From Aureispira sp. CCB-E (GTDB taxonomy: Bacteria; Bacteroidota; Bacteroidia; Chitinophagales; Saprospiraceae), in the NCBI RefSeq assembly GCF_031326345.1, contig NZ_CP133671.1, positions 5,967,001 through 6,031,000 of the forward strand: DNA of 64,000 nt, written 5' to 3'. Shown in pieces: positions 1-64,000 of the stretch; positions within the stretch are counted from its first letter, which is position 1, and every line of letters begins with the position of its first letter. The position numbers and the translations under genes are program-made. Below the pieces are notes generated by a model. It ran no database searches. It was given only the letters and a program-made list of their open reading frames with translations, and had not been told where the DNA came from.

Positions 1-613
1 CTCCCATTTCTACGCTTACTTTACCAATCTTTTGGGCAACTTCTTGAGCTTTTGTCGTCAAAGGAGTAATATAAGACCCTACAGCAATAACAAAACCATT
101 CATTGTGTAACGCACTCTATTGGGCGCGGTATTGATTTCATTGACAACTTGATCTAATAATTGACTATATGCTTCGATATCCAACTCTTCATCCTTTTTG
201 ATAGAAGCAACATTAGATAAGGTTGACCATCCCGCAGAAGCGACCGTTTCTTTTTCTGACGCTATCCATTTTTGAGCAATTTCAAAACCAAAATCTGTCT
301 CAGCAGCTACCCAAGCTACAGTATATTCACTCAAGTAGTACCAGTAAGCTTTTTCTACCCAATCTTCTAAATGAGCGACTGTAATTTGTTTCTCATCCGC
401 CATCAAACCAGCCAAATACATTGCATCTGAGTTCCCTGTAGCGTATAATTCTAAAGACAGTTCGTGATTTTTTTTTGTTTTCTTTAAAATTTTTTTCAAA
501 TCACCAACTTTCACTCCAAAGAAAGGTTCTTTTGCACCATGTTTTAAGAGTGTGTTTTTAGTTCGTTCGTCTCCCAATGCTTCTAGCTCGGTCAAAACTT
601 CTTTTAGTGTCAT
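1..613 (-). CDS. DNA alkylation repair protein (AlkD-like), partial
   Basis: Reading on the minus strand from the ATG at 611-613, 204 codons stay open to the window edge, so the C-terminus is missing. The protein is alpha-helical with HEAT-like repeats. It has the FFGVKVGDLKKILKK segment near residue 30 and tryptophan-rich helices (VEKAYWYYLSEYTVAW) typical of the DNA alkylation repair family (PF08713). That family consists of monofunctional glycosylases that remove N3/N7-alkylated purines. The visible part nearly reaches the usual 210-240 residues. It stands apart from the neighbouring minus-strand cluster, being separated by about 400 bp of repeat DNA. The family call is from memory; substrate specificity is not shown. 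Confidence 0.8.
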   Translation of the reverse strand, partial: MTLKEVLTELEALGDERTKNTLLKHGAKEPFFGVKVGDLKKILKKTKKNHELSLELYATGNSDAMYLAGLMADEKQITVAHLEDWVEKAYWYYLSEYTVAWVAAETDFGFEIAQKWIASEKETVASAGWSTLSNVASIKKDEELDIEAYSQLLDQVVNEINTAPNRVRYTMNGFVIAVGSYITPLTTKAQEVAQKIGKVSVEMG

Positions 614-699
614 TGTTTATAATTTAGAGGTTATTCTATAATAATATTCCATTGATTATCATACTTTTACTACAAAGACCAGCAAAAATACATCTTACT

Positions 700-870
700 A
701 ATAATCAACTGTTCAGCACTTACAAAGTACCACGCAATAACAGCATAGTTAACTAAAAGCGTAGCGCTCACCAAGTACCACGTAGTAGCAGCGAACCCAG
801 CTTGCTGGCTCATGACCGCAGGGAGTAACTAAGCTAACTAATACGATTTTCCAACGGAGTAATGCTATAA
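700..870. repeat. dispersed composite intergenic repeat, copy 1
   Basis: The 614-1009 gap holds no gene. Its middle contains modules of the dispersed family seen all over the window: ACCACGTAGTAGCAGCG, AACTAAAAGCGTAGCGCTCA, a CTCATGACCGCAGGGAGTAA segment and the terminal CAACGGAGTAATG motif. The modules are GC-richer than the surrounding AT-rich spacer. Function is unknown. Confidence 0.7.
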
Positions 871-1009
871 ATAAAAAAGTGTTTGTTTTAGTTCATTTTT
901 GTCTATATCAAGCTAAATACCTTGCATACAATGCAAAATTTTGTACAGAACAAACAACTCTTATTTTCCAAACTTAGAGTTTTTTTTATAATCGTCGTAA
1001 TAGATTAAC

Positions 1010-1756
1010 TTAATTTTTGGAGTAGAGTATTTGACAGTTGGGCAGTTGAGATGCTAAATCAGAAATGATTTCTTCATCAATTTGAGTGTTCAACAAGTAT
1101 AACTTCTCTAGTTGAGTAAGGTTATAAATACTATTGGGAAGTATTGTTAGTGGGTTTTGATTTAAATTAAGCTGTTTGAGAGCAAGCAGCGAACCGATGC
1201 TAGAAGGCAACTCCGCTAATTTGTTGCCCGACAAATCTAGATAACGCAACCCTTTTAATCGCTTGAAGTCAGTATGAATGGCATATATTTGATTGTGTCC
1301 CAAAGCCAAATATTCCAAATGATAACTCCTGTCTAACTCCGCTCCAATTACCGTTAAGCGATTTCTATTCAAATTTAAATGCTTTAATTTTTTTAGCTGT
1401 TGAATAGATACAGGAATGGTTTCGAAACAATTGGATCTATAGTTTAAGGCTTCTAAATTGGGCAATAAGCAAATTCGCTTATCCCATGTGGTTAATTTTT
1501 TTTGCTGTACGCCGTATGCTGTTCTGGTATAAACCGTAATAACGGCTTCTTCTCGATCCGAAAAGCCTCTATCCTCTTCTTCCCACGCCGTTAAAATAGT
1601 TTCATTACCTTTATTTAACCACGCAGCTATCTTCTCGTATTGCTCCCAATCAAACAAAATCCCCAAGGATTCAATCAATTGAAAAGCAAGACTCATATTT
1701 TTTAAATCTCCTGAAGACAATAAATTAATTATTTTCTGCTTTTCTAAGTTGTCCAT
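1010..1756 (-). CDS. leucine-rich repeat protein
   Basis: A 248-residue protein without a signal peptide or membrane segment. Residues about 100-240 contain five LRR units of the LxxLxLxxNxLxxLP type (for example LRYLDLSGNKLAELP and LKQLNLNQNPLTILP). The N-terminal 90 residues are helical with a SLAFQLIESLGI stretch, common in Bacteroidota LRR proteins. It is the last gene of a minus-strand run and starts 22 bp after the stop of the STAND-tail/membrane gene, so co-transcription is likely. In STAND systems LRRs usually form the ligand-sensing part. Here they are on a separate polypeptide, so a sensor or adaptor role for the neighbouring NTPase is inference only. Confidence 0.75.
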   Translation of the reverse strand: MDNLEKQKIINLLSSGDLKNMSLAFQLIESLGILFDWEQYEKIAAWLNKGNETILTAWEEEDRGFSDREEAVITVYTRTAYGVQQKKLTTWDKRICLLPNLEALNYRSNCFETIPVSIQQLKKLKHLNLNRNRLTVIGAELDRSYHLEYLALGHNQIYAIHTDFKRLKGLRYLDLSGNKLAELPSSIGSLLALKQLNLNQNPLTILPNSIYNLTQLEKLYLLNTQIDEEIISDLASQLPNCQILYSKN

Positions 1757-1778
1757 AAATATTTCAAGAATTTAGGTC

Positions 1779-2525
1779 TTACTCTCGAACTAAGGTAAAA
1801 GCAGATTGTACAGAAGGATTATCAGTATCTATAGGTGTTGAGGTGGGTAGGTAATTGGTTTTACTGATGTGTAAACTTATATTTTTACCTATATTTTGAG
1901 GCGGCAAGACCAAGTAGAACTCATAAGTTCCATCTTCTTTAGTCAGCACTTGCGCCCCCATTATTTGAACCAGTGCTTCGTTAATTGGCTCATTTTGTTC
2001 GTTGGTCACTTTTCCTTCCAACTTAATTGTACTAAAAAACACTAAAGGAGAAAGTGGATCACCTCCTTGATGGGTTTTATTTTTATCAGAAGAAGTAATT
2101 GGGATATCTGATCGGGCGCCTTTTTGATTTCTCAAAAGAACATTGATAGAATCTTGTGCCGAAGCTAAATGTTTAGAAGCATGAAAAAATCGTTGGCGCT
2201 CCCAATATCCCCAAGAACTAAAAACAATGCCACTAAGCAATGCTACCAATGCAATGTCTTTGATCCGCCGCATTAGCTTTTCTTTCTTAATTGCTTTTTT
2301 ACTCTTTCTAATATAATATTGTTCTTCCTCTATCAAATCCATTCGTTCTATAAATGGGTTGATATAAACAAGTTCTCGTTCTGTTAACAAGAAATTTTTA
2401 GACGATAGATAATGTTGATAACGTTCGTGTACCATTTTAGTAGCACGCGCCCTAGCTTTGTCTTCAATCGAAGCTTCTTCATATATTTTCTTGGCAATAA
2501 AGTCGTGTGCTAATTCTATTTTCAT
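1779..2525 (-). CDS. STAND winged-helix-like / membrane anchor / carboxypeptidase-regulatory-like protein
   Basis: 248 residues. Residues 1-80 (IELAHDFIAKKIYEE and ...YYIRKSKKAIKK) resemble the second half of the winged-helix module that normally follows the NTPase core in nSTAND proteins, where an ELxHDxLAxxI motif is typical. A single transmembrane helix lies near 88-108, followed by a low-complexity linker. A carboxypeptidase-regulatory-like beta domain (LEGKVTNEQNEPINEALVQI) covers about 168-245. It lies 84 bp downstream of the NTPase gene in the same frame, with several stops between. It may be the detached C-terminal part of that NTPase, placed in the inner membrane. Domain names are from pattern recognition; function is inferred. 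Confidence 0.6.
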   Translation of the reverse strand: MKIELAHDFIAKKIYEEASIEDKARARATKMVHERYQHYLSSKNFLLTERELVYINPFIERMDLIEEEQYYIRKSKKAIKKEKLMRRIKDIALVALLSGIVFSSWGYWERQRFFHASKHLASAQDSINVLLRNQKGARSDIPITSSDKNKTHQGGDPLSPLVFFSTIKLEGKVTNEQNEPINEALVQIMGAQVLTKEDGTYEFYLVLPPQNIGKNISLHISKTNYLPTSTPIDTDNPSVQSAFTLVRE

Positions 2526-2609
2526 AATCTATTTTCTATTACAATAGTTTTCTTACAACAATTATCACAAGAAACAACTATCTATTAATTGCATAGATCG
2601 AACAACATT

Positions 2610-3680
2610 TTATGAAAGTTCTCTCAAAATACGCATTTCTTTAAAACGAACAACGCAGTAATCTATTATAGCAGGTTCAATATTTTTAGAACGTTTTAGA
2701 CGTTTTTTAATTTGTTCCAAATCTATAGCGTGTTTTGTGCCGTTATCAGTCACCAATTCAAACAAGATATCTAGCGGTGCTCCTTTTTTGGCATTTTTAT
2801 ACTTCTGAGCCAATTCCTTTTCCAAAACATCTAATTGTTGGTCTAGGAAAGTAGACATAACATCCTCCAAATTACCCGTCTCTTTAATCAAAGCTTCATC
2901 AAACACAATGGGGGCATTAGGTCCATTTTTTTCTACCGCCATTTGATATAGACGATCTAAATAGACCTGCAAATTTGCTAAATCAATTTCATGATTTTTA
3001 TCCCTTAATTTTTCAATAATTAATTCAGAAATTTCTTTTCCTCCTGGTGTTTTTTTCAGCTCGATATTAAAGCTAGCCGTTGTTCCTTCAATAACATCTT
3101 TCAAGTTCTTACTATTCATTTTTTCGACCCGCAAGCGATTATCAAACAGATACGGAATAATTTCTTCAAATTCTGACAGATAAGCAATGTATTCTTCTCG
3201 CATCGAAATAAGTACCTTGCATTGCAAATCTTCTTCGAGTAATTGATAAATCATCTCAAAAAAGATTCTTTGCTCCTCCTTATCACCAAGGATAAAGATC
3301 TCTTCAAACTGATCAAAAATTAAATAAATGGGTTTGAAATAATCTAAATACAAAGAACGGACTTGATCAATCATAGAAGTAGAAGGGTCGATCTTTTTTA
3401 TCGCATGCTCTTGGAACTCCTCTTTCATGGATTCCATGATATTATCTTTTCTGCGAATAAAAATAGGATGCCAATCGGTTGATTCAAACTGATTGCCCAA
3501 TCCACAATTAATCAAACTAGTTTTGCCAGTACCAGAGGCACCATATAACAAGACCAAATTGGTCTCAAATATTCTATCGTATAATTCATATGTTTCTTGA
3601 GTTCTACCAAAAAAGATCGCTTTATCTTTTTTGTCGTAAGAATCCAAAAACTTGAACGGACTTTTTACTTGTGTTGCCAT
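2610..3680 (-). CDS. STAND-type P-loop NTPase
   Basis: 356 residues, soluble. The N-terminal segment AIFFGRTQE is the usual nSTAND lead-in. A Walker A GASGTGKTS sits at residues 47-55, and a Walker B-like IYLIFDQFEEIF at about 117-128. The helical region after it ends with FKEMRILRELS, which in full-length nSTAND proteins leads straight into the winged-helix ELxHD motif. Here the gene stops, and that motif opens the next gene (1779-2525). The protein is therefore short for the family and lacks its own sensor repeats. It starts 75 bp after the CHAT protease gene, consistent with an NTPase switch controlling the protease. That coupling is inference. Confidence 0.8.
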   Translation of the reverse strand: MATQVKSPFKFLDSYDKKDKAIFFGRTQETYELYDRIFETNLVLLYGASGTGKTSLINCGLGNQFESTDWHPIFIRRKDNIMESMKEEFQEHAIKKIDPSTSMIDQVRSLYLDYFKPIYLIFDQFEEIFILGDKEEQRIFFEMIYQLLEEDLQCKVLISMREEYIAYLSEFEEIIPYLFDNRLRVEKMNSKNLKDVIEGTTASFNIELKKTPGGKEISELIIEKLRDKNHEIDLANLQVYLDRLYQMAVEKNGPNAPIVFDEALIKETGNLEDVMSTFLDQQLDVLEKELAQKYKNAKKGAPLDILFELVTDNGTKHAIDLEQIKKRLKRSKNIEPAIIDYCVVRFKEMRILRELS

Positions 3681-3755
3681 AAGAGCTAATTTTTAACAAT
3701 TGATAAGAGATTCTTTAAAATTTTAGATGTGAGCATTTTGTTATTTCAATAAGCT

Positions 3756-5645
3756 CTAACTGATTAAATCTTTTTCTAAAATCTCAAATTGTCGTTTGAG
3801 AACAGCATAAGGATTAATAACCTGTGTCGTTGTAGAGGTTCTTCGCCTACGTCTAGAGCGCATTCGACTTCTAGTGTTGGTAGGCTGTTCACTGTCCTTG
3901 CTTGCTCCACCAGGTCCATCTATTAAGAACTGGTCAGATGCTCTTTCTTGCGCTACATAAATATTGTGAAATGTAGCATAGTATTTATAATCTCTTTTAG
4001 GGTCATCCCCTTCTACTCGGTGTGCATACATAAACAACTGTTGTTCTGTTGCTCTATCTTCTGTAAGACCATCTCTAAACGCATTTTTGTCAATAATAAA
4101 AGGCGATAAGTTCAAGAAGGTGGTCGGATCTTGCAAATCCGAAGTCAAAATTACAGAAGAGTTGTTGGTAAAGGTTTTATAGATTCTAGCTTTCATTTTT
4201 TTACTTCCTTCACTCACTGCAATATCTCCAACTTTAACATTTAGTCGACTGATAAAATGGTTAAATTCTGTATCCATATTTCTATGGTTAACCACATGAA
4301 TATCCCGAACGGTCACCAAATCGTATTTTATGGTAAAGGCTAAATGGTACAATATAGTAGATAGATAATACTCCCCTTCTACACATTTTTCAAAGGTTTT
4401 ATTTTCTAATGCCTCTAAATTTCCAGTGTGAATAGCAGCACGAAGAGATTCTAAATAAAGATACGCTTCATGCAATTCGGTATGGGCATCAAAATCTGCT
4501 ACTACATCTGCAAATTCAGGAATGGCAAGTTCACAATCAGCATCTAAGAGAAGTTTAGTTGCCTCTACAAAGTTTTTAAAATAGTCGAATTGCCCAAATT
4601 GTTTGTGATTCATATAAAGCATATCTACCAAAAAACTCTTGGCAGTAAAGGTTGCTGCACGCTTTTCATCCCACATTTGAGACATCACAACATAAAAAAT
4701 GAATTGGCTCGTCATGATATAGACACTTACAATTTGCTTTAGGCGTTCCATAGAAGGCGTATCCATATCACCATCTTTTGCCACTAGCAAACGCACTTGC
4801 GCCCCAATAGGCCAAGGGAAATTTTGAATAATCTGTAACAATACAGCTCTAGGATCCAATTCGTCATCATCTTCATACGTACACAAAGCTTCTAGTTCTG
4901 GTTTGACATCAAACATAGGGAAAATGACTTCCTCTATATGCATATTTACCTTGAACTTAGACTTATCAATAGCTTCTGCTCGGACGTTGTCTTTGGGATA
5001 ATACTTAGGCATTTCCCAGTTGAGAGCCTCCTCACTATTGTCATTGAGATACAGTCCCCAAGGCATCTTATTTTTGTCGCCATGTACAACGGCATCGCCA
5101 CGGCGAACAATTGTTGCATCAAAGTCTCCTCCGTAGACAAACTTCATATTGGCTACAGCGCGACGAAAGGCAGATTCGATGGTATGACCATTGGAAAAGG
5201 AACGATAAAAATCCTCTGCAAAAACAACTGCTTTTTCGTCATTAATAGGCACTGCCGTAGCAATAACAGCCTTCACACCACTTGTTAACAAAAACTGCAC
5301 TTGTGCTTCGGTAGAACAACCATTCAAAAACACCAACTTTAAATTGGGCAACTGTCCAAGTAGTTCTGCCAGACCAGCAGCATTGCCATCACCACCTTCA
5401 AATCGTAGACTACCTCCATCGGCATGTCCTCCATAGTGAAAGATGGCAATTCTTTCGTCAAAACGTTCTATGGCTTTTTTGATATCATCAGTAGTGGTGC
5501 TTTCTTCTCTAAAAACTTCTATGGTTCCTTTGTCATGGTGTGTACTTAGGATATAGTTGAGCTTTTTGCTCTCTTTTTTTAGATTATCTAGATAGGCATC
5601 CTGCTGATTCGCAAATGTCAATAATATGACAGGACGTTCAATCAT
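3756..5645 (-). CDS. CHAT domain (caspase-like) protease
   Basis: 629 residues. The first about 190 form a CHAT domain. His74 in IFHYGGHA and Cys110 in LVFLNGCST give the caspase-type catalytic dyad, and GVKAVIATAVPINDEKAVVFAEDFY is the typical continuation. The middle (about 230-590) is not recognised. The C-terminus has a strongly basic tract (RSRMRSRRRRR, 592-602) and a short helical tail. CHAT domains are more often C-terminal, so the N-terminal placement is notable. CHAT proteases act in bacterial conflict and programmed-death pathways, usually with STAND ATPases or repeat sensors, and an NTPase gene follows 75 bp downstream. The substrate is unknown; none of the neighbours shows an obvious gasdermin-like hydrophobic pattern. 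Confidence 0.8.
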   Translation of the reverse strand: MIERPVILLTFANQQDAYLDNLKKESKKLNYILSTHHDKGTIEVFREESTTTDDIKKAIERFDERIAIFHYGGHADGGSLRFEGGDGNAAGLAELLGQLPNLKLVFLNGCSTEAQVQFLLTSGVKAVIATAVPINDEKAVVFAEDFYRSFSNGHTIESAFRRAVANMKFVYGGDFDATIVRRGDAVVHGDKNKMPWGLYLNDNSEEALNWEMPKYYPKDNVRAEAIDKSKFKVNMHIEEVIFPMFDVKPELEALCTYEDDDELDPRAVLLQIIQNFPWPIGAQVRLLVAKDGDMDTPSMERLKQIVSVYIMTSQFIFYVVMSQMWDEKRAATFTAKSFLVDMLYMNHKQFGQFDYFKNFVEATKLLLDADCELAIPEFADVVADFDAHTELHEAYLYLESLRAAIHTGNLEALENKTFEKCVEGEYYLSTILYHLAFTIKYDLVTVRDIHVVNHRNMDTEFNHFISRLNVKVGDIAVSEGSKKMKARIYKTFTNNSSVILTSDLQDPTTFLNLSPFIIDKNAFRDGLTEDRATEQQLFMYAHRVEGDDPKRDYKYYATFHNIYVAQERASDQFLIDGPGGASKDSEQPTNTRSRMRSRRRRRTSTTTQVINPYAVLKRQFEILEKDLIS

Positions 5646-5818
5646 ATAATGTTATTGTTTTTAATTTTTTTCCAAGTATCCCCTTCCAATAGAAGAGATT
5701 TTTAGTACACTGCCCATTAAAAGTTTTCTTATTTGCACAGAGTATGTTACAATCGTTTAACAAAGCTCCCCTAGTGATTGTTACAGGCAACTAACGGGTT
5801 TGTTTTATATTCTAAAAA

Positions 5819-5843
5819 GAACCTAACATTATTCAATAGGTTC
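5819..5843 (-). terminator. intrinsic terminator after the coiled-coil gene
   Basis: A perfect 7-bp stem GAACCTA/TAGGTTC is followed on the minus strand by CTTTTTAG, 3 bp beyond the stop of the 5847-7574 gene. It suggests that the OmpA and coiled-coil genes form one unit and that CHAT and downstream genes start from a promoter in 5646-5818, possibly with read-through. Confidence 0.5.
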
Positions 5844-5846
5844 AAA

Positions 5847-7574
5847 TTAGACCATCAATTTTTGGGCTTGTTCAACCCATTGATCCCTTGAGATGGTTTG
5901 TTCTGAAAACCCTAAAGCAGCTCCTAATTTAGCCACAAATGCTTCATCAAAATGGCTAATCTGCTTGTAAGTGTAAATTCCCAGTTGATTCAATCGTTGC
6001 TCAACAAACATTCCGATACCATCAATTTTCTTCAAATCATCTTTTTCATCTAAGCCTGCTCTAGGAATAGAACGACCAATCTCCTCTAATACCGTATGTT
6101 CATAATCCGCTTCTTGGTTATAATATCGTTTGTCATCCTCTGTTTCATCATCAGAAGCAAGCAACTTATCTGCTTCTATAGGAGCATACAATCCTTCTAC
6201 ATTCATTGCCTCTATAGCCTGATTCAATGCCGCATTCATTTCAGAATGATCGTCATCACTAAGTTCTACTTTTTCAGATTCATCTATAACAGGATCTATA
6301 AAATCTATTTTAGGCAACTCTTTATTTAATAAATCTTCATTTTCTATAAATCGTTCACTAGCTACCTCTTCTTCAAAAAACAGTACTTTTTTGAACAATT
6401 CTGCTGTACCTTCTAAATGGCGATTCATCAATTCCTCGTCTTCGAGTTCCTCTTCGTCCGACTCCATCAAAACAGCCTCATCCATATCTTGATAAAACCC
6501 TTGCAAACTCATTGCATCGTCCACCTGTAGAAGTACCTGTTCCATTTTTTCAGCCTCATCATCATTTACTTCTATCGTCTCTTCGTCTTTCTCTTCGTTG
6601 GTTACAACAGTATTTTCAGCCAATGCTTTTTCCAAGTAAATCTTGTCTTCAATTAGCTGGCTTTCATCATAATCAGAATAGAACCCATCCTCCTCCATAT
6701 TGGTTTCAGCCTCTACCAGCAAGTTCACCAGCAATTCCTCCATTTCTGCTTCTTCGTTAGAGTTGGATTGCTCTTCTGCTAAAAAAGGCGCCAATCGCTC
6801 CATTAGGTCGCTGTTCTCTGCCTCTAATTCTCGAACATGAGTTTTCAAATCAACCAACTGTATCTTTAAATCTTCGTCATTCGTTCCGTCCAACTGTTGA
6901 GTAGCTTCAAGATTCAAAACCATTTTTTTCAGTTCAGCTTTTTGCTCCAAAGCAGCATCCAAATCTTTTTTCAAAAGATGAACGGTTTCATTCGCCTTTG
7001 ATAATTTTTCTTCTGTTGTTTTCAATTTCTTATCTGCGGCAAGCTTGCCATCTGCCACCAACAAATGATTTTTAATCATTTCCGATTTTTCCTGCTCTAC
7101 TTCCTCAACCAAGCCTTTCATATCCTCCATTTTAGCAAGCGTTTCTTCATGCTCCCTAGACATCTTTTTGTACTCCTCTAACAACTTTTCGTTTGCCTCC
7201 TTAAAATTGCGCGCATTATCTTTATACAACCCCAGATCTTCTGTAAGAACTGCGATCTGCTTTCCTTGAGCAATAACCTTGTCGTTTTTTTCTTCCAAGT
7301 TTGCCTCAGCCGTTCTCAGATCTTCACTAGCACGCCCCAACTTAGCATTAACAACTGTATAACGTTCTGATAAGTCTTTATTGTCTTTTTTCAAGACAGT
7401 ATTTTCATCGCTCAAGTCTTTGTTTTGCGCTTTTAATTTTCGAGCTGCTGGCCAATGCGCCAATAAAGCCCAAACAAGCATTCCTAAAAGAAAACTAATG
7501 AGCATAAGAATAACAAAGACGATAGTTTGTGAACTATCGCTTGTTGAAAAGAATTTTATAAATGCGTCTTGCAT
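5847..7574 (-). CDS. membrane-anchored coiled-coil protein with C-terminal helix-hairpin-helix domain
   Basis: 575 residues. One transmembrane helix lies at about 18-40, followed by a long heptad-rich coiled coil (45-262). A very acidic region then contains three diverged copies of a module with the pattern ME-x(8-14)-M-x(3)-GFY/GLY-x(4)-DE-x(2)-L, near 277-318, 342-400 and 445-497. Residues 511-575 (DDLKKIDGIG...LGIYTYKQISHF...WVEQAQKL) match the helix-hairpin-helix domain found at the end of many bacterial coiled-coil and L21/NuoE-associated proteins. The gene follows the OmpA-domain gene by 70 bp. A link between envelope and nucleic acid or a partner protein is possible but inferred. Confidence 0.7.
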   Translation of the reverse strand: MQDAFIKFFSTSDSSQTIVFVILMLISFLLGMLVWALLAHWPAARKLKAQNKDLSDENTVLKKDNKDLSERYTVVNAKLGRASEDLRTAEANLEEKNDKVIAQGKQIAVLTEDLGLYKDNARNFKEANEKLLEEYKKMSREHEETLAKMEDMKGLVEEVEQEKSEMIKNHLLVADGKLAADKKLKTTEEKLSKANETVHLLKKDLDAALEQKAELKKMVLNLEATQQLDGTNDEDLKIQLVDLKTHVRELEAENSDLMERLAPFLAEEQSNSNEEAEMEELLVNLLVEAETNMEEDGFYSDYDESQLIEDKIYLEKALAENTVVTNEEKDEETIEVNDDEAEKMEQVLLQVDDAMSLQGFYQDMDEAVLMESDEEELEDEELMNRHLEGTAELFKKVLFFEEEVASERFIENEDLLNKELPKIDFIDPVIDESEKVELSDDDHSEMNAALNQAIEAMNVEGLYAPIEADKLLASDDETEDDKRYYNQEADYEHTVLEEIGRSIPRAGLDEKDDLKKIDGIGMFVEQRLNQLGIYTYKQISHFDEAFVAKLGAALGFSEQTISRDQWVEQAQKLMV

Positions 7575-7644
7575 GAATGATTGGATTGTTTAAATTGGTC
7601 CTTAGATTTTAATTTTATTCCGCCTACTGAACTAACAAGTATAC

Positions 7645-8595
7645 TTAATTTGTGGATTTTATTATAATATTTACGCGTCGATTTTTTGCCATAGCATCAA
7701 TATTATAACTGCCATCTTCGTTTTTATTCGGCACCATTGGATTTTTTTCTCCTTCTGATTTGGTCTTGATTGTAATTTCCAAATTCTGTTCCTGCAAGTA
7801 GTTCTTAACAGATTCGGCTCGTTCCAACCCTAATTCTCGATTATACGACTCTGTACCTCTACTATCAGTATGCCCTATTATCACCAAATAATCATCAGGA
7901 TTCCGTCCAAAATACTGCCTTAGTGAATCAACGTATACTTCAAAAGTAGGATTAGGATTGAATACTCCTGAATTGTATGCAAACTTGGCACTTTTGTCGG
8001 TATAAGTAATATCTTTTACAGATGTTTTTATTAGCTCTAGAAATGCCGTATCTTCTTTGGTTTGAGCAATAGCATTCGGTGGAATATAACCAACTATATT
8101 AAAAGACAAATATTCCTCGACAGGATCACTAATAGCCAATTTAGATTGCGCTTGGATGCGCCCCTTTGGCAGTTGGTACTCGTGAATCAATTTGTCTATA
8201 ATGGTTTGTGCCCTTGCCATTCCCAGATCATTGTACAAGTTGCTATTTTTTATTGCTTTACTTTCGCTTGACAAATAGTATCCTGTTATCACCAAATAAA
8301 TACTATCCGCTGGATGTTCCTCCAAAAAAGAAACAACATAACCTAAAAACTTTTCATTCCCATCTATATAGGTATAGTCGTGGCTTGCATAATCAAAATA
8401 AAACTGGGGATAATTTTCTAACAGTATGTGCTCACCTGCTGTTAAATCTAACGTTTCTGGGATATTGTCCAAAAAAGTAGAATCTACATCTGCTAATGGA
8501 GGTCCACACTCCCCTTTTATTTCGCAAATGTAGTAATTCCGAGCGAATACCGCCCAAATCATAAAAATCCCTAAACCTATGAAAAATCGTATCAT
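7645..8595 (-). CDS. protein with two OmpA-like peptidoglycan-binding domains
   Basis: 316 residues. An N-terminal hydrophobic helix (3-19) serves as anchor or signal. A first OmpA-like fold covers about 45-170 (YLVITGYYLSSESKAIKNSNLYNDLGMARAQTI, diverged). A second, canonical one covers about 195-316, with VIIGHTDSRGTESYNRELGLERAESVKNYL and the final NRRVNI. The second copy carries the peptidoglycan-contacting Asp and Arg positions; the first looks degenerate. It is the first gene of the minus-strand cluster leading to the CHAT and STAND genes. An envelope-sensing or anchoring role is inferred from family and position. Confidence 0.8.
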   Translation of the reverse strand: MIRFFIGLGIFMIWAVFARNYYICEIKGECGPPLADVDSTFLDNIPETLDLTAGEHILLENYPQFYFDYASHDYTYIDGNEKFLGYVVSFLEEHPADSIYLVITGYYLSSESKAIKNSNLYNDLGMARAQTIIDKLIHEYQLPKGRIQAQSKLAISDPVEEYLSFNIVGYIPPNAIAQTKEDTAFLELIKTSVKDITYTDKSAKFAYNSGVFNPNPTFEVYVDSLRQYFGRNPDDYLVIIGHTDSRGTESYNRELGLERAESVKNYLQEQNLEITIKTKSEGEKNPMVPNKNEDGSYNIDAMAKNRRVNIIIKSTN

Positions 8596-9141
8596 TTGAA
8601 TGTAAGTAATCGTTCAAAAAAATAATAAGTACCACGCAGTAACAACAAAGTCAACGCTTCCTTTTTGCTCTTTGATTAGTACTAAAAATCCCCCCATTTT
8701 TATAATCATTTTTTCTATCCTCTTACCTATTGTAATAATATTAAGGAGTAAAACATTTGATCTTGGGACACCTCAAATTGTGCCACACAAATGGGTTCAC
8801 TTCGTACAAATATACAAACTATTTAACGTGCTTCTCTCGTCCAAATCCTACAAAACACATAAGTAATATAAACTTTTTTTGAGGAAAACTACTGTATTTA
8901 CCTCCATTCTTACGATTCACTTTGTCAAGTGCAATAAGCTTACTTATAAAACATTATTGATATCCTCTCTAGCAACACTTGACAATAAACTGAGAATATA
9001 CAACAATCTATTTCTATTCAACTATCTGCTAGTTATTCTTAGATGTACTATTCTAAAAAACAGTTTTTGCACCTAAGAACAACTAACCAATAGTCTCTAT
9101 AATAGTGACATCATTTATCCCCAAAATTGTGCAGCACTCAT
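8596..9141. other. gene-free spacer with a short dispersed-repeat fragment
   Basis: No convincing gene. Two short plus-strand ORFs here have low-complexity Ile/Phe-rich translations typical of AT-rich non-coding DNA. A fragment of the dispersed repeat (AAGTACCACGCAGTAACAAC) lies at 8618-8650, just upstream of the OmpA-domain gene. The promoter of that minus-strand operon should lie here, but I cannot pick it with confidence. Confidence 0.5.
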
Positions 9142-9387
9142 TTAATGACTGTGACCACTTTCATTGTGTTTTTCATTTTTTTCGTAATCCATTCCACACA
9201 CAGGACAAGTTCCCATTTCATCGCTCCCACTTCCCTCACAATGCATGGGGCAAATATATGCTGCCGTGTATTCTTTTCCTTGCTGTTCTGTCGATTCCTT
9301 TTTGTCATCAGACTCTACGTTAACAGAGCAAGATACTAGTGTTATAACGACAAAAAGCAGCGCAATAATTCCATAAGTTGACTTCAT
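9142..9387 (-). CDS. small lipoprotein with heavy-metal-binding domain
   Basis: 81 residues. A signal peptide with lipobox LVSC (Cys20) makes it a lipoprotein. The mature part contains YICPMHCEGSGSDEMGTCPVCGMDY, the Cys/Met/His heavy-metal-binding motif (CPMH...CPxCGM) found at the start of many CusB proteins, and a His-rich tail ending in GHSH. It is 105 bp downstream of the CusB-like gene and on the same strand, so it probably belongs to the metal-efflux operon. A role as a periplasmic Cu(I)/Ag(I) scavenger or metal donor is inferred. Confidence 0.85.
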   Translation of the reverse strand: MKSTYGIIALLFVVITLVSCSVNVESDDKKESTEQQGKEYTAAYICPMHCEGSGSDEMGTCPVCGMDYEKNEKHNESGHSH

Positions 9388-9417
9388 AATTGTTTGTTTT
9401 TAATAAAATGACAATAG

Positions 9418-9480
9418 CTCGTTGAAACCATACCACAGGTTAGTAGCATAGCGAACTCATCAACGAACTACTAAATATGA
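9418..9480. repeat. short dispersed-repeat fragment
   Basis: GCTCGTTGAAACCATACCAC and ATCAACGAACTACT are end motifs of the dispersed family, here forming a short inverted arrangement between the CusB-like gene and the small lipoprotein gene. Confidence 0.5.
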
Positions 9481-9492
9481 TTGAATAGTTTT

Positions 9493-11295
9493 TTATTTTT
9501 TAAAGGATAATGTTTCTTCAATAGAACCACAACGCAACATCTTATCTCCAAAATAAGGGTTTTGAATTCCCTCCTCTTGACTTAACCAATTTGCCCCTTT
9601 ATCATCTAAAGCCATTGGGCAATATTGAACAAAAAACGTCCCTTCGGTAATTCCGAATACCTTAACGAGTGGAATCAACTCATCCGATAACGTTGCAAAA
9701 GCTGCCCGTTGAGCATCTATACTTTTTGCTAAGTGCAGGGTCTCGAGCGATTTTTCTATTGAAGGCATTTTTTCCATCCAAAATAGATGTTCCTTTCCTT
9801 CCAGCAAACTCATATCTATATGCTCCATTTTTTTAGCCACCACCTCACTAGCTTGCTGTGCCTTGTCAAAATCACTTGCTACTAAGGCATTTTTAAGCAC
9901 CAAATAACTCTTTATCAACTCGGTCCACAATCGTTTAAACTCATCCGACACCTCCTTCTGATAGTTCGGCAACTGATGCTCTCGCAAAGCAGTCTCTTTG
10001 ACACGCACCAAGCGATTCATCATGCTATTTTTATTACTTAATTGCGCTGCCGCATCGATTCTAAAAGCACCATTGACCACAATTTCTTCTCCATCACTCA
10101 CACCTTCTTTAACGATAAAATGTTCTCCCAAATCTGCCCCTAATTCTACCTCTCGAAACTCAAAAGTAGGGACATCCACTTCAGGATTTTTCACATAAAT
10201 AACCGAGCGTTTTCCAGTCCATAAGACAGCTGTTTTAGGAACGACAATAGGACTTGAGACGTCCTTAGATGGTAAGGGATTAACACGTACAATTCCTTTG
10301 GCAAACATTTCAGGTTTTAGCATGCCACTTCGGTTGTTCAACTCAACTCTAGCCGCAGCTACTCTTGTATTGGGATTGATAATAGGATCTATAAATGTAA
10401 TTTTAGAGCGATATGTTTTTTGAGGCATTGCCTCTATATTAAATTCGATGGTGGTTCCCTTTTTGATCCATTTCAAGTCCTTCTCGTGGACATCAAACAA
10501 CACCCAAACACGATTCAAATCCATAATATCAAACAAAGGACTGCCTTGTTTTACATAATCACCTTCTTCAACATAACGCCTAGTCAATATACCCGAACGT
10601 TCTGCATAAATGGCTACTTCCCTCTGTATTTGACCACTTTCTTCAATCTCCTTAATTGTTGATAGTGGCAATTTCCATTGTAGAATTTTCTGTCGAGCAG
10701 CTTCGTACAGTGCTGGATATTCCTTTTTAAGCTTGATGGCTTCTAATAATTCTTTTTGCGCACTAACTAATTCAGGCGCATACAATACAGCTATTTTTTG
10801 GTTCTTGCGCACTTGTTCCCCCTCAAAAGCAACCAATAACTCTTCCAAACGTCCACTCATATGAGCCACTTGAGTAGCATCCGTCCTTGCGTCCATCTGT
10901 ACTTTTCCAGTCAAAAAGATTTCTTTTTGGGGCTTGGCCATCGAGGTTGCAGCAGATAAATTACCAACAACCGTTGTCTCTACTTGTGCTAACTTCACCG
11001 CTTCTTTTGTCATAACTAGCTGCGTAGCATTGTCTTGATTGGCATCCTCAGAAATAGGGATTAAATCCATCCCGCATATCGGACAATCTCCTGGTTCGTT
11101 TTGTCTTATTTGAGGATGCATGGAACAAGTCCAAATCTCTTCCTTTGGAGGTGTTTTTATGGGATTATCAATCGTATTTTTATCGGTAGTTGTAGAATTA
11201 GCTGAAAAAACCAGCCACCCAATTAAAAAACCTAGCAATAAGCTTACAATTAGCCCACTAAGCTGTCGAATATTATTTTTAATTGTATCTTTCAT
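9493..11295 (-). CDS. cusB: CusB-like periplasmic adaptor of RND metal efflux
   Basis: 600 residues when started at the ATG at 11293-11295. A longer reading would need a TTG inside the upstream TolC gene, so I reject it; this start leaves a 4-bp gap. After a membrane helix (about 14-32) there is a heavy-metal-binding domain (TCSMHPQIRQNEPGDCPICGMDL). The membrane-fusion core follows, with paired lipoyl-like and coiled-coil segments and the GVSDGEEIVVNGAFRIDA region. The last 150 residues form a DUF3347-type domain (YCPMALDDKGANWLS...NPYFGDKMLRCG), a Cu-associated module. It bridges CusA and the TolC channel and probably delivers Cu(I)/Ag(I). Confidence 0.92.
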   Translation of the reverse strand: MKDTIKNNIRQLSGLIVSLLLGFLIGWLVFSANSTTTDKNTIDNPIKTPPKEEIWTCSMHPQIRQNEPGDCPICGMDLIPISEDANQDNATQLVMTKEAVKLAQVETTVVGNLSAATSMAKPQKEIFLTGKVQMDARTDATQVAHMSGRLEELLVAFEGEQVRKNQKIAVLYAPELVSAQKELLEAIKLKKEYPALYEAARQKILQWKLPLSTIKEIEESGQIQREVAIYAERSGILTRRYVEEGDYVKQGSPLFDIMDLNRVWVLFDVHEKDLKWIKKGTTIEFNIEAMPQKTYRSKITFIDPIINPNTRVAAARVELNNRSGMLKPEMFAKGIVRVNPLPSKDVSSPIVVPKTAVLWTGKRSVIYVKNPEVDVPTFEFREVELGADLGEHFIVKEGVSDGEEIVVNGAFRIDAAAQLSNKNSMMNRLVRVKETALREHQLPNYQKEVSDEFKRLWTELIKSYLVLKNALVASDFDKAQQASEVVAKKMEHIDMSLLEGKEHLFWMEKMPSIEKSLETLHLAKSIDAQRAAFATLSDELIPLVKVFGITEGTFFVQYCPMALDDKGANWLSQEEGIQNPYFGDKMLRCGSIEETLSFKK

Positions 11296-11299
11296 TGTA

Positions 11300-12535
11300 T
11301 CAATTGAATAAAGGTTGTGCAAATAATTGTTCTAGACCGATTAGAGCTCTATTTTGTACAATAGAATACTCGATCAATTTTTGTTGATAATTCAGCAAGC
11401 TTCGCTCTAACTGTAGTATTTCATCAATACTTTTATTATCAACACTATACTCTGCTAATAACAGATCTAAGGTTTTCTGTGTAAAAGCAATTTGCGCTCG
11501 ATAATGCTTCAGGTTGATTTGTGCCGCTCGGTAAGAAGTCAACATATTTTCTAATTGCACTTCTAAATTATCCATTAAATGCTCCTCTTGGTAATCCAAA
11601 GCTTTTAGCTCAAAGACCACTTCTTTCACCCTAGCTTGATTTTGATCTTTATAAATAGGCACTTGAATGCTAAAGGTAGGCATCAAAATGCCTTGCCCAT
11701 TTTGAGGAGGATTGGCATCCGTTCTTTTGGTCAAAAAAGTATAATTTAAGCCCACCCCATACGTTGGTCTATTTTTAGTTTTTTGAACCATCATTTTTTG
11801 GTTGGCAACCCTTCTTTGAGCCTCTAACAACCCCATTTGTGGGTTTTGGTGACGCATCCAAACCATCAAAGAATCCTTTGGGTAGGTCAACTGTCGCAAT
11901 GTGATGGTATCCATTGTTGCAGGGAAAGGCAAACTATCCTCTTTTACAAGTTGAGCAAACGCAAGCTCCAAGACAGGTAATTTGTTCTCCAACAGCTCTA
12001 TTTTTGCCACTCGATTGTTCTGCTCCATTTTTATTTGATAAACATCTGCTAGACTGCCCTGTCCATTCTCAACCTTTTGTAATGCCAATTTTTCTAAAGT
12101 TTTTAATAACTCTAGATTGCGCCATTCGACATTAGTTAGTGCTTTGATTTCAGAAGCTTGGTACCAAATATCACGCAAATTAAAATAAAGCTGATTGCGA
12201 ATAACTTGTGCCTCTTGTAACTTCAACAACCCCTGTTCATGAATCAAACTTTTTTTTGCTTTCAAAGCACCAAAAGCAGGAAACATTTGTGTTGCTCCTA
12301 GCCTAAATCGCTGCGCTCCCAATCTAGTTTCAACAGGAAGCACAAACACGCCTAAAGCCACGGAAGGCGGTGGCAATTTTACCTGTGTACTTCTTTCTTT
12401 TGTACTATAATATTGATTAAAAGTAGCTTTGAGTTGGGGGTTGTTGTTAACCGCAGCCTTATAGTACGTTTCAAAATTTTGCCCTGTTAACGACCACGCT
12501 ATACAGAGGCAAATTATTACAATTAAATATCTCAT
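11300..12535 (-). CDS. TolC-family outer-membrane efflux channel (CusC-like)
   Basis: 411 residues with a signal peptide (cleavage after about 18). It shows the long alternating helices of the TolC fold in two repeats, with QRFRLGATQMFPAFGALKAKK and a C-terminal heptad-rich helix ending near LLNYQQKLIEYSIVQNRALIGLEQLF. Its ATG overlaps the CusA stop by 4 bp (ATGA), so translation is coupled. It supplies the outer-membrane channel of the tripartite metal pump. Substrate follows from its partners rather than from this sequence. Confidence 0.9.
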   Translation of the reverse strand: MRYLIVIICLCIAWSLTGQNFETYYKAAVNNNPQLKATFNQYYSTKERSTQVKLPPPSVALGVFVLPVETRLGAQRFRLGATQMFPAFGALKAKKSLIHEQGLLKLQEAQVIRNQLYFNLRDIWYQASEIKALTNVEWRNLELLKTLEKLALQKVENGQGSLADVYQIKMEQNNRVAKIELLENKLPVLELAFAQLVKEDSLPFPATMDTITLRQLTYPKDSLMVWMRHQNPQMGLLEAQRRVANQKMMVQKTKNRPTYGVGLNYTFLTKRTDANPPQNGQGILMPTFSIQVPIYKDQNQARVKEVVFELKALDYQEEHLMDNLEVQLENMLTSYRAAQINLKHYRAQIAFTQKTLDLLLAEYSVDNKSIDEILQLERSLLNYQQKLIEYSIVQNRALIGLEQLFAQPLFN

Positions 12536-15500
12536 AAGCCCTCTTTTTTAGTTCTTCTATATAATTTCAATTCAGCCCAAGCGCAAAATAAAACAGGCAC
12601 TGTAAACATGGTTATCATTTGGATGACCATCCCCCCAAAAGAAGGAATTGCCATTGGAATCATAATATCTGATCCACGACCACTAGAAGTTAAGACAGGC
12701 AACAAAGCCAAGATAGTCGTAGCAGTCGTCATCATTGCGGGACGTACCCTTCGGCACCCCGCCTCTAGCACAGCAGCTCGGATTTCAGATACTGTTTGAG
12801 GCTCGTTATCCTTGAAGGATTGCTGCAAATAAGTTCCAACCAACACCCCATCGTCTGTAGCGATACCAAACAGAGCTAAAAAACCAACCCAAACAGCAAC
12901 GCTTAAATTAATGGGGTTAATTTGGAATAGATCACGCAAATTTGTTCCCCCAATTGTCGCATCCAAGAACCAATCTTCGTTGTACAGTCCAATCATGATG
13001 AAGCCTCCTGAGAAAGCTATAATCACCCCCATAAAAACCATTAAAGAAAGTGCTACAGAAGAAAATTGAAGGTACAGGATTAAGAAAATACATAGTAAGG
13101 CAATGGGCATGACAATCGCCAAACGTTTATTCGCTCGAACTTGATTTTCATAATTTCCCGCAAAACGATAACTAACTCCTGCGGGTACAGTCAATTGACC
13201 ACTCTTGATTTGCTCTTGAATATAGTTTTGAGCATTTTCAACTACCGTAGTTTCCGAAAAGCCAGCTTCTTTATCCAACAAAACATAACCTGTCAGAAAA
13301 CCATCTTCGCTCTTTATTGCCTGAGGTCCTTGCTCATAGTTGATTGTTGCGACATCCTCCAAAGGTATTTCGGTATCTCCATCTATAGGAATTAAAAGCT
13401 TTCGAATAGCATCAGGGTCTTTTCTCAGTGCTCTAGGATACCGCACTCGAATGCCATAGCGTTCTCGTCCTTCTACGGTTTGTGACAAAACCATCCCTCC
13501 AATGGCTACTTGAACATAGTTTTGCACCGTTTTTATTTTTAATCCATACCTAGCTAGTGCCTTTCGATCAAAATCAATTTCCAGATAAGGTTTTCCGACA
13601 ATTCGGTCGGCAAAAACAGCCTTTGCTTTGACCCCGTCGACTTCTTTTAATAATGCTTCTAACTTGAATCCGAAGTCTTGAATGGTTTTCAGGTCTGGTC
13701 CTTTTATTTTGAGACCTATTGGCGCACGCATTCCTGTTTGCAACATCACCAACCTAGTTTCTATGGGTTGTAATTTAGGGGCTGGTGTTACCCCAGGTAT
13801 TTTGGTCGCAGCAACAATTTCGTTCCAAATATCGTCTGGAGATTTTATATGCTCTCTCCACTGCCTAAAATATTGACCATTTTTATCAGGAATTAACGCT
13901 CCCGATTGATCATAGACAAAATGTCTCTTCCGATCAACCTTAAATCGTATCTTTTGCCCATTTTCATTGGTTTTATATTCTGATTTATAATTGATAATGT
14001 TCTCAAACATAGACATAGGCGCAGGATCCAAAGCCGATTCTACCCGACCAGCTTTCCCAACCACTCCATCTACTTCAGGGATAGAAGCCACTGCCATATC
14101 TAACAATCGAATAATTTCCTGATTCTCTTCCATGCCTGCATGGGGCATACTAGTTGGCATCAACAAAAAAGCGCCCTCATCCAAACTTGGCATAAACTCC
14201 GTTTGTGTTTGGCGGTATACGTTGGTTCCCATTAGAATAATAAGGATGGGCAGCAAAAAAAACAGCAGTTTGTATCGCAGACAAAAGCGTAATATTTTTT
14301 CATAGCTAACAATAACCAACTGGAAAAAACCTAGTATTAAGGCAATCAAAATACTTGTTAGTAAAAAGTTACTAAAATCAGAATAACTCCCCCCTAAAGG
14401 CATCCACTCTATCGCTAAGAAATAAGTTAAAACTAAAGCATAAATGAAGTTTTTGCCATTATTACCCAACCATTGAAGCGATTGAGGCAAGCGGTGTGCA
14501 TTCATTGCCAATAACTCCATACTAGCAATAAGAATAGCTATTGCCCCTGCCCAATATTGCCCAAATACCAAACCGACACCTCCCAACAAGGCTAAGGAGA
14601 GGTATAAAAATACTTTCAAGAAACGCTTGGATGAAGCACCTTTTTTTTCAAAAATCCAATAGGCAAATGTAGGCAGAACAATTACTGTCAACAATATAGA
14701 AGCCAACAGAGCAAAAGTTTTTGTCATCGCCAAAGGACGAAACAATTTTCCTTCTGCTGCTACCATTGTAAAAACAGGTAAGAAGCTAATGATGGTTGTC
14801 GCAACAGCCGTAATAATAGCAGAAGCGACCTCTTTTGTTGCTTTAAAAATCGTTTCTATTTTAGATTCTGAGGCTGGTGCCTTTTCTATATTCTCTACAA
14901 TATTCTCGGAAAGCACAATTCCCATATCGACCATGGTTCCTATGGCGATGGCAATACCTGATAAAGCAACAACATTCGCATCAACCCCCAAATAACGCAT
15001 GGCAATAAAACACATTAGCACAGCAATGGGCAATAAGCTTGAAACTAAGATAGAAGCTTTTAAATTTAGGAGTAAAATAATAATGACAATAATGGTAATC
15101 AACATCTCCAATGTAAGCGCTTCTTGCAAGGTACCTATTGTTTCTTTTATCAAGTGACTCCGATCGTAAAATGGCACAATGCGCAATTTGGAAACGGTTC
15201 CATCTGCTAAGGTTTTACTCGGCAAACCATGCTCTAATTCCTTGATTTTTGCTTTTACATTATCAATTACTTCTAGCGGATTGGCACCGTATCTAGCCAC
15301 AACGACTCCTCCAACTACCTCTGCCCCGCTCTTATCCAATATTCCTCTGCGAACGGCGGGTCCCAAAACAACCCTTCCTATATCCTTTACATAAATAGGG
15401 TTGTTGTTTCTATGAGTAATAACCGATTCCTCTAAATCTTGCACACTTTTGATATAACCTAAGCCTCGAACAAAATACTCTACACGATTGACCTCCAAAG

Positions 15501-16215
15501 TTTTGGCACCAACGTCTAAGTTGCTATTCCGAACAGCTTCAATTACTTGATTTAATGTTATATCATACGCTATTAATTGATTGGGATCAACATCAACTTG
15601 GTACTCTTTGACATAGCCCCCAATAGAAGCAATTTCAGATACCCCACTTGCGGATGCTAGGCTATACTTCACATAAAAATCTTGTATCGACCGCAACTCT
15701 TGTGGGTCCCACCCACCTGTTGCCACACCTTGCTCATCTCTGCCTTCTATTGTATACCAATAGATTTGCCCCAAAGCAGTGGCATCTGGTCCTAAGCTCG
15801 GTTGTACTTCGTTTGGCAACAAGCCATTGGGCAAGGAATTCAGCTTTTCTAAGATGCGAGAACGACTCCAATAAAACTCTATATCTTCTTCAAAAATGAT
15901 ATAAATACTAGAAAAACCAAACATGGAGTTGCTTCGAATGGTTCGCACACCTGGGATGCCTAACAAAGCTGTCGTAAGCGGGTACGTAATTTGGTCTTCT
16001 ATATCTTGTGGCGATCGACCATTCCAAGCGGTGAAAACAATTTGTTGATTCTCTCCAATATCTGGAATGGCATCCACAGCAACAGGGTCATTTGGCAAGA
16101 AATATTTGTCTATATCAAATGGCATTGTTACCACTCCCCAAACAATAGTTAATAGTACCAATAGAAAGGTAATCAATCTATTTTTTAGGAAAAATAAAAT
16201 TAATTTATCTAACAT
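12532..16215 (-). CDS. cusA: CusA/CzcA-type heavy-metal RND transporter
   Basis: 1227 residues, an inner-membrane proton-driven pump. The N-terminus (LILFFLKNRLITFLLVLLTI, then PDIGENQQIVFTAWNGRSPQDIEDQITYPL) is standard for the heavy-metal efflux branch. The TM4 signature GIAIAIGTMVDMGIVLSEN (about 420-438) matches the Cu/Ag (HME4) type rather than the Co/Zn/Cd type. It is about 180 residues longer than E. coli CusA because of extra hydrophobic segments around 525-640, placed between TM6 and TM7. The operon with CusB, TolC and two small Cys/His metal proteins supports Cu(I)/Ag(I) export. Confidence 0.93.
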   Translation of the reverse strand: MLDKLILFFLKNRLITFLLVLLTIVWGVVTMPFDIDKYFLPNDPVAVDAIPDIGENQQIVFTAWNGRSPQDIEDQITYPLTTALLGIPGVRTIRSNSMFGFSSIYIIFEEDIEFYWSRSRILEKLNSLPNGLLPNEVQPSLGPDATALGQIYWYTIEGRDEQGVATGGWDPQELRSIQDFYVKYSLASASGVSEIASIGGYVKEYQVDVDPNQLIAYDITLNQVIEAVRNSNLDVGAKTLEVNRVEYFVRGLGYIKSVQDLEESVITHRNNNPIYVKDIGRVVLGPAVRRGILDKSGAEVVGGVVVARYGANPLEVIDNVKAKIKELEHGLPSKTLADGTVSKLRIVPFYDRSHLIKETIGTLQEALTLEMLITIIVIIILLLNLKASILVSSLLPIAVLMCFIAMRYLGVDANVVALSGIAIAIGTMVDMGIVLSENIVENIEKAPASESKIETIFKATKEVASAIITAVATTIISFLPVFTMVAAEGKLFRPLAMTKTFALLASILLTVIVLPTFAYWIFEKKGASSKRFLKVFLYLSLALLGGVGLVFGQYWAGAIAILIASMELLAMNAHRLPQSLQWLGNNGKNFIYALVLTYFLAIEWMPLGGSYSDFSNFLLTSILIALILGFFQLVIVSYEKILRFCLRYKLLFFLLPILIILMGTNVYRQTQTEFMPSLDEGAFLLMPTSMPHAGMEENQEIIRLLDMAVASIPEVDGVVGKAGRVESALDPAPMSMFENIINYKSEYKTNENGQKIRFKVDRKRHFVYDQSGALIPDKNGQYFRQWREHIKSPDDIWNEIVAATKIPGVTPAPKLQPIETRLVMLQTGMRAPIGLKIKGPDLKTIQDFGFKLEALLKEVDGVKAKAVFADRIVGKPYLEIDFDRKALARYGLKIKTVQNYVQVAIGGMVLSQTVEGRERYGIRVRYPRALRKDPDAIRKLLIPIDGDTEIPLEDVATINYEQGPQAIKSEDGFLTGYVLLDKEAGFSETTVVENAQNYIQEQIKSGQLTVPAGVSYRFAGNYENQVRANKRLAIVMPIALLCIFLILYLQFSSVALSLMVFMGVIIAFSGGFIMIGLYNEDWFLDATIGGTNLRDLFQINPINLSVAVWVGFLALFGIATDDGVLVGTYLQQSFKDNEPQTVSEIRAAVLEAGCRRVRPAMMTTATTILALLPVLTSSGRGSDIMIPMAIPSFGGMVIQMITMFTVPVLFCAWAELKLYRRTKKEGL

Positions 16216-16219
16216 ATTC

Positions 16220-16319
16220 TAGATTTTGACACTTGATGAGCATCAAGTACATTAAAAACACCTTATACCTATACATTAAGTATACGTATAAGTTTTCTAA
16301 AACTTATAGTCAAAATCTA
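16220..16319. promoter_or_regulatory. nested inverted-repeat cluster upstream of cusA
   Basis: An outer 11-bp inverted repeat, TAGATTTTGAC (16220-16230) and its complement (16309-16319), encloses three palindromes. ACTTGATG-AG-CATCAAGT is at 16231-16248. A 12-of-13-bp stem has arms at 16262-16274 and 16280-16292 with loop ATTAA. ATAAGTTTT-CT-AAAACTTAT is at 16288-16307. The last two overlap and so exclude each other. The block fills the gap between the HYC_CC_PP gene and cusA. It could be an operator, an attenuator-like leader or a small palindromic element. Confidence 0.6.
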
Positions 16320-16323
16320 ATCT

Positions 16324-16758
16324 CTAACACAAAAAAGAACAAAATAACAGATATGTAGCTACCTGATTGGGAGGTGCTTTATAAGTACAATACTGCCATT
16401 TCTCTTGCGCATCCCAATAAATGGGCTGAACGACTGGCTCTATACAATAATGAATAATTGGGATATATGCAAAGCTCCAAGGAGTGCTTAAATTCTTGTC
16501 AACATCTAGAAGTTGTTGCGCACTGCTATCAACACTAAAAATGGTCTTATTTTCACAACATTTCTTCTTACCTATTTGAGGAGTTTTTGTAGAACAGTGC
16601 TGCGTTATTTTTTTTTGTTTTTTACAACAGTCTTTTGTAGTTGTGTAGAAGGATACGGTTTTTAATTTATCTTGACAATAATGCTGATGCGCCAATACCC
16701 CTGTTGTAGAAAACAACAAGGTGATCAGATTGATGATATGGAGCAATTGTATTAACAT
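16324..16758 (-). CDS. HYC_CC_PP family small secreted protein
   Basis: 144 residues from the ATG at 16756-16758. The longer upstream reading runs through repeat-like sequence and gives no signal peptide, so I chose the internal Met that is followed at once by a hydrophobic signal (LIQLLHIINLITLLF). It has the family marks HQHYC, two CC pairs (DCCKKQ and KKCCEN) and a late APPN motif. This Bacteroidota family is commonly found beside metal-transport genes. Here it precedes cusA in the same direction. A copper-related envelope function is likely by context but unproven. Confidence 0.8.
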   Translation of the reverse strand: MLIQLLHIINLITLLFSTTGVLAHQHYCQDKLKTVSFYTTTKDCCKKQKKITQHCSTKTPQIGKKKCCENKTIFSVDSSAQQLLDVDKNLSTPWSFAYIPIIHYCIEPVVQPIYWDAQEKWQYCTYKAPPNQVATYLLFCSFLC

Positions 16759-16954
16759 GATTGATTTGATCGTTTCCGTAATAATCTGCTGAAACCACGC
16801 AGCAACACCACAAAAAACTACGTTTGCCAAGTGATTTCTGCTTAGTAGTACAAAAGAGTTGTTTATAAACTTAACCAACTACTATTTCTATTAATTACGC
16901 ATAAAAGTAACTAAAAAATTTTAATCCAGTTTAGATTAACATTTAATTAAAACT

Positions 16955-16994
16955 AAAAAAGGTTCCCCATGTCTCTAAACCAATATGGAGAACC
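16955..16994 (-). terminator. intrinsic terminator downstream of the aldehyde dehydrogenase
   Basis: A stem with 9 of 10 pairs (16961-16970 with 16985-16994, loop 14 nt) is followed on the minus strand by TTTTTTAG. It lies 266 bp past the aldehyde dehydrogenase stop, with dispersed repeats between, and so would close that transcript. Confidence 0.55.
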
Positions 16995-17021
16995 CTATAA
17001 AATGTGCTATTTCTTATTTTA

Positions 17022-17257
17022 GTAGTTCGTTGATTACTTCGTGAGCGCTGCGCTTTTAGTTAGCTTCGCTGCTACTGCGTGGTATTTTATGAGATCGCTT
17101 CGCTTAGTTACCTGCGGTGCTACTTCGTGGTATTGCATGAGTGCTACGCAGTTGATAATCAATTTTTTAACACAAAACACAGTAAAAACTATAACTTATT
17201 AATTATCAAAATAATAAAGTTTTTCAACGACCACGTAGTAACAGCGCAGCTAACTAT
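17022..17257. repeat. dispersed composite intergenic repeat
   Basis: The 16879-17259 gap contains several modules: TTCGTTGATTACTTCGTGAG, GCGCTGCGCTTTTAGTTAGC, TTCGCTGCTACTGCGTGGTA, a second TTACCTGCGGTGCTACTTCG copy, and CGACCACGTAGTAACAGCGC next to the aldehyde dehydrogenase stop codon. The only ORFs over it are translations of repeat DNA. Confidence 0.7.
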
Positions 17258-17259
17258 TG

Positions 17260-18636
17260 TTATTTGACAACTACTGATTTTTTGTTAACAAAACCTAAAA
17301 TTCCTTCTCGCCCCAGTTCACGACCAACCCCCGACTGTTTTATTCCTCCAAATGGAATTCTGGGATCAGAGCTCATCAATTTATTAATTGCCACAGCTCC
17401 TACTTCTAGTTGGTGAGCCACAGCAATTGCTTTTTCTTCGTCTTCTGACCATACTGTTGCTGCCAATCCAAAAATAGAATCATTAGCCAAAGCTACTGCT
17501 TCTGTTGTATTTTTAACAACAAAAAATACACCGACAGGTCCAAACAATTCTTCTTCATAAGCAGGCATTCCCTTTTTCACATTACTCAATAGCATCGGAT
17601 AAAAATAATTTGTACCTTTTTTGTGTCCTCCAGAGAATTCTACAATAGCTCCCATATCAATGGATTTATTGACTTGCTCTTGCAACTCTTCTGCCAAGTC
17701 CATTCGAGCCATAACACTAATTCTAGTTGCTTCATCCATCGGGTCTCCAACTACCAATTGTTGCATTTCCTCTTTTAGAAGTTTCATAAATTCATCTGCA
17801 ACGGCTTCTTCTACAATAAGCCGTTTGGCAGAAATACAGGTTTGCCCCGTATTGTGCATTCTCGACTGAACAGCAATTTTAGCCGCTTGTGGTAAATCAG
17901 CGTCCTTCAAGACAATAAAAGGATCAGAACCACCTAATTCAAGGACACATTCTGTCAAGTTTTTGCCTGCCAACTCTCCTACTGCCTTTCCTGCAGGAAC
18001 ACTTCCCGTTAGAGCAACACCTTGTACCATATCTTGCGCCAAAATATCTCCTACCAAATCACTATCAATAATCACATGTTGAAAAACGCCTTTAGGAAAA
18101 CCAGCCGCTTCAAATATTTGATGAATCAACTCACCACAACCAATGACATTAGAAGCGTGCTTTAAAATGGTAACATTACCTGCCATAAGAGCTGGAGCCG
18201 CAAAACGAAATACTTGCCAAAAAGGAAAATTCCAAGGCATTACTTGCAAAATCGTTCCCAATGGCTGATAGGTCACATAGCTTTTTGTAAACTCTGTTTT
18301 AATAGGTTGATCCGCTAAGAAATCATCGGCATTTTCTGCATAAAATCGGCAAACCAAGGCACATTTTTCTATTTCCGAAACAGCTTGCGTAATTGGTTTT
18401 CCCATCTCCAAAGTCATCTGTTTCGCATAACTTCCTTTGTTCGCTTCTAAAATTTCAGCTGTTTTCACAAAAAAAGCTGCTCTTTGGGCATAAGATTGTC
18501 GCTTCCACTGATGGAAGGCAGCTTCTGACTGCTCCAATTTTGCTTTTACTTCATCCCAAGTTTCTAAACTATATTCTTTTAGCACCTGATTATCAATAGG
18601 ATTAATCGTTCTCACGATTGTTTCTGTTGCGTTCAT
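17260..18636 (-). CDS. NAD(P)-dependent aldehyde dehydrogenase (succinate-semialdehyde type)
   Basis: 458 residues, the usual length for the succinate-semialdehyde dehydrogenase (Sad/YneI) group. Catalytic Cys267 is in NTGQTCISAKR and general base Glu233 in LELGGSDPF. The cofactor-binding segment MPWNFPFWQVFRFAAPALMAGN and the GSVPAGK Rossmann loop are intact. The C-terminus has IPFGGIKQSGVGRELG. It oxidises a short-chain semialdehyde to the acid, probably succinate semialdehyde. No GABA or other pathway genes are next to it, so the substrate is not certain. It is a single-gene unit. Confidence 0.88.
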   Translation of the reverse strand: MNATETIVRTINPIDNQVLKEYSLETWDEVKAKLEQSEAAFHQWKRQSYAQRAAFFVKTAEILEANKGSYAKQMTLEMGKPITQAVSEIEKCALVCRFYAENADDFLADQPIKTEFTKSYVTYQPLGTILQVMPWNFPFWQVFRFAAPALMAGNVTILKHASNVIGCGELIHQIFEAAGFPKGVFQHVIIDSDLVGDILAQDMVQGVALTGSVPAGKAVGELAGKNLTECVLELGGSDPFIVLKDADLPQAAKIAVQSRMHNTGQTCISAKRLIVEEAVADEFMKLLKEEMQQLVVGDPMDEATRISVMARMDLAEELQEQVNKSIDMGAIVEFSGGHKKGTNYFYPMLLSNVKKGMPAYEEELFGPVGVFFVVKNTTEAVALANDSIFGLAATVWSEDEEKAIAVAHQLEVGAVAINKLMSSDPRIPFGGIKQSGVGRELGREGILGFVNKKSVVVK

Positions 18637-19616
18637 AATATATCGTTCTTTTTATAGTAGTTTGTTAACTCCCATTAAGCCGTAATAAGCATTCATTCAT
18701 CGTTGATATACATATAACTTAACTGTCAACAATTTACCAACAACAACAGCTAATCAAACTAATATAATTTACTTCGTGAGATCGCTTTGCTTAGTTTGCT
18801 ACACTGCTACTATATGGTTTCAACAGAGGAATGTTTTTCTTAGCGACAACAAATGCTCCTTAGTTTAGTGCACCTGTACACTCGCTTCTTTCAAGTGTTC
18901 TACCTTTAACAAACTACCTCTTTTCACTTTTTTTATTGTAATAATTTTAAACTTTATTGGCTCAATAACATATCAAACCAGTGTATTTTTGTACGTCAAA
19001 TCTGAGTGAGCTTTTTTATGTTCAAAAATCTTATGTCTTTGCAAATCTTTAGATTTAGAACAATTCCACAAGGCATTTTGTTTTCTTGGTATGCTACAAG
19101 TATCTTTCCACCAGTATCAAGAATAACAAGTTTAAGCAGTAATTTGGGAAACACCCCAACTCAAATATTTACCTCCCCTTTCTAAAAAAAACAATTTAGC
19201 TCCATGAGCAATGTTATTAAATGTTGTTTTTGAACAACAAATCTGTCATAAAAGGGCGAAAAACAGCCATAAGAAGAATAAAAATGTCATTTTTCGACAC
19301 ATAAAAAGTTTAAATCCGTATTTTTGTGTTTATACATAAGTTCAATAGAGTTTGCTCCTTTCTATCTTTATTTTATCGTATTTGAAACATCAAAAGGCAA
19401 AGAAAACAATTCTATCTTAAAAGGTAGCATCTTTCTTATATAAACTTGAGCTTCTTGGCAAGCATGGAGGAATCCTTATTAAATCATTTACAAAAAAAAT
19501 TGCTAGAAAAATGCCTTTAAATGGTAACATTCTCAAGACAAAAAACATTAAGCCCATAGAACCGTACAATTAAACTAAGTTTTTAAAGATTTATAACGCA
19601 TCAAATCAATTATTAC
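18637..19616. other. 980-bp gene-free region upstream of the lipoprotein pair
   Basis: No ORF of interest on either strand. It contains a dispersed-repeat fragment at 18770-18830 (TTACTTCGTGAGATCGCTTT). There are two perfect matches to the Bacteroidota -7 promoter element TAnnTTTG (TATTTTTG at 18984-18991 and 19319-19326), both without a clear -33 box. A long leader or a small RNA for the downstream lipoprotein pair is possible. Confidence 0.4.
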
Positions 19617-20168
19617 ATGAAAGTCCTAAATAATCTCCTTACATATGGTCTCTTAGTTGTTCTATCTATTATGGTAGTTTCTTGTTCTAGCGACCAAACA
19701 GAAACTGCAGACGCTAATACAACAGATGTAGAGTCAACCGAAATCAATACTCGTAGTGCTTCTAGCAAAATTGCAGCTAAAGCTTTCTATTACAATAGCT
19801 TGGCAACCTTCAAAGAAGGTTACGCAGATGTTGACATCTCTACATTAGCTACGCTAGAAGGCAAAAAAGTAAATTTAGTCGTTTTGTATGAAGCGGATGC
19901 TCCTTGGGCAGAGATCTTTAATACAGGAAAATACGACCAAACAGGAAACGATACATTTAATGGATTGATGGCTTCTTACCAATTGGATATTGTTCAACAA
20001 TTTGCTATTGATGAAGATAACGAAGGATTGGTTCTAGAACCTAATGCACTTTTAGAAAATCCAGTAGAAGCAGCACGCGAACTGTCTTTAGTCGAAGATG
20101 TACTAATGGTACAAATTAAAGAAGTTCCTCAAGAAGAAGATCTTAATACAACAGCTGACGTAAATTAA
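19617..20168 (+). CDS. lipoprotein, first of a tandem paralogous pair
   Basis: 183 residues with a lipoprotein signal (LSIMVVSC, Cys23) and a Thr/Glu/Asp-rich linker. A conserved domain covers about 50-172. Hallmarks shared with the next gene are KxAAKAxYYxSLA, LVVLYEAxAPWAxIF, xQQFAIDxxNEG, NPVEAARE and a VLMVxxKEVP ending. I do not recognise a named family. The negative charge and lipid anchor suggest a periplasmic or surface position. It has its own terminator, so the pair is not a simple operon. A recent duplication is the likely origin. Confidence 0.75.
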   Translation: MKVLNNLLTYGLLVVLSIMVVSCSSDQTETADANTTDVESTEINTRSASSKIAAKAFYYNSLATFKEGYADVDISTLATLEGKKVNLVVLYEADAPWAEIFNTGKYDQTGNDTFNGLMASYQLDIVQQFAIDEDNEGLVLEPNALLENPVEAARELSLVEDVLMVQIKEVPQEEDLNTTADVN

Positions 20169-20192
20169 TTTGTAGTACGCAGCGCGATAACC

Positions 20193-20226
20193 ATAAAGCC
20201 ATTATTCTACAGAGTAATGGCTTTAT
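20193..20226 (+). terminator. terminator-like hairpin after the first lipoprotein gene
   Basis: A perfect 12-bp stem ATAAAGCCATTA/TAATGGCTTTAT with a 10-nt loop lies 24 bp after the stop codon. The following sequence is A-rich rather than T-rich, so termination efficiency is uncertain. Confidence 0.55.
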
Positions 20227-20415
20227 TGCTATTAAAAAAAAACGTACTTTCGTCCTCTGTATACATGAACTTGTTTAAAAATAAACTAATATCTAAATCC
20301 CATTTTAAACAACTTCAAAACATATTCCATTAATCATTTACTTTACCAATAATTTTTTGATTTTGTCCCCAGTCTTTTAATATAGAAAGTAAAGTATTAA
20401 AAATTATAACTTAGA

Positions 20416-20985
20416 ATGAAACGTATAAAAACTTTATTGGTATTCGCTGTTGTTGCTTCTTTACTATCCTTAGTTGTTGTTGCTTGTACAAACAATGAAG
20501 CTTCAAATACTACCGACACAACAACAAAAGCCGATTCATCTATCATTGACACCTCTACGTTGGGAACTAGAACGGTCAAGAAAAAAGTCGCTGCAAAAGC
20601 TTATTACTACAAGAGTCTAGCATCTTTTGAAAAAGGAAAAGTTAGCTTAGAATTAGAAGACCTTGCCAGCCTTGCTGATAAGAAAGTTAGTTTGGTTGTA
20701 CTTTATGAAGCCAATGCTCCATGGGCACAAATTTTTAGCTCTGGTGAATTCAGTATTACTGGGGATGACCACCTTAATGGTTTAATGGAATCTTACAATT
20801 TACAGATTATTCAACAATTTGCTATTGATGATGCTAACGAAGGAATTGTCATGGAACCTAAAGAAATTCTAGAAGATCCTATTGAGGCAGCACGAGAAGT
20901 CTCTATGGTTGAACATGTATTGATGGTTCATGTCAAAGAAGTTCCTGAATCAACTAGTACTGCTATAGCTGATACTGAAAAATAA
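20416..20985 (+). CDS. lipoprotein, second of a tandem paralogous pair
   Basis: 189 residues. The signal has lipobox LVVVAC (Cys24), followed by a Thr/Asp-rich linker. The conserved domain is homologous to that of the preceding gene, with KKVAAKAYYYKSLASF, LVVLYEANAPWAQIF, IIQQFAIDDANEG and DPIEAARE all retained. The two proteins differ most in the linker, and this copy carries more Lys and Glu. It is separated by 247 bp with a hairpin, so it probably has its own promoter. Function is unknown. Confidence 0.75.
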   Translation: MKRIKTLLVFAVVASLLSLVVVACTNNEASNTTDTTTKADSSIIDTSTLGTRTVKKKVAAKAYYYKSLASFEKGKVSLELEDLASLADKKVSLVVLYEANAPWAQIFSSGEFSITGDDHLNGLMESYNLQIIQQFAIDDANEGIVMEPKEILEDPIEAAREVSMVEHVLMVHVKEVPESTSTAIADTEK

Positions 20986-21060
20986 GCAATTAGTCCGTTA
21001 CATTCTGTTCAATCAAAATGCCCAAAACCAATTGAGGTGGCATTGACCAATAAAAAATAC

Positions 21061-21110
21061 AAGAAAGCATTGTTTTGGAATCTATCCCAAACAATGCTTT
21101 CTTATTTTTA
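21061..21110 (+). terminator. intrinsic terminator after the second lipoprotein gene
   Basis: A perfect 15-bp stem AAGAAAGCATTGTTT and its complement (21061-21075 with 21089-21103, loop 13 nt) is followed by ATTTTTA. This is the main feature of the 300-bp gap before the peroxiredoxin-like gene. Confidence 0.8.
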
Positions 21111-21285
21111 ATGCCTTATCCTCCAAGCGCTAAGTTCAATAGCAATTCAAAAAAAGGGAATCATTCTCTATCTACATCTGTTTATTTAAAGCTACAAGTG
21201 AAAAAGAGAGTTCGTTAAAATTACCTTAATAGCCTTTCTATTTTTATATTTTTTAAGTACCTTGTATATACAAAATGAATAAAAC

Positions 21286-21822
21286 ATGAATTTAGAATTA
21301 GAAATACTAGAAGCCATCTTCACAAACGAAGGTAATGATCTGAGAACCATAACAGAAGAAAATACTGTTATGTTAGTTTTCTTGCGTCATTTTGGCTGTG
21401 TATTTTGTAGAGAAGCTCTAAATGATTTTGCAAACATCAAAGACGAATTGGATCGCCTCAACATTAAATTGGTTTTTGTCCATATGGCAGAAGAAATTTA
21501 TGGGGAGCAATACTTAAAAGAGTATAACCTAGAGTCAGAGGAACATGTCTCTGATCCAGATATGACACTTTATGAGTATTTTGGTCTGCAAAAAGGAACA
21601 TTTAGTGAACTTTATGGCCTCAAAGTTTGGTCTCGGGCAATTGGGTTAAAATTTGGCTTTGAAACTAAAAAACCATTAGGAAACATGAAGCAAATGCCTG
21701 GTGTTTTCTTGCTTAAAGAAGGTAAAATAATTAATAGTTTCATTCACAAATCGGCATCGGATCAACCTGATTATTTAGCTATGACAAAATTATTAAGGTC
21801 TGACGCTTCTCAAAGCAACTAA
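21286..21822 (+). CDS. peroxiredoxin-like (SelL-related, AhpC/TSA-type) protein
   Basis: 178 residues with a thioredoxin fold. The motif FLRHFGCVFCREAL (Cys39-x-x-Cys42) matches the AhpC-TSA_2/SelL-related group of thiol oxidoreductases, where the CxxC pair follows the first strand. The late PGVFLLKEGKII strand with cis-Pro fits the same fold. No signal peptide is seen, so it is cytoplasmic. The likely role is peroxide or thiol redox chemistry with an unknown partner. It is a single gene with its own terminator. Confidence 0.8.
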   Translation: MNLELEILEAIFTNEGNDLRTITEENTVMLVFLRHFGCVFCREALNDFANIKDELDRLNIKLVFVHMAEEIYGEQYLKEYNLESEEHVSDPDMTLYEYFGLQKGTFSELYGLKVWSRAIGLKFGFETKKPLGNMKQMPGVFLLKEGKIINSFIHKSASDQPDYLAMTKLLRSDASQSN

Positions 21823-21844
21823 TACACCTACCAATAGGATTAGA

Positions 21845-21872
21845 CACTTTTACTGTTGTAAAAGTGAAAGGC
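21845..21872 (+). terminator. intrinsic terminator after the peroxiredoxin-like gene
   Basis: A perfect 9-bp stem CACTTTTAC/GTAAAAGTG with tetraloop TGTT is followed by AAAGGCTTTTTTG. It lies 22 bp after the stop codon. Confidence 0.75.
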
Positions 21873-21904
21873 TTTTTTGTGTCGTTATAAAATATTCTCG
21901 CTCT

Positions 21905-22015
21905 CATTCTCAATAGTTCGTTGAAACCACGTAGTAGCAACATAGAGTTCACTAAATAATAGCCTATTTGACTATTACTAATACCACAAAGAAACTATTC
22001 ATGCAATCCGCAACG
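21905..22015. repeat. dispersed-repeat fragments
   Basis: CAATAGTTCGTTGAAACCAC and CGCAACGAACTACTCATTC are end motifs of the dispersed family in inverted orientation. They flank about 70 bp upstream of the sulfatase gene, and the family's central modules are absent. Confidence 0.5.
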
Positions 22016-22035
22016 AACTACTCATTCTATATTTA

Positions 22036-23664
22036 ATGAAAAAAAGAACTAAAATTCGTTTAGGCATCGGAGTTGGAATTCTCATTCCTCTATTGATTTT
22101 TGGTTTCTGGCCAATGGGCAATCCTAAATACAATATTGTCTTCGACAAAGACAAAATAGATTATCGTCATCGTTACCTCCAACAACAACAAACGCACTCA
22201 GACTCTACCCCATTGCCTAACATTATAGTCATTTTGGCGGATGATCTAAGTCTTATGGATGTGTCTAGATATGGTGGGCAACACGTCCACACAAAACACA
22301 TAGATGCTATTGGTGCGAATGGTGTGACCTTCAAAGAAGGTTATATTTCTTCTCCAATCTGTGCCCCTTCAAGAGCAGGTCTTATCACGGGACGTTATCA
22401 ACAACGTTTTGGCTTTGAAATCAACATACACGAACGTTATCCCAAAAATAGAATTGAATATTTTGTCTATGCAAACCTTCTTAATACTGGTGACTGGAAA
22501 GTAGCACAACACGAAGATTGGGCTGTCCCTACTTTCGAAGCGATGCACAAACAAGGGCTACCACCTACAGAATTTACGCTAGCTGAAATTCTCAAAACAA
22601 AAGGCTACCATACAGCAGCTATTGGCAAATGGCATATGGGGTATAACGAAACAGCTATTCCTATCAAACGAGGTTTTGATTACCATTATGGTTTTTACGA
22701 AGCCTTTAGTTTGTACGCCCCTGAAGACAAAGAAGGCATTATCAATCAAAAACTATCTGATTTTTCAGATCCTCATATCTGGGGAAAAGGTAGAACGGGA
22801 AACTGTGCAATCCGAAAAAATGATCAAGTTATCAAAGAAGATACTTATTTGACTACCAAGATTGCTTCTGAAACTAATGCTTGGATAAAAGCACACAAAG
22901 ACGACCCATTTTTTGTATATGTCCCTTTTTCTGCTCCACATACTCCTTTTCAGGCAACAAAAGCTTATTATGATCAATACGCTCATATTGAATCTCCCGA
23001 AAAACGGATTTATTATGCTATGATTCATGCTTTAGATGATGCGGTAGGTTCTATTATGCAACAACTAAAAGAGCTGCATTTAGAAGAAAATACATTGGTC
23101 ATTTTTCTTAGTGATAATGGTGGCGCTACTTATACTGGTGCCGCAGATAACAGTCCGCTAAAAGGAGGCAAATTCACCAATTTTGAAGGAGGTATTAATG
23201 TTCCTTTTATGATGCAATGGAAAGGAACAATTCCCCAAGGAATGATTTACAAAAAACCCGTTAGTGCGCTTGATATTTTTGCAACAAGTACTGCACTAGC
23301 TCAAGTTAACCTTCCTAAGGATCGAGAATTTGATGGGGTTAATCTGATGCCCTACTTGCTAGACTCTACTTATAACGATAAAGTACCACATGAAGCACTC
23401 TTTTGGCGTTCTGAATACCACAAGGCTGTTCGCAAAGGCGATTGGAAACTCATTCAAGACGACTTAGCTCAACGTACCGTTTTATATAATCTAGCCCAAG
23501 ACAAACACGAACAACAAAATGTAGCCCATCAACACCCAGCTGTTGTGCAATCCCTTCAAACCGACTTTAAAAACTGGGAAAAAAAACTCATTCCTAGTAA
23601 TTGGCCAAGGGTAATGGATTATGAAATACATGCTGGTCAAGCGGTTTATTATTTCCCTTTATAA
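22036..23664 (+). CDS. sulfatase (formylglycine-dependent), membrane-anchored or exported
   Basis: 542 residues with an N-terminal hydrophobic segment (9-26). The N-terminal metal site is in IVILADDLS (Asp69-Asp70). The formylglycine motif is CAPSR, with Cys109 as the residue oxidised by a sulfatase-modifying factor. GKWHMG and FLSDNGG supply further metal and sulfate ligands. The size matches type I sulfatases acting on sulfated polysaccharides or esters in marine Bacteroidota. No modifying enzyme or polysaccharide gene cluster is nearby, so the substrate cannot be assigned. Confidence 0.88.
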   Translation: MKKRTKIRLGIGVGILIPLLIFGFWPMGNPKYNIVFDKDKIDYRHRYLQQQQTHSDSTPLPNIIVILADDLSLMDVSRYGGQHVHTKHIDAIGANGVTFKEGYISSPICAPSRAGLITGRYQQRFGFEINIHERYPKNRIEYFVYANLLNTGDWKVAQHEDWAVPTFEAMHKQGLPPTEFTLAEILKTKGYHTAAIGKWHMGYNETAIPIKRGFDYHYGFYEAFSLYAPEDKEGIINQKLSDFSDPHIWGKGRTGNCAIRKNDQVIKEDTYLTTKIASETNAWIKAHKDDPFFVYVPFSAPHTPFQATKAYYDQYAHIESPEKRIYYAMIHALDDAVGSIMQQLKELHLEENTLVIFLSDNGGATYTGAADNSPLKGGKFTNFEGGINVPFMMQWKGTIPQGMIYKKPVSALDIFATSTALAQVNLPKDREFDGVNLMPYLLDSTYNDKVPHEALFWRSEYHKAVRKGDWKLIQDDLAQRTVLYNLAQDKHEQQNVAHQHPAVVQSLQTDFKNWEKKLIPSNWPRVMDYEIHAGQAVYYFPL

Positions 23665-24295
23665 AATATAGTAGTTAGCACGCTTGTTCTAAACTACTTC
23701 AAAACAATTGGAGGCAATTTGGGGTTAAAATAATAGTGGCTTTCTTATTGGTTGAATTGATTCATTGAGGGCTGGATACAAAAGTTTGCTTTAACAACGA
23801 TGATGCAACAAGAATTTACAAATAACTAGAACCAGCTTTTCTAGGCTGCCAACAGCAAGTATAATTTACGTTCTACTTGGTAAGTATTCTTTTGCACCTC
23901 TTTTTTCTAAGATTATTTCTTACGGTGAACTCTACTTCAATAACTAGCTGCGCTGCTACTTCGTGGTCGTGGATTATTATTCGCTTTGTTACTCCCTTCG
24001 GTCGTGAGCTCGCTATGCTCGGTTCGCTCATGAGAGCGCAAGGCTAGTTCCCTCTGGTCATGAACTTGGGCTTTTGTGCTACTAGCACAAGCCTACTCGG
24101 CAAGCTTAGTTTTTTAGCTTTTTTGTAAAAAACTAAAAAAGCACCTTTACAAAATATTGATTACCAACTACTTAAGAAACTAAGCAACAAAATTATACTC
24201 TATTGATAATCAACGGCGAAGCCCTCACACGGTAAACTGATGCGATTTTTCCATGAAGTAATGATTTATAAAAGTCAATTATTTTAATCATTTTT
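23665..24295. repeat. 631-bp intergenic region with a long composite dispersed repeat
   Basis: From about 23935 to 24260 lie AACTAGCTGCGCTGCTACTT, a GGTCGTGAGCTCGCTATGCT segment, and a CTTAGTTTTTTAGC and AAAAAACTAAAAAAGCACC hairpin pair. A closing GATGCGATTTTTCCATGAAG sits near the next start codon. It matches the 35.5 kb copy in orientation and is opposite to the 52.4 and 56.1 kb copies. The 23665-23930 part shows nothing I recognise. Confidence 0.7.
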
Positions 24296-26011
24296 ATGAA
24301 ACCAACTAAACATATTGCTATTGTAGGGGCAGGACCAAGAGGCTTATCTGCCCTAGAGTGTCTTTATACTCAAAATTGTTCCAAATATCTTATTAAAACA
24401 TTGCTTTTTGAAGCCACAGAGCACCTTGGCTGTGGTCCTATTTATGCACAAGAACAGCCAGACAGTAATTGGCTAAATATTTCTGAACGATTCCTTGAAA
24501 TTGAAGCACGTCAAGCCATTACATTAGAACAGCAGTACATTCCTACATTCCCATCATATCACGAGTGGACTAATTATAATACAGCTACTCCTGCCCAATC
24601 ACCCGATTATTACCCTCCTCGTTCCAAATTGGGACGCTATCTACAAGAACGCTTTTGGTCAATAGCAGGACCATTACAAAAAGAAGGGCATTTGTCAATC
24701 ATCCCCAAAAAAGTACAACAAGTTATAAAAAAAGGGACTGCTACAAGCCTAAAAACTGAAGATGGTCGTATTTATACTTCGGATGAAATTTTATTGACCA
24801 TTGGGCATCAACCAACGGATTGGGACCAGCAAATAGAAAAATGGCAAAGCTTTGCTACCAAGACACCTTCTATTGCTCTTTTTAAAGAATGCTACCCTAT
24901 TCGACAATTTTTAAATCACTCTATTATTACAACGCATAGTACCATTGCATTGCGAGGCTTTGGTTTAGCCATGATGGATGTTGTAAGGGGGATTTTAGAG
25001 GGGCTCGGCGGACGCTTTGTCAAAAATGAGACGAATCAATCCGTGTATTTTGAAGGCAATAAACATATTCCAAAACAGTTTGTGCCCTTTTCTTTAGATG
25101 GTCTTCCAATGGCTCCTAAGCCTTTAAATCAAGAAATTGATAATTGGTTTAAGCCTACAACAGAAGAACTTCAATATCTAAGTCGTGAATTGGATGTAGC
25201 CTCGTCCTCTCATGCGCCTAATATTGAAAATAATCTTTTTTTAATACAAGCATTTGCTCCTCTTGCCGCTTCTATTTTTAGCAGGCTAAGTTCATCTGTA
25301 GCGCATCAATTAAGTATTGAAAGCATTAAAAATCAAGTTGTACTATGGTTAGGCAATTTAGATTATCAACACGAGTTGATCATCCCTAAGCATCAAGCAG
25401 CAGTAATTAGTATGCAGCATTACATAGAAATGGCTTTAGGAAATGCTCCCATAAGCTTGGATTATTGTATTGGGCAAGTTTGGAGACACTGTCAGCCAAC
25501 ATTCTATAAAAAATTATCGTTTCACAATTTATCCAATGAGGTTGCTCAAGCTATTATTACTTTGGACGAGCGCATGAAACGCTATGCCTATGGACCACCT
25601 GTTGATAGCATTCAACAACTCGTTGCCTTAGTGGATAAGGGGCTTTTGAATCTGGACTTTGTACATAATCCTAGCATAAATTTATCTAAAACAGGGTGGC
25701 AAATATCATCCAATCACCAATCAATAGAAGCAACTGTTATGATTGATACCGTCTTAGACTCACCACAACTATTAAAGGTTTCTACGCCTATTATTCGACA
25801 CTTACTAAAGGATGAGTTGATCGCTCCAATACATGATCAGCTTGGATTAATAACAGATCGTTATTCTTATGCCCTGTCCCAACAAAACAGTCAACAACTT
25901 CCTATCGCTGTTTTGGGAAGATTGTGCAAAGGCACAGTACTTGGAGTTGATGCCATATTAGAATGCTTTGGGGAACGCTCCCATCAATGGGCATCCAAAG
26001 CCGTTTTATAA
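24296..26011 (+). CDS. FAD/NAD(P)-binding protein
   Basis: 571 residues. The N-terminus has a dinucleotide-binding motif AIVGAGPRGLSALECL, followed by the ISERFLEIEARQ and PPRSKLGRYLQERF segments typical of the FAD-NAD(P)-binding (PF13454) family. A second Rossmann-like stretch is near TLDEILLTIGHQPTDWDQ. It resembles flavin-dependent N-oxygenases and HI0933-like oxidoreductases only in the cofactor domain. The substrate is unknown. The DUF421 gene starts 55 bp downstream in the same direction, so the two may be co-transcribed. Confidence 0.75.
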   Translation: MKPTKHIAIVGAGPRGLSALECLYTQNCSKYLIKTLLFEATEHLGCGPIYAQEQPDSNWLNISERFLEIEARQAITLEQQYIPTFPSYHEWTNYNTATPAQSPDYYPPRSKLGRYLQERFWSIAGPLQKEGHLSIIPKKVQQVIKKGTATSLKTEDGRIYTSDEILLTIGHQPTDWDQQIEKWQSFATKTPSIALFKECYPIRQFLNHSIITTHSTIALRGFGLAMMDVVRGILEGLGGRFVKNETNQSVYFEGNKHIPKQFVPFSLDGLPMAPKPLNQEIDNWFKPTTEELQYLSRELDVASSSHAPNIENNLFLIQAFAPLAASIFSRLSSSVAHQLSIESIKNQVVLWLGNLDYQHELIIPKHQAAVISMQHYIEMALGNAPISLDYCIGQVWRHCQPTFYKKLSFHNLSNEVAQAIITLDERMKRYAYGPPVDSIQQLVALVDKGLLNLDFVHNPSINLSKTGWQISSNHQSIEATVMIDTVLDSPQLLKVSTPIIRHLLKDELIAPIHDQLGLITDRYSYALSQQNSQQLPIAVLGRLCKGTVLGVDAILECFGERSHQWASKAVL

Positions 26012-26066
26012 TTCTTTAATCATTTTACTCTTTTCAATATCTACAAAATCAAAAATCACCCATATT

Positions 26067-26636
26067 ATGGAAACTATTTTTAGTACTCAACCAGTCGATA
26101 TTCTAAGAATACTCATTTCATCGGCAATTATATACGCCTTAATTATCATTTATATTCGGCTACTTGGCAAGCGTTCTACTTCTGAGTTAAATAATTTTGA
26201 TTGGGTAGTAACCGTGTCGATTGGTTCAATTGTTGCCTCTACGATTATTCTCAAAGATATTTCGGTAACAGAAGGAGGACTTGCTGTTCTTATTTTATTA
26301 ATTCTTCAATACATCTTGACCAAAATGATGTTCTCTTCAGACCAGTTGAGAGAAGTTGTTAAGTCCACGCCTCAATTACTACTCTTTGAAGGAAAATTTA
26401 TAGATGAAAATATGAAAAAAGAACGCATCCTAAAACCAGAAATATACGCAGCAATCCGCCAAAAGGGGTTAAAATCCATTCAACAAATTTATGCCATAGT
26501 TTTAGAAACCAATTCCAAATTGAGTATCATTCCCAATGAAAACTCGGACGAAATTGGTTTTTCTTTGAGTGATGTTCAAGGACTACCAGAAGGTTTGAAA
26601 AAAGACCTCGAAGAAAAAGCCAATGCCCCTACCTAA
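26067..26636 (+). CDS. DUF421 (YetF-like) membrane protein
   Basis: 189 residues from the ATG at 26067. An upstream in-frame start would overlap the previous gene and gives an unlikely N-terminus. Three hydrophobic helices lie at about 10-30, 45-62 and 66-85, with the conserved segment YIRLLGKRSTSELNNFDWVVTVSIGSIVA. A cytoplasmic alpha/beta domain follows, with LLLFEGKFIDENMKKERI and the LSIIPNE stretch. The family is linked in other bacteria to spore or membrane stress, but its molecular role is not established. Confidence 0.85.
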   Translation: METIFSTQPVDILRILISSAIIYALIIIYIRLLGKRSTSELNNFDWVVTVSIGSIVASTIILKDISVTEGGLAVLILLILQYILTKMMFSSDQLREVVKSTPQLLLFEGKFIDENMKKERILKPEIYAAIRQKGLKSIQQIYAIVLETNSKLSIIPNENSDEIGFSLSDVQGLPEGLKKDLEEKANAPT

Positions 26637-26641
26637 TAACA

Positions 26642-26669
26642 AAAGGCAAAGCATTAACGCCTTGCCTTT
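26642..26669. terminator. bidirectional terminator-like hairpin
   Basis: An AAAGGCAA/TTGCCTTT stem with a 12-nt loop lies between the convergent DUF421 gene and the T9SS surface-protein gene. T-rich sequence follows moderately on the plus side. Confidence 0.5.
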
Positions 26670-26734
26670 GTCATATTTAGAGTATAAGCATTTGCTATTT
26701 TGCAATCTACAAAATCCTAGCAACAAGCTCTTGT

Positions 26735-29700
26735 TTACTCTTTGTTTTTAATAATTTTTGAAGTATGTACCTGCGCTGTCCCTTCATGATGTACACGCAC
26801 CATATAAGTTCCATTTGGATAAGCGGACAAGTCAACAGGGATACGATTCATGCCTACGACACTCGATACATTTTTAGTCGATACTTGTTTCCCTAATACA
26901 TCCAATACTTCTATTCGTAAAGCTTCTTTTTTAGTTGCTTCGTATTGATAATAAACAAGTTTATCGGTTGGATTGGGATAAAAACTATAGCCCAAATTAT
27001 CTGGAGCAATGACTAATAAAATAGTATTGGACAAATTAGCTTCTCCACTCGCTTCTAGCAATTCTAAGCGATAGTAATTCGCCCCTTCAAAAGGATGTTC
27101 GTCATCAAATGTATAATAAGTTGTTGTTGTTGAGTTGCCTTGTGCAGCGACACTTCCTATTGTTTCAAAAGTTACTCCATCCTTACTCCGTTGTACATTA
27201 AAACGTTCTGAGTTTTGTTCTGCTTCTGTTGCCCAACGCAAATGATTGACTTTGCCGTCTGTTTCTCCATCAAAATACAACCACTGCACAGGCAATAAAA
27301 TATTAGGCACAAGCGTAATTCCTAGCGTTCCACCAGAAAAACTATTAACGCCATTAAATTGACCATAATTAATTCCATTCGGAGTCACTCCTCCTACCCC
27401 TGTCAAATGAAGTCCATCATAATCTGGAGCAGTATAATTAGAGCCAACATTCTTAAACCAATAAGCCCCTAAAGGATTGGCATATTTGTAAGAATACCCA
27501 CAGGCAGGATAAGTTGCCATCCAGTTTGCTGCTGCATTCTCTACCGCAGCCCTTTCAGACGCTTCATAATAGAAACGTACGTTGTAAGGTGGGTTTAGTG
27601 TTCCACCTCCAAAATTAACATTCCAACTACGCTCCATTTCAAAATATTCCTCTCCTGGTGTTAGGTTGCTTGCAGCACAAGAAGGAGCTGTAAATGGTCC
27701 TTGCGATTGTTGATACCAAGTACCATTGTCCCATATTGTAATCTCAGGAAATCCAGCAGGCGCACCAGTCAAATCTCCTTGTATAGATAATAGTATTTCG
27801 TCGTTATCATAGAAATGATGCCAACCATTGTCATCAGTACAATAATTAGTTGTTGAAATAGCATTTACTCCATAGACATAATCTTTTAAATTGATCGTCT
27901 GAAAATCATCCGTTGTAATATTACAAGCTCCCTCTCGGCGAATATATATGGTCTGACCATTAGTAGGGACAAAAGAATAAACACTTCCTGTGCCTAGCCA
28001 TGTTCCCGTCCCATTCGGTCCAGTATACCAATGAATGGCAGAACCAACTCCTGCAACTCCTCCTCCAGCATTAAGTGTCATTGTTGTATTAGGACACTGT
28101 GTTCCTACGATAGGTGACAAAGTAGGAGTGGTAGAGGGTGTTCCTACGATAACATCTACTGTTTCTGTCAGCGTACAAGAACCAAATACAGAAGTAACGG
28201 TATAAGTTGTTGTTGTTGATGGCGCAACAGTTGGATTTTGAATGTTTGCATTACTCAATCCTAGAGTTGGTGACCAAATATAACTTGTTCCGATAACACC
28301 AGTATAGGCAACATCAGCACTAGTAATACAAGAAGAATTCGATGTTCCGCCGCCAACTGAGCAGAAATTATTAACATTATTATTAACATCAATGGTAAAA
28401 ATAACTTGCCCATCTACATTCCACAAGTTCCATTGTGCTTGTGTAATGGTTATCGTATTACACAAAGGTGTTGTTCCACAATCATTATAAGCTACTCCTG
28501 CGGTCACTTCATTGTACGTTCCTAAATTGACACCTCCTTCCCCATATACTGTAAAACTTTCACTAGAAGATCCAAAATCTCCAACCACACATAAGGTAAG
28601 CGTAACATTTCCTGAAGCATCCGGCACTCCTGAATTAAATGTTACAGTATGATCGCCCCCTGTAACATTAGAACACATTGGCAAAGTAGCGGAAGTAGCT
28701 TCTGTATAAGCTTGTGCTGCTCCAAGAGGAACAACAGCACCATTTTCGTATAACTGAGCATTTAAGTTCACCGCAGGATCTCCTGCACACATATTAATAG
28801 GTCCCGTAGGATTCATTGCCAACTGTAAATCTAAGACATTTATCGTTGCGATAGCAGAACCAGTACACCCTGACACACCATCTGTTACATTTAACAAATA
28901 AGTTGTCGTATCTGTTGGTGTTGCAATTGGGTTGGCAATCGTTGGATCAGATAGGCTTGCGACAGGCGACCAACTATAAACAGGTGCTGTAGCTGCTTGT
29001 TGACACATGGTAAAGCGCATGTCTGCTCTATTTGTATATCTTGACCCTGTTGCATTGGTGCAAGCATTAATTGTGGTGGAAGTGGTCGCATATTGTATAC
29101 AACGATAAGCTGGAGAGGTACTAGAATAACGAACAGACTCAGAGCCATTCGCCCCTGTCTCTCTAGAACAGAACTGAATGATTAGATTAGAAGTTCCGTC
29201 CCAATCCCAATCGGTTATATTAAAGTTGTGCCAGTTGTTATTGGCTAAATTTATATTATTGGTGGGACCAAATACTTGGGTCATGCTTGCTGTACTTGCA
29301 AAATTAGTATTCGTAAATTCATCTTGACTTGTACATCCCATCCAAATCTCAACATCATCATAATTATATGATGTTGACGTTGTTACAAATAGAGCCAATT
29401 CTCGTATGGTTCCTCCATAATACCCCATCGCATTTAACTCCGCAGCAGTATAAATATATTGGATTCGTTTGGTATAATTGGATGTTGTCGATGTTGATCC
29501 ATAAAAAGGAGAATACGTTGTTGTCCCAGAGGTTCCTGTTCCTACTATTGGCTGCGTTGTTGTTCCCGTACACCCCGAACTAATGCCACAAGTCAACGGG
29601 TATATAACTGCGGTAGAGTTAAGCTGTGCCGATGTTCCAGGACAAATAGTTGTGTCTACGGGTGATATATTTACTGTTGGCCCTACTCCCGAAACCGTTA

Positions 29701-31342
29701 TGGGAATATTTCCTGTCATTACACATCCATTTGCAGAAGTTACATCTACCGTATAATTCGTTGTTACGATAGGGTTTGCGATGGGATTTCCTATAGCTGG
29801 GTCATTTAAGCTCGAAGCTGGTGTCCAGTTGTAGGTAAACGGACCTCTAGCAGCAGGACCACTAGCATTTAGTTGTACCAATTCATTGGCACAGATTGTT
29901 GCTGAACTTGGTGTCAATGTTAGAGGAAAATCAGGAACTACATTTACTGTTACCGTAGAAACATTCGTACACACTCCTACTAAATTTCCTGTAACAGTAT
30001 ATGTAGTGGTGGAGGATGGACTAGCAATCGGATTAGGGCAATTGGTACAACTCAGTCCTGCGGCAGGAGACCACGTATAAGAGGTGGCACCGAAAGCTTG
30101 CAATTGCGTTGTTTGTGTCCCACATATTGTAACATCAGGACCAGCATAGACCCCTGTTGTAATATCAAAATCGACAGCGAAACCAGATGTTCCCAGAACA
30201 GGGCAGCCGTCATCTTGTACTGTAAACGTGATGACATCGTTCAAATAGCCAGGTTGAGATGTCCAACAAAAAGTTCCTGTAACGGGATTTATGCCTGTTT
30301 GTGTAAATGTTGCTCCAGGTAACAATGTGGTTCCATCTGTTGTAATCGTCAATACATCGGTTGCATCGACATCCGCAAAAACAACATCAAAGCAGACTTG
30401 ATCACCAAAACAAGCTGCAATTGTATTGGGACCTGTTTGTGTTCCTGTGCCACTAAAATTACTAATTCCTCCTACAGGATTATTAGGTGGTGTATTTGTA
30501 CAGTTGATAACCATAATTTGAAAATCATGAATAATTTCAGTGAGTATGTTACCATTGGAGTCCCATTCCCTAATCAAAATAGCAACAACATAGTTGCCAA
30601 CATTGGGATGATTTAAAGATAGACACCCCGTTTGAGGGTCTAGTGTAAAGTTGTTTAAAGGTTGTGTAATTGAAAATCCAGCTTGATGAGTAATTGGCGC
30701 CTGACCTAAATTTAAAGGTGCAACCAAAGAAAAAGACATACTATCTCCTTCTTGGTCATAAGTTGTCAAGCAATAATTAAAATTGGTATTGGTACAAGCA
30801 TAAGGAATTGGTGGAGCCGTAACAACAGGAGAATTATTACAGGGAGAATACGATGTATTCAGTGTCGTGGTTGTCACCATCGTATTTCCTGATCCACCAT
30901 TCAGATTGCTAGAAGCATCTCGACAGCACAAACTATATTCCAAGTGCCAACCGTTGCAATTTGCAGGTAATATAATTGTTGCTTCATAGGTGTATTTCCA
31001 AATTCCAGGTTGCGTTCCTCCACTACAGTTGGAAGTAGCACTATTACACAATTGGTTAACATCTATCTCCGTGCCTACTTGATTAAAAACAGGTATGGTG
31101 GGATTTACCAAACCACAGTCATTCGTCAAAGTAAAATAAGATGCAGGCATGGTCGTTGGGTGTGTCCCAGGGCAGCGTCTAAAAACGGTTAAAGTGAATG
31201 TGTATTCTAGCGGATTGGCAGGATTACAAGTGTAGGTAATATTTGCTCCGGGTATGTGTGATGCTTGTATAGGTGCACAAAAAGAGCAAAGGAGGATAAT
31301 GGCAATAGCCATTAACCCCTTGAGGGTGTAAAGATGATTCAT
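26735..31342 (-). CDS. large T9SS-secreted surface protein with PKD/Ig-like modules
   Basis: 1535 residues. A signal peptide (to about 27) is followed by the Cys-rich SHIPGANITYTC opening seen in many Bacteroidota gliding or adhesion proteins. A series of modules then recurs, each with a W-SP-x(2)-LS/GLS core and a closing PSSTTTYTVT-type strand (near 410-480, 490-570, 790-850 and 1060-1130). A Cys-rich Asn/Thr-rich middle follows. The last about 75 residues (FYPNPTDKLVYYQYE...VRVHHEG) form a type A T9SS sorting domain. The likely role is a cell-surface adhesin or coat component. It is transcribed alone. Confidence 0.85.
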   Translation of the reverse strand: MNHLYTLKGLMAIAIILLCSFCAPIQASHIPGANITYTCNPANPLEYTFTLTVFRRCPGTHPTTMPASYFTLTNDCGLVNPTIPVFNQVGTEIDVNQLCNSATSNCSGGTQPGIWKYTYEATIILPANCNGWHLEYSLCCRDASSNLNGGSGNTMVTTTTLNTSYSPCNNSPVVTAPPIPYACTNTNFNYCLTTYDQEGDSMSFSLVAPLNLGQAPITHQAGFSITQPLNNFTLDPQTGCLSLNHPNVGNYVVAILIREWDSNGNILTEIIHDFQIMVINCTNTPPNNPVGGISNFSGTGTQTGPNTIAACFGDQVCFDVVFADVDATDVLTITTDGTTLLPGATFTQTGINPVTGTFCWTSQPGYLNDVITFTVQDDGCPVLGTSGFAVDFDITTGVYAGPDVTICGTQTTQLQAFGATSYTWSPAAGLSCTNCPNPIASPSSTTTYTVTGNLVGVCTNVSTVTVNVVPDFPLTLTPSSATICANELVQLNASGPAARGPFTYNWTPASSLNDPAIGNPIANPIVTTNYTVDVTSANGCVMTGNIPITVSGVGPTVNISPVDTTICPGTSAQLNSTAVIYPLTCGISSGCTGTTTQPIVGTGTSGTTTYSPFYGSTSTTSNYTKRIQYIYTAAELNAMGYYGGTIRELALFVTTSTSYNYDDVEIWMGCTSQDEFTNTNFASTASMTQVFGPTNNINLANNNWHNFNITDWDWDGTSNLIIQFCSRETGANGSESVRYSSTSPAYRCIQYATTSTTINACTNATGSRYTNRADMRFTMCQQAATAPVYSWSPVASLSDPTIANPIATPTDTTTYLLNVTDGVSGCTGSAIATINVLDLQLAMNPTGPINMCAGDPAVNLNAQLYENGAVVPLGAAQAYTEATSATLPMCSNVTGGDHTVTFNSGVPDASGNVTLTLCVVGDFGSSSESFTVYGEGGVNLGTYNEVTAGVAYNDCGTTPLCNTITITQAQWNLWNVDGQVIFTIDVNNNVNNFCSVGGGTSNSSCITSADVAYTGVIGTSYIWSPTLGLSNANIQNPTVAPSTTTTYTVTSVFGSCTLTETVDVIVGTPSTTPTLSPIVGTQCPNTTMTLNAGGGVAGVGSAIHWYTGPNGTGTWLGTGSVYSFVPTNGQTIYIRREGACNITTDDFQTINLKDYVYGVNAISTTNYCTDDNGWHHFYDNDEILLSIQGDLTGAPAGFPEITIWDNGTWYQQSQGPFTAPSCAASNLTPGEEYFEMERSWNVNFGGGTLNPPYNVRFYYEASERAAVENAAANWMATYPACGYSYKYANPLGAYWFKNVGSNYTAPDYDGLHLTGVGGVTPNGINYGQFNGVNSFSGGTLGITLVPNILLPVQWLYFDGETDGKVNHLRWATEAEQNSERFNVQRSKDGVTFETIGSVAAQGNSTTTTYYTFDDEHPFEGANYYRLELLEASGEANLSNTILLVIAPDNLGYSFYPNPTDKLVYYQYEATKKEALRIEVLDVLGKQVSTKNVSSVVGMNRIPVDLSAYPNGTYMVRVHHEGTAQVHTSKIIKNKE

Positions 31343-31800
31343 AAGTGAGGTGTATTGGTTGTAAAAAGTTATTTTCTCAAATAATATTGAATTGAATTTC
31401 TGTCATCTTATTTTGTTTTTTCTCAAAACAAAACTAACACGTAAAACAAAAGCACTCACTTTGAATACTTTTTATTAAACCCTTTAACAAATATCAAATA
31501 TTATTATTTGAGGGGAAAATTGATAAATTATTTTATTTTTTTATTTATCGTTGATAAAAGTACAAAATAAAAATTTAAAATAAAAGAACCAATACCTTTA
31601 AGTAACAACACATTACACCTATCAATCATTAAAATACCATAGAAAAAGATACAAGATGCACTCATGGCCGTAACTTGAGAACATCTTGTATTTTATATTT
31701 TTTTTTTCCGAGAGCTATAAAAAAAAATTATAGCCCTTCTAAAACCTTTTTTTTAAACAAAGAAAAATTTATTTTATTATATTTATAAAAATTTTTAATA
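31343..31800. other. 458-bp spacer between the surface protein and CotH genes, with a terminator
   Basis: No gene. A 10-bp stem ATACAAGATG/CATCTTGTAT (31649-31658 with 31682-31691) has T-runs on both sides, TTTTATATTTTTTTTTT to the right and CTTTTTC on the minus side, so it can work in both directions. The minus-strand CotH transcript would end here. A second small CTATAA/TTATAG hairpin lies near 31718-31735. The promoter of the surface-protein gene must lie in 31343-31640. Confidence 0.6.
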
Positions 31801-33243
31801 CTAATTTAAATAGTCATTAGCAGCATTATACCTTGTCGAAGTATGATCAATAATAGTCGTAACAGCATTACCAAAACTACTACTTCCTGTCAAGTAAGTA
31901 TATCCATTAATCTCCTTATTAACAGAGCTTTCAATTAAAATCTTCATGGCATTATATTGATTTTGCATCTTTGTTGGCTCAAAAGTGCTGTTAATAAAAT
32001 TATCAATATATCCATCATAAATTGCTCTATACTTTGGTTGATTCATTAGATAGGATATCAACGGCCAACTTTCCAAGGAGGCATCGTTTAATTCAAAAGC
32101 CAAAGAACCTCCCATTTTACCTTCTTGAAATGCTTCGTTATTATCCCAAGGAATCCATGTTATCAAGCCATTTGAAGGGTTGTTATACAAGTAGTAATTG
32201 TGCGTCATTCTACCATAAGTATCCCAATTTTGAATGGTTGTATTGACAGCCAAGTACTTCAGAAACATATTTACATCGAAGACAGCTTCTAAATCAGCTT
32301 GATATTGTGTGGTGTTAGTATTACGGGTAGAAGCGTGTAGGGCATTATACACCGACCAGATATCAGACCAATCTCCAGTCGCCTCATTGGTCTTTTTCTC
32401 AAAATCAGTTATATTAAAATTAGTAGTAGACCAAGCAGCACCATCTCCATCAGGTTTGTAACAATTTCCTGCATTACTACCAAACTGGCTAGCCAACATA
32501 GCATCAAAAACAACTTCTACAAAAGTATACAAACCAAAGTAAACAGGTCCTTCTCCATAATCAATATACAATTCATAAAAAGCCGTTTGAGGAGCTGCAA
32601 CACCAAACTCTCTAAACAAATCAGCAGCAACTTTTTCCCTCATAAAAGACTGATCATCATAATTACTACTCAAAGAAAGATCTGAAAATCCATAAAAAGT
32701 TTGTCCTGTTATTTCTGGGTACTCATCTTCATAATAATCAAACTTAATTCTAAATGGGAGTTTTCCATTTCCTGCTTGATAGGCTGAAGCCAAACTAGAA
32801 TTTCCTTTGTAACGAATTCCAACATTATACCACTGCTTGCCATTAAAAAACCAATTGCAAGGCACGTATGTAGGAGTTTGTTCAGAGAAATTTCCGCCTC
32901 CTCCAATAGTCGTTCCACCTGTGTTTCCTCCTTGACCGCCACCAGGACCACCGCCACCAGGTCTTCCACCAGTATTTCCACTGCTTGTACTGCTGCCGCC
33001 ATAAATGTCATTTAAATTGTTCTCCATAATTGTCCAATAACGTGCGTCAATAACTATATCCACTCGATTAACTTGGTTTTGATTGAATACCGTAGCATAA
33101 TCGGGAGTAGCTGATGATGAATGCGTTGTTGCCGTCCAATCTGCCAATCCTGTTCCTGACACTACAAATGTTTCTTTGTAGCAAGATGAAAAAAGCAAGC
33201 TACAACCTACAATTATTACCAATACTTGAAATTTATTTTTCAT
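31801..33243 (-). CDS. CotH-family (spore-coat kinase-like) lipoprotein
   Basis: 480 residues from the ATG at 33241-33243, 1 bp after the stop of the DUF2490 gene. The longer reading adds residues that overlap that gene, and the shorter one starts with a standard lipoprotein signal (LLFSSC). After a Gly/Ser/Pro-rich linker (about 85-115) comes the CotH fold: NVGIRYKGNSSL, LSSNYDDQSFMREKVAADLF, VYFGLYTFVEVV and the late metal-binding ITWIPWDNNEAF. CotH proteins are atypical secreted protein kinases. The partner gene suggests an outer-membrane-linked pathway, but the substrate is unknown. Confidence 0.85.
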   Translation of the reverse strand: MKNKFQVLVIIVGCSLLFSSCYKETFVVSGTGLADWTATTHSSSATPDYATVFNQNQVNRVDIVIDARYWTIMENNLNDIYGGSSTSSGNTGGRPGGGGPGGGQGGNTGGTTIGGGGNFSEQTPTYVPCNWFFNGKQWYNVGIRYKGNSSLASAYQAGNGKLPFRIKFDYYEDEYPEITGQTFYGFSDLSLSSNYDDQSFMREKVAADLFREFGVAAPQTAFYELYIDYGEGPVYFGLYTFVEVVFDAMLASQFGSNAGNCYKPDGDGAAWSTTNFNITDFEKKTNEATGDWSDIWSVYNALHASTRNTNTTQYQADLEAVFDVNMFLKYLAVNTTIQNWDTYGRMTHNYYLYNNPSNGLITWIPWDNNEAFQEGKMGGSLAFELNDASLESWPLISYLMNQPKYRAIYDGYIDNFINSTFEPTKMQNQYNAMKILIESSVNKEINGYTYLTGSSSFGNAVTTIIDHTSTRYNAANDYLN

Positions 33244-33244
33244 C

Positions 33245-33973
33245 TTATTTCTTCTTTTTAATTTTAATAGTATAAACATAACCTAACCCTATAATTCCCA
33301 CTGTTTTGGGATAAGCTGTAAATAGCTCTTGTTCCAAATTATAAAACAATTTAACCTTGCCATACTTTTTAAAATCATAGGCTAATGCTGCTGTAAATCG
33401 AAGTTTATCAACGACAGGTAATGTATATTTTTCGTATTCACTAAACATTTCTACAGCAAAACTAGGCTCCAAAGGAATTTTCTTGATGTTATACTTTGCT
33501 TTTGCCCTTAATCTAAAACCATGCTTCAAATAATCTCCTTCTATGCTCGTCACTCCCAACTCATTTCTAAATTGATATCTCAAACGATAATCAAATGAAA
33601 AACGCTTGATTTGGTGCTTAAATGTAACATCTGCGTTGATTCGGTAATGTGGGCTATAACTCCCATCCCCTTCATTGTATTGCGAAAACCGAAAAGCTCC
33701 TCCAAATTCTATAAACTTAAACGGCTCATAACCAATTGCTAAATTAGTAAAATACTGATCTACTTGTGTAGAGTTTCTATTAAATCGAATTTGTTCGCTA
33801 AGCTCAAAAGTCCATTTTTTGTGTACTTTTAATCGTATACCTGCAGAAATCCAACTCTCAAAATCAGATGTCACTACATTCGTACCATCCTGTGCCGTAG
33901 CTGTTTGGGTACCAATTCCCCAAAGTAGCAAACTCCAGAAAAATAGTATTCTCCCTTTTTTTAATCTAATCAT
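33245..33973 (-). CDS. DUF2490 outer-membrane beta-barrel protein
   Basis: 242 residues from the ATG at 33971-33973, chosen because a signal peptide (GRILFFWSLLLWGIGTQTATAQ) follows directly. The mature part is built of amphipathic strands with alternating aromatic residues (WTFELSEQIRFN, RFSFDYRLRYQFRNE, VKLFYNLEQELF). It matches the DUF2490 barrel family, which is commonly found in Bacteroidota. It is translated just before the CotH gene with a 1-bp gap. A second DUF2490/CotH pair lies at 62.4-64 kb. Confidence 0.8.
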   Translation of the reverse strand: MIRLKKGRILFFWSLLLWGIGTQTATAQDGTNVVTSDFESWISAGIRLKVHKKWTFELSEQIRFNRNSTQVDQYFTNLAIGYEPFKFIEFGGAFRFSQYNEGDGSYSPHYRINADVTFKHQIKRFSFDYRLRYQFRNELGVTSIEGDYLKHGFRLRAKAKYNIKKIPLEPSFAVEMFSEYEKYTLPVVDKLRFTAALAYDFKKYGKVKLFYNLEQELFTAYPKTVGIIGLGYVYTIKIKKKK

Positions 33974-34290
33974 GTTTTGTTTTTGTAGTAATTTTAAATT
34001 TAGTCCTTCATCTTTTCTAACTTTTAGTTCGATCATAAAAACATCAATTTTTATGCATCCGTTAATTCACCTAAACGCCATATCAACTTAACTACCAATA
34101 GATTACATTTTGACCCTCAAAATAAAACTATTGACAATCAAATTACTAAGCATAGCAAACCAACTAAGAAAGCTAGTTTGTGAAGTGCCAATTCATAATG
34201 TTTCATCTAAAATCAATGGAACTTTCGAAAGTACAAATTATTAACATCAATTTTATCTTTAATTAACATACTGTCGTACATAAAAACAAA

Positions 34291-34322
34291 AACCCCTACA
34301 AATATCAAAATTTGTAAGGGTT
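34291..34322 (-). terminator. intrinsic terminator of unknown transcript
   Basis: The stem AACCCCTACAAAT/ATTTGTAAGGGTT (one mismatch) with a 6-nt loop is followed on the minus strand by TTTGTTTTTA. It lies some 200 bp beyond the carbonic anhydrase terminator. Confidence 0.6.
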
Positions 34323-34514
34323 ATCTCTAACAAGTCTTGGGAATGGACTATGTTAGAGTCTATAAAAGCATGATTAGTTTGCTATTCCACTATTCAAACA
34401 ATAAGAAACCAACGCTTGCATATATGTAAGCGCTTTTTCTTGTGTTTTTAGTTTTTCTTAACAATCCTATGACAACTTGTTTTAATAAATGGTTGGAATT
34501 TTTTATTAATTTTT

Positions 34515-34559
34515 TCAAAAAAAAATCATCGCCAATCTTAAAATAGTTTGACGATGATT
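34515..34559 (-). terminator. intrinsic terminator after carbonic anhydrase
   Basis: The stem AATCATCG/CGATGATT (34524-34531 with 34552-34559, extended inward with one mismatch) is followed on the minus strand by TTTTTTTTTG. It lies about 75 bp past the carbonic anhydrase stop. Confidence 0.75.
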
Positions 34560-34634
34560 CTTTTGTTCTAATTGGCACCTTACAATCGAGAATCGTTGTG
34601 TAATACCTTTTTAACTTACTCCCGTTAACCTTCT

Positions 34635-35216
34635 TTACTCCTCTATAAAATCTACTTGACCACTCCCTAAGTTATAAAATGCAGGAACTATTTTTAGACC
34701 TTTATTTTTAGCTGCATCCTCAATAATTGAAGAACGAGAAACCAATTGCTTACAAGTTAAATGTGCGTTTACTTTTACAACTGTGTTAACATTTTTATCT
34801 TCAGAAGCACTCATAGCAGGAGTTACGTGCCCCAATAAGTGATTTAGGTTATAACCATTGTCTCCTCCAGCTAATGCAGCCGTGATTGCTCCACAACTTT
34901 CATGTCCCATTACAACGATTAAATTGACACCTAAATGTGCCACAGCATATTCGATACTAGCGATTGTAGATGTGTTGGCAACATTTCCAGCTACTCGAAT
35001 TACAAATAATTCTCCCAAACCAGTATCAAATGATAATTCTGGTACAACACGACTATCAGCACAACTAAGAATAATTGCAAAGGGAGCCTGCCCTGAAGTT
35101 AATTCGTTACGACGAGAAGAGTTTTGAAGTTTACCATCCAAACTATCTGCTACAAAATTTGCATTTCCTGTTTTTAAACGATTTAAGGCATCTTGCCAAG
35201 ATATATTATTTGCCAT
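34635..35216 (-). CDS. beta-class carbonic anhydrase
   Basis: 193 residues, cytoplasmic. The zinc ligands are in the canonical beta-class arrangement: Cys52-x-Asp54-x-Arg56 in LSCADSRVVPE and His105-x-x-Cys108 in VMGHESCGA. The stretch LGELFVIRVAGNVANTSTIASIEYAVAHLG is typical of the family. It interconverts CO2 and bicarbonate. It is a single gene with a strong terminator downstream and a repeat-rich upstream region. Confidence 0.95.
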   Translation of the reverse strand: MANNISWQDALNRLKTGNANFVADSLDGKLQNSSRRNELTSGQAPFAIILSCADSRVVPELSFDTGLGELFVIRVAGNVANTSTIASIEYAVAHLGVNLIVVMGHESCGAITAALAGGDNGYNLNHLLGHVTPAMSASEDKNVNTVVKVNAHLTCKQLVSRSSIIEDAAKNKGLKIVPAFYNLGSGQVDFIEE

Positions 35217-35668
35217 TTTATATTGGTGTATTTAATTAAATAATAGTTTTTTTATACTAGATGAATTATAATTCATCTACTGCTCTCACAAAAGGCATCG
35301 AACTAAGATAGTAATTAATTCATAAATTATAGTGATACTATCTTATTGTTTGTCTTAACCCGCCACAAAAGCTGCATAGATTACGTTTTATCCTAAAACT
35401 AAAAAAATTTAGTAAAACTAAAATAAGACTCCGTTGATTACTTGCGGTGCTACTTCGTAGTAGCTCCCTGCGGTCGTGAGGGCGCAAGCTTAGTTTTTTA
35501 TTTTTTCTACGAACCTGTGGGCTCACGAAGTAAAAACATAAAAAAGCATCTTGCATTAGTTTGATTATCATTTTTTTTACCACAAACACCTGTAGATTCA
35601 TATTTTATTAATAATCAAACTAATACAATTTTCAACGGAGTAGTATTAAAAAACAATTTGATCCAATA
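35217..35668. repeat. 452-bp intergenic region with a long composite dispersed repeat
   Basis: From about 35425 to 35650 the composite repeat runs through CGTTGATTACTTGCGGTGCT, GTAGCTCCCTGCGGTCGTGA, GGGCGCAAGCTTAGTTTTTT, the AAAAAAGCATCTTGCATTAG arm and the closing ATTTTCAACGGAGTAGTATT just before the protease gene. The 87-residue minus-strand ORF across it is a translation of repeat DNA and resembles the one at 56.1 kb only for that reason. Confidence 0.7.
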
Positions 35669-36889
35669 ATGAAACATCGCTTTATTTTTATCTTGCTTCT
35701 TAGCTTGTTTTATTCTGCACAAGCTCAAGATACGATTATTGTTTATGACATCTTAAACCAAAGTATCACCAAAATTGATCCTGTTGCTTACGACAGTACT
35801 CAGACATTTAATCACACGAGTTTTTCGATGGGAACCCTAGGAAACCCAACACCTCTAAGCACCATTCCTCCTAATAGCAATTTATTTCCAAACAGCAACT
35901 TTAGTAAACCTGAACTAGCAGAAAATTTTCACAATCTACTAGACTATCCAATTCGGACGGCAGTAGCACTCCATTTTTACAATGCCGACACTTTTTCGGG
36001 AACAGGCTGTTCAGGCATTATGGTTGGTCCTGATTTGGTCTTGACCGCAGCACACTGCGTCAGTGGCATTGGTAGCGCTCCAACATGGCATACCGATAGT
36101 TTTTTAATTGCTCCTGCCTATAATAATGGCCAGTTACAAAGCAGTTTGCCATCTAGTTGGGTTAAAAAGATTTATCTTTTCCAAGAAAATTACAACGGTT
36201 CTATTCAACACGAAACAGCTCTACTGCAACTCCGAGAACCCATTGGCTTGGATATTGGATGGGTTGGCATTGCTTATAGTTCTGATGCTAGCTATTTTGA
36301 TAATAAAGTATTTCACAAACTTAGTTATCCTTCAATAAGAGACCCATTTGATACATCAAAGGTATATAATGGTGATAGTCTTTATTACAACTATGGTTAT
36401 ATTGACACCTTCCCTTCTTCTTATTCAGCTTACTTAGGAGTTAGAGACGGATGGGGTGTTCCAGGTCAGAGTGGTAGTTCTCTTTTTTATACTGACAATC
36501 TCAATGCTTACTATTCCTTTGGCGTATTCTCGTTCTCACACAACTATTCACATGCCCACATCAATGCTCAAATATTTTATCAATTACAAAACATTATTGA
36601 TAATTATGCCTACACCGTTCCTATTAGCACCATTCCCAATACATCTTCGGTCAAAGTCTATCCAAATCCTTTTAAGACACAAACCACATTTGAATTTGAA
36701 AACCCATCGAGCATTGCCTATGATTTTGAATTAATAGATGTACAAGGCAGGGTTGTTATAAAACAACATCAAATAAAAGATAATTCACTAACAATCAATC
36801 GAAAAAACTTAAATCAGGGCATTTATTTTTTTAGATTTATACACAAAGGACAAACAATATTTAGTGGTAAATTGCAAGTTCAAGACTAA
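35669..36889 (+). CDS. T9SS-secreted trypsin-like serine protease
   Basis: 406 residues. A signal peptide (to about 19) is followed by a trypsin-like domain and a T9SS sorting domain (about 330-406, VKVYPNPFKTQTTFEFE...GIYFFRF). The catalytic His is H129 in VLTAAHC and the nucleophile is Ser268 in PGQSGSSLFY. At the catalytic Asp position the usual DIALL reads HETALLQL, with Glu182. Whether Glu serves, or another Asp substitutes, cannot be decided from sequence alone. It is an extracellular protease, possibly active against host or prey proteins. It is transcribed alone, next to lepA. Confidence 0.82.
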   Translation: MKHRFIFILLLSLFYSAQAQDTIIVYDILNQSITKIDPVAYDSTQTFNHTSFSMGTLGNPTPLSTIPPNSNLFPNSNFSKPELAENFHNLLDYPIRTAVALHFYNADTFSGTGCSGIMVGPDLVLTAAHCVSGIGSAPTWHTDSFLIAPAYNNGQLQSSLPSSWVKKIYLFQENYNGSIQHETALLQLREPIGLDIGWVGIAYSSDASYFDNKVFHKLSYPSIRDPFDTSKVYNGDSLYYNYGYIDTFPSSYSAYLGVRDGWGVPGQSGSSLFYTDNLNAYYSFGVFSFSHNYSHAHINAQIFYQLQNIIDNYAYTVPISTIPNTSSVKVYPNPFKTQTTFEFENPSSIAYDFELIDVQGRVVIKQHQIKDNSLTINRKNLNQGIYFFRFIHKGQTIFSGKLQVQD

Positions 36890-37012
36890 GTGCTGGTCTA
36901 AACGTTTGCAATACCAAGAATAAAGCCTTATTTTCGCAGACTATTAATTAATTCTAGAAGATTGATTTTGATTGGAATTAATAACAACAATACAGAAACT
37001 TATAAGAAGTAC

Positions 37013-38800
37013 ATGAAAAATATAAGAAACTTTTGCATTATCGCACATATTGACCACGGAAAGTCGACTCTAGCAGACCGTATGCTGGAAATGACACAAA
37101 CCATTTCGGAACGCAAAATGCAAGACCAAGCCTTGGATAGTATGGACTTGGAGCGTGAGCGTGGTATTACCATTAAATCCCACGCCATTCAACTCAACTA
37201 TGTTCAAGATGGCGAAGAATACATCTTCAACTTGATTGACACTCCTGGTCACGTAGATTTTTCTTACGAAGTTTCTCGTTCTATTGCCGCCTGTGAAGGT
37301 GCCCTGCTTTTGGTAGATGCCGCTCAAGGTGTTCAAGCGCAAACCATTTCTAACTTATACCTCGCTTTAGAGAATGATTTGGAAATTATTCCTGTCTTGA
37401 ACAAAGTGGATATGCCATCTGCTATGGTTGATGAAATGTCAGAGGAAGTTGTAGATTTGTTGGGTTGTGAGATCGAAGATATTATTCTCGCTAGTGGAAA
37501 AACTGGTTTGGGCTTAGATAACATTTTTAGAGCCATCGTGGAACGCATTCCTCCTCCAGAAGGAGATCCAGAAGCGCCTTTACAAGCCATGATTTTTGAC
37601 TCTATGTTTGATAAGTATCGTGGTGTTATTGCCTACTATCGTGTCTTTAATGGTCGATTAAAGAAAAACGATGCCATTCGTTTCTTTAATACAGAAAGCG
37701 ATTTCTTTGCCAATGAAATTGGTATTTTAAAAATGGATCAAGTTCCTCAAGAATCTATCGAAGCAGGAAATGTAGGCTATGTAATCACAGGAACCAAAGA
37801 TTCTAAGGAAGTAAAAGTTGGGGATACCATCACCTTGCAAGAGCGTCCTTGTGAAGAAGCTATCCAAGGTTTTGAAGATGTCAAACCAATGGTTTTTGCG
37901 GGTTTATTCCCTATTGACAACGATGATTTTGAAGATTTGCGAGATGCTTTGGAGAAATTGCAATTGAATGATGCTTCTCTTATCTTTCAACCAGAAACCT
38001 CTATTGCTTTAGGTTTTGGATTCCGTTGTGGTTTCTTGGGTATGTTGCATCTAGAAATTATTCAAGAACGTTTGGAACGTGAATACGATCAAAATGTCTT
38101 AACTACAGTTCCTAACGTTAGCTATTTTGCTTATACCAAAAAAGGCGAAAAACTAACCATCAATACGCCAAATGATTTACCAGATGTTACGATTTTGGAT
38201 TATGTAGAAGAGCCTTATATTCGTGCTCAAATTATCTCTAAACCAGAGTACATTGGAGGAATCATCAAGCTTTGTATGGACAAACGAGGTATTCTCAAAA
38301 ACCAACAGTACCTTACGCCTAGTCGACTAGAGTTGACATTTGAATTGCCTTTAGCTGAAATTGTTTTTGACTTTTATGATCGCTTGAAAACTATTTCTCG
38401 TGGTTATGCTTCTTTTGACTATACTCCATTGGATTATCGTCAATCGGACTTGGTCAAACTAGATGTGTTGTTGAATGGAGAAAGTGTGGATGCTTTCTCT
38501 AGTTTGATTCACCGTACCAAGGCCGTTGCTTTTGGTAAAAGGATGTGTGCCAAGCTAAAAGATATTCTTCCCAAACAACAGTTTAAAATTGCTATCCAAG
38601 CAGCAATTGGTGCTAAAATTGTTGCTCGTGAAAATATCTCGGCACTTCGTAAAGATGTTACAGCAAAATGTTATGGTGGTGATATTTCTCGTAAACGTAA
38701 ATTATTAGAAAAACAGAAAAAAGGTAAGAAAAGAATGCGCGAAGTAGGAAATGTTCAAGTTCCTCAAAAAGCATTTTTAGATGTTCTAAAACTAGATTAG
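37013..38800 (+). CDS. lepA: elongation factor 4 (LepA)
   Basis: 595 residues from the ATG at 37013, the family's usual length; the longer reading would need a TTG and adds no conserved residues. G-domain motifs are AHIDHGKST (G1), a switch-region [15 protein letters not shown] (G3) and NKVDMPSA (G4). The LepA-specific C-terminal domain, including [21 protein letters not shown] and [22 protein letters not shown], is complete. It is a ribosome-associated GTPase acting on stalled or back-translocated ribosomes. A strong terminator follows. Confidence 0.98.
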
Positions 38801-38834
38801 ACCACTCAAAGCTTTACCATCAACGCATATTCTA

Positions 38835-38885
38835 CTCTAAATACTTCTTTCTGTTCTTTACCAAAGAAGTATTTAGAGTTTTTTT
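38835..38885 (+). terminator. strong intrinsic terminator after lepA
   Basis: A perfect 16-bp stem (38835-38850 with 38863-38878, left arm CTCTAAATACTTCTTT) with a 12-nt loop is followed by seven T residues. It lies 34 bp after the stop codon. Confidence 0.92.
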
Positions 38886-38935
38886 ATTTATCCATGGCTC
38901 ATCCAATAATAAAGAATTCACTATCATTGAACATC

Positions 38936-41011
38936 CTAATTGATGCTAAAGGATTTGACATATACTTTGTTCGGGTGGGTTAATTTCACCCAATAAATTC
39001 CTTGAGACCAACCTTTTAAACTAATCCTTGATATTGTATTTTGATTGAGTTCAATCTGCTGAATTCGTCCCATTGGATCTATAATTTCAAGCTTTTCTGT
39101 TTGAGGCAGCACTTCAATTATAACCTGTTCGTAAGCAGGGTTTGGATAAATTTTGAATACATCCATCTCCTTTATTAAACTTAGATTGGTATACGTAATG
39201 CTATTAGAAGGATTAGACGTACAATTGCCTTGGTTGACGACCGTGTAGTAATTTCCTAATTGTGTCAAAACATAAAAAGAATCTGTGGCACCAGCAATTA
39301 ATCCGTTGGCATCGTACCATTGATTTCCTGTTGATGCTGATGAAAACAAGGTATCTGATTCTTGTGTAATAATAGGATTCATATCAATAGGAATATGCAC
39401 GACATGAGCTATCTCAAAATCAAAATATTGTACAGCGGTATCGGGCCAATTGGGGTGCCCTAATGCCGATGTATCCTCTACTGTGAACTGCGTTCTAATT
39501 CGACAAGAATAGCGTCCTGTATCGTTTGCTGTTGCTAATGAATTATTATAACTAGCATTCGTTGCTCCTGTCAATGGCATACTATCCAAAAACCATTGAT
39601 ACAACAAATCAGGATGTACCATAGGAGCAGTTAATTGCAAAGAACCACTTCCGCAAATTTCAATCGTTGCAACAACAGGTGTATCTACATCAGGGTATTC
39701 AAAACGACCATTGACAGGCAAATGATCCGAAGGATCAAAAATATCCCACAAATCATCGTCAATCGCTCGATAAACCCAAACCTTAGTGTAACAATCAATT
39801 GGTACCAAATGCTTTCGATCGCCCCATACGTGGTCAATAATATTGCCTGAATCTCGTGTCACATCTGTAGAGGCATGAAAGCCTTTGTGCAACCCAATAA
39901 TAGGATTTAAAGAATCTATCAAATCTGGATATTGAACAGATGACGCATCTGTATTCATATCTCCCCCCAATATTACCGCCTCATCGACAGGAATATTTTG
40001 CGCAGCAATAAAATCACGTTGCTCTCCAAATTGCTCTTTTTTTATTGCAATATCATTAGGGTTCCCTCCCGCTTCCATATGCGTTCCAAAAACATGGTAC
40101 TTCTTTCCTAGTTTATTAATTTTAGCATATAAAATCCCTTTCGCAGCAAAGCAGTCGCCTGAATTGTTATCACAAGAACGATAATCATATTCATCCTCCA
40201 ACTCAATTGGCCAACGGCTAAAGATAATCACTCCACCGTTCTCAATTATTTGCCCATCGTTGAGAATATCTGTTTGATACGAGAATCCTGCTGCTTGCAT
40301 GGCAGGGACTAAGTTGTTGTTTCGGGCTGCATCTTCAAACGCCTCTTGAAAAATAACGACATCTTGATATGGACTGATATATCTAGGAATCACATCGGCA
40401 CGCTCAGCAGCATCAAACGTACCAATAGGAGGTGGCAAAAATTTGATATTGTACGACAAAACATTGATTACATTGGGATTCGAAAAATCGGCAGAATCAA
40501 TTGTATATTTGGGGCGGTTGTCTTGGATGGCAAATACAATATCTCTATTAAAAAAAGCATCGGTTCCATCTGGTTTGTATTTAACGGTTACAGGCAAATT
40601 TCCAAACATCAGACTTTCTTCATAAAAACCTCCATCATCGTACCACGGATGGTTAAAATTAGAACCTTTCAATGAATGCTCCATATCACTACCTATAAAA
40701 TTTCCTTCTAGTTTTAGTTGTAATTGTAGCGTGTCGGTACCATGCCATACATAAACATCAAAATAAAAGGTTTCTCCATTGTGTATTCCGTTATTTCGAT
40801 TCGTTTCTAAGAGTTCTTTGCGCATCTCCCAAGCCTCCACATCTGTTGCTTTTAGAGACCATTCGTTGGCATCCATCGTATGCGTTCCTGATTGTACAGC
40901 TGTTACGCCAAATTCCAGCTCTGTATTATTCTGAAAAAAAATAGAGGTACTCTGTGCTTGTGCACTTATTGACAAAGTAATCGCAATCAAAAATCCCAAC
41001 AATATTAGCAT
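38936..41011 (-). CDS. T9SS-secreted sphingomyelinase-like phosphodiesterase
   Basis: 691 residues. A signal peptide (to about 20) and a beta-sandwich-like region (20-170) precede an endonuclease/exonuclease/phosphatase-fold domain at about 180-440 that resembles bacterial neutral sphingomyelinases. Key residues are Asn188 (LSYNIKF), Glu223 (VIFQEAF), His311 (HVFGTHMEAG), Asp351 and Asn353 (GGDMNTD), Asp393 and the final Asp429-His430 (PSDHLPV), as in Bacillus sphingomyelinase C. Ig-like segments and a C-terminal T9SS sorting domain (IYPNPAYEQVIIEV, ending KVYVKSFSIN) follow. It probably cleaves sphingomyelin or a related phospholipid outside the cell. Confidence 0.85.
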   Translation of the reverse strand: MLILLGFLIAITLSISAQAQSTSIFFQNNTELEFGVTAVQSGTHTMDANEWSLKATDVEAWEMRKELLETNRNNGIHNGETFYFDVYVWHGTDTLQLQLKLEGNFIGSDMEHSLKGSNFNHPWYDDGGFYEESLMFGNLPVTVKYKPDGTDAFFNRDIVFAIQDNRPKYTIDSADFSNPNVINVLSYNIKFLPPPIGTFDAAERADVIPRYISPYQDVVIFQEAFEDAARNNNLVPAMQAAGFSYQTDILNDGQIIENGGVIIFSRWPIELEDEYDYRSCDNNSGDCFAAKGILYAKINKLGKKYHVFGTHMEAGGNPNDIAIKKEQFGEQRDFIAAQNIPVDEAVILGGDMNTDASSVQYPDLIDSLNPIIGLHKGFHASTDVTRDSGNIIDHVWGDRKHLVPIDCYTKVWVYRAIDDDLWDIFDPSDHLPVNGRFEYPDVDTPVVATIEICGSGSLQLTAPMVHPDLLYQWFLDSMPLTGATNASYNNSLATANDTGRYSCRIRTQFTVEDTSALGHPNWPDTAVQYFDFEIAHVVHIPIDMNPIITQESDTLFSSASTGNQWYDANGLIAGATDSFYVLTQLGNYYTVVNQGNCTSNPSNSITYTNLSLIKEMDVFKIYPNPAYEQVIIEVLPQTEKLEIIDPMGRIQQIELNQNTISRISLKGWSQGIYWVKLTHPNKVYVKSFSIN

Positions 41012-41034
41012 AACAATTCATTTAAAATTAATAG

Positions 41035-41090
41035 GTCGTTACTTCAATAGTCAACTGTGCTGTAACTATGTATTCGTGAACTACCATAAA
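41035..41090. repeat. degenerate dispersed-repeat fragment
   Basis: GTCGTTACTTCAATAGTCAA and TGTGCTGTAACTATGTATTC are a diverged version of the TAGTTAGCTGCGCTGCTACT module. It lies between the divergent sphingomyelinase and LytTR genes, where both promoters must be. Confidence 0.4.
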
Positions 41091-41242
41091 ATGACAAAAG
41101 GGGCTTGCTTCTAATTTAATGAAAATTCGTGAGATCTATTCTATCTTTTATATTTTGCTTTTGCTAGATGCCAATAAACGCATTTATTTACCTATTTTGT
41201 CGCCAATTAATAGCCTATTTCTAATGTACGATACTTACTGTT

Positions 41243-42136
41243 TTGACCTACTTAATTCAGCTTTCCAATAAACCTTATCCCTATTTATTTTCTACCAAAA
41301 GAAACACAATTATTGCTATTGTCTTAGGCTTATTGGTCTATATTGTTAATACAACAACTCTAACAGAAAATCATATTATAGAAAACTATGTTTTGAGCAA
41401 AACATGGGCTTGTGTTTTTGCAGGACTGGTAACATTTGGCAGTATCATTTTAGTAACAGAAATGATACCTCGTTTATTTTTCAAACCTGAATTAAAAGAA
41501 AACTGGACTGTAGGAAAAGAAAGTTTACTAATTTTATTCCTCTTATTCGTCATCGCAATATCTAATAATTTCTTATCCTTTATTATTAGCCAAACGCAAA
41601 ATACCGTTGATATTCTATCCAGCTTTCTAAATGCTTCTTTTTATGTGATAATCATTGGTACGACTCCCACTATTTTAATTATTTGGATCAACTACACCTT
41701 GCTACTAAGAGAAAATCTAAAACAAATATCTTTCTATAACAAGGAGTTGGAAACCAAGGTTAAAGCAATTCAAAATACTACGCCAGACCTAATTGAAATT
41801 CCTACGCATAATAAAAATGAAATCCTACAACTTAATCTTGATTCGTTTTTATTTGCCAAAACAGAAGGCAACTATATCGATGTATTCATAAAAAATGCAG
41901 ACAAAATAGAATATAAAGCCTATCGGCTCACCCTTCAGAAACTAGAAGAAGCACTCAAAGCTTATCCTTTTATTTCCAAAACACATCGTTCTTACATTGT
42001 TAATGTCAAAAATATTAGCAGTACGTCAGGAAATGCTCGAAATTATCGCATTCATTTTGAGGGCACAACACATGAAGTCCCTGTTTCTAGAAATAAGTTT
42101 CAAACATTTAAAGAAGCATTTGGTTCTAATGCCTAG
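41243..42136 (+). CDS. membrane-anchored LytTR-family transcriptional regulator
   Basis: 297 residues. Four hydrophobic segments lie in 1-160 (for example TIIAIVLGLLVYIV, ACVFAGLVTFGSII, LLILFLLFVIAIS and VIIIGTTPTILIIW). A short coiled linker and a C-terminal LytTR DNA-binding domain (about 195-295) follow, with FLFAKTEGNYIDVFI, FISKTHRSYIVNVKNI and VPVSRNKF. The reading frame has no ATG near the start: TTG at 41243 is the best start, and an ATG at 41224 is in another frame. It may regulate the divergent sphingomyelinase gene, which is an inference from position. Confidence 0.8.
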   Translation: MTYLIQLSNKPYPYLFSTKRNTIIAIVLGLLVYIVNTTTLTENHIIENYVLSKTWACVFAGLVTFGSIILVTEMIPRLFFKPELKENWTVGKESLLILFLLFVIAISNNFLSFIISQTQNTVDILSSFLNASFYVIIIGTTPTILIIWINYTLLLRENLKQISFYNKELETKVKAIQNTTPDLIEIPTHNKNEILQLNLDSFLFAKTEGNYIDVFIKNADKIEYKAYRLTLQKLEEALKAYPFISKTHRSYIVNVKNISSTSGNARNYRIHFEGTTHEVPVSRNKFQTFKEAFGSNA

Positions 42137-42245
42137 AATCCAAAAACTTCTCAACCCAATCATATCAATAATGCCTTCGCTATTCCATCAAGGTCTGTGA
42201 CCAAGCGAAGTAACGAAGGACATAAGTTATTAGTCAGGCAATACG

Positions 42246-42872
42246 TTAAAAGGAATAACTAGCTCCTAAACCAATTAAAAATCTTGAATCAAAGTCGGCA
42301 GGGCGACTCCTTCCTTCGTCCAAAAATCCTTTTAGAGACAACCAAACAGACGCTTGTATGGTAAATTGCCCTAGTGTATACCCTATCCCCTGCGTAAATC
42401 CATAATTAAAATAAACGTAATCATTTTTATACGTTTCTACGATGCCATAGTGCGGCATTTTTAAAGTGCCTTTAGAGCGCAGGTGTGTTAATCCAACAAA
42501 AGGTTCTAAAGATAGATACAACGTTTTCTTTTTAAAAGGATAGAAAACAATGTCTAGCACCGTATACAAACCAATATCTTTGGTATATCCATCTACCTTG
42601 TCCGAAAAGAGGTTGTCGGACTCCGATATATAACTATACTGATGTGCCATGCCACAATATAGATTCAAATGCTTCCTGTTATAAAAATTGAACTTGCCTT
42701 TGGCGATAAAACCATAGTTAAATCCATAACTCATATTGAGCACATCGTAGGTGTGTAGGAGTTCAACTTTCCATAATTGGTGCGATGATTTCGGTGTTTT
42801 TTTCTCTGGCTCCTGTGCCCATATTGACGAAAAAGAAAAGAGCATTAACCATAAAAAAGAATAGATTTTCAT
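42246..42872 (-). CDS. outer-membrane beta-barrel-like protein
   Basis: 208 residues from the ATG at 42870-42872, 10 bp after the stop of the esterase gene. The longer start would overlap that gene, while this one gives a signal peptide (KIYSFLWLMLFSFSSIWAQ). The mature part alternates hydrophobic and aromatic residues in strands (MSYGFNYGFIAKGKFNFYN, DYVYFNYGFTQGIGYTLGQF) and ends with an aromatic residue (ASYSF), as barrels do. No named family is recognised. It is co-transcribed with the upstream esterase. Confidence 0.65.
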   Translation of the reverse strand: MKIYSFLWLMLFSFSSIWAQEPEKKTPKSSHQLWKVELLHTYDVLNMSYGFNYGFIAKGKFNFYNRKHLNLYCGMAHQYSYISESDNLFSDKVDGYTKDIGLYTVLDIVFYPFKKKTLYLSLEPFVGLTHLRSKGTLKMPHYGIVETYKNDYVYFNYGFTQGIGYTLGQFTIQASVWLSLKGFLDEGRSRPADFDSRFLIGLGASYSF

Positions 42873-42882
42873 AAGATTTATT

Positions 42883-43695
42883 TTATAGGATGATTGAAAG
42901 TGCATTTTTGAAACTTATAATTGGACTATTGCGGTGCGATACGTGGCTCAACCGTTCGTAATCAAGGCTTAAACCTGTGTAATTTCTTGTTAGTAATTTG
43001 TTCTTAAAAGCATTAAAAAATAAGTTGATAGACGCTCCTTCCAAATCACCAACAGTCATATATATTCGCTTGTCTAAGCTATCTCGTTGGTTATAATATT
43101 GTTGCTCTAGATCAAACAAATAAGCATCTTTCCACATAAGATTGGGGCTAATAGCTATGCTGTTGTCAAAAGGATTAGGATGTTCTTGTTGAAATAAAAT
43201 ATACAAGGCAAAGTAGCCGCCTAAAGAATGACCATAAATAGTACGTGCCTTACTTTTGACTCCCATTTCCGTTTCAACTTTAGGAATTAGTTGGTTATTG
43301 ATAAATTGAATAAATTCTTTTGCACCTCCAGATGCATTGGGGAAATCGTTGTCTTTGGGAAAAGAATAATCTCTTCCTCTTTGGGTGTTACCTACATACC
43401 CAATGCCTATCAAAATAACATCTTCTCGTTGTTGATTTGAGATAACAGCACTCGCTTCGTCAAAATAATCGTCGCCATCTAATAAGTAAATCGTATGGTA
43501 CTTTTTAGTGGCATCATAGGTCTTTGGATAAGCGATTTTTAGGTCGTATTGAGTTTCGGTATAAGTGGATTGAAGGGTAAAAGAATCTTGTTTTTTTCCT
43601 GTCACGAATGTTTCTTTTTGGCAACTATAAAAGCTGCACCAAGCCATCCATAAACATAACATACAAATGGAATTCTGAGCCGTTTTTTTCATCAT
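42883..43695 (-). CDS. esterase D-like alpha/beta hydrolase lipoprotein
   Basis: 270 residues with a lipoprotein-like signal (WCSFYSC) and the EsxA/esterase D fold. The nucleophile motif is GHSLGGYFALYILF. YHTIYLLDGDDYF is the usual lead strand of the putative esterase family (PF00756), and the late His is in SHVSHRNSP. This family includes siderophore and feruloyl esterases. The substrate is unknown. It precedes the outer-membrane barrel gene by 10 bp, so the two may act together at the envelope. Confidence 0.8.
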   Translation of the reverse strand: MMKKTAQNSICMLCLWMAWCSFYSCQKETFVTGKKQDSFTLQSTYTETQYDLKIAYPKTYDATKKYHTIYLLDGDDYFDEASAVISNQQREDVILIGIGYVGNTQRGRDYSFPKDNDFPNASGGAKEFIQFINNQLIPKVETEMGVKSKARTIYGHSLGGYFALYILFQQEHPNPFDNSIAISPNLMWKDAYLFDLEQQYYNQRDSLDKRIYMTVGDLEGASINLFFNAFKNKLLTRNYTGLSLDYERLSHVSHRNSPIISFKNALSIIL

Positions 43696-43921
43696 AATAA
43701 TTGTTTTTTAAATTGATAATTATGACTCAAAGGTAAAATTACAATTCAGGTAAAAATCTCATATAAAACCACTTGGGATAAAGTGGCGTTTTTTTGTGAT
43801 GAGTTGACAAGGATAAAAGTGTTTTTTAAAAAAATTTTTAACCGCAATAGGGAGGTACCATTTTTTTGTCGACTTACTAGCAAATTCAATGTTCATAAAG
43901 TATCTAAAAAACACAATAATC

Positions 43922-45406
43922 ATGATCACAGGCATACCTATTATCACCAAAATAAAACCTGTCCAAATTGTTCCTCTTAGTTCGGGAAGTAAAAAATTAG
44001 CTACCGACCAAAAAGGAGGAATATTTCAAACCAACTTAAAAAATAATTTAAAAGTTTTATCCAATGCATTGAGAGAAAATGAGACCGAAGCCGTAGGAAC
44101 AAGTGTTACTGCTGTAATTGTTTTGGGAGCAACAACGATGAGCGACACAATAGCCAATGATGTCTGTCTATTACTTTCCGAAAGCAAAGCAGGTCTGTTT
44201 AAAAGTGCTCTAAAAAATATTGACAAATTTGTAAAAAAAGGAACCAAAGAAATTGCAACTTGTCGATTTGTCTATGAAGGCAAAAAGGAAAACAATACGC
44301 TTATCTTGGGCATAGAAATATTGCCTGCGTGCAAAATGAAAATGGCTCCTGTTATCAAATGGCTTAACAAGGTAGGAAAACCTACCAATTTAAAGTTTGA
44401 AATGGCAACAGGAATCAAACCAGAGGAATCAACTTCGGAAGAGACAACTCAGATAGAAACACCAACGTCTAGTAGTCCTAAATTGAGTATTCTAGAGCAA
44501 CTTATTCAGCGCTTAGAAAATGCAGAAAATGACTACAAACTAACTCCTACTTCTGATAATCTAATGGCATGGGGCAAAGTTTTGGCAAAATTCAAACAGG
44601 TCTTGGCAAAACAACCTGAAAATGACAACTTAAAAAGTACGTTTAAAGAATGGTTGTTAAAATATAACCTTGTCAAAAAGCAATCCGAAACTAATACGGA
44701 TACAGACGCTAACTCTTCCAAAGAAATATTAGATCGTCGCTTAACGGATTTAGAAAATAACCTTAAAACATCAAAGGACGACTCTTTGTCCGAACTACTT
44801 CAACTTATGGCTGTTTGCCAAGAAATTCGGGTGCAACCTAGTTTTAAAACAATTCTCAAAGAGAATGTTGATTTGATGAATCGTTTTAAGCGTATCCGAA
44901 AACAACTTCAGATTTTGCTTCAAAAAGATAACGACCAATTTGACGAAATGCAATCGTTGTTGGAAAGCCCTTCTACTATTACAGAAAAATTTCAATTAGA
45001 ACTGGATGACTTGTGGTTTGCCTTTTCCCAACAAACACAAACAACAGAGAGTTTCAATGATATTTTAGCCAACGATATGGTTGAAATGAAAGCAACCGTC
45101 AAACAATTTCAACAAACTGTAGAGGCACAGGCTAAGGGGATGTTAGAAGCTTCTAAAATTCTAAAAATAGGTAATCCTGTTGAAATTTCTCAACAAATGA
45201 CGGTCATTCGAAGCGGCATTGTTAAACTCAAAGAGACGATGACAGCAAGAATAAAAACTATTGAAACAATTGCCAAAGAATTGGCACAATTGGAAGTCGA
45301 TTTCCTTGCTACCGAGGATTTAAAGCTGCGACAAACGATCTTTAGTAAAGTTGAAAACTTAACTAATAATTTGGCGCAAAACAGTGCTTCCGTTTCAATC
45401 TTTTAG
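43922..45406 (+). CDS. uncharacterised protein, first of a three-gene unit
   Basis: 494 residues from the ATG at 43922. The N-terminal 120 residues form a compact predicted alpha/beta region (TSVTAVIVLGATTMSDTIANDVCLLLSES). A Ser/Thr/Glu-rich linker (about 155-185) and then helices and coiled coil with many Lys and Gln follow to the end. It has no signal peptide or membrane helix. I do not recognise the family. Spacing of 51 bp to the next gene, and 101 bp to the third, suggests an operon. All three are rich in Lys and Gln helices and probably interact. A chaperone or structural role is only a guess. Confidence 0.6.
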   Translation: MITGIPIITKIKPVQIVPLSSGSKKLATDQKGGIFQTNLKNNLKVLSNALRENETEAVGTSVTAVIVLGATTMSDTIANDVCLLLSESKAGLFKSALKNIDKFVKKGTKEIATCRFVYEGKKENNTLILGIEILPACKMKMAPVIKWLNKVGKPTNLKFEMATGIKPEESTSEETTQIETPTSSSPKLSILEQLIQRLENAENDYKLTPTSDNLMAWGKVLAKFKQVLAKQPENDNLKSTFKEWLLKYNLVKKQSETNTDTDANSSKEILDRRLTDLENNLKTSKDDSLSELLQLMAVCQEIRVQPSFKTILKENVDLMNRFKRIRKQLQILLQKDNDQFDEMQSLLESPSTITEKFQLELDDLWFAFSQQTQTTESFNDILANDMVEMKATVKQFQQTVEAQAKGMLEASKILKIGNPVEISQQMTVIRSGIVKLKETMTARIKTIETIAKELAQLEVDFLATEDLKLRQTIFSKVENLTNNLAQNSASVSIF

Positions 45407-45457
45407 TTGTATCCTATCCTAATGCTCTCTTTTAAATTACTATAAAAAAACACAGTT

Positions 45458-45868
45458 ATGCCAACATATGTAGCGCAAGAAAAAATGCGAAAAATGCTAG
45501 AAGATTCTAGTTCTAACCAAGCAGCAAAATTAATTTACGAACAATTAAGCTTTTTTATAGATGCTATTGTTAATGCTCTTGGCGAAGCAGAAGATGGAGT
45601 CGTCCAAATGAAGCCAATTGATACCAGTCGCCAAAAGGTAATTGATACGATGAAAGAACAAAACAAAACTGACTTGGTCAAAGATTTTGAGAGTTATGCT
45701 CAAAAAGCGGTTCAGCTTGTTCAGAAGGTCATTGATGCCATTGACCAAGCATTAGAAAAAGCTTCTTATGAGGATTTGGAAGATTTAGATTTTTACTTCT
45801 TAACCTCTTCTTCTGTCCCCTTACTTGAAGAAGAGTTGGATCAACACTTACAAAGTTTTGAAGTCTAG
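45458..45868 (+). CDS. uncharacterised small helical protein, second of a three-gene unit
   Basis: 136 residues, acidic and almost entirely helical (IYEQLSFFIDAIVNALGEAE, FESYAQKAVQLVQKVIDAIDQALEKA). It carries no signal or membrane segment. The size, acidity and position between two larger proteins resemble an effector chaperone or immunity partner, but this is inference. The family is not recognised. Confidence 0.6.
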   Translation: MPTYVAQEKMRKMLEDSSSNQAAKLIYEQLSFFIDAIVNALGEAEDGVVQMKPIDTSRQKVIDTMKEQNKTDLVKDFESYAQKAVQLVQKVIDAIDQALEKASYEDLEDLDFYFLTSSSVPLLEEELDQHLQSFEV

Positions 45869-45969
45869 CACTGCCCTACCTCCTCTCTTTCTATTCATTA
45901 TTTTTCAAAAAACCTAAGATGCTTATTGGTGAAAAGTCAATCCATCATCTTATTACAAATATAACTATC

Positions 45970-48693
45970 ATGCCTCGTAAAAGTAGAAGTTCTAACATCA
46001 ACAATAATAGTAATAAATACAAAAATAAAAAGGCAAAAAAAATCAAGGCTTCCAAAAAACTTAATGAACAAGATTTGCTTTGGAAAACTGAACTTGAAAA
46101 AATAATTCTAAGTTGCCAAACACATACTATTTTTAACAAGCATATTTTAGACCCTTATAAGGGCAATTTCGAAACCCCTGATAAGGATTATAGAGATCGT
46201 TTTCAAACACATTATGAAACAATCCGACGAGAATGCTATGCTCCTAAAAAAGTCTCTACTAAACTAAACCGTAGACTAGATGAGTTAAAAATGGCTTACA
46301 ATATGGCTTTGCTTGAACGCAGAAAAGCCTTTACCGCTATCGATTCAACGCTCTCTATTATTGCTTTTAAGCATACCATGACAGAGTTGCTAGAACAATT
46401 CAAGGCACTGACAGGAATCGAAGATGCTAACCTTTTAAAGATATACCGCAAACTTCTAGTTAAAAGAATAAAGCAACTAGGGTATACTACCAAGCCTGAA
46501 CCTAAAGAAAAAGTTATCGAGACAGTTGAGGTTATTGACGATCTTCCTGAAGATGAACCAACCGATGAATTGGATGACAATGTTCAAGAAAACACAATTG
46601 ATACTAAAGAACTTGAATTGCTCCTAAAGAAACGTCTGGAGGAGGAAAAACAAAAAAGAATTGTTCGTATACAGCGTCAAAAAGAGTGGTTGGTTGGTTA
46701 CAGAAATCATTTAATTGCATCTATCAATGATACGTTGGTAGATTTATTCAAAGGAGGATTGCAAAGTGAATTGGAGTATACTGCTTATGTCAAAGGACAG
46801 GTGACAGCTAATGAGCTTGACGCTTTGTTGGCTTCCGAAAAGCTTTTGGAAAAATACTTAACTGCTGCCCAAGAACGTACCATAACCTACACCCAAAGCT
46901 TGGAATATGGAAAAACTTGTGTTAGTCCTAAAATGTTATTTGACAATGTAGATAACCTAAGCACTAAAGATAAGGATAAAGGCACTCAAAAGGCGGTCGT
47001 ACAAGCCATCAAAAATATTGCTTTTGATCTTGATAATTTAAAGTCATTGTTGAAGTCTAAACAATACGAAGATTATCCCTTAGAGCAAGAAGCCTTGGAT
47101 ACGCTTAGCCCAATTAGTTGGAATGACATCACGATGCCTCAAACAGCCTTGGTTCCTGATTCAATTATGACTTCGCCCGATACAACAGGGGCTAAAAAAG
47201 AGAAAGCAGAGACGATGGAGGCGTTCAAGCCTAATAAGATTGAGTTTATGAATCATTTGCATCTCAACAAGTTTTTATTGGATTTTCCAACGGCAATGAT
47301 AACAGTAGGCTCCTCCCCTGATTTTCGCAAGAAATACGAAGATGCTTGGTACAAGTATTTTATCAACGATGGGCGTATGAAAAAAACCGTGGATCGCTTG
47401 ATTTTAAATATTAAAAGTGCCAAAAAGAAATTAAAAAATGATGCCTTAATTACTGAAATAGAAAAGCAAACCGATGCGCTAGTAGAGTTGTTTCAAGTTA
47501 CTTATGGTATTAATATTTTGGAATCAGGAATTCATGTAGAATGCCAAAAATTACTCAATTCTTGGATAAACGTTATTGGAAAGGAAAGATGGTCTAAAAC
47601 AAAATATGCTTTAGATTACTATGATAAATTTGACTTTTTTGCTGGTTCAACAGCTTTGGCAAAAGACTTAGCTGGTCTAAAAAATGCAGCCAAAATGCTC
47701 AAAGCTGAAAATAACTACTTGGGAGACTTTAAAGATATGGTAGATTGGGGCAGTTTGAACAGTAGCCTTTCTAATTTTTGCACAGCATCAGGCGTCCTTG
47801 CTCAAGCAGTGGATATGGGAAAAGATACCTACGAAGCTTATGAAGCCATCAAATCTGGGGATGCTCCTTGGTACAAAAAGGTTCCTTTGGTCAACGGATT
47901 TATTACCTTAGTTCAAGAAATTCGAGACGCTTGGGATGCTAGAAAAAGGTATAAAAAAATCATCAATGACCTTGAAATAAAATTGAACCCTGTTAGCAAT
48001 TCTGTTTTACATGAACAACGCCTCCTTTCGGAAGGAAATGGAAGCCAGCAAACATTATTAAAGTTTCAACAACAGAAGGAAACATTGCTAACAAGAATTC
48101 ACAACTATAGCCGTGCTGCAAAAAAAATGATCCGTCTTTTCTTTAATAAGATTATTGATTTTTGTGCTAAGGTACTCAACTACTTGTCTTGGGTATTGAC
48201 CTTGATTCCTATTGGTGTCACACAGGCTGTTGCTAGTGCTATCGGAGCGATTAATGGGCTCATGGGCTTCTGTCAAAAAACTCGTATGCTGGCGAATAAT
48301 CTTTGGAAAAGAATGAGAGGTACACTAGGCAAATCAAGAACAGAAGCGGCTCAAAATATTGTTGGAGACATTTACAATACTACTGTTGATGATGTTAGTA
48401 CTTTACTAAAGGATGAGGCGTATGAAACCTTAGATAAATGTGGCATTTTGGAGAATAAGGTGGTCAAAGAATTGCTAACCACACAAAAAGAAGCCAATCC
48501 TCAATTTAGAAGCAAAGATGAAACGCCTAATATTCCGCCTCTTTTAGAACATCCTATGCCATGGGGGGATATGGGTAAATTTAAAGCTTGTATGAATTAT
48601 TTAATTGGAAACCAGGATTTGGATACCGCTAGGTTTCTAACAGTAAGAGCTTATATGCAAGAACATTTAAAACAAGCGTTGAAGTCAAATTAG
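45970..48693 (+). CDS. uncharacterised large Lys-rich protein with C-terminal hydrophobic segment
   Basis: 907 residues from the ATG at 45970; an ATG at 45919 in the same frame would add 17 residues and cannot be ruled out. The N-terminus is a low-complexity Asn/Lys stretch (NNNSNKYKNKKAKKIK). Long helical and coiled regions follow, with an acidic patch near residue 190 (DDLPEDEPTDELDDN). Around residues 740-775 a hydrophobic stretch (LSWVLTLIPIGVTQAVASAIG) could insert into a membrane. It has no signal peptide and no recognised catalytic motif. With the two preceding genes it may form an injected-effector or structural system. Function is unknown. Confidence 0.6.
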   Translation: MPRKSRSSNINNNSNKYKNKKAKKIKASKKLNEQDLLWKTELEKIILSCQTHTIFNKHILDPYKGNFETPDKDYRDRFQTHYETIRRECYAPKKVSTKLNRRLDELKMAYNMALLERRKAFTAIDSTLSIIAFKHTMTELLEQFKALTGIEDANLLKIYRKLLVKRIKQLGYTTKPEPKEKVIETVEVIDDLPEDEPTDELDDNVQENTIDTKELELLLKKRLEEEKQKRIVRIQRQKEWLVGYRNHLIASINDTLVDLFKGGLQSELEYTAYVKGQVTANELDALLASEKLLEKYLTAAQERTITYTQSLEYGKTCVSPKMLFDNVDNLSTKDKDKGTQKAVVQAIKNIAFDLDNLKSLLKSKQYEDYPLEQEALDTLSPISWNDITMPQTALVPDSIMTSPDTTGAKKEKAETMEAFKPNKIEFMNHLHLNKFLLDFPTAMITVGSSPDFRKKYEDAWYKYFINDGRMKKTVDRLILNIKSAKKKLKNDALITEIEKQTDALVELFQVTYGINILESGIHVECQKLLNSWINVIGKERWSKTKYALDYYDKFDFFAGSTALAKDLAGLKNAAKMLKAENNYLGDFKDMVDWGSLNSSLSNFCTASGVLAQAVDMGKDTYEAYEAIKSGDAPWYKKVPLVNGFITLVQEIRDAWDARKRYKKIINDLEIKLNPVSNSVLHEQRLLSEGNGSQQTLLKFQQQKETLLTRIHNYSRAAKKMIRLFFNKIIDFCAKVLNYLSWVLTLIPIGVTQAVASAIGAINGLMGFCQKTRMLANNLWKRMRGTLGKSRTEAAQNIVGDIYNTTVDDVSTLLKDEAYETLDKCGILENKVVKELLTTQKEANPQFRSKDETPNIPPLLEHPMPWGDMGKFKACMNYLIGNQDLDTARFLTVRAYMQEHLKQALKSN

Positions 48694-48728
48694 TACTATA
48701 CTTTTTCAATCCTTTCAAATGACATGTT

Positions 48729-48757
48729 GCCTCCAAGAGCGCTCAGCTTTTGGAGGC
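48729..48757. terminator. bidirectional terminator-like hairpin
   Basis: The stem GCCTCCAAGAGC/GCTTTTGGAGGC has 12 pairs (one G-T) with a 5-nt loop. It lies between the convergent Lys-rich protein gene and the MORN-like gene. T-runs are weak on both sides. Confidence 0.55.
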
Positions 48758-48765
48758 GTTTGTAT

Positions 48766-49833
48766 CTATGGCAAGACCTTTCCATCTCTTAAAATTTCTT
48801 TAGTTTTGGATAAAACATCATTTTCATAATACAAATGCCGTTCGTGGTATTTTTTGTCTTTCCGATAATAGCCCTCGACTCTCAAATGTACGTTTTCAGC
48901 TCCTCTAATTACTTGGGTTTCCCAGTATTCGCCTTCTAGAGCATCGTCCTTAAATTGATAATAACTAATACATCTCCCCTGTTCGTCAAAGCGTTGCTCA
49001 ATGCCATTGCGCCAACCATTCTGATACCAGACTTGTTTAGCAATAATTCGATGCTTATAATAAAATGACTCTGTCAATGTATCCTCTCCAACAGTATAGG
49101 TCAATTTATTTTTATGCATTCCTGTTTGATTACTATCCAACCTCAACAGTTGATAAGTACCTGTTTTTTGATAATAAGCTCCTGAAACTATCTGGCTCAA
49201 AATAGCATAAGTATCGTCAATAGTATGGTAATAATAAATCCATTGTCCTGTTTCCTCGCCGTGCTGATAACTTCCTTTTATTTGCAATTCCCCACTTTTA
49301 GCATAGTACTTCCACTCTCCTACAGGCAAACCATTTTCTAGCTTTCCTTCTGCCCATTTTCTTCCCGCAGTATCGTACTCGACCAAATATCCAGTGTGTT
49401 CAACTGGAATTGTCCACAAAAATGCGTGTAAATGCATTGCTTCTTTATTCTTTAAGGAGAAGCCATTTTCACATATCAAAAAATCATACCCCTTCTTTGC
49501 GTTAGCGTAAATTAGATAAGTCTCTCCAAGCTCAAAGTCACGATACAGTCCAGGCATTACGCCAATAATCAACTGTTCTTTGACGGTTGTATTTTTTAGA
49601 TTTTTAGTCACTTCTACTTTTATAAAAATACTCCGAATCCCTGTCTCTTTATAGACAAAAGAAAAGTTGCGTTGTTTTAATTTCCCAACCTTTAGTATTT
49701 TTCCTTCAAATATTTTTTGAGCATGGTTATAGTGATTGGAAACAGAGTGGTGTTCACTTGTGTTACAAGCAAGTAAGGATTCTCCTGTACTTAATAACAA
49801 CAACACGATAAAGAGGTAATTATGTATTTTCAT
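48766..49833 (-). CDS. lipoprotein with MORN-like repeats
   Basis: 355 residues from the ATG at 49831-49833. A signal with possible lipobox (GESLLAC) leads into an N-terminal domain (about 20-135) that resembles NTR/TIMP-like secreted domains, with FEGKILKVGKL, a YLIYANAKKG strand and a paired Cys in LICENGFSL. The second half contains MORN-2-type repeats (EGKLENGLPVGEWKYYAKSG, IKGSYQHGEETGQWIYYYH, QVWYQNGWRNGIEQRFDEQG). Such proteins are common in Bacteroidota envelopes; the role is unknown. It is a single gene. Confidence 0.65.
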   Translation of the reverse strand: MKIHNYLFIVLLLLSTGESLLACNTSEHHSVSNHYNHAQKIFEGKILKVGKLKQRNFSFVYKETGIRSIFIKVEVTKNLKNTTVKEQLIIGVMPGLYRDFELGETYLIYANAKKGYDFLICENGFSLKNKEAMHLHAFLWTIPVEHTGYLVEYDTAGRKWAEGKLENGLPVGEWKYYAKSGELQIKGSYQHGEETGQWIYYYHTIDDTYAILSQIVSGAYYQKTGTYQLLRLDSNQTGMHKNKLTYTVGEDTLTESFYYKHRIIAKQVWYQNGWRNGIEQRFDEQGRCISYYQFKDDALEGEYWETQVIRGAENVHLRVEGYYRKDKKYHERHLYYENDVLSKTKEILRDGKVLP

Positions 49834-50264
49834 AAAAATAGAGATACAATGCTTATACACGATAACAAAAGTGGTTCAATTCCTTTATAAGTCATATAAA
49901 ATAGGTTGTTATACTTTCAACTAAAAACGAAGGGGGACATCAACTTGGTATATGTCCAAATTTGCAAGAACATTCGTAATTTTTGGTTTTGCTTTTAGAC
50001 TCAAAAAAGCGCCTCTAATTTACGCATCCAAAGTCAAGATTCCTTAATTTTGTATTGAAGTTGTTTAACAATAGTTAGCTGCGCTGCTACTAAAATCCAA
50101 CGCAAAGCAAAGTAACGTAAAAATTGATTGTATAGTTGATGATTACTTAATTTTAAACCACTTCACTGTTAATCATAGGATTGAATTCCCAAAGATCATG
50201 TATTTTTTAAATGAATACTTCGCCGTTTTTTGCACGAAGTACTATAAATTAGAACAAGCACATA
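49834..50264. other. spacer with dispersed-repeat fragments
   Basis: No gene. CAATAGTTAGCTGCGCTGCT at 50069-50088 and GCACGAAGTACTATAAATT at 50231-50249 are short family modules. The latter lies 16 bp before the downstream lipoprotein start. Confidence 0.5.
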
Positions 50265-51050
50265 ATGAGAATTAACGTTTGGTTTATCTTACTTTTTATT
50301 GTATTGGGTCATTCTTTTTTGAGTTGTTCCAAAGAATCAAAACAATTCAATGATTGGCACCGCATGAACTTAAAAGGACAAATACAACAAATTGACGAAG
50401 TCAAATACCCTACTTTTAGAGATTTACAATTAAAACAAAATGGCAAAAAAAGTTTCATTCGCTTTACCCCCAAAGGGCTGATTAACAAATCAGCTATTTA
50501 CATGGGTCCCAACGATATTTTGTGGATGAAATACAGCTATAAAGGTGATTCTGTTTGGATTGATGAAGTAAGAGAACTCTACAGCAAGCACGAACAACCC
50601 CAAGCTTACTGGCTCTATAAATTAGCTCCCAACGGCATCCAGAAATCCATCACTTCTATACTTATTGATAGCTCTATTAATTTTCATATTGATTTAGAAA
50701 CCAACACTGCTGGAAATACAACAGAAATCGTTTACAGCCAACAAAAACATCCAACGCATGTCCCTTGCAAAATTCAAAAGGTTTATGATGATAATGGGCA
50801 CATCCAAGAAGAATTTAGTTACCATTATAATAATATTTTAGAAAAATGCCACGAAACACCAACGCATTCTACCTTTAAAGTCAATGAACATGGTGATATT
50901 ATTCGGGAAAAAATGGTCACCTACGAGGGTAGAAAACGAACGTATGCTTATCATTACGAATACGACTCTATCGGCAATTGGATACAGCGCATTCACTATA
51001 CAGGAAATGATGTAGGGGAAGTTATCACTAGATCATATACTTATTATTAG
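50265..51050 (+). CDS. uncharacterised lipoprotein with YD-like repeat motifs
   Basis: 261 residues. A signal peptide with lipobox FLSC (Cys21) is followed by a predicted all-beta protein. Near the end, YHYEYDSIGNWIQRIHY is a YD-repeat-like motif, and similar short pieces (KVYDDNGHIQEEFSYHY, KVNEHGDIIREKMVTY) occur before it. This indicates RHS/YD-type beta-hairpin repeats. It is not an RHS toxin: it is short and has no C-terminal toxin domain. Function is unknown. Confidence 0.65.
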   Translation: MRINVWFILLFIVLGHSFLSCSKESKQFNDWHRMNLKGQIQQIDEVKYPTFRDLQLKQNGKKSFIRFTPKGLINKSAIYMGPNDILWMKYSYKGDSVWIDEVRELYSKHEQPQAYWLYKLAPNGIQKSITSILIDSSINFHIDLETNTAGNTTEIVYSQQKHPTHVPCKIQKVYDDNGHIQEEFSYHYNNILEKCHETPTHSTFKVNEHGDIIREKMVTYEGRKRTYAYHYEYDSIGNWIQRIHYTGNDVGEVITRSYTYY

Positions 51051-51054
51051 TAAT

Positions 51055-51185
51055 ACTGCATAGATTACTTCGTGAGCACTGCGCTTTTAGTTAGCTGCGC
51101 TGCTGCTGCTTGGTGTTTTATGAGGCCGCTTTGTTACTCCCTTTGGTCGTGAACTCGCTGTGCTCAGTTCGCTATATCCCCGCTT
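51055..51185. repeat. dispersed composite intergenic repeat
   Basis: GATTACTTCGTGAGCACTGC, GCGCTTTTAGTTAGCTGCGC and CTCCCTTTGGTCGTGAACTC, each in the family order, lie between the convergent lipoprotein and hemF genes. Confidence 0.65.
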
Positions 51186-51212
51186 ACTCAAAACAATTGA
51201 ACATCAATTGTC

Positions 51213-52145
51213 TTAATGCGCCGTTTCAAGTAATTTATCAACCCAGTTTATATCTTTTTTAAGCAAATTTAACGTCTGTGCTTCTGGGGAATTAGGAGTA
51301 GGTTCATAACTGTATGCCCAATCTGCTTGAGGAGGCAAGCTCATCAAAATAGATTCCGTGCGTCCATTTGTTTCTAGACCAAATTTGGTTCCTCGATCCC
51401 AAACCAAGTTAAACTCAACGTAACGACCTCTACGCAATCGTTGCCAATCTAATTCATTTTGACCATAAGATAAATTTCTAGTTGCCTGCACTTGATGGCT
51501 ATATAAATCTACAAAGGCTGCTCCGACAGCCTGTACAAATGCCCAACGATCAGCTTTCGTATGCTCATCCGTAGCTTTGAGGCGATCAAAAAAGATTCCT
51601 CCAATACCACGCGTCTCCTCTCGATGCTTGATAAAGAAATAGTCGTCTGCCCATTGCTTAAAAGCAGGATAATAACTAGCGTCATGCGCATCACAAACGG
51701 TTTTTAATTGCTGATGAAAAGCTCCAGCTAATTTTTCATCGACATAATGTGGCGTCAAATCAATACCGCCTCCAAACCACCATGTTCCATCACTCATTTC
51801 AAAGTAACGCACATTCATGTGAATAATAGGAGTACGAGGAGAACGAGGATGTAAGACGATTGATACCCCTGTTGCATAAAATGTAATCGGCTCAGAAGTA
51901 TTGGCATCTACTTTTAATACTTTCAACAACTGGGCAGGCATATTACCTTCTACTGCCGAAAAATTAACACCTCCTTTTTCAATAACAGCACCTTCAGACA
52001 AGACACGCGTCCTTCCGCCACCACCTTCTGGGCGTTCCCATAAATCTTGCTTAAATTGCCCCTTGCCATCTAAGGTTTCTAACCCTTGGCAAATGCTATC
52101 CTGTAATCCTTGAAACCAATTGGTAATTTCTTCTTTATTTGGCAT
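51213..52145 (-). CDS. hemF: oxygen-dependent coproporphyrinogen III oxidase
   Basis: 310 residues, the usual length. Conserved blocks are FYATGVSIVLHPRSPRTPI, YFEMSDGTWWFGGGIDLTPHY, HREETRGIGGIFFDRL and FNLVWDRGTKFGLETNGRTE. They cover the substrate-binding and catalytic regions of HemF, with the conserved His and Asp residues in place. It converts coproporphyrinogen III to protoporphyrinogen IX using O2 in haem synthesis. It is cytoplasmic and a single gene, with a repeat-filled 538-bp region upstream. Confidence 0.97.
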   Translation of the reverse strand: MPNKEEITNWFQGLQDSICQGLETLDGKGQFKQDLWERPEGGGGRTRVLSEGAVIEKGGVNFSAVEGNMPAQLLKVLKVDANTSEPITFYATGVSIVLHPRSPRTPIIHMNVRYFEMSDGTWWFGGGIDLTPHYVDEKLAGAFHQQLKTVCDAHDASYYPAFKQWADDYFFIKHREETRGIGGIFFDRLKATDEHTKADRWAFVQAVGAAFVDLYSHQVQATRNLSYGQNELDWQRLRRGRYVEFNLVWDRGTKFGLETNGRTESILMSLPPQADWAYSYEPTPNSPEAQTLNLLKKDINWVDKLLETAH

Positions 52146-52683
52146 ACAACTTTGTATTTTTAGAACTCATAAGTAATTGGACAAAAAAAGTTTACCGACA
52201 AAACGTAGACTTATTTTTTAATGCTATCTTAATCCAATAGTTCGTTGAAACCACGCAGTAGCAGCGCAGCTAAACTTTATCAGTTTGATAATCAGCAAGT
52301 TGCACTTTTATTGCGTTTTGTGTTAAAATTTTGATTATCAACTGCGCAGCACTCACGAAGTACCACGAAGTAGCAGCGAAGCTAAACTAATATAAATGTG
52401 CTTTTTTATCTTTTTGGTAAAAAAGTAAAAAACTAAGCTTGCGCCCTCATGAGCGTAGCGAACTACCACGAAGTAGCACCGTAGGTAATCAACGAACTAC
52501 TATTAATCATTATTTTGTGGAAACTACGAAGTAACAGCGCAGCTAAGTACTATTAATAATAACATCCCATTACAAGCAAAAGTACAAAAGCAAATCTTAG
52601 TATCTATCAAAAGATGGTAAAAATATAGTTTTATTGCCCAATATCGCTCTTAATTTTATCACACCTTTTTAACATGTCTCAAA
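52146..52683. repeat. 538-bp intergenic region with a long composite dispersed repeat
   Basis: From about 52235 to 52555 lie GTTCGTTGAAACCACGCAGT, AGTAGCAGCGCAGCTAAAC, AACTGCGCAGCACTCACGAA, a GTGCTTTTTTATCTTTTTGG and AAAAACTAAGCTTGCGCCCT hairpin block, and ACCACGAAGTAGCACCGTAG ending in ATCAACGAACTAC. A second short module (GTAACAGCGCAGCTAAGTAC) follows. It is the same orientation as the 56.1 kb copy. Promoters for hemF and the downstream pair must lie at its edges. Confidence 0.75.
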
Positions 52684-53064
52684 ATGAACTTAGATGCTTT
52701 ACTCCCCAATGCACCAGTACCACCACCCAATCTTATCTATTCTTATGCCGATGGTTCTGGTAATATTTATTATATTACAAAAGAGTTTATCCAATATAAG
52801 CCAGTAATTCCTATCCAAAGTTCTAGTGGAGTTTATTGCGGTGGCAAAGCTGCTCAAAAATTACTCAATATTGAACAATTTACTCAAATAAAGGTTCTAA
52901 TACAGCAAGTTCGAAAGAACCACTCAGATTTTATCTCTAATCGGGTAAAGGGTTCGGGACACCTGAAACTGCACCTTGAAAACGAGGTTTATCTTTTAGG
53001 ATATCAGACCCACTCTCAACAAAAATTAGAAACGGCTTTTAAAGCCATATTTGCAACTGCCTAA
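52684..53064 (+). CDS. uncharacterised small protein upstream of the HExxH protein
   Basis: 126 residues, Tyr- and Pro-rich N-terminus (APVPPPNLIYSYADGSGNIYYI), then an alpha/beta part with YCGGKAAQKLLN and GSGHLKLHLENEVYLLGYQT. No signal peptide. It is followed after 3 bp by the HExxH protein gene, so the two are almost certainly co-translated. The family is not recognised. Confidence 0.7.
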   Translation: MNLDALLPNAPVPPPNLIYSYADGSGNIYYITKEFIQYKPVIPIQSSSGVYCGGKAAQKLLNIEQFTQIKVLIQQVRKNHSDFISNRVKGSGHLKLHLENEVYLLGYQTHSQQKLETAFKAIFATA

Positions 53065-53067
53065 TAC

Positions 53068-53784
53068 ATGAATATAGGACAACGGTTATATCATTTTATT
53101 GTTCCTTCTTCTTTTGAATTAATGCCAAAAGACCGTCGACTTTTAGAACAAATGTATCCTAAAATTGACTGGTCCTTAGTCAATTGCTACTGTCAAATGC
53201 CTTGGTTTATGCACCATACCTTTGCCATTGGTACAGCACTACCTAGTACTTACGATCGAAAAAAAGTACACATTTACATTCGAGACATAGAAACCATGTC
53301 TGTCAATCAACGTTTAGCGATTCTAGTACACGAAGCTTATCATGTTCAACAATACTATGAGTTGTCTAGTATGGGGAAAGCCAATAGAGGTTTTGACTGG
53401 GGGTATAATAGGAGATTTATGCGCTATTATATTGGATGGTATTTAGAAGGCTTGTACAAAGCCTTTTGGAAAGACAAAAAGCGATGGTCGGAAGCTACTA
53501 ATATTGCTTATCGTCAGCATCCTATGGAAATTCCTGCCTATCAACAAGAACATATTTTCAAACAATACATCAATCATTACCGAGGGCATTCTGTACCTAA
53601 TTTTTTCAAGCAAGTTCCAGAATTGATTTGTCTACAAACACCCCTTCCTAAAGCTCCTTCGCTATTTTTTCATGTTTTGGGTATTATCTTTACTGTCTTA
53701 ATAACCTTTTCAAAACCGCTTATCGAGCTCATTCACTGGCCTTTTATTATATTGTTAGGGGGTCGATCTAAACCTAAAAATTAG
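53068..53784 (+). CDS. membrane protein with HExxH metallopeptidase-like motif
   Basis: 238 residues. HEAYH at positions 88-92 (AILVHEAYHVQQ) fits the zincin HExxH signature, with QQ after it as in DUF4157-type proteins. A possible third ligand is in the EIPAYQQE segment. The C-terminal 40 residues form one or two membrane helices (LFFHVLGIIFTVLITF and WPFIILLGG). It has no signal peptide at the N-terminus, so the domain probably faces the cytoplasm. A membrane-bound protease is likely but not proven. Its last 4 bp overlap the convergent potassium-channel gene. Confidence 0.65.
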   Translation: MNIGQRLYHFIVPSSFELMPKDRRLLEQMYPKIDWSLVNCYCQMPWFMHHTFAIGTALPSTYDRKKVHIYIRDIETMSVNQRLAILVHEAYHVQQYYELSSMGKANRGFDWGYNRRFMRYYIGWYLEGLYKAFWKDKKRWSEATNIAYRQHPMEIPAYQQEHIFKQYINHYRGHSVPNFFKQVPELICLQTPLPKAPSLFFHVLGIIFTVLITFSKPLIELIHWPFIILLGGRSKPKN

Positions 53785-54755
53785 TTATTAGTGAAGGAAT
53801 TCAACTTATCCACTTCCAAAACCGTATCCCCTTCCTCATTAAAATAAAAAGCAGGATCAAATTTAGCATTCCAAATTAGCTCATTGTACTTATAAGATGT
53901 ATGCGTGCGAATGGTGCTAGCAAAAGTATCATCATACCCCTCCAAAACGACTATAATCTCTAAATCTACATTCTCTACGCCATGCTTAATGCATTCTGCC
54001 AAAGGGCTATCTTCTGTTATGGGATGAACAACCGTCCAACTTAAAGGCAACATACTCAGCTCAGAACGCTCCAAATCCAAAGGGCGATACCTCCTATTAA
54101 TCTTGCCATTCCTGTCCCGACTCAACCAAGCTGCAATAACCTCTATTTGTAAATTCGTCAGCATATTTCTACGACGATTTGCCAAGCGAAACATCAAACC
54201 TTTGCCCTCTTCATACCCCCCAATAATAGCGTTTTCGCTGAATATAATACTAGCCGTTGGTTTAGAGAAACGAGCAAACAAAAGACCTGTTCCCAATGCA
54301 AAAGACATTAAGCCTGTCAACGCTCCCATTGCAGCAATCAAGTTAGCCCCAAATCCTATAGGACTAACACTTCCATAGCCTACTGTGGTAAGCGTTTGGA
54401 CACTAAAAAAAAATGCTGTCCAAAAAGGCGTTAAGTGGTCTCCTTCTGCTCCTGATAAATAATCTACTCCATTCAACAAATACAAACCCGCAAACAGACA
54501 GTTGATAACAAAATAAAACAACAACGTAGTACAAGCAAAACTTGTCCAGCTCATAGATACCAAAAATTGATAGATATGAAAATCTTTGAGAAAAGAAGCA
54601 TTTCGAATCACATTAAAACTGCCATCTTTATTAACAAATCGCTTCCGATTTTTGACTGCATAACTACTGAACCCCAAATCGTGAAATGCTTCATTTTCAT
54701 CTTTCGGTGCTGGATTTCCTCTATCTCGTTTTGAGAAATAATGTCGTTTTGCCAT
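53781..54755 (-). CDS. KirBac-type inward-rectifier potassium channel
   Basis: 324 residues. TM1 spans about 67-92, the pore helix and selectivity filter TLTTVGYGSVSP are at 121-132 (TVGYG 124-128), and TM2 spans about 137-162. The C-terminal half is the cytoplasmic Kir domain of beta-strands, with MFRLANRRRNMLTNLQIEV, LSWTVVHPITEDSPL and VVLEGYDDTFASTIRTHTSY. The N-terminal slide helix region precedes TM1. Order and length match KirBac channels. It conducts K+ across the inner membrane. Confidence 0.93.
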   Translation of the reverse strand: MAKRHYFSKRDRGNPAPKDENEAFHDLGFSSYAVKNRKRFVNKDGSFNVIRNASFLKDFHIYQFLVSMSWTSFACTTLLFYFVINCLFAGLYLLNGVDYLSGAEGDHLTPFWTAFFFSVQTLTTVGYGSVSPIGFGANLIAAMGALTGLMSFALGTGLLFARFSKPTASIIFSENAIIGGYEEGKGLMFRLANRRRNMLTNLQIEVIAAWLSRDRNGKINRRYRPLDLERSELSMLPLSWTVVHPITEDSPLAECIKHGVENVDLEIIVVLEGYDDTFASTIRTHTSYKYNELIWNAKFDPAFYFNEEGDTVLEVDKLNSFTNN

Positions 54756-54764
54756 AATACACTT

Positions 54765-55355
54765 TTATGTCCCTACATCCGCTTTTATATACAAACGCGT
54801 ATTCGCAGGATCTGTATTTGCTGTCAATGTAACCGATTTATGTTGTTTGCCTTTTTTTCCTTTTGAGTTGAAGGTAACTTGAATTTCACCACTAGCTCCA
54901 GGGGCAATTGCTTCTCTTGGCCATTTAGGTACGGTACATCCACAACTTCCTTTAGCATTGCTAATCAACAAAGGTTTGTTCCCTGTGTTTTTAAATTTGA
55001 AGGTATAAGAAACAGAAGCGCCATCCTTTAACGTTCCAAAGTCATGAATAGTTTTTTCAAATTCCATCGTAGTTGCATTGGGGTCGACTTGACTAGTGCT
55101 TCCTCCATTCCAATTTTGTGGTCGTGCACCTCCTCCCCCAGGGCGGGCATCTTGCCCAGGCTTGGGCAAACTATTGATTAATACACGCACTTGCGACTTC
55201 ATCACCTCCATATCTTTTTTCAAAGCAGCATTTTCGTCTTCCAAAGCAGCAATACGAGCTTCCATTTTTTCTTTGCTTAATTTTTGGGTTGCTCCACAGC
55301 TAGTCAATAAAGCAAAACAGCTTATAATTAATAGCTTATAAATTAGTTGTTGCAT
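54765..55355 (-). CDS. DUF1573 lipoprotein with coiled-coil stem
   Basis: 196 residues. Lipobox LLTSC (Cys20), then a short coiled coil (25-70, KMEARIAALEDENAALKKDM). A Pro/Gly/Arg-rich linker and a DUF1573 beta-sandwich (about 98-196) follow, with KTIHDFGTLKDGASVSYTFKFKN and the SCGCTVPKWP motif. DUF1573 is a common Bacteroidota envelope domain of unknown role, related to Ig-like ASPM/SPD-2 folds. It ends 9 bp before the KirBac start, so the two genes probably form an operon. Confidence 0.85.
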   Translation of the reverse strand: MQQLIYKLLIISCFALLTSCGATQKLSKEKMEARIAALEDENAALKKDMEVMKSQVRVLINSLPKPGQDARPGGGGARPQNWNGGSTSQVDPNATTMEFEKTIHDFGTLKDGASVSYTFKFKNTGNKPLLISNAKGSCGCTVPKWPREAIAPGASGEIQVTFNSKGKKGKQHKSVTLTANTDPANTRLYIKADVGT

Positions 55356-55417
55356 ATTTAATTTTTTAAGTTTGATTTTTTTAATTTATTCCCTAACAGG
55401 CAACGTTTTTGATGCCA

Positions 55418-55936
55418 TCAAGGACGCTCTCCAAAACAATTTTCAAAATAATAGTCCAAATCAAAAGATACTCCCCACCCCAAATTATAAGATTTTGCAA
55501 TTAATTCTTGACAATACGTCTTGAATTCTTGGTGCAAACATTCAGACTGGATGAGCTTACAAGCCTGTTCAAAACCACTCGTTAGAGAGTTATAAAAAGC
55601 TTCTTCCATATCTCCATAAGCTATTGAAAATTCTAACATCATTTCTGTTCGGTACAACCACAACTCTACCACATCTTTGGCATGCACAGAGATTTTTTTA
55701 AAATCCAAAATAATCTTTCGAGACACCCCACTTCTTGCGGCACCATATCCTCTATTTGGAAAATATTCTTTTTTTATTTTTTGTCTATATTCACGCACCA
55801 CAACGGTTGTATCTTGACTCAATTCGAGTTGATAATATTGCCTAACAGGTTCAAACTTGGAATAAAGTGCTTGTAACTCTTTTATTAATTCCTTCTCTGA
55901 TAAGGTTTTTAAAAATTTATTAAATTCTCTTTTCAT
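55418..55936 (-). CDS. DUF6155-like protein
   Basis: 172 residues from the ATG at 55934-55936. Upstream Met codons in the same frame lie at the edge of repeat DNA and are less likely. It is helical and soluble, with a start KFLKTLSEKELIKELQALYSKFEPVRQYY that matches the DUF6155 family as I recall it. The Cys-rich C-terminus has TYCQELIAKSYNLGWGVSFDLDYYF. The function is unknown. It precedes the DUF1573 gene by 62 bp and may share its transcript. Confidence 0.65.
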   Translation of the reverse strand: MKREFNKFLKTLSEKELIKELQALYSKFEPVRQYYQLELSQDTTVVVREYRQKIKKEYFPNRGYGAARSGVSRKIILDFKKISVHAKDVVELWLYRTEMMLEFSIAYGDMEEAFYNSLTSGFEQACKLIQSECLHQEFKTYCQELIAKSYNLGWGVSFDLDYYFENCFGERP

Positions 55937-55964
55937 ACTTTTTATCATTACTCCGTTTAAAAAC

Positions 55965-56240
55965 CGTATTAGTTGGATTATCAGCAAGATGCACTCCCTC
56001 CAATCCTTACACTAAAAAACTGACAATCAACGGTGAAGCCCTCACACTGTACCACGAAGTAGCAGCGCAGCTAACTAAAAGCGCAGCGCTCACGAAGTAA
56101 ACTAATGCAAGATGCTTTTTTATGTTTTTACTTCGTGAGCCTACGGGTTCGTAGAAAAACTAAAAAACTAAGCTTGCCCCCTCACGACCGCAGAGAGCTA
56201 CCACGAAGTAGCATCGCAGGTAATCAACGGAGTATTATTT
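55965..56240. repeat. long composite dispersed repeat
   Basis: The copy has ACCACGAAGTAGCAGCGCAG, AACTAAAAGCGCAGCGCTCA, a GATGCTTTTTTATGTTTTTA and AAAACTAAAAAACTAAGCTT hairpin block, CCCTCACGACCGCAGAGAGC and GGTAATCAACGGAGTATTAT. It is one of the most complete copies and fills almost all of the 55937-56280 gap. The plus-strand ORF at 56105 translates this repeat and is not a gene. Confidence 0.75.
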
Positions 56241-56280
56241 TATTTAACAATGAAGTTTTGTTAGCAAAAACAAAAATCCT

Positions 56281-58731
56281 TTATTCCAAAACTACTCGCT
56301 TTGCTTTTAAGAGTTTGCCTTTTGTATTTCGAACCTTCAAGAAATAAATTCCTTTCTTTAAAGAAGTTGTATCTATTTTAAACGATTTGGGTTTAGCAGA
56401 CAAGGTCACACAATTTTCATACACGACTTTTCCTTCCTGATCATACAACTCTACACAAGCCTTGTGCTTATTCGTCGTCGCCAAATCAATTTGCCAAAAC
56501 GCAGTTTCTTTTAAGCAATCAAATGTTATAAATTTAGCTTCTTTTTGTGCTTCGTATACTTGCGTTGGAACAGCACCATTAGCAAAAGCATAATCCCCCT
56601 TCAAAATACTAAATGTAAAAATAGTCTTATTAAAAAAGTTGCTTTTAATAAAATTAGGATGAATTTGCCACGCTGTATTGGAGTTAGGGCGGTACAATAA
56701 GACCATACTATCAGTGCCATTTTTTGTCAAATCCGCATCCCATTTTCCATGATTTTTAACAACAGCTGTCGCATCAAAACTATTCGACAAAATGCCCTCA
56801 ATAGTCCAATAATGGTTTCTAGAGATGGTATACCCTTTTGGTACATCTTGGACAGATGGAGGCACTGGATGATGTTGCAAATGCAACCAAGTCGAATCAC
56901 CGTGCTCTTGCACCACCAAGTCTTCAATATCTAAGTCCTTGAGTTGAATGCTTGCAAGCATAGAATCTTCTTGATGAAAGATCAACTCTTCGTCATATCG
57001 TGCTTGGTTAAGCCGATGTTCCTCATTAAGCAAGACAGATGTTGGCAGAAAAGGAACATTTATCGTTACTCTGTCTAAACTATCTGAAACGTGTACGACT
57101 GTTTGAAATTTATTCCAATGGTCATCTAAGAACGTTACTTGCAAAGGTACTTTTTTAAAATAAACTTTACGCCCCACCAATTTTTGCAAAATAGCAACTT
57201 CTACATCAAAACCTTGCCCCTTTTTAGTTGTTGTAAAGCCTTCTACTTCAAAGTGAGGGAAGCCCCCTCTAAACACCCAATCATCAAAAAATGGATTCAT
57301 ATCCACATCGGTTGATGTCGTTAGTGCATCTCTAAACTCAGCTGTTGTCAAGTTTTGGAAAGCATAATTTTTGGTAATATATTGCAATCCCTTTCGAAAA
57401 GCTTCATCTCCCATATACCAACGCATGTTGTGCACCACAGAAGCCCCTTTGTCATATACATGAATTCCATAAGTATATTCATGTGGCACCCCCGATATTG
57501 GACGATAGCCATTTTCTTGTTGATGTGCTACTTTTAGAACATTATAATGATTGCTTTTTACATCCTCTATATACCGCTTCCAACCATAGGTATATTCCCA
57601 AAATAAATCTTCGCTGTAAGAAGCCATTCCCTCGTTAATCCACATATCCTGTGCTGTAGCACAAGTTACTAAATTCCCCCACCAACTATGCCCCAATTCA
57701 TGCACCATGAGGTGCTCTCTTTTAAGTGTTCCGTTAGCAGAATTGATAGGATAAGCGATATTACTAGCATGCTCCATTGCTCCAGAACGAAATGGCACCA
57801 AAGAATATCCAACTTTAGCCCAACGATGCGGACCATACCAATATTCATACGTTTCTATTGCTTTCTTTAGATTAACAAACGATTGTTTTAAATTGTTTGT
57901 GTCTGCTGCATTGGCTGCTAATTCTATTGGTATCAAACCATTCACCCCTTTATGACTTTGTTTAAGGGTCACATAATCTCCTACAGCAATACAAGCCAAA
58001 TAAGTAGGAATGGGCTCTTTTTGTTGCCAAGTTCTGGTAGTTAGTCCATTCAATTTATTTTCAGTCTGTAGATAACCATTGCAATGCGCACGCTGATTTT
58101 GGGCAGTAGTAATATGAAATGTATAGGTCGCTCGTTCTCTAAAATTATCAAAGCAAGGATGCCATACACGACCGTAGTTGTGCGGGTCAGAAGCAAACCC
58201 TACTCCCAAGTTGTATGCATACTCATCTTTGTAGTAAAAGCCTCCCCAACGTCTGTCTTTTTGTGGATGTCCCTTGTAATAAACCGTTACAGCATTCTCT
58301 GCGCCTTGATTTAAAGCTTCTTTGAAACGAACATTCAGCAAAGTATCGTTGTAATCAAATTCCAATTGCTGGCGATTCATAACCACAGAATCTACTTGAT
58401 ATTGCAATAAATCTAGTGGCAAAGCACTTACTTGTCTTTTTTTAGATTTGAAACGTATAGTACAACTTCCTGTTATCTGCTCCCCTACATGATCGCTCAT
58501 ATCCAAAATAACCGTATAATGTAAGATATCAAGACTATCACAACGTTTATTTGTATTAATTCCTTGGTATTGATTTCCCCACTGACGTTGAGCTTCCCAA
58601 AGCATTGATTTGGTATGCTGACAAGAAGGGTCATTCAAACAATTCTGCTGTGCCAATGAAGTATGTTGTGCTAGTAACAATAAAAGAAATAGGACAAAGT
58701 AGTGTTGCATTTTTTTAGTGCTGTTACCCAT
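56281..58731 (-). CDS. T9SS-secreted M1-family aminopeptidase
   Basis: 816 residues. A signal peptide (to about 28) with Lys in the n-region supports the first Met. The M1 catalytic motif is HELGH (344-348), with Glu367 in WINEGMA, giving the family's HExxH-x18-E spacing. The substrate-binding motif GAMEH, a variant of GAMEN, lies just before it. The C-terminus has a beta domain and a T9SS-type sorting domain (YENCVTLSAKPKSFKIDTTS ... GIYFLKVRNTKGKLLKAKR). It is a Zn aminopeptidase exported to the surface or medium, possibly for digestion of peptides. Confidence 0.92.
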   Translation of the reverse strand: MGNSTKKMQHYFVLFLLLLLAQHTSLAQQNCLNDPSCQHTKSMLWEAQRQWGNQYQGINTNKRCDSLDILHYTVILDMSDHVGEQITGSCTIRFKSKKRQVSALPLDLLQYQVDSVVMNRQQLEFDYNDTLLNVRFKEALNQGAENAVTVYYKGHPQKDRRWGGFYYKDEYAYNLGVGFASDPHNYGRVWHPCFDNFRERATYTFHITTAQNQRAHCNGYLQTENKLNGLTTRTWQQKEPIPTYLACIAVGDYVTLKQSHKGVNGLIPIELAANAADTNNLKQSFVNLKKAIETYEYWYGPHRWAKVGYSLVPFRSGAMEHASNIAYPINSANGTLKREHLMVHELGHSWWGNLVTCATAQDMWINEGMASYSEDLFWEYTYGWKRYIEDVKSNHYNVLKVAHQQENGYRPISGVPHEYTYGIHVYDKGASVVHNMRWYMGDEAFRKGLQYITKNYAFQNLTTAEFRDALTTSTDVDMNPFFDDWVFRGGFPHFEVEGFTTTKKGQGFDVEVAILQKLVGRKVYFKKVPLQVTFLDDHWNKFQTVVHVSDSLDRVTINVPFLPTSVLLNEEHRLNQARYDEELIFHQEDSMLASIQLKDLDIEDLVVQEHGDSTWLHLQHHPVPPSVQDVPKGYTISRNHYWTIEGILSNSFDATAVVKNHGKWDADLTKNGTDSMVLLYRPNSNTAWQIHPNFIKSNFFNKTIFTFSILKGDYAFANGAVPTQVYEAQKEAKFITFDCLKETAFWQIDLATTNKHKACVELYDQEGKVVYENCVTLSAKPKSFKIDTTSLKKGIYFLKVRNTKGKLLKAKRVVLE

Positions 58732-58930
58732 TTATAATTGGGTAGAATGAGTTAATCTAAAAATAAAATTTAGGTTCGTTCTTTTGTAAAAATAAGAATT
58801 CGTCTTAATTTAATCAAAATTATTTATTTGCTATAAGATATAATGCTTCTTGGATTGATTGTGCTGCCAAGTAAGACTATAAACTTTTAACAAACGATTA
58901 AACAACAAAAGACGAATCGTTATCACCTAA

Positions 58931-60421
<1,491 letters not shown>

Positions 60422-60630
60422 TAATTATTAATTCAATACTAACTTCGGGAATATTATTATTCTAGTATTGTAATCGCATGAGAGGCAAGACGTACTTAGT
60501 CTACTTCATTGCTTCGTAGGAATCATCTTTTTAGTGATTGTATAATATCTTTCAACTAAAAAGATGGTTTTATTATATCATCATTACAAATGCTAATTTT
60601 TCACGAAATAATCAATCAAAACAACTATCA

Positions 60631-61104
60631 ATGCTACTCTATCTCTTGCTTGGTTTTATTGGGCTTTTAGCTATAGGCGCTGTTCTTGCATCTAAAAATT
60701 CTAAAAAGAAAGCATTAAATGCTATTGCTCGGATAGAGGCTATGGAGAAAAAATATGAAATGTATGTCGAAAAAAATATACACAACCATATTCTAGAAAG
60801 AAATGACCTGCACGTAGACCCTAACCAACTTGCCAAAGATAGTTTGAGTGTCATTACTCCTGATCTTAATGGCTTAATTGCTCTTATCAATACAACTACT
60901 TATACTGCTGTTGACATCAATTATACTGCTCAGTATTTTCCAAATCTCGTTAGTTTAACTGAAAATTATTTTCTTCAAACTCAAAAAAGTAAAACAAAGA
61001 AATTGAGTCCACAAGAAGAAGAAAACTTTCGAACAAATGCCTTGGATGCCATTCATGCAGACATTCAAAGAAGATTGCTAGATGTCAAAATAGGAAACTT
61101 GTAA
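60631..61104 (+). CDS. small membrane protein of unknown function
   Basis: 157 residues from the ATG at 60631; an upstream TTG reading is less likely. One N-terminal membrane helix (LLYLLLGFIGLLAIGAVLAS) is followed by a Lys-rich stretch and a helical soluble part with a conserved-looking YTAVDINYTAQYFPNLVSLTENYFL. The family is not recognised. It is co-directional with glpK but 209 bp away, so it may be an independent unit. Confidence 0.6.
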   Translation: MLLYLLLGFIGLLAIGAVLASKNSKKKALNAIARIEAMEKKYEMYVEKNIHNHILERNDLHVDPNQLAKDSLSVITPDLNGLIALINTTTYTAVDINYTAQYFPNLVSLTENYFLQTQKSKTKKLSPQEEENFRTNALDAIHADIQRRLLDVKIGNL

Positions 61105-61118
61105 TTTATTTCGTTTTC

Positions 61119-61145
61119 CCATTTTGAAAACCGAATCCAAAATGG
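61119..61145 (+). terminator. terminator-like hairpin after the small membrane protein
   Basis: A perfect 8-bp stem CCATTTTG/CAAAATGG with an 11-nt loop lies 14 bp after the stop codon. The T-run is weak. Confidence 0.45.
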
Positions 61146-61252
61146 AACTATTTAGAAATAAAAATAATATATAAACCATTAGTAATCAGTATTTATTATT
61201 TTGTGGCACTAGTTTGGCATATAAGTAAGCATATCAACAAGTGATAATAATT

Positions 61253-62250
61253 TAGAAAAAGATAAATTTGGGTTTTAATTACTGCGTGAGTGCGCAAGCG
61301 CAGTTGGGGTGATTTAGGACTTGCATGAATGGGAATACATGCAAGTCCAATCTTCAACCGCTAAAACTTCTAAAAGATAAATTTGGGTTTTAATTGGGGT
61401 GATTTAGGACTTGCATGAATGGGAATACATGCAAGTCCAATCTTCAACCGCTAAAACTTCTAAAAGATAAATTTGGGTTTTAATTGGGGTGATTTAGGAC
61501 TTGCATGAATGGGAATACATGCAAGTCCAATCTTCAACCACTAAAACTTCTAAAAGATAAATTTGGGTTTTAATTGGGGTGATTTAGGACTTGTACGGAT
61601 GGGAATACGTACAAGTCCAATCTTCAACCGCTAAAACTTCTAAAAGATAAATTTGGGTTTTAATTGGGGTGATTTAGGACTTGCATGAATGGGAATACAT
61701 GCAAGTCCAATCTTCAACCACTAAAACTTCTAAAGATAAATTTGGGTTTTAATTGGGGTGATTTAGGACTTGTACGAATGGGAATACGCACAAGTCCAAT
61801 CTTTCACCGCTAAAACTTCTAAAGATAAATTTGGGTTTTAATTGGGGTGATTTAGGACTTGCATGAATGGGAATACATGCAAGTCCAATCTTCAACCACT
61901 AAAACTTCTAAAGATAAATTTGGGTTTTAATTGGGGTGATTTAGGACTTGTACGAATGGGAATACGCACAAGTCCAATCTTTCACCGCTAAAACTTCTAA
62001 AGATAAATTTGGGTTTTAATTGGGGTGATTTAGGACTTGCATGAATGGGAATACATGCAAGTCCAATCTTTCACCGCTAAAACTTCTAAAGATAAATTTG
62101 GGTTTTAATTGGGGTGATTTAGGACTTGTACGAATGGGAATACGCACAAGTCCAATCTTTCACCACTAAAACTTCTAAAAGATAAATTTGGGTTTTAATT
62201 GGGGTGATTTAGGACTTGTACGAATGGGAATACGTACAAGTCCAATCTTT
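61253..62250. repeat. 11-copy tandem array of 89-90 bp hairpin units
   Basis: Units begin with GGGGTGATTTAGG at 61306, 61396, 61486, 61576, 61666, 61755, 61844, 61933, 62022, 62111 and 62201 (period 90 bp, then 89 bp after loss of one A, then 90 bp). A partial unit starts at 61253. Each unit has an 11-bp stem around the loop AATGGGAATA (once GATGGGAATA). Three stem forms occur: GGACTTGCATG/CATGCAAGTCC (six), GGACTTGTACG/CGTACAAGTCC (two, fully compensated) and GGACTTGTACG/CGCACAAGTCC (three). Each unit also has a weaker TAAAAC/GTTTTA pair. The array lies between convergent genes. It contains no ORF and no CRISPR-like variable spacers. Confidence 0.9.
61281..61305. repeat. dispersed-repeat-like 25-bp insertion at an array junction
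   Basis: The sequence ACTGCGTGAGTGCGCAAGCG and the following CAGTT interrupts the first junction of the array between TTTTAATT and GGGG, which is uninterrupted elsewhere. It has terminal ACTGCG/CGCAGT and resembles a module of the dispersed repeat family. Confidence 0.65.
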
Positions 62251-62275
62251 TTCAGCCCATTCCCTACGACAAAAA

Positions 62276-62338
62276 ACCTTACCTGAAAAGTTTATAGAGC
62301 GTAAAGCCTAGCAACTAATCAGGTAAGGTCTTTTTTTT
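62276..62338. terminator. bidirectional terminator at the end of the array
   Basis: An 11-bp stem ACCTTACCTGA/TCAGGTAAGGT with a 32-nt loop has a T8 run on the plus side and a TTTTTTG run on the minus side. It lies 16 bp past the stop of the minus-strand DUF2490 gene and could also stop a transcript coming through the array. Confidence 0.75.
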
Positions 62339-62354
62339 CAACAAGCTTTTGGAA

Positions 62355-63122
62355 TTACTTAAAGCGTACTTTTTTCTTCTTTTTCTTTTTTGATTTGGTC
62401 TTATATTGGTAAGATAACACCACTACATGGTTATAATTTGCCCCATAGTATTGCATACCTATCTCCATAAAATACTTAACGCCTAAACTATGGTTAGAGG
62501 TGATTTTATAATTAGTTTTTACACCAGCCCGACATTTGGTAAATCCATTTAAAGCTCCCAATTCATCGTGAAAAAATAATTCAAAAAAAACTTCTGGATC
62601 GAATTTCCATTTCTTAAAATCATAACCAACTTCGATTCTATTTCTTAAGTCTTTTGTCCAGTAGTTTTTATAAATATCATCTTTTCTCTTTAGTTCATCT
62701 TTAAACTGTCCTCGTAATCGATAGTCTAAATGCAATCGTTTGAATTTAAACCGATATAAAAAATCAGCATGCAATCTCAGATGATTTTCATAATTATTAT
62801 CATCTAATGCTCCAATATAACGAAGCCCTACACCAATTTTTATTGGTTTTACCAACTTATGAAACCTAGGATTATATTGCGTTTCTACTTCTACTAAAAA
62901 TTGATCAAATTCAGGACTTGTTAACTTTGCTCTAGCCTGAGTACTTACAGTTAACTCCCATGACTTGTTAAATTTATAGTTGTACGACAAGTTCCCCCAT
63001 AATTCAACATCAATATCAACATCCGATGACTTTCCCTTGGACGATTTTTGAGCATGACTAGAAAATGAAAAAACTAAAAGAAAAAAAAGAGAGTGGATAA
63101 AATATACTTTTTGATTAATCAT
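62355..63122 (-). CDS. DUF2490 outer-membrane beta-barrel protein (second copy)
   Basis: 255 residues from the ATG at 63120-63122. The longer reading lies inside the CotH gene and lacks a signal. Here a signal peptide (YFIHSLFFLLVFSFSSHAQ) follows at once. Beta strands with alternating aromatics resemble those of the copy at 33245-33973 (RLHLDYRLRGQFKDEL, YKFNKSWELTVSTQARA, HVVVLSYQYKTK). The C-terminus is Lys-rich (KKKKKKKVRFK). It overlaps the CotH gene by 8 bp (ATGATTAA), so translation is coupled. Confidence 0.78.
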   Translation of the reverse strand: MINQKVYFIHSLFFLLVFSFSSHAQKSSKGKSSDVDIDVELWGNLSYNYKFNKSWELTVSTQARAKLTSPEFDQFLVEVETQYNPRFHKLVKPIKIGVGLRYIGALDDNNYENHLRLHADFLYRFKFKRLHLDYRLRGQFKDELKRKDDIYKNYWTKDLRNRIEVGYDFKKWKFDPEVFFELFFHDELGALNGFTKCRAGVKTNYKITSNHSLGVKYFMEIGMQYYGANYNHVVVLSYQYKTKSKKKKKKKVRFK

Positions 63123-64000
63123 GTTCAAAATGGCAAATTGATGATGGTTTAGAATTTCCACGGGGCAAAGCATAAATACTTTCTTTTCGATGTTGTATCC
63201 AGCTTTTTAGTCTCTCAACACACATTCGACCTCCCGTATGCTCCATACTTTCTGCTGTTTCAGCTTGTCTGTGAAAATGATCGACCAAAGCAATTAATGC
63301 AGTTTCATTCCATACATTATCCAATAAATACTGCATCTCTCTATCAAACATTTCTACAGCATCAGGACATCTAGAAAGTCTCCTTGGCAACTCTGCTGTA
63401 GTAAATTCTTTTAAGCTTGCTCCATGATCTACTACATAGTAATTTATACCCGAAGGGATAAAAACAGCTCTGTCATCATCATTAGGATCAAAATAAATAT
63501 ACGTATTGTTGCTGTTTCGGGCATAACCATCAGTATGATTCATCAGTACCTCTAGTGCCCAAAATTTAATAAATTTCTCAATATTAACATATTTGCTAAG
63601 CTTTGATACCAACTTATTGGTTGGTGTGCTAGATAATATTTTAGCAATTTTAGCAATTCGATATTTAGAACAATCAGTCTGCTCTGTTTTGCACTCCCAC
63701 CGACTCAACCAACTTGCTCTAAAATCTGTTAATTGGCATTCGTATAAATCTCCTGAGGCACTTCCAAAATTTCGGATTAAGAATTTTTCATCAATTGCCT
63801 CTACATGAGAATACACCCCCAAAGGCTCTTCATTAATAGAAACATTAGCCAAGTTGCATCTTGGAGCAGGATAATTTGCCCATTCCAGCAATTTGTAAAA
63901 CACACCTTGAATAACTCTAGAAGGATCTTCCGAATTATTGTTAAAAATAACATTGTGATGTATTCCTATAGGATTAAAATCTTTGTATCGATTCAGATTA
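63115..64000 (-). CDS. CotH-family protein, 5' end outside the window
   Basis: 295 codons are open to the window edge; the start lies beyond it. The first visible residues (IHHNVIFNNNSEDPSRVIQGVFYKLLEWA) and NEEPLGVYSHVEAIDEKFLIRNFG fit the CotH core. RNSNNTYIYFDPNDDDRAVFIP fits its late part. At the position where CotH proteins usually have a metal-binding Asp (as in WDNNE of the other copy), this protein reads FIPSGINYY. It may be a catalytically altered member. It precedes the DUF2490 gene with an 8-bp overlap. Confidence 0.8.
   Translation of the reverse strand, partial: NLNRYKDFNPIGIHHNVIFNNNSEDPSRVIQGVFYKLLEWANYPAPRCNLANVSINEEPLGVYSHVEAIDEKFLIRNFGSASGDLYECQLTDFRASWLSRWECKTEQTDCSKYRIAKIAKILSSTPTNKLVSKLSKYVNIEKFIKFWALEVLMNHTDGYARNSNNTYIYFDPNDDDRAVFIPSGINYYVVDHGASLKEFTTAELPRRLSRCPDAVEMFDREMQYLLDNVWNETALIALVDHFHRQAETAESMEHTGGRMCVERLKSWIQHRKESIYALPRGNSKPSSICHFEHD

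Follow-up and report, generated by a model that had tools for sequence, protein, structure and literature searches.

A tandem array of hairpin modules in Aureispira appears to be a multi-copy regulatory RNA of a kind not described before

The window, a 64-kb stretch of the genome of the marine bacterium Aureispira, contains a single tandem repeat according to TRF (61304-62249, period 89, 10.6 copies), and the question it raises is what kind of element a series of near-identical hairpins between two genes can be. Cutting at ATAAATTTGGG divides the array (61262..62253) into eleven units, which start at 61262, 61377, 61467, 61557, 61647, 61736, 61825, 61914, 62003, 62092 and 62182. Most units measure 90 bp (units 2-4 and 10) or 89 bp (units 5-9); unit 1 (61262..61376) reaches 115 bp, owing to a 25-bp hairpin-like insert, and unit 11 (62182..62253) is without linker. 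The repeat analysis, the unit splitting and the gene calls thus agree with the earlier note, which had described eleven tandem 89-90 bp units between convergent genes; it had also set CRISPR aside, rightly, since the linkers are near-identical from unit to unit and unique spacers are absent. The module has two parts: a G/U-rich stretch that hardly varies, AAUUUGGGUUUUAAUUGGGGUGAUUUA, and behind it an 11-bp hairpin with a largely kept loop, AUGGGAAU. The optional insert of unit 1, ACTGCGTGAGTGCGCAAGCGCAGTT (61281-61305, ACTGCG..CGCAGT), interrupts the otherwise conserved stretch; small variants included, it recurs in the prophage-like copies L010, L011, L012 and L013 and in L074, while the insert found in the last unit of the L043 array is a different one.

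The array lies between a plus-strand gene for a 188-aa protein (60538..61104), which has no Pfam match and serves as the marker of a conserved locus, named locus A, and a DUF2490 gene on the minus strand (62355..63173), so that the genes on the two sides are convergent. Three features can be recognized ahead of the first unit. An inverted repeat read from the sequence, CCATTTTG..CAAAATGG (61119..61145), is possibly a site for an enhancer protein or the terminator of the 188-aa gene; similar repeats precede several other arrays, not all. A sigma-54-like promoter, GTGGCACTAGTTTGGCA (GG-N10-GC), is located on the plus strand at 61203..61219, and a transcript is predicted to start from it at about 61230, with a short leader (61230..61261) containing a weak TATCA/TGATA stem, which in a fold test of the window leader was not clearly better than shuffles. 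Downstream, a perfect 11-bp terminator hairpin with T8 (62276..62338; fold of 62270-62340, -26 kcal/mol, z -6.3) is probably common to the array and the convergent DUF2490 gene.

The promoter-like site was evaluated on 23 leaders, many of them near copies of each other, using a matrix built from 41 sigma-54 sites of E. coli (PMC4591121). The window site ranks 5 among 127,968 positions. A site scoring at least 10.4 is found in 19 of the 23 leaders, the score being lower in L009, L051, L056 and L078; in 19 of 23 the best site is 42-47 bp ahead of the first unit, and both hold in 17. With respect to the consensus TGGCAC-N5-7-TTGCT (PMC12316311), the -12 element reads TGGC, not TTGC, and in L009 the GC is missing. 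The sequence TGGCAYNNNTTTNGC occurs six times in the genome that holds the window, every time at an array (control, 3), the L009 array not being among them; the same genome has rpoN. At the other end, in 15 of the 16 multi-unit arrays of the genus no inner unit has as much T after the stem as the last one, the T run of the last L042 unit being judged by eye; L044 is a tie, with 7 T in 10 and a broken run in inner and last units alike. In the window the inner units have 3-4 T in the 10 positions after the hairpin and the last unit has 6, the T run behind its hairpin (62212-62243) being the richest of the array.

The three stem forms listed in the earlier note, GCATG/CATGC, GTACG/CGTAC and GTACG/CGCAC, are all present, the third in units 6 (61736..61824), 8 and 10, where it leaves one mismatch within the plus-strand stem; the full stem is however of 11 bp, not 5. 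Three units, folded on both strands, are far more stable than dinucleotide shuffles (z -3.9 to -6.1). Units 5-6, 7-8 and 9-10 resemble copies of one two-unit block, thus the window alone accounts for about one independent compensatory change and one later single change, and the case for covariation rests on other loci and species. Compensatory change is seen at 9 of 13 predicted pairs in a set of 26 chosen units; within the 11-bp stem 98.9% of cells pair, changes on both sides occur at 8 of 11 pairs, and the covariation score is 0.555 versus a shuffle mean of 0.275, a value reached by none of 500 shuffles. Two weaker measures of covariation were reached by 5 and 25 of 500. In a wider set, A6, 96.6% of stem cells pair in an alignment that had been fitted to the structure. 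Across all 26 units 15 of the 16 columns of the conserved stretch, GTTTTAATTGGGGTGA, are identical. The pairing and the covariation score support the proposal that compensatory change reflects a structure under selection.

The strand on which this structure is kept was assessed on hairpins whose loop is AUGGGAAUA or the single extended form of it. They came from 25 sources, which include some loci twice through a second assembly and do not include L060, L059 unit 3 or the last L042 unit; from the 23 distinct hairpins a chance match and the chimeric unit 3 of L045 were dropped. The remaining 21 hairpins contain 16 plus-strand G-U cells, not all independent events, versus one A-C cell, which is the third stem form itself. 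This 16:1 ratio argues against the minus-strand RNA and the DNA cruciform that had been put forward earlier; indeed, read in the plus direction the array is preceded by the promoter-like site and followed by the terminator, thus the minus strand is not supported. An uncompensated stem, named in advance as a sign against selection for structure, is found in a single unit, L045 unit 3: two stem types are combined in this chimera, the arms are mismatched and the stem is broken, which indicates that units recombine, within the loop.

Some further properties of the unit can be described. A similar inner hairpin, reading ..GCAAAGC..GCGAAGCGG or CGCAAAGC..GCAAAGCGG, lengthens the loop in L010 unit 1, in L011 unit 1 and in the last L042 unit; in the two prophage arrays it is thus the opening unit that is extended. 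Unit lengths over the arrays are 89, 90, 93, 98 and 102-105 bp. In the predicted folds of most inner units the conserved stretch can pair with the following linker, and therefore it may not be free; such a pairing was rejected as a specific feature, since in 37 of 40 distinct inner units at least 10% of shuffled linkers pair equally well or better, the three units below 10% being all from L043. A peptide starting from the loop ATG was also rejected: no frame runs through, because units differ in length and L059 unit 3 and L060 lack the ATG.

Other copies, for which the earlier note had suggested a search, exist in the genome and in relatives. A search of the 7.39-Mb genome, which belongs to the same species as Aureispira sp. 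CCB-QB1, gave twelve matches; eleven of them fall in seven array loci with 31 units (11, 7, 5, 3, 3, 1 and 1), and the twelfth covers about 32 bases without a surrounding array. In every array a leader precedes the units, and the last unit is the one most like a terminator. Five of the seven loci sit in closely related elements, L010-L014 (C1, approximately 2.11, 3.12, 3.21, 5.23 and 5.26 Mb), which are 95-97% identical over the roughly 10 kb that follow the RNA and 79-97% identical, depending on the piece, over roughly 5.5 kb ahead of it. The L012 element is called prophage-like because it encodes a GH108 endolysin and an LPD1 protein; the other proteins tested have no telling match, and a P-loop-like ATPase was recognized by eye. 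The cargo behind the RNA terminator differs in three of the five elements: a TPR protein in L011, a 2OG-Fe(II) oxygenase in L013, and a 327-aa protein with an IS1 transposase in L014. The identical hairpin and flank are found in units of both chromosomal and prophage loci.

In the genus, 8 of 9 genomes match in a DNA search at E <= 0.001, own genome included. Two chromosomal loci keep their neighbor gene across species, and the number of units varies. At locus A, orthologs of the 188-aa gene (39-75% identity) adjoin the arrays L061, L044, L056 and L060; L058 was assigned by its downstream gene alone, which is similar to that of L044 and L056. The window has 11 units at this locus, L061 5, L044 7, L056 2, L060 2 and L058 4, and the next gene is convergent wherever it is readable. 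Locus B (L009, L042, L059, L078, L079 and relatives) follows one gene family, with 48-80% identity to the L009 member, which was tested with Pfam and gave DUF3078; L009 has 7 units, L042 9, L059 3, and L078 and L079 one each. Here the next open frame is co-directional with the array at 6 of 7 loci. In L078 and L079 the single unit is a plain terminator hairpin, and single units stand at one shared chromosomal site in other Saprospiraceae; therefore the ancestral form was probably one unit. In a second assembly of the species, G002, the window array is split across two contig ends, with 3 and 7 units. The copy of another Saprospiraceae assembly, G156 (L074, contig JAHDGJ010000030.1), has the same array end as L011 and identical sequence after the terminator, and is therefore due to transfer or contamination.

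A search of 84,980 genomes for an exact 23-nt core, which may omit own-genome records, gave 13 contigs, every one with Aureispira or Saprospiraceae in its title; an exact 21-nt core was absent from the viral contigs searched. Successive covariance models, whose weaker matches are partly due to chance, matched 22 of 398 genomes of the family (R1, E <= 0.01), 24 of 298 of the order (R2) and 7 of 395 of the class (R3, E <= 0.005), own genome included in each count, and the R3 matches outside the family are weak. Because weaker matches of the preceding round went into the seeds of R2 and R3, it is probable but not proven that the wider family is truly related. Its units consist of GAATATGGGTTTTAGGTGTTT plus a hairpin, in tandem in L103, L105 and L106 and as four copies in 0.7 kb in L086. 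A third site is represented by L086, L103, L105, L109 and L152, beside a gene with 30-64% identity to that of L103, the member tested with Pfam, which is pyridoxamine oxidase-like. Third-site units in other genera read GGGTTTTAGGTGTTT followed by a G+C-rich hairpin, tandem in some.

Comparison with known RNAs gave partial likenesses. In Rfam 15 scans of 5 kb of the window and 13 relative loci, no family reached the gathering threshold, and the two sub-threshold matches per scan were taken as chance. CsrB and RsmZ carry in one RNA many hairpins with G-rich loops and an ANGGA core; the array loop is UGGGA instead, and CsrA was not found in the own genome with one Pfam model. The RNA of type III toxin-antitoxin systems has the toxin gene directly downstream on the same strand, whereas the next gene in the window is the convergent DUF2490 gene. 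CrcZ and CrcY have repeated binding motifs for their partner, CA motifs, through which they relieve Hfq-Crc repression; the array is built of hairpin modules. A likeness may lie in control, as RpoN drives crcZ and crcY, the noncoding RNAs that relieve Hfq-Crc repression in Pseudomonadaceae (PMC6292655), and the array has a sigma-54-like site. Differently from those bacteria, no Hfq was found in the Aureispira genome, again with one Pfam model. CcsR1-4 of Rhodobacter sphaeroides, which are homologous to one another, were likened to the array by description. They are several sRNAs processed from one transcript and differ in being four copies, derived from the 3-prime UTR of ccaF1 with involvement of RNase E (PMC8625941). 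The closest build is that of FopS, the multi-copy paralogous sRNAs of Bacteroides that act with RbpB: a conserved single-stranded 5-prime stretch, then a terminator hairpin, with a FopS sequence reported in a phage too (PMC11697453). The same build is present in the single-unit loci L013, L014, L078 and L079. FopS are described as separate RNAs of about 65-70 nt with sigma-ABfr promoters (PMC11697453), in contrast to the tandem polymers and the sigma-54-like site found here; an RRM_1 protein was not found in the Aureispira genome with one Pfam model, which was positive in the control Bacteroides ihuae, and FopS and array were compared by build. Thus, the array resembles FopS in build and, by its predicted promoter, CrcZ in control, yet it fails a tested feature of each. 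A structured-RNA survey names Bacteroidetes motifs (PMC2864571), with which the array was compared only through the Rfam scans; no description of the array RNA was found in the literature, in part judged by titles.

Taken together, the array is likely a plus-strand RNA gene, and it seems to represent a type of multi-copy regulatory RNA that has not been described. The reading that we prefer, with a probability of roughly 0.6, is that of a sigma-54-controlled RNA polymer of paralogous sRNA modules, acting in trans by dose, either as a sponge or as an sRNA with many sites. The promoter at 61203-61219 would start one transcript near 61230, running through the eleven modules and ending either with the unit 11 terminator or with the strong hairpin 62276-62338. 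The ancestor was probably one module with an intrinsic terminator, an sRNA made of a 5-prime conserved stretch plus terminator; the module would have been amplified in Aureispira, and the inner copies would have lost T residues behind the hairpin, so that the polymerase reads on, the stem drifting by compensatory change and the loop being largely kept. The polymer, or monomers of about 90 nt cut from it, most likely acts in trans: copies of the conserved stretch may bind a common partner, protein or RNA, in proportion to unit number, with a sigma-54 activator switching the RNA on.

The other readings share part of this evidence. A long RNA that stays whole and only soaks up one RNA-binding protein, as CsrB or CrcZ, is possible, if doubtful: a nearly invariant stretch and a conserved loop repeated up to eleven times would suit it, as would a promoter of the type by which RpoN drives crcZ and crcY (PMC6292655), but several loci have only one or two units, and a protein other than the known ones would be needed, the search of the own genome having found no CsrA, Hfq or RRM_1. 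Excised monomers that pair with mRNAs through the conserved stretch have precedents in FopS, for the 5-prime seed, terminator hairpin, multiple copies and phage sequence (PMC11697453), and in CcsR1-4, for several sRNAs from one transcript (PMC8625941). We hold this base-pairing reading only tentatively, as complements of the core outside the arrays show no enrichment in the own genome (47 versus 41 in the control), which led us to reject them as mRNA targets, and Hfq and RRM_1 were not found there. The usual sRNA seed is also shorter than the conserved stretch of the array. It is rather unlikely, on the present data, that the arrays form a Saprospiraceae-wide RNA family without Rfam 15 match, in which a single terminator-type sRNA was polymerized, sigma-54-driven, prophage-borne and copy-number-tuned, with the polymer loading or sequestering ribosomes or binding a new RNA-binding protein, in bacteria apparently devoid of Hfq and CsrA; the conserved GGGGUGAUU mimics a Shine-Dalgarno sequence and could pair with the 3-prime end of 16S rRNA, as aligned by hand.

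The direction of the neighboring genes and the T runs bear on the terminator or roadblock, insulating convergent genes, that had been proposed earlier. Units probably descended from a terminator, and the convergence at locus A, would favor such a role; however, an intrinsic terminator array has a T run after each hairpin and the window inner units have none, the array has its own promoter-like site, and the next frame is co-directional at 6 of 7 locus-B loci and in the L010, L012 and L013 elements, thus this role is very unlikely. A DNA-level element, either a cruciform or an array for protein binding or recombination, is still more improbable: the identical hairpin and flank at chromosomal and prophage loci and the chimeric unit, a sign of recombination, could be explained by it, but not the plus-strand G-U bias, the promoter-like site, the terminator polarity and the conserved neighbors.

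Little is understood about RNA regulation in Bacteroidota without Hfq, and the RNA polymer proposed here offers an entry point. Its dose would be set by repeat number, it occurs both at host loci and in prophage-like elements, and the natural series from 1 to 11 units at shared loci provides material on the selection of RNA-module copy number. If this reading of the array is true, one module could reveal a main RNA-binding partner in Bacteroidota.
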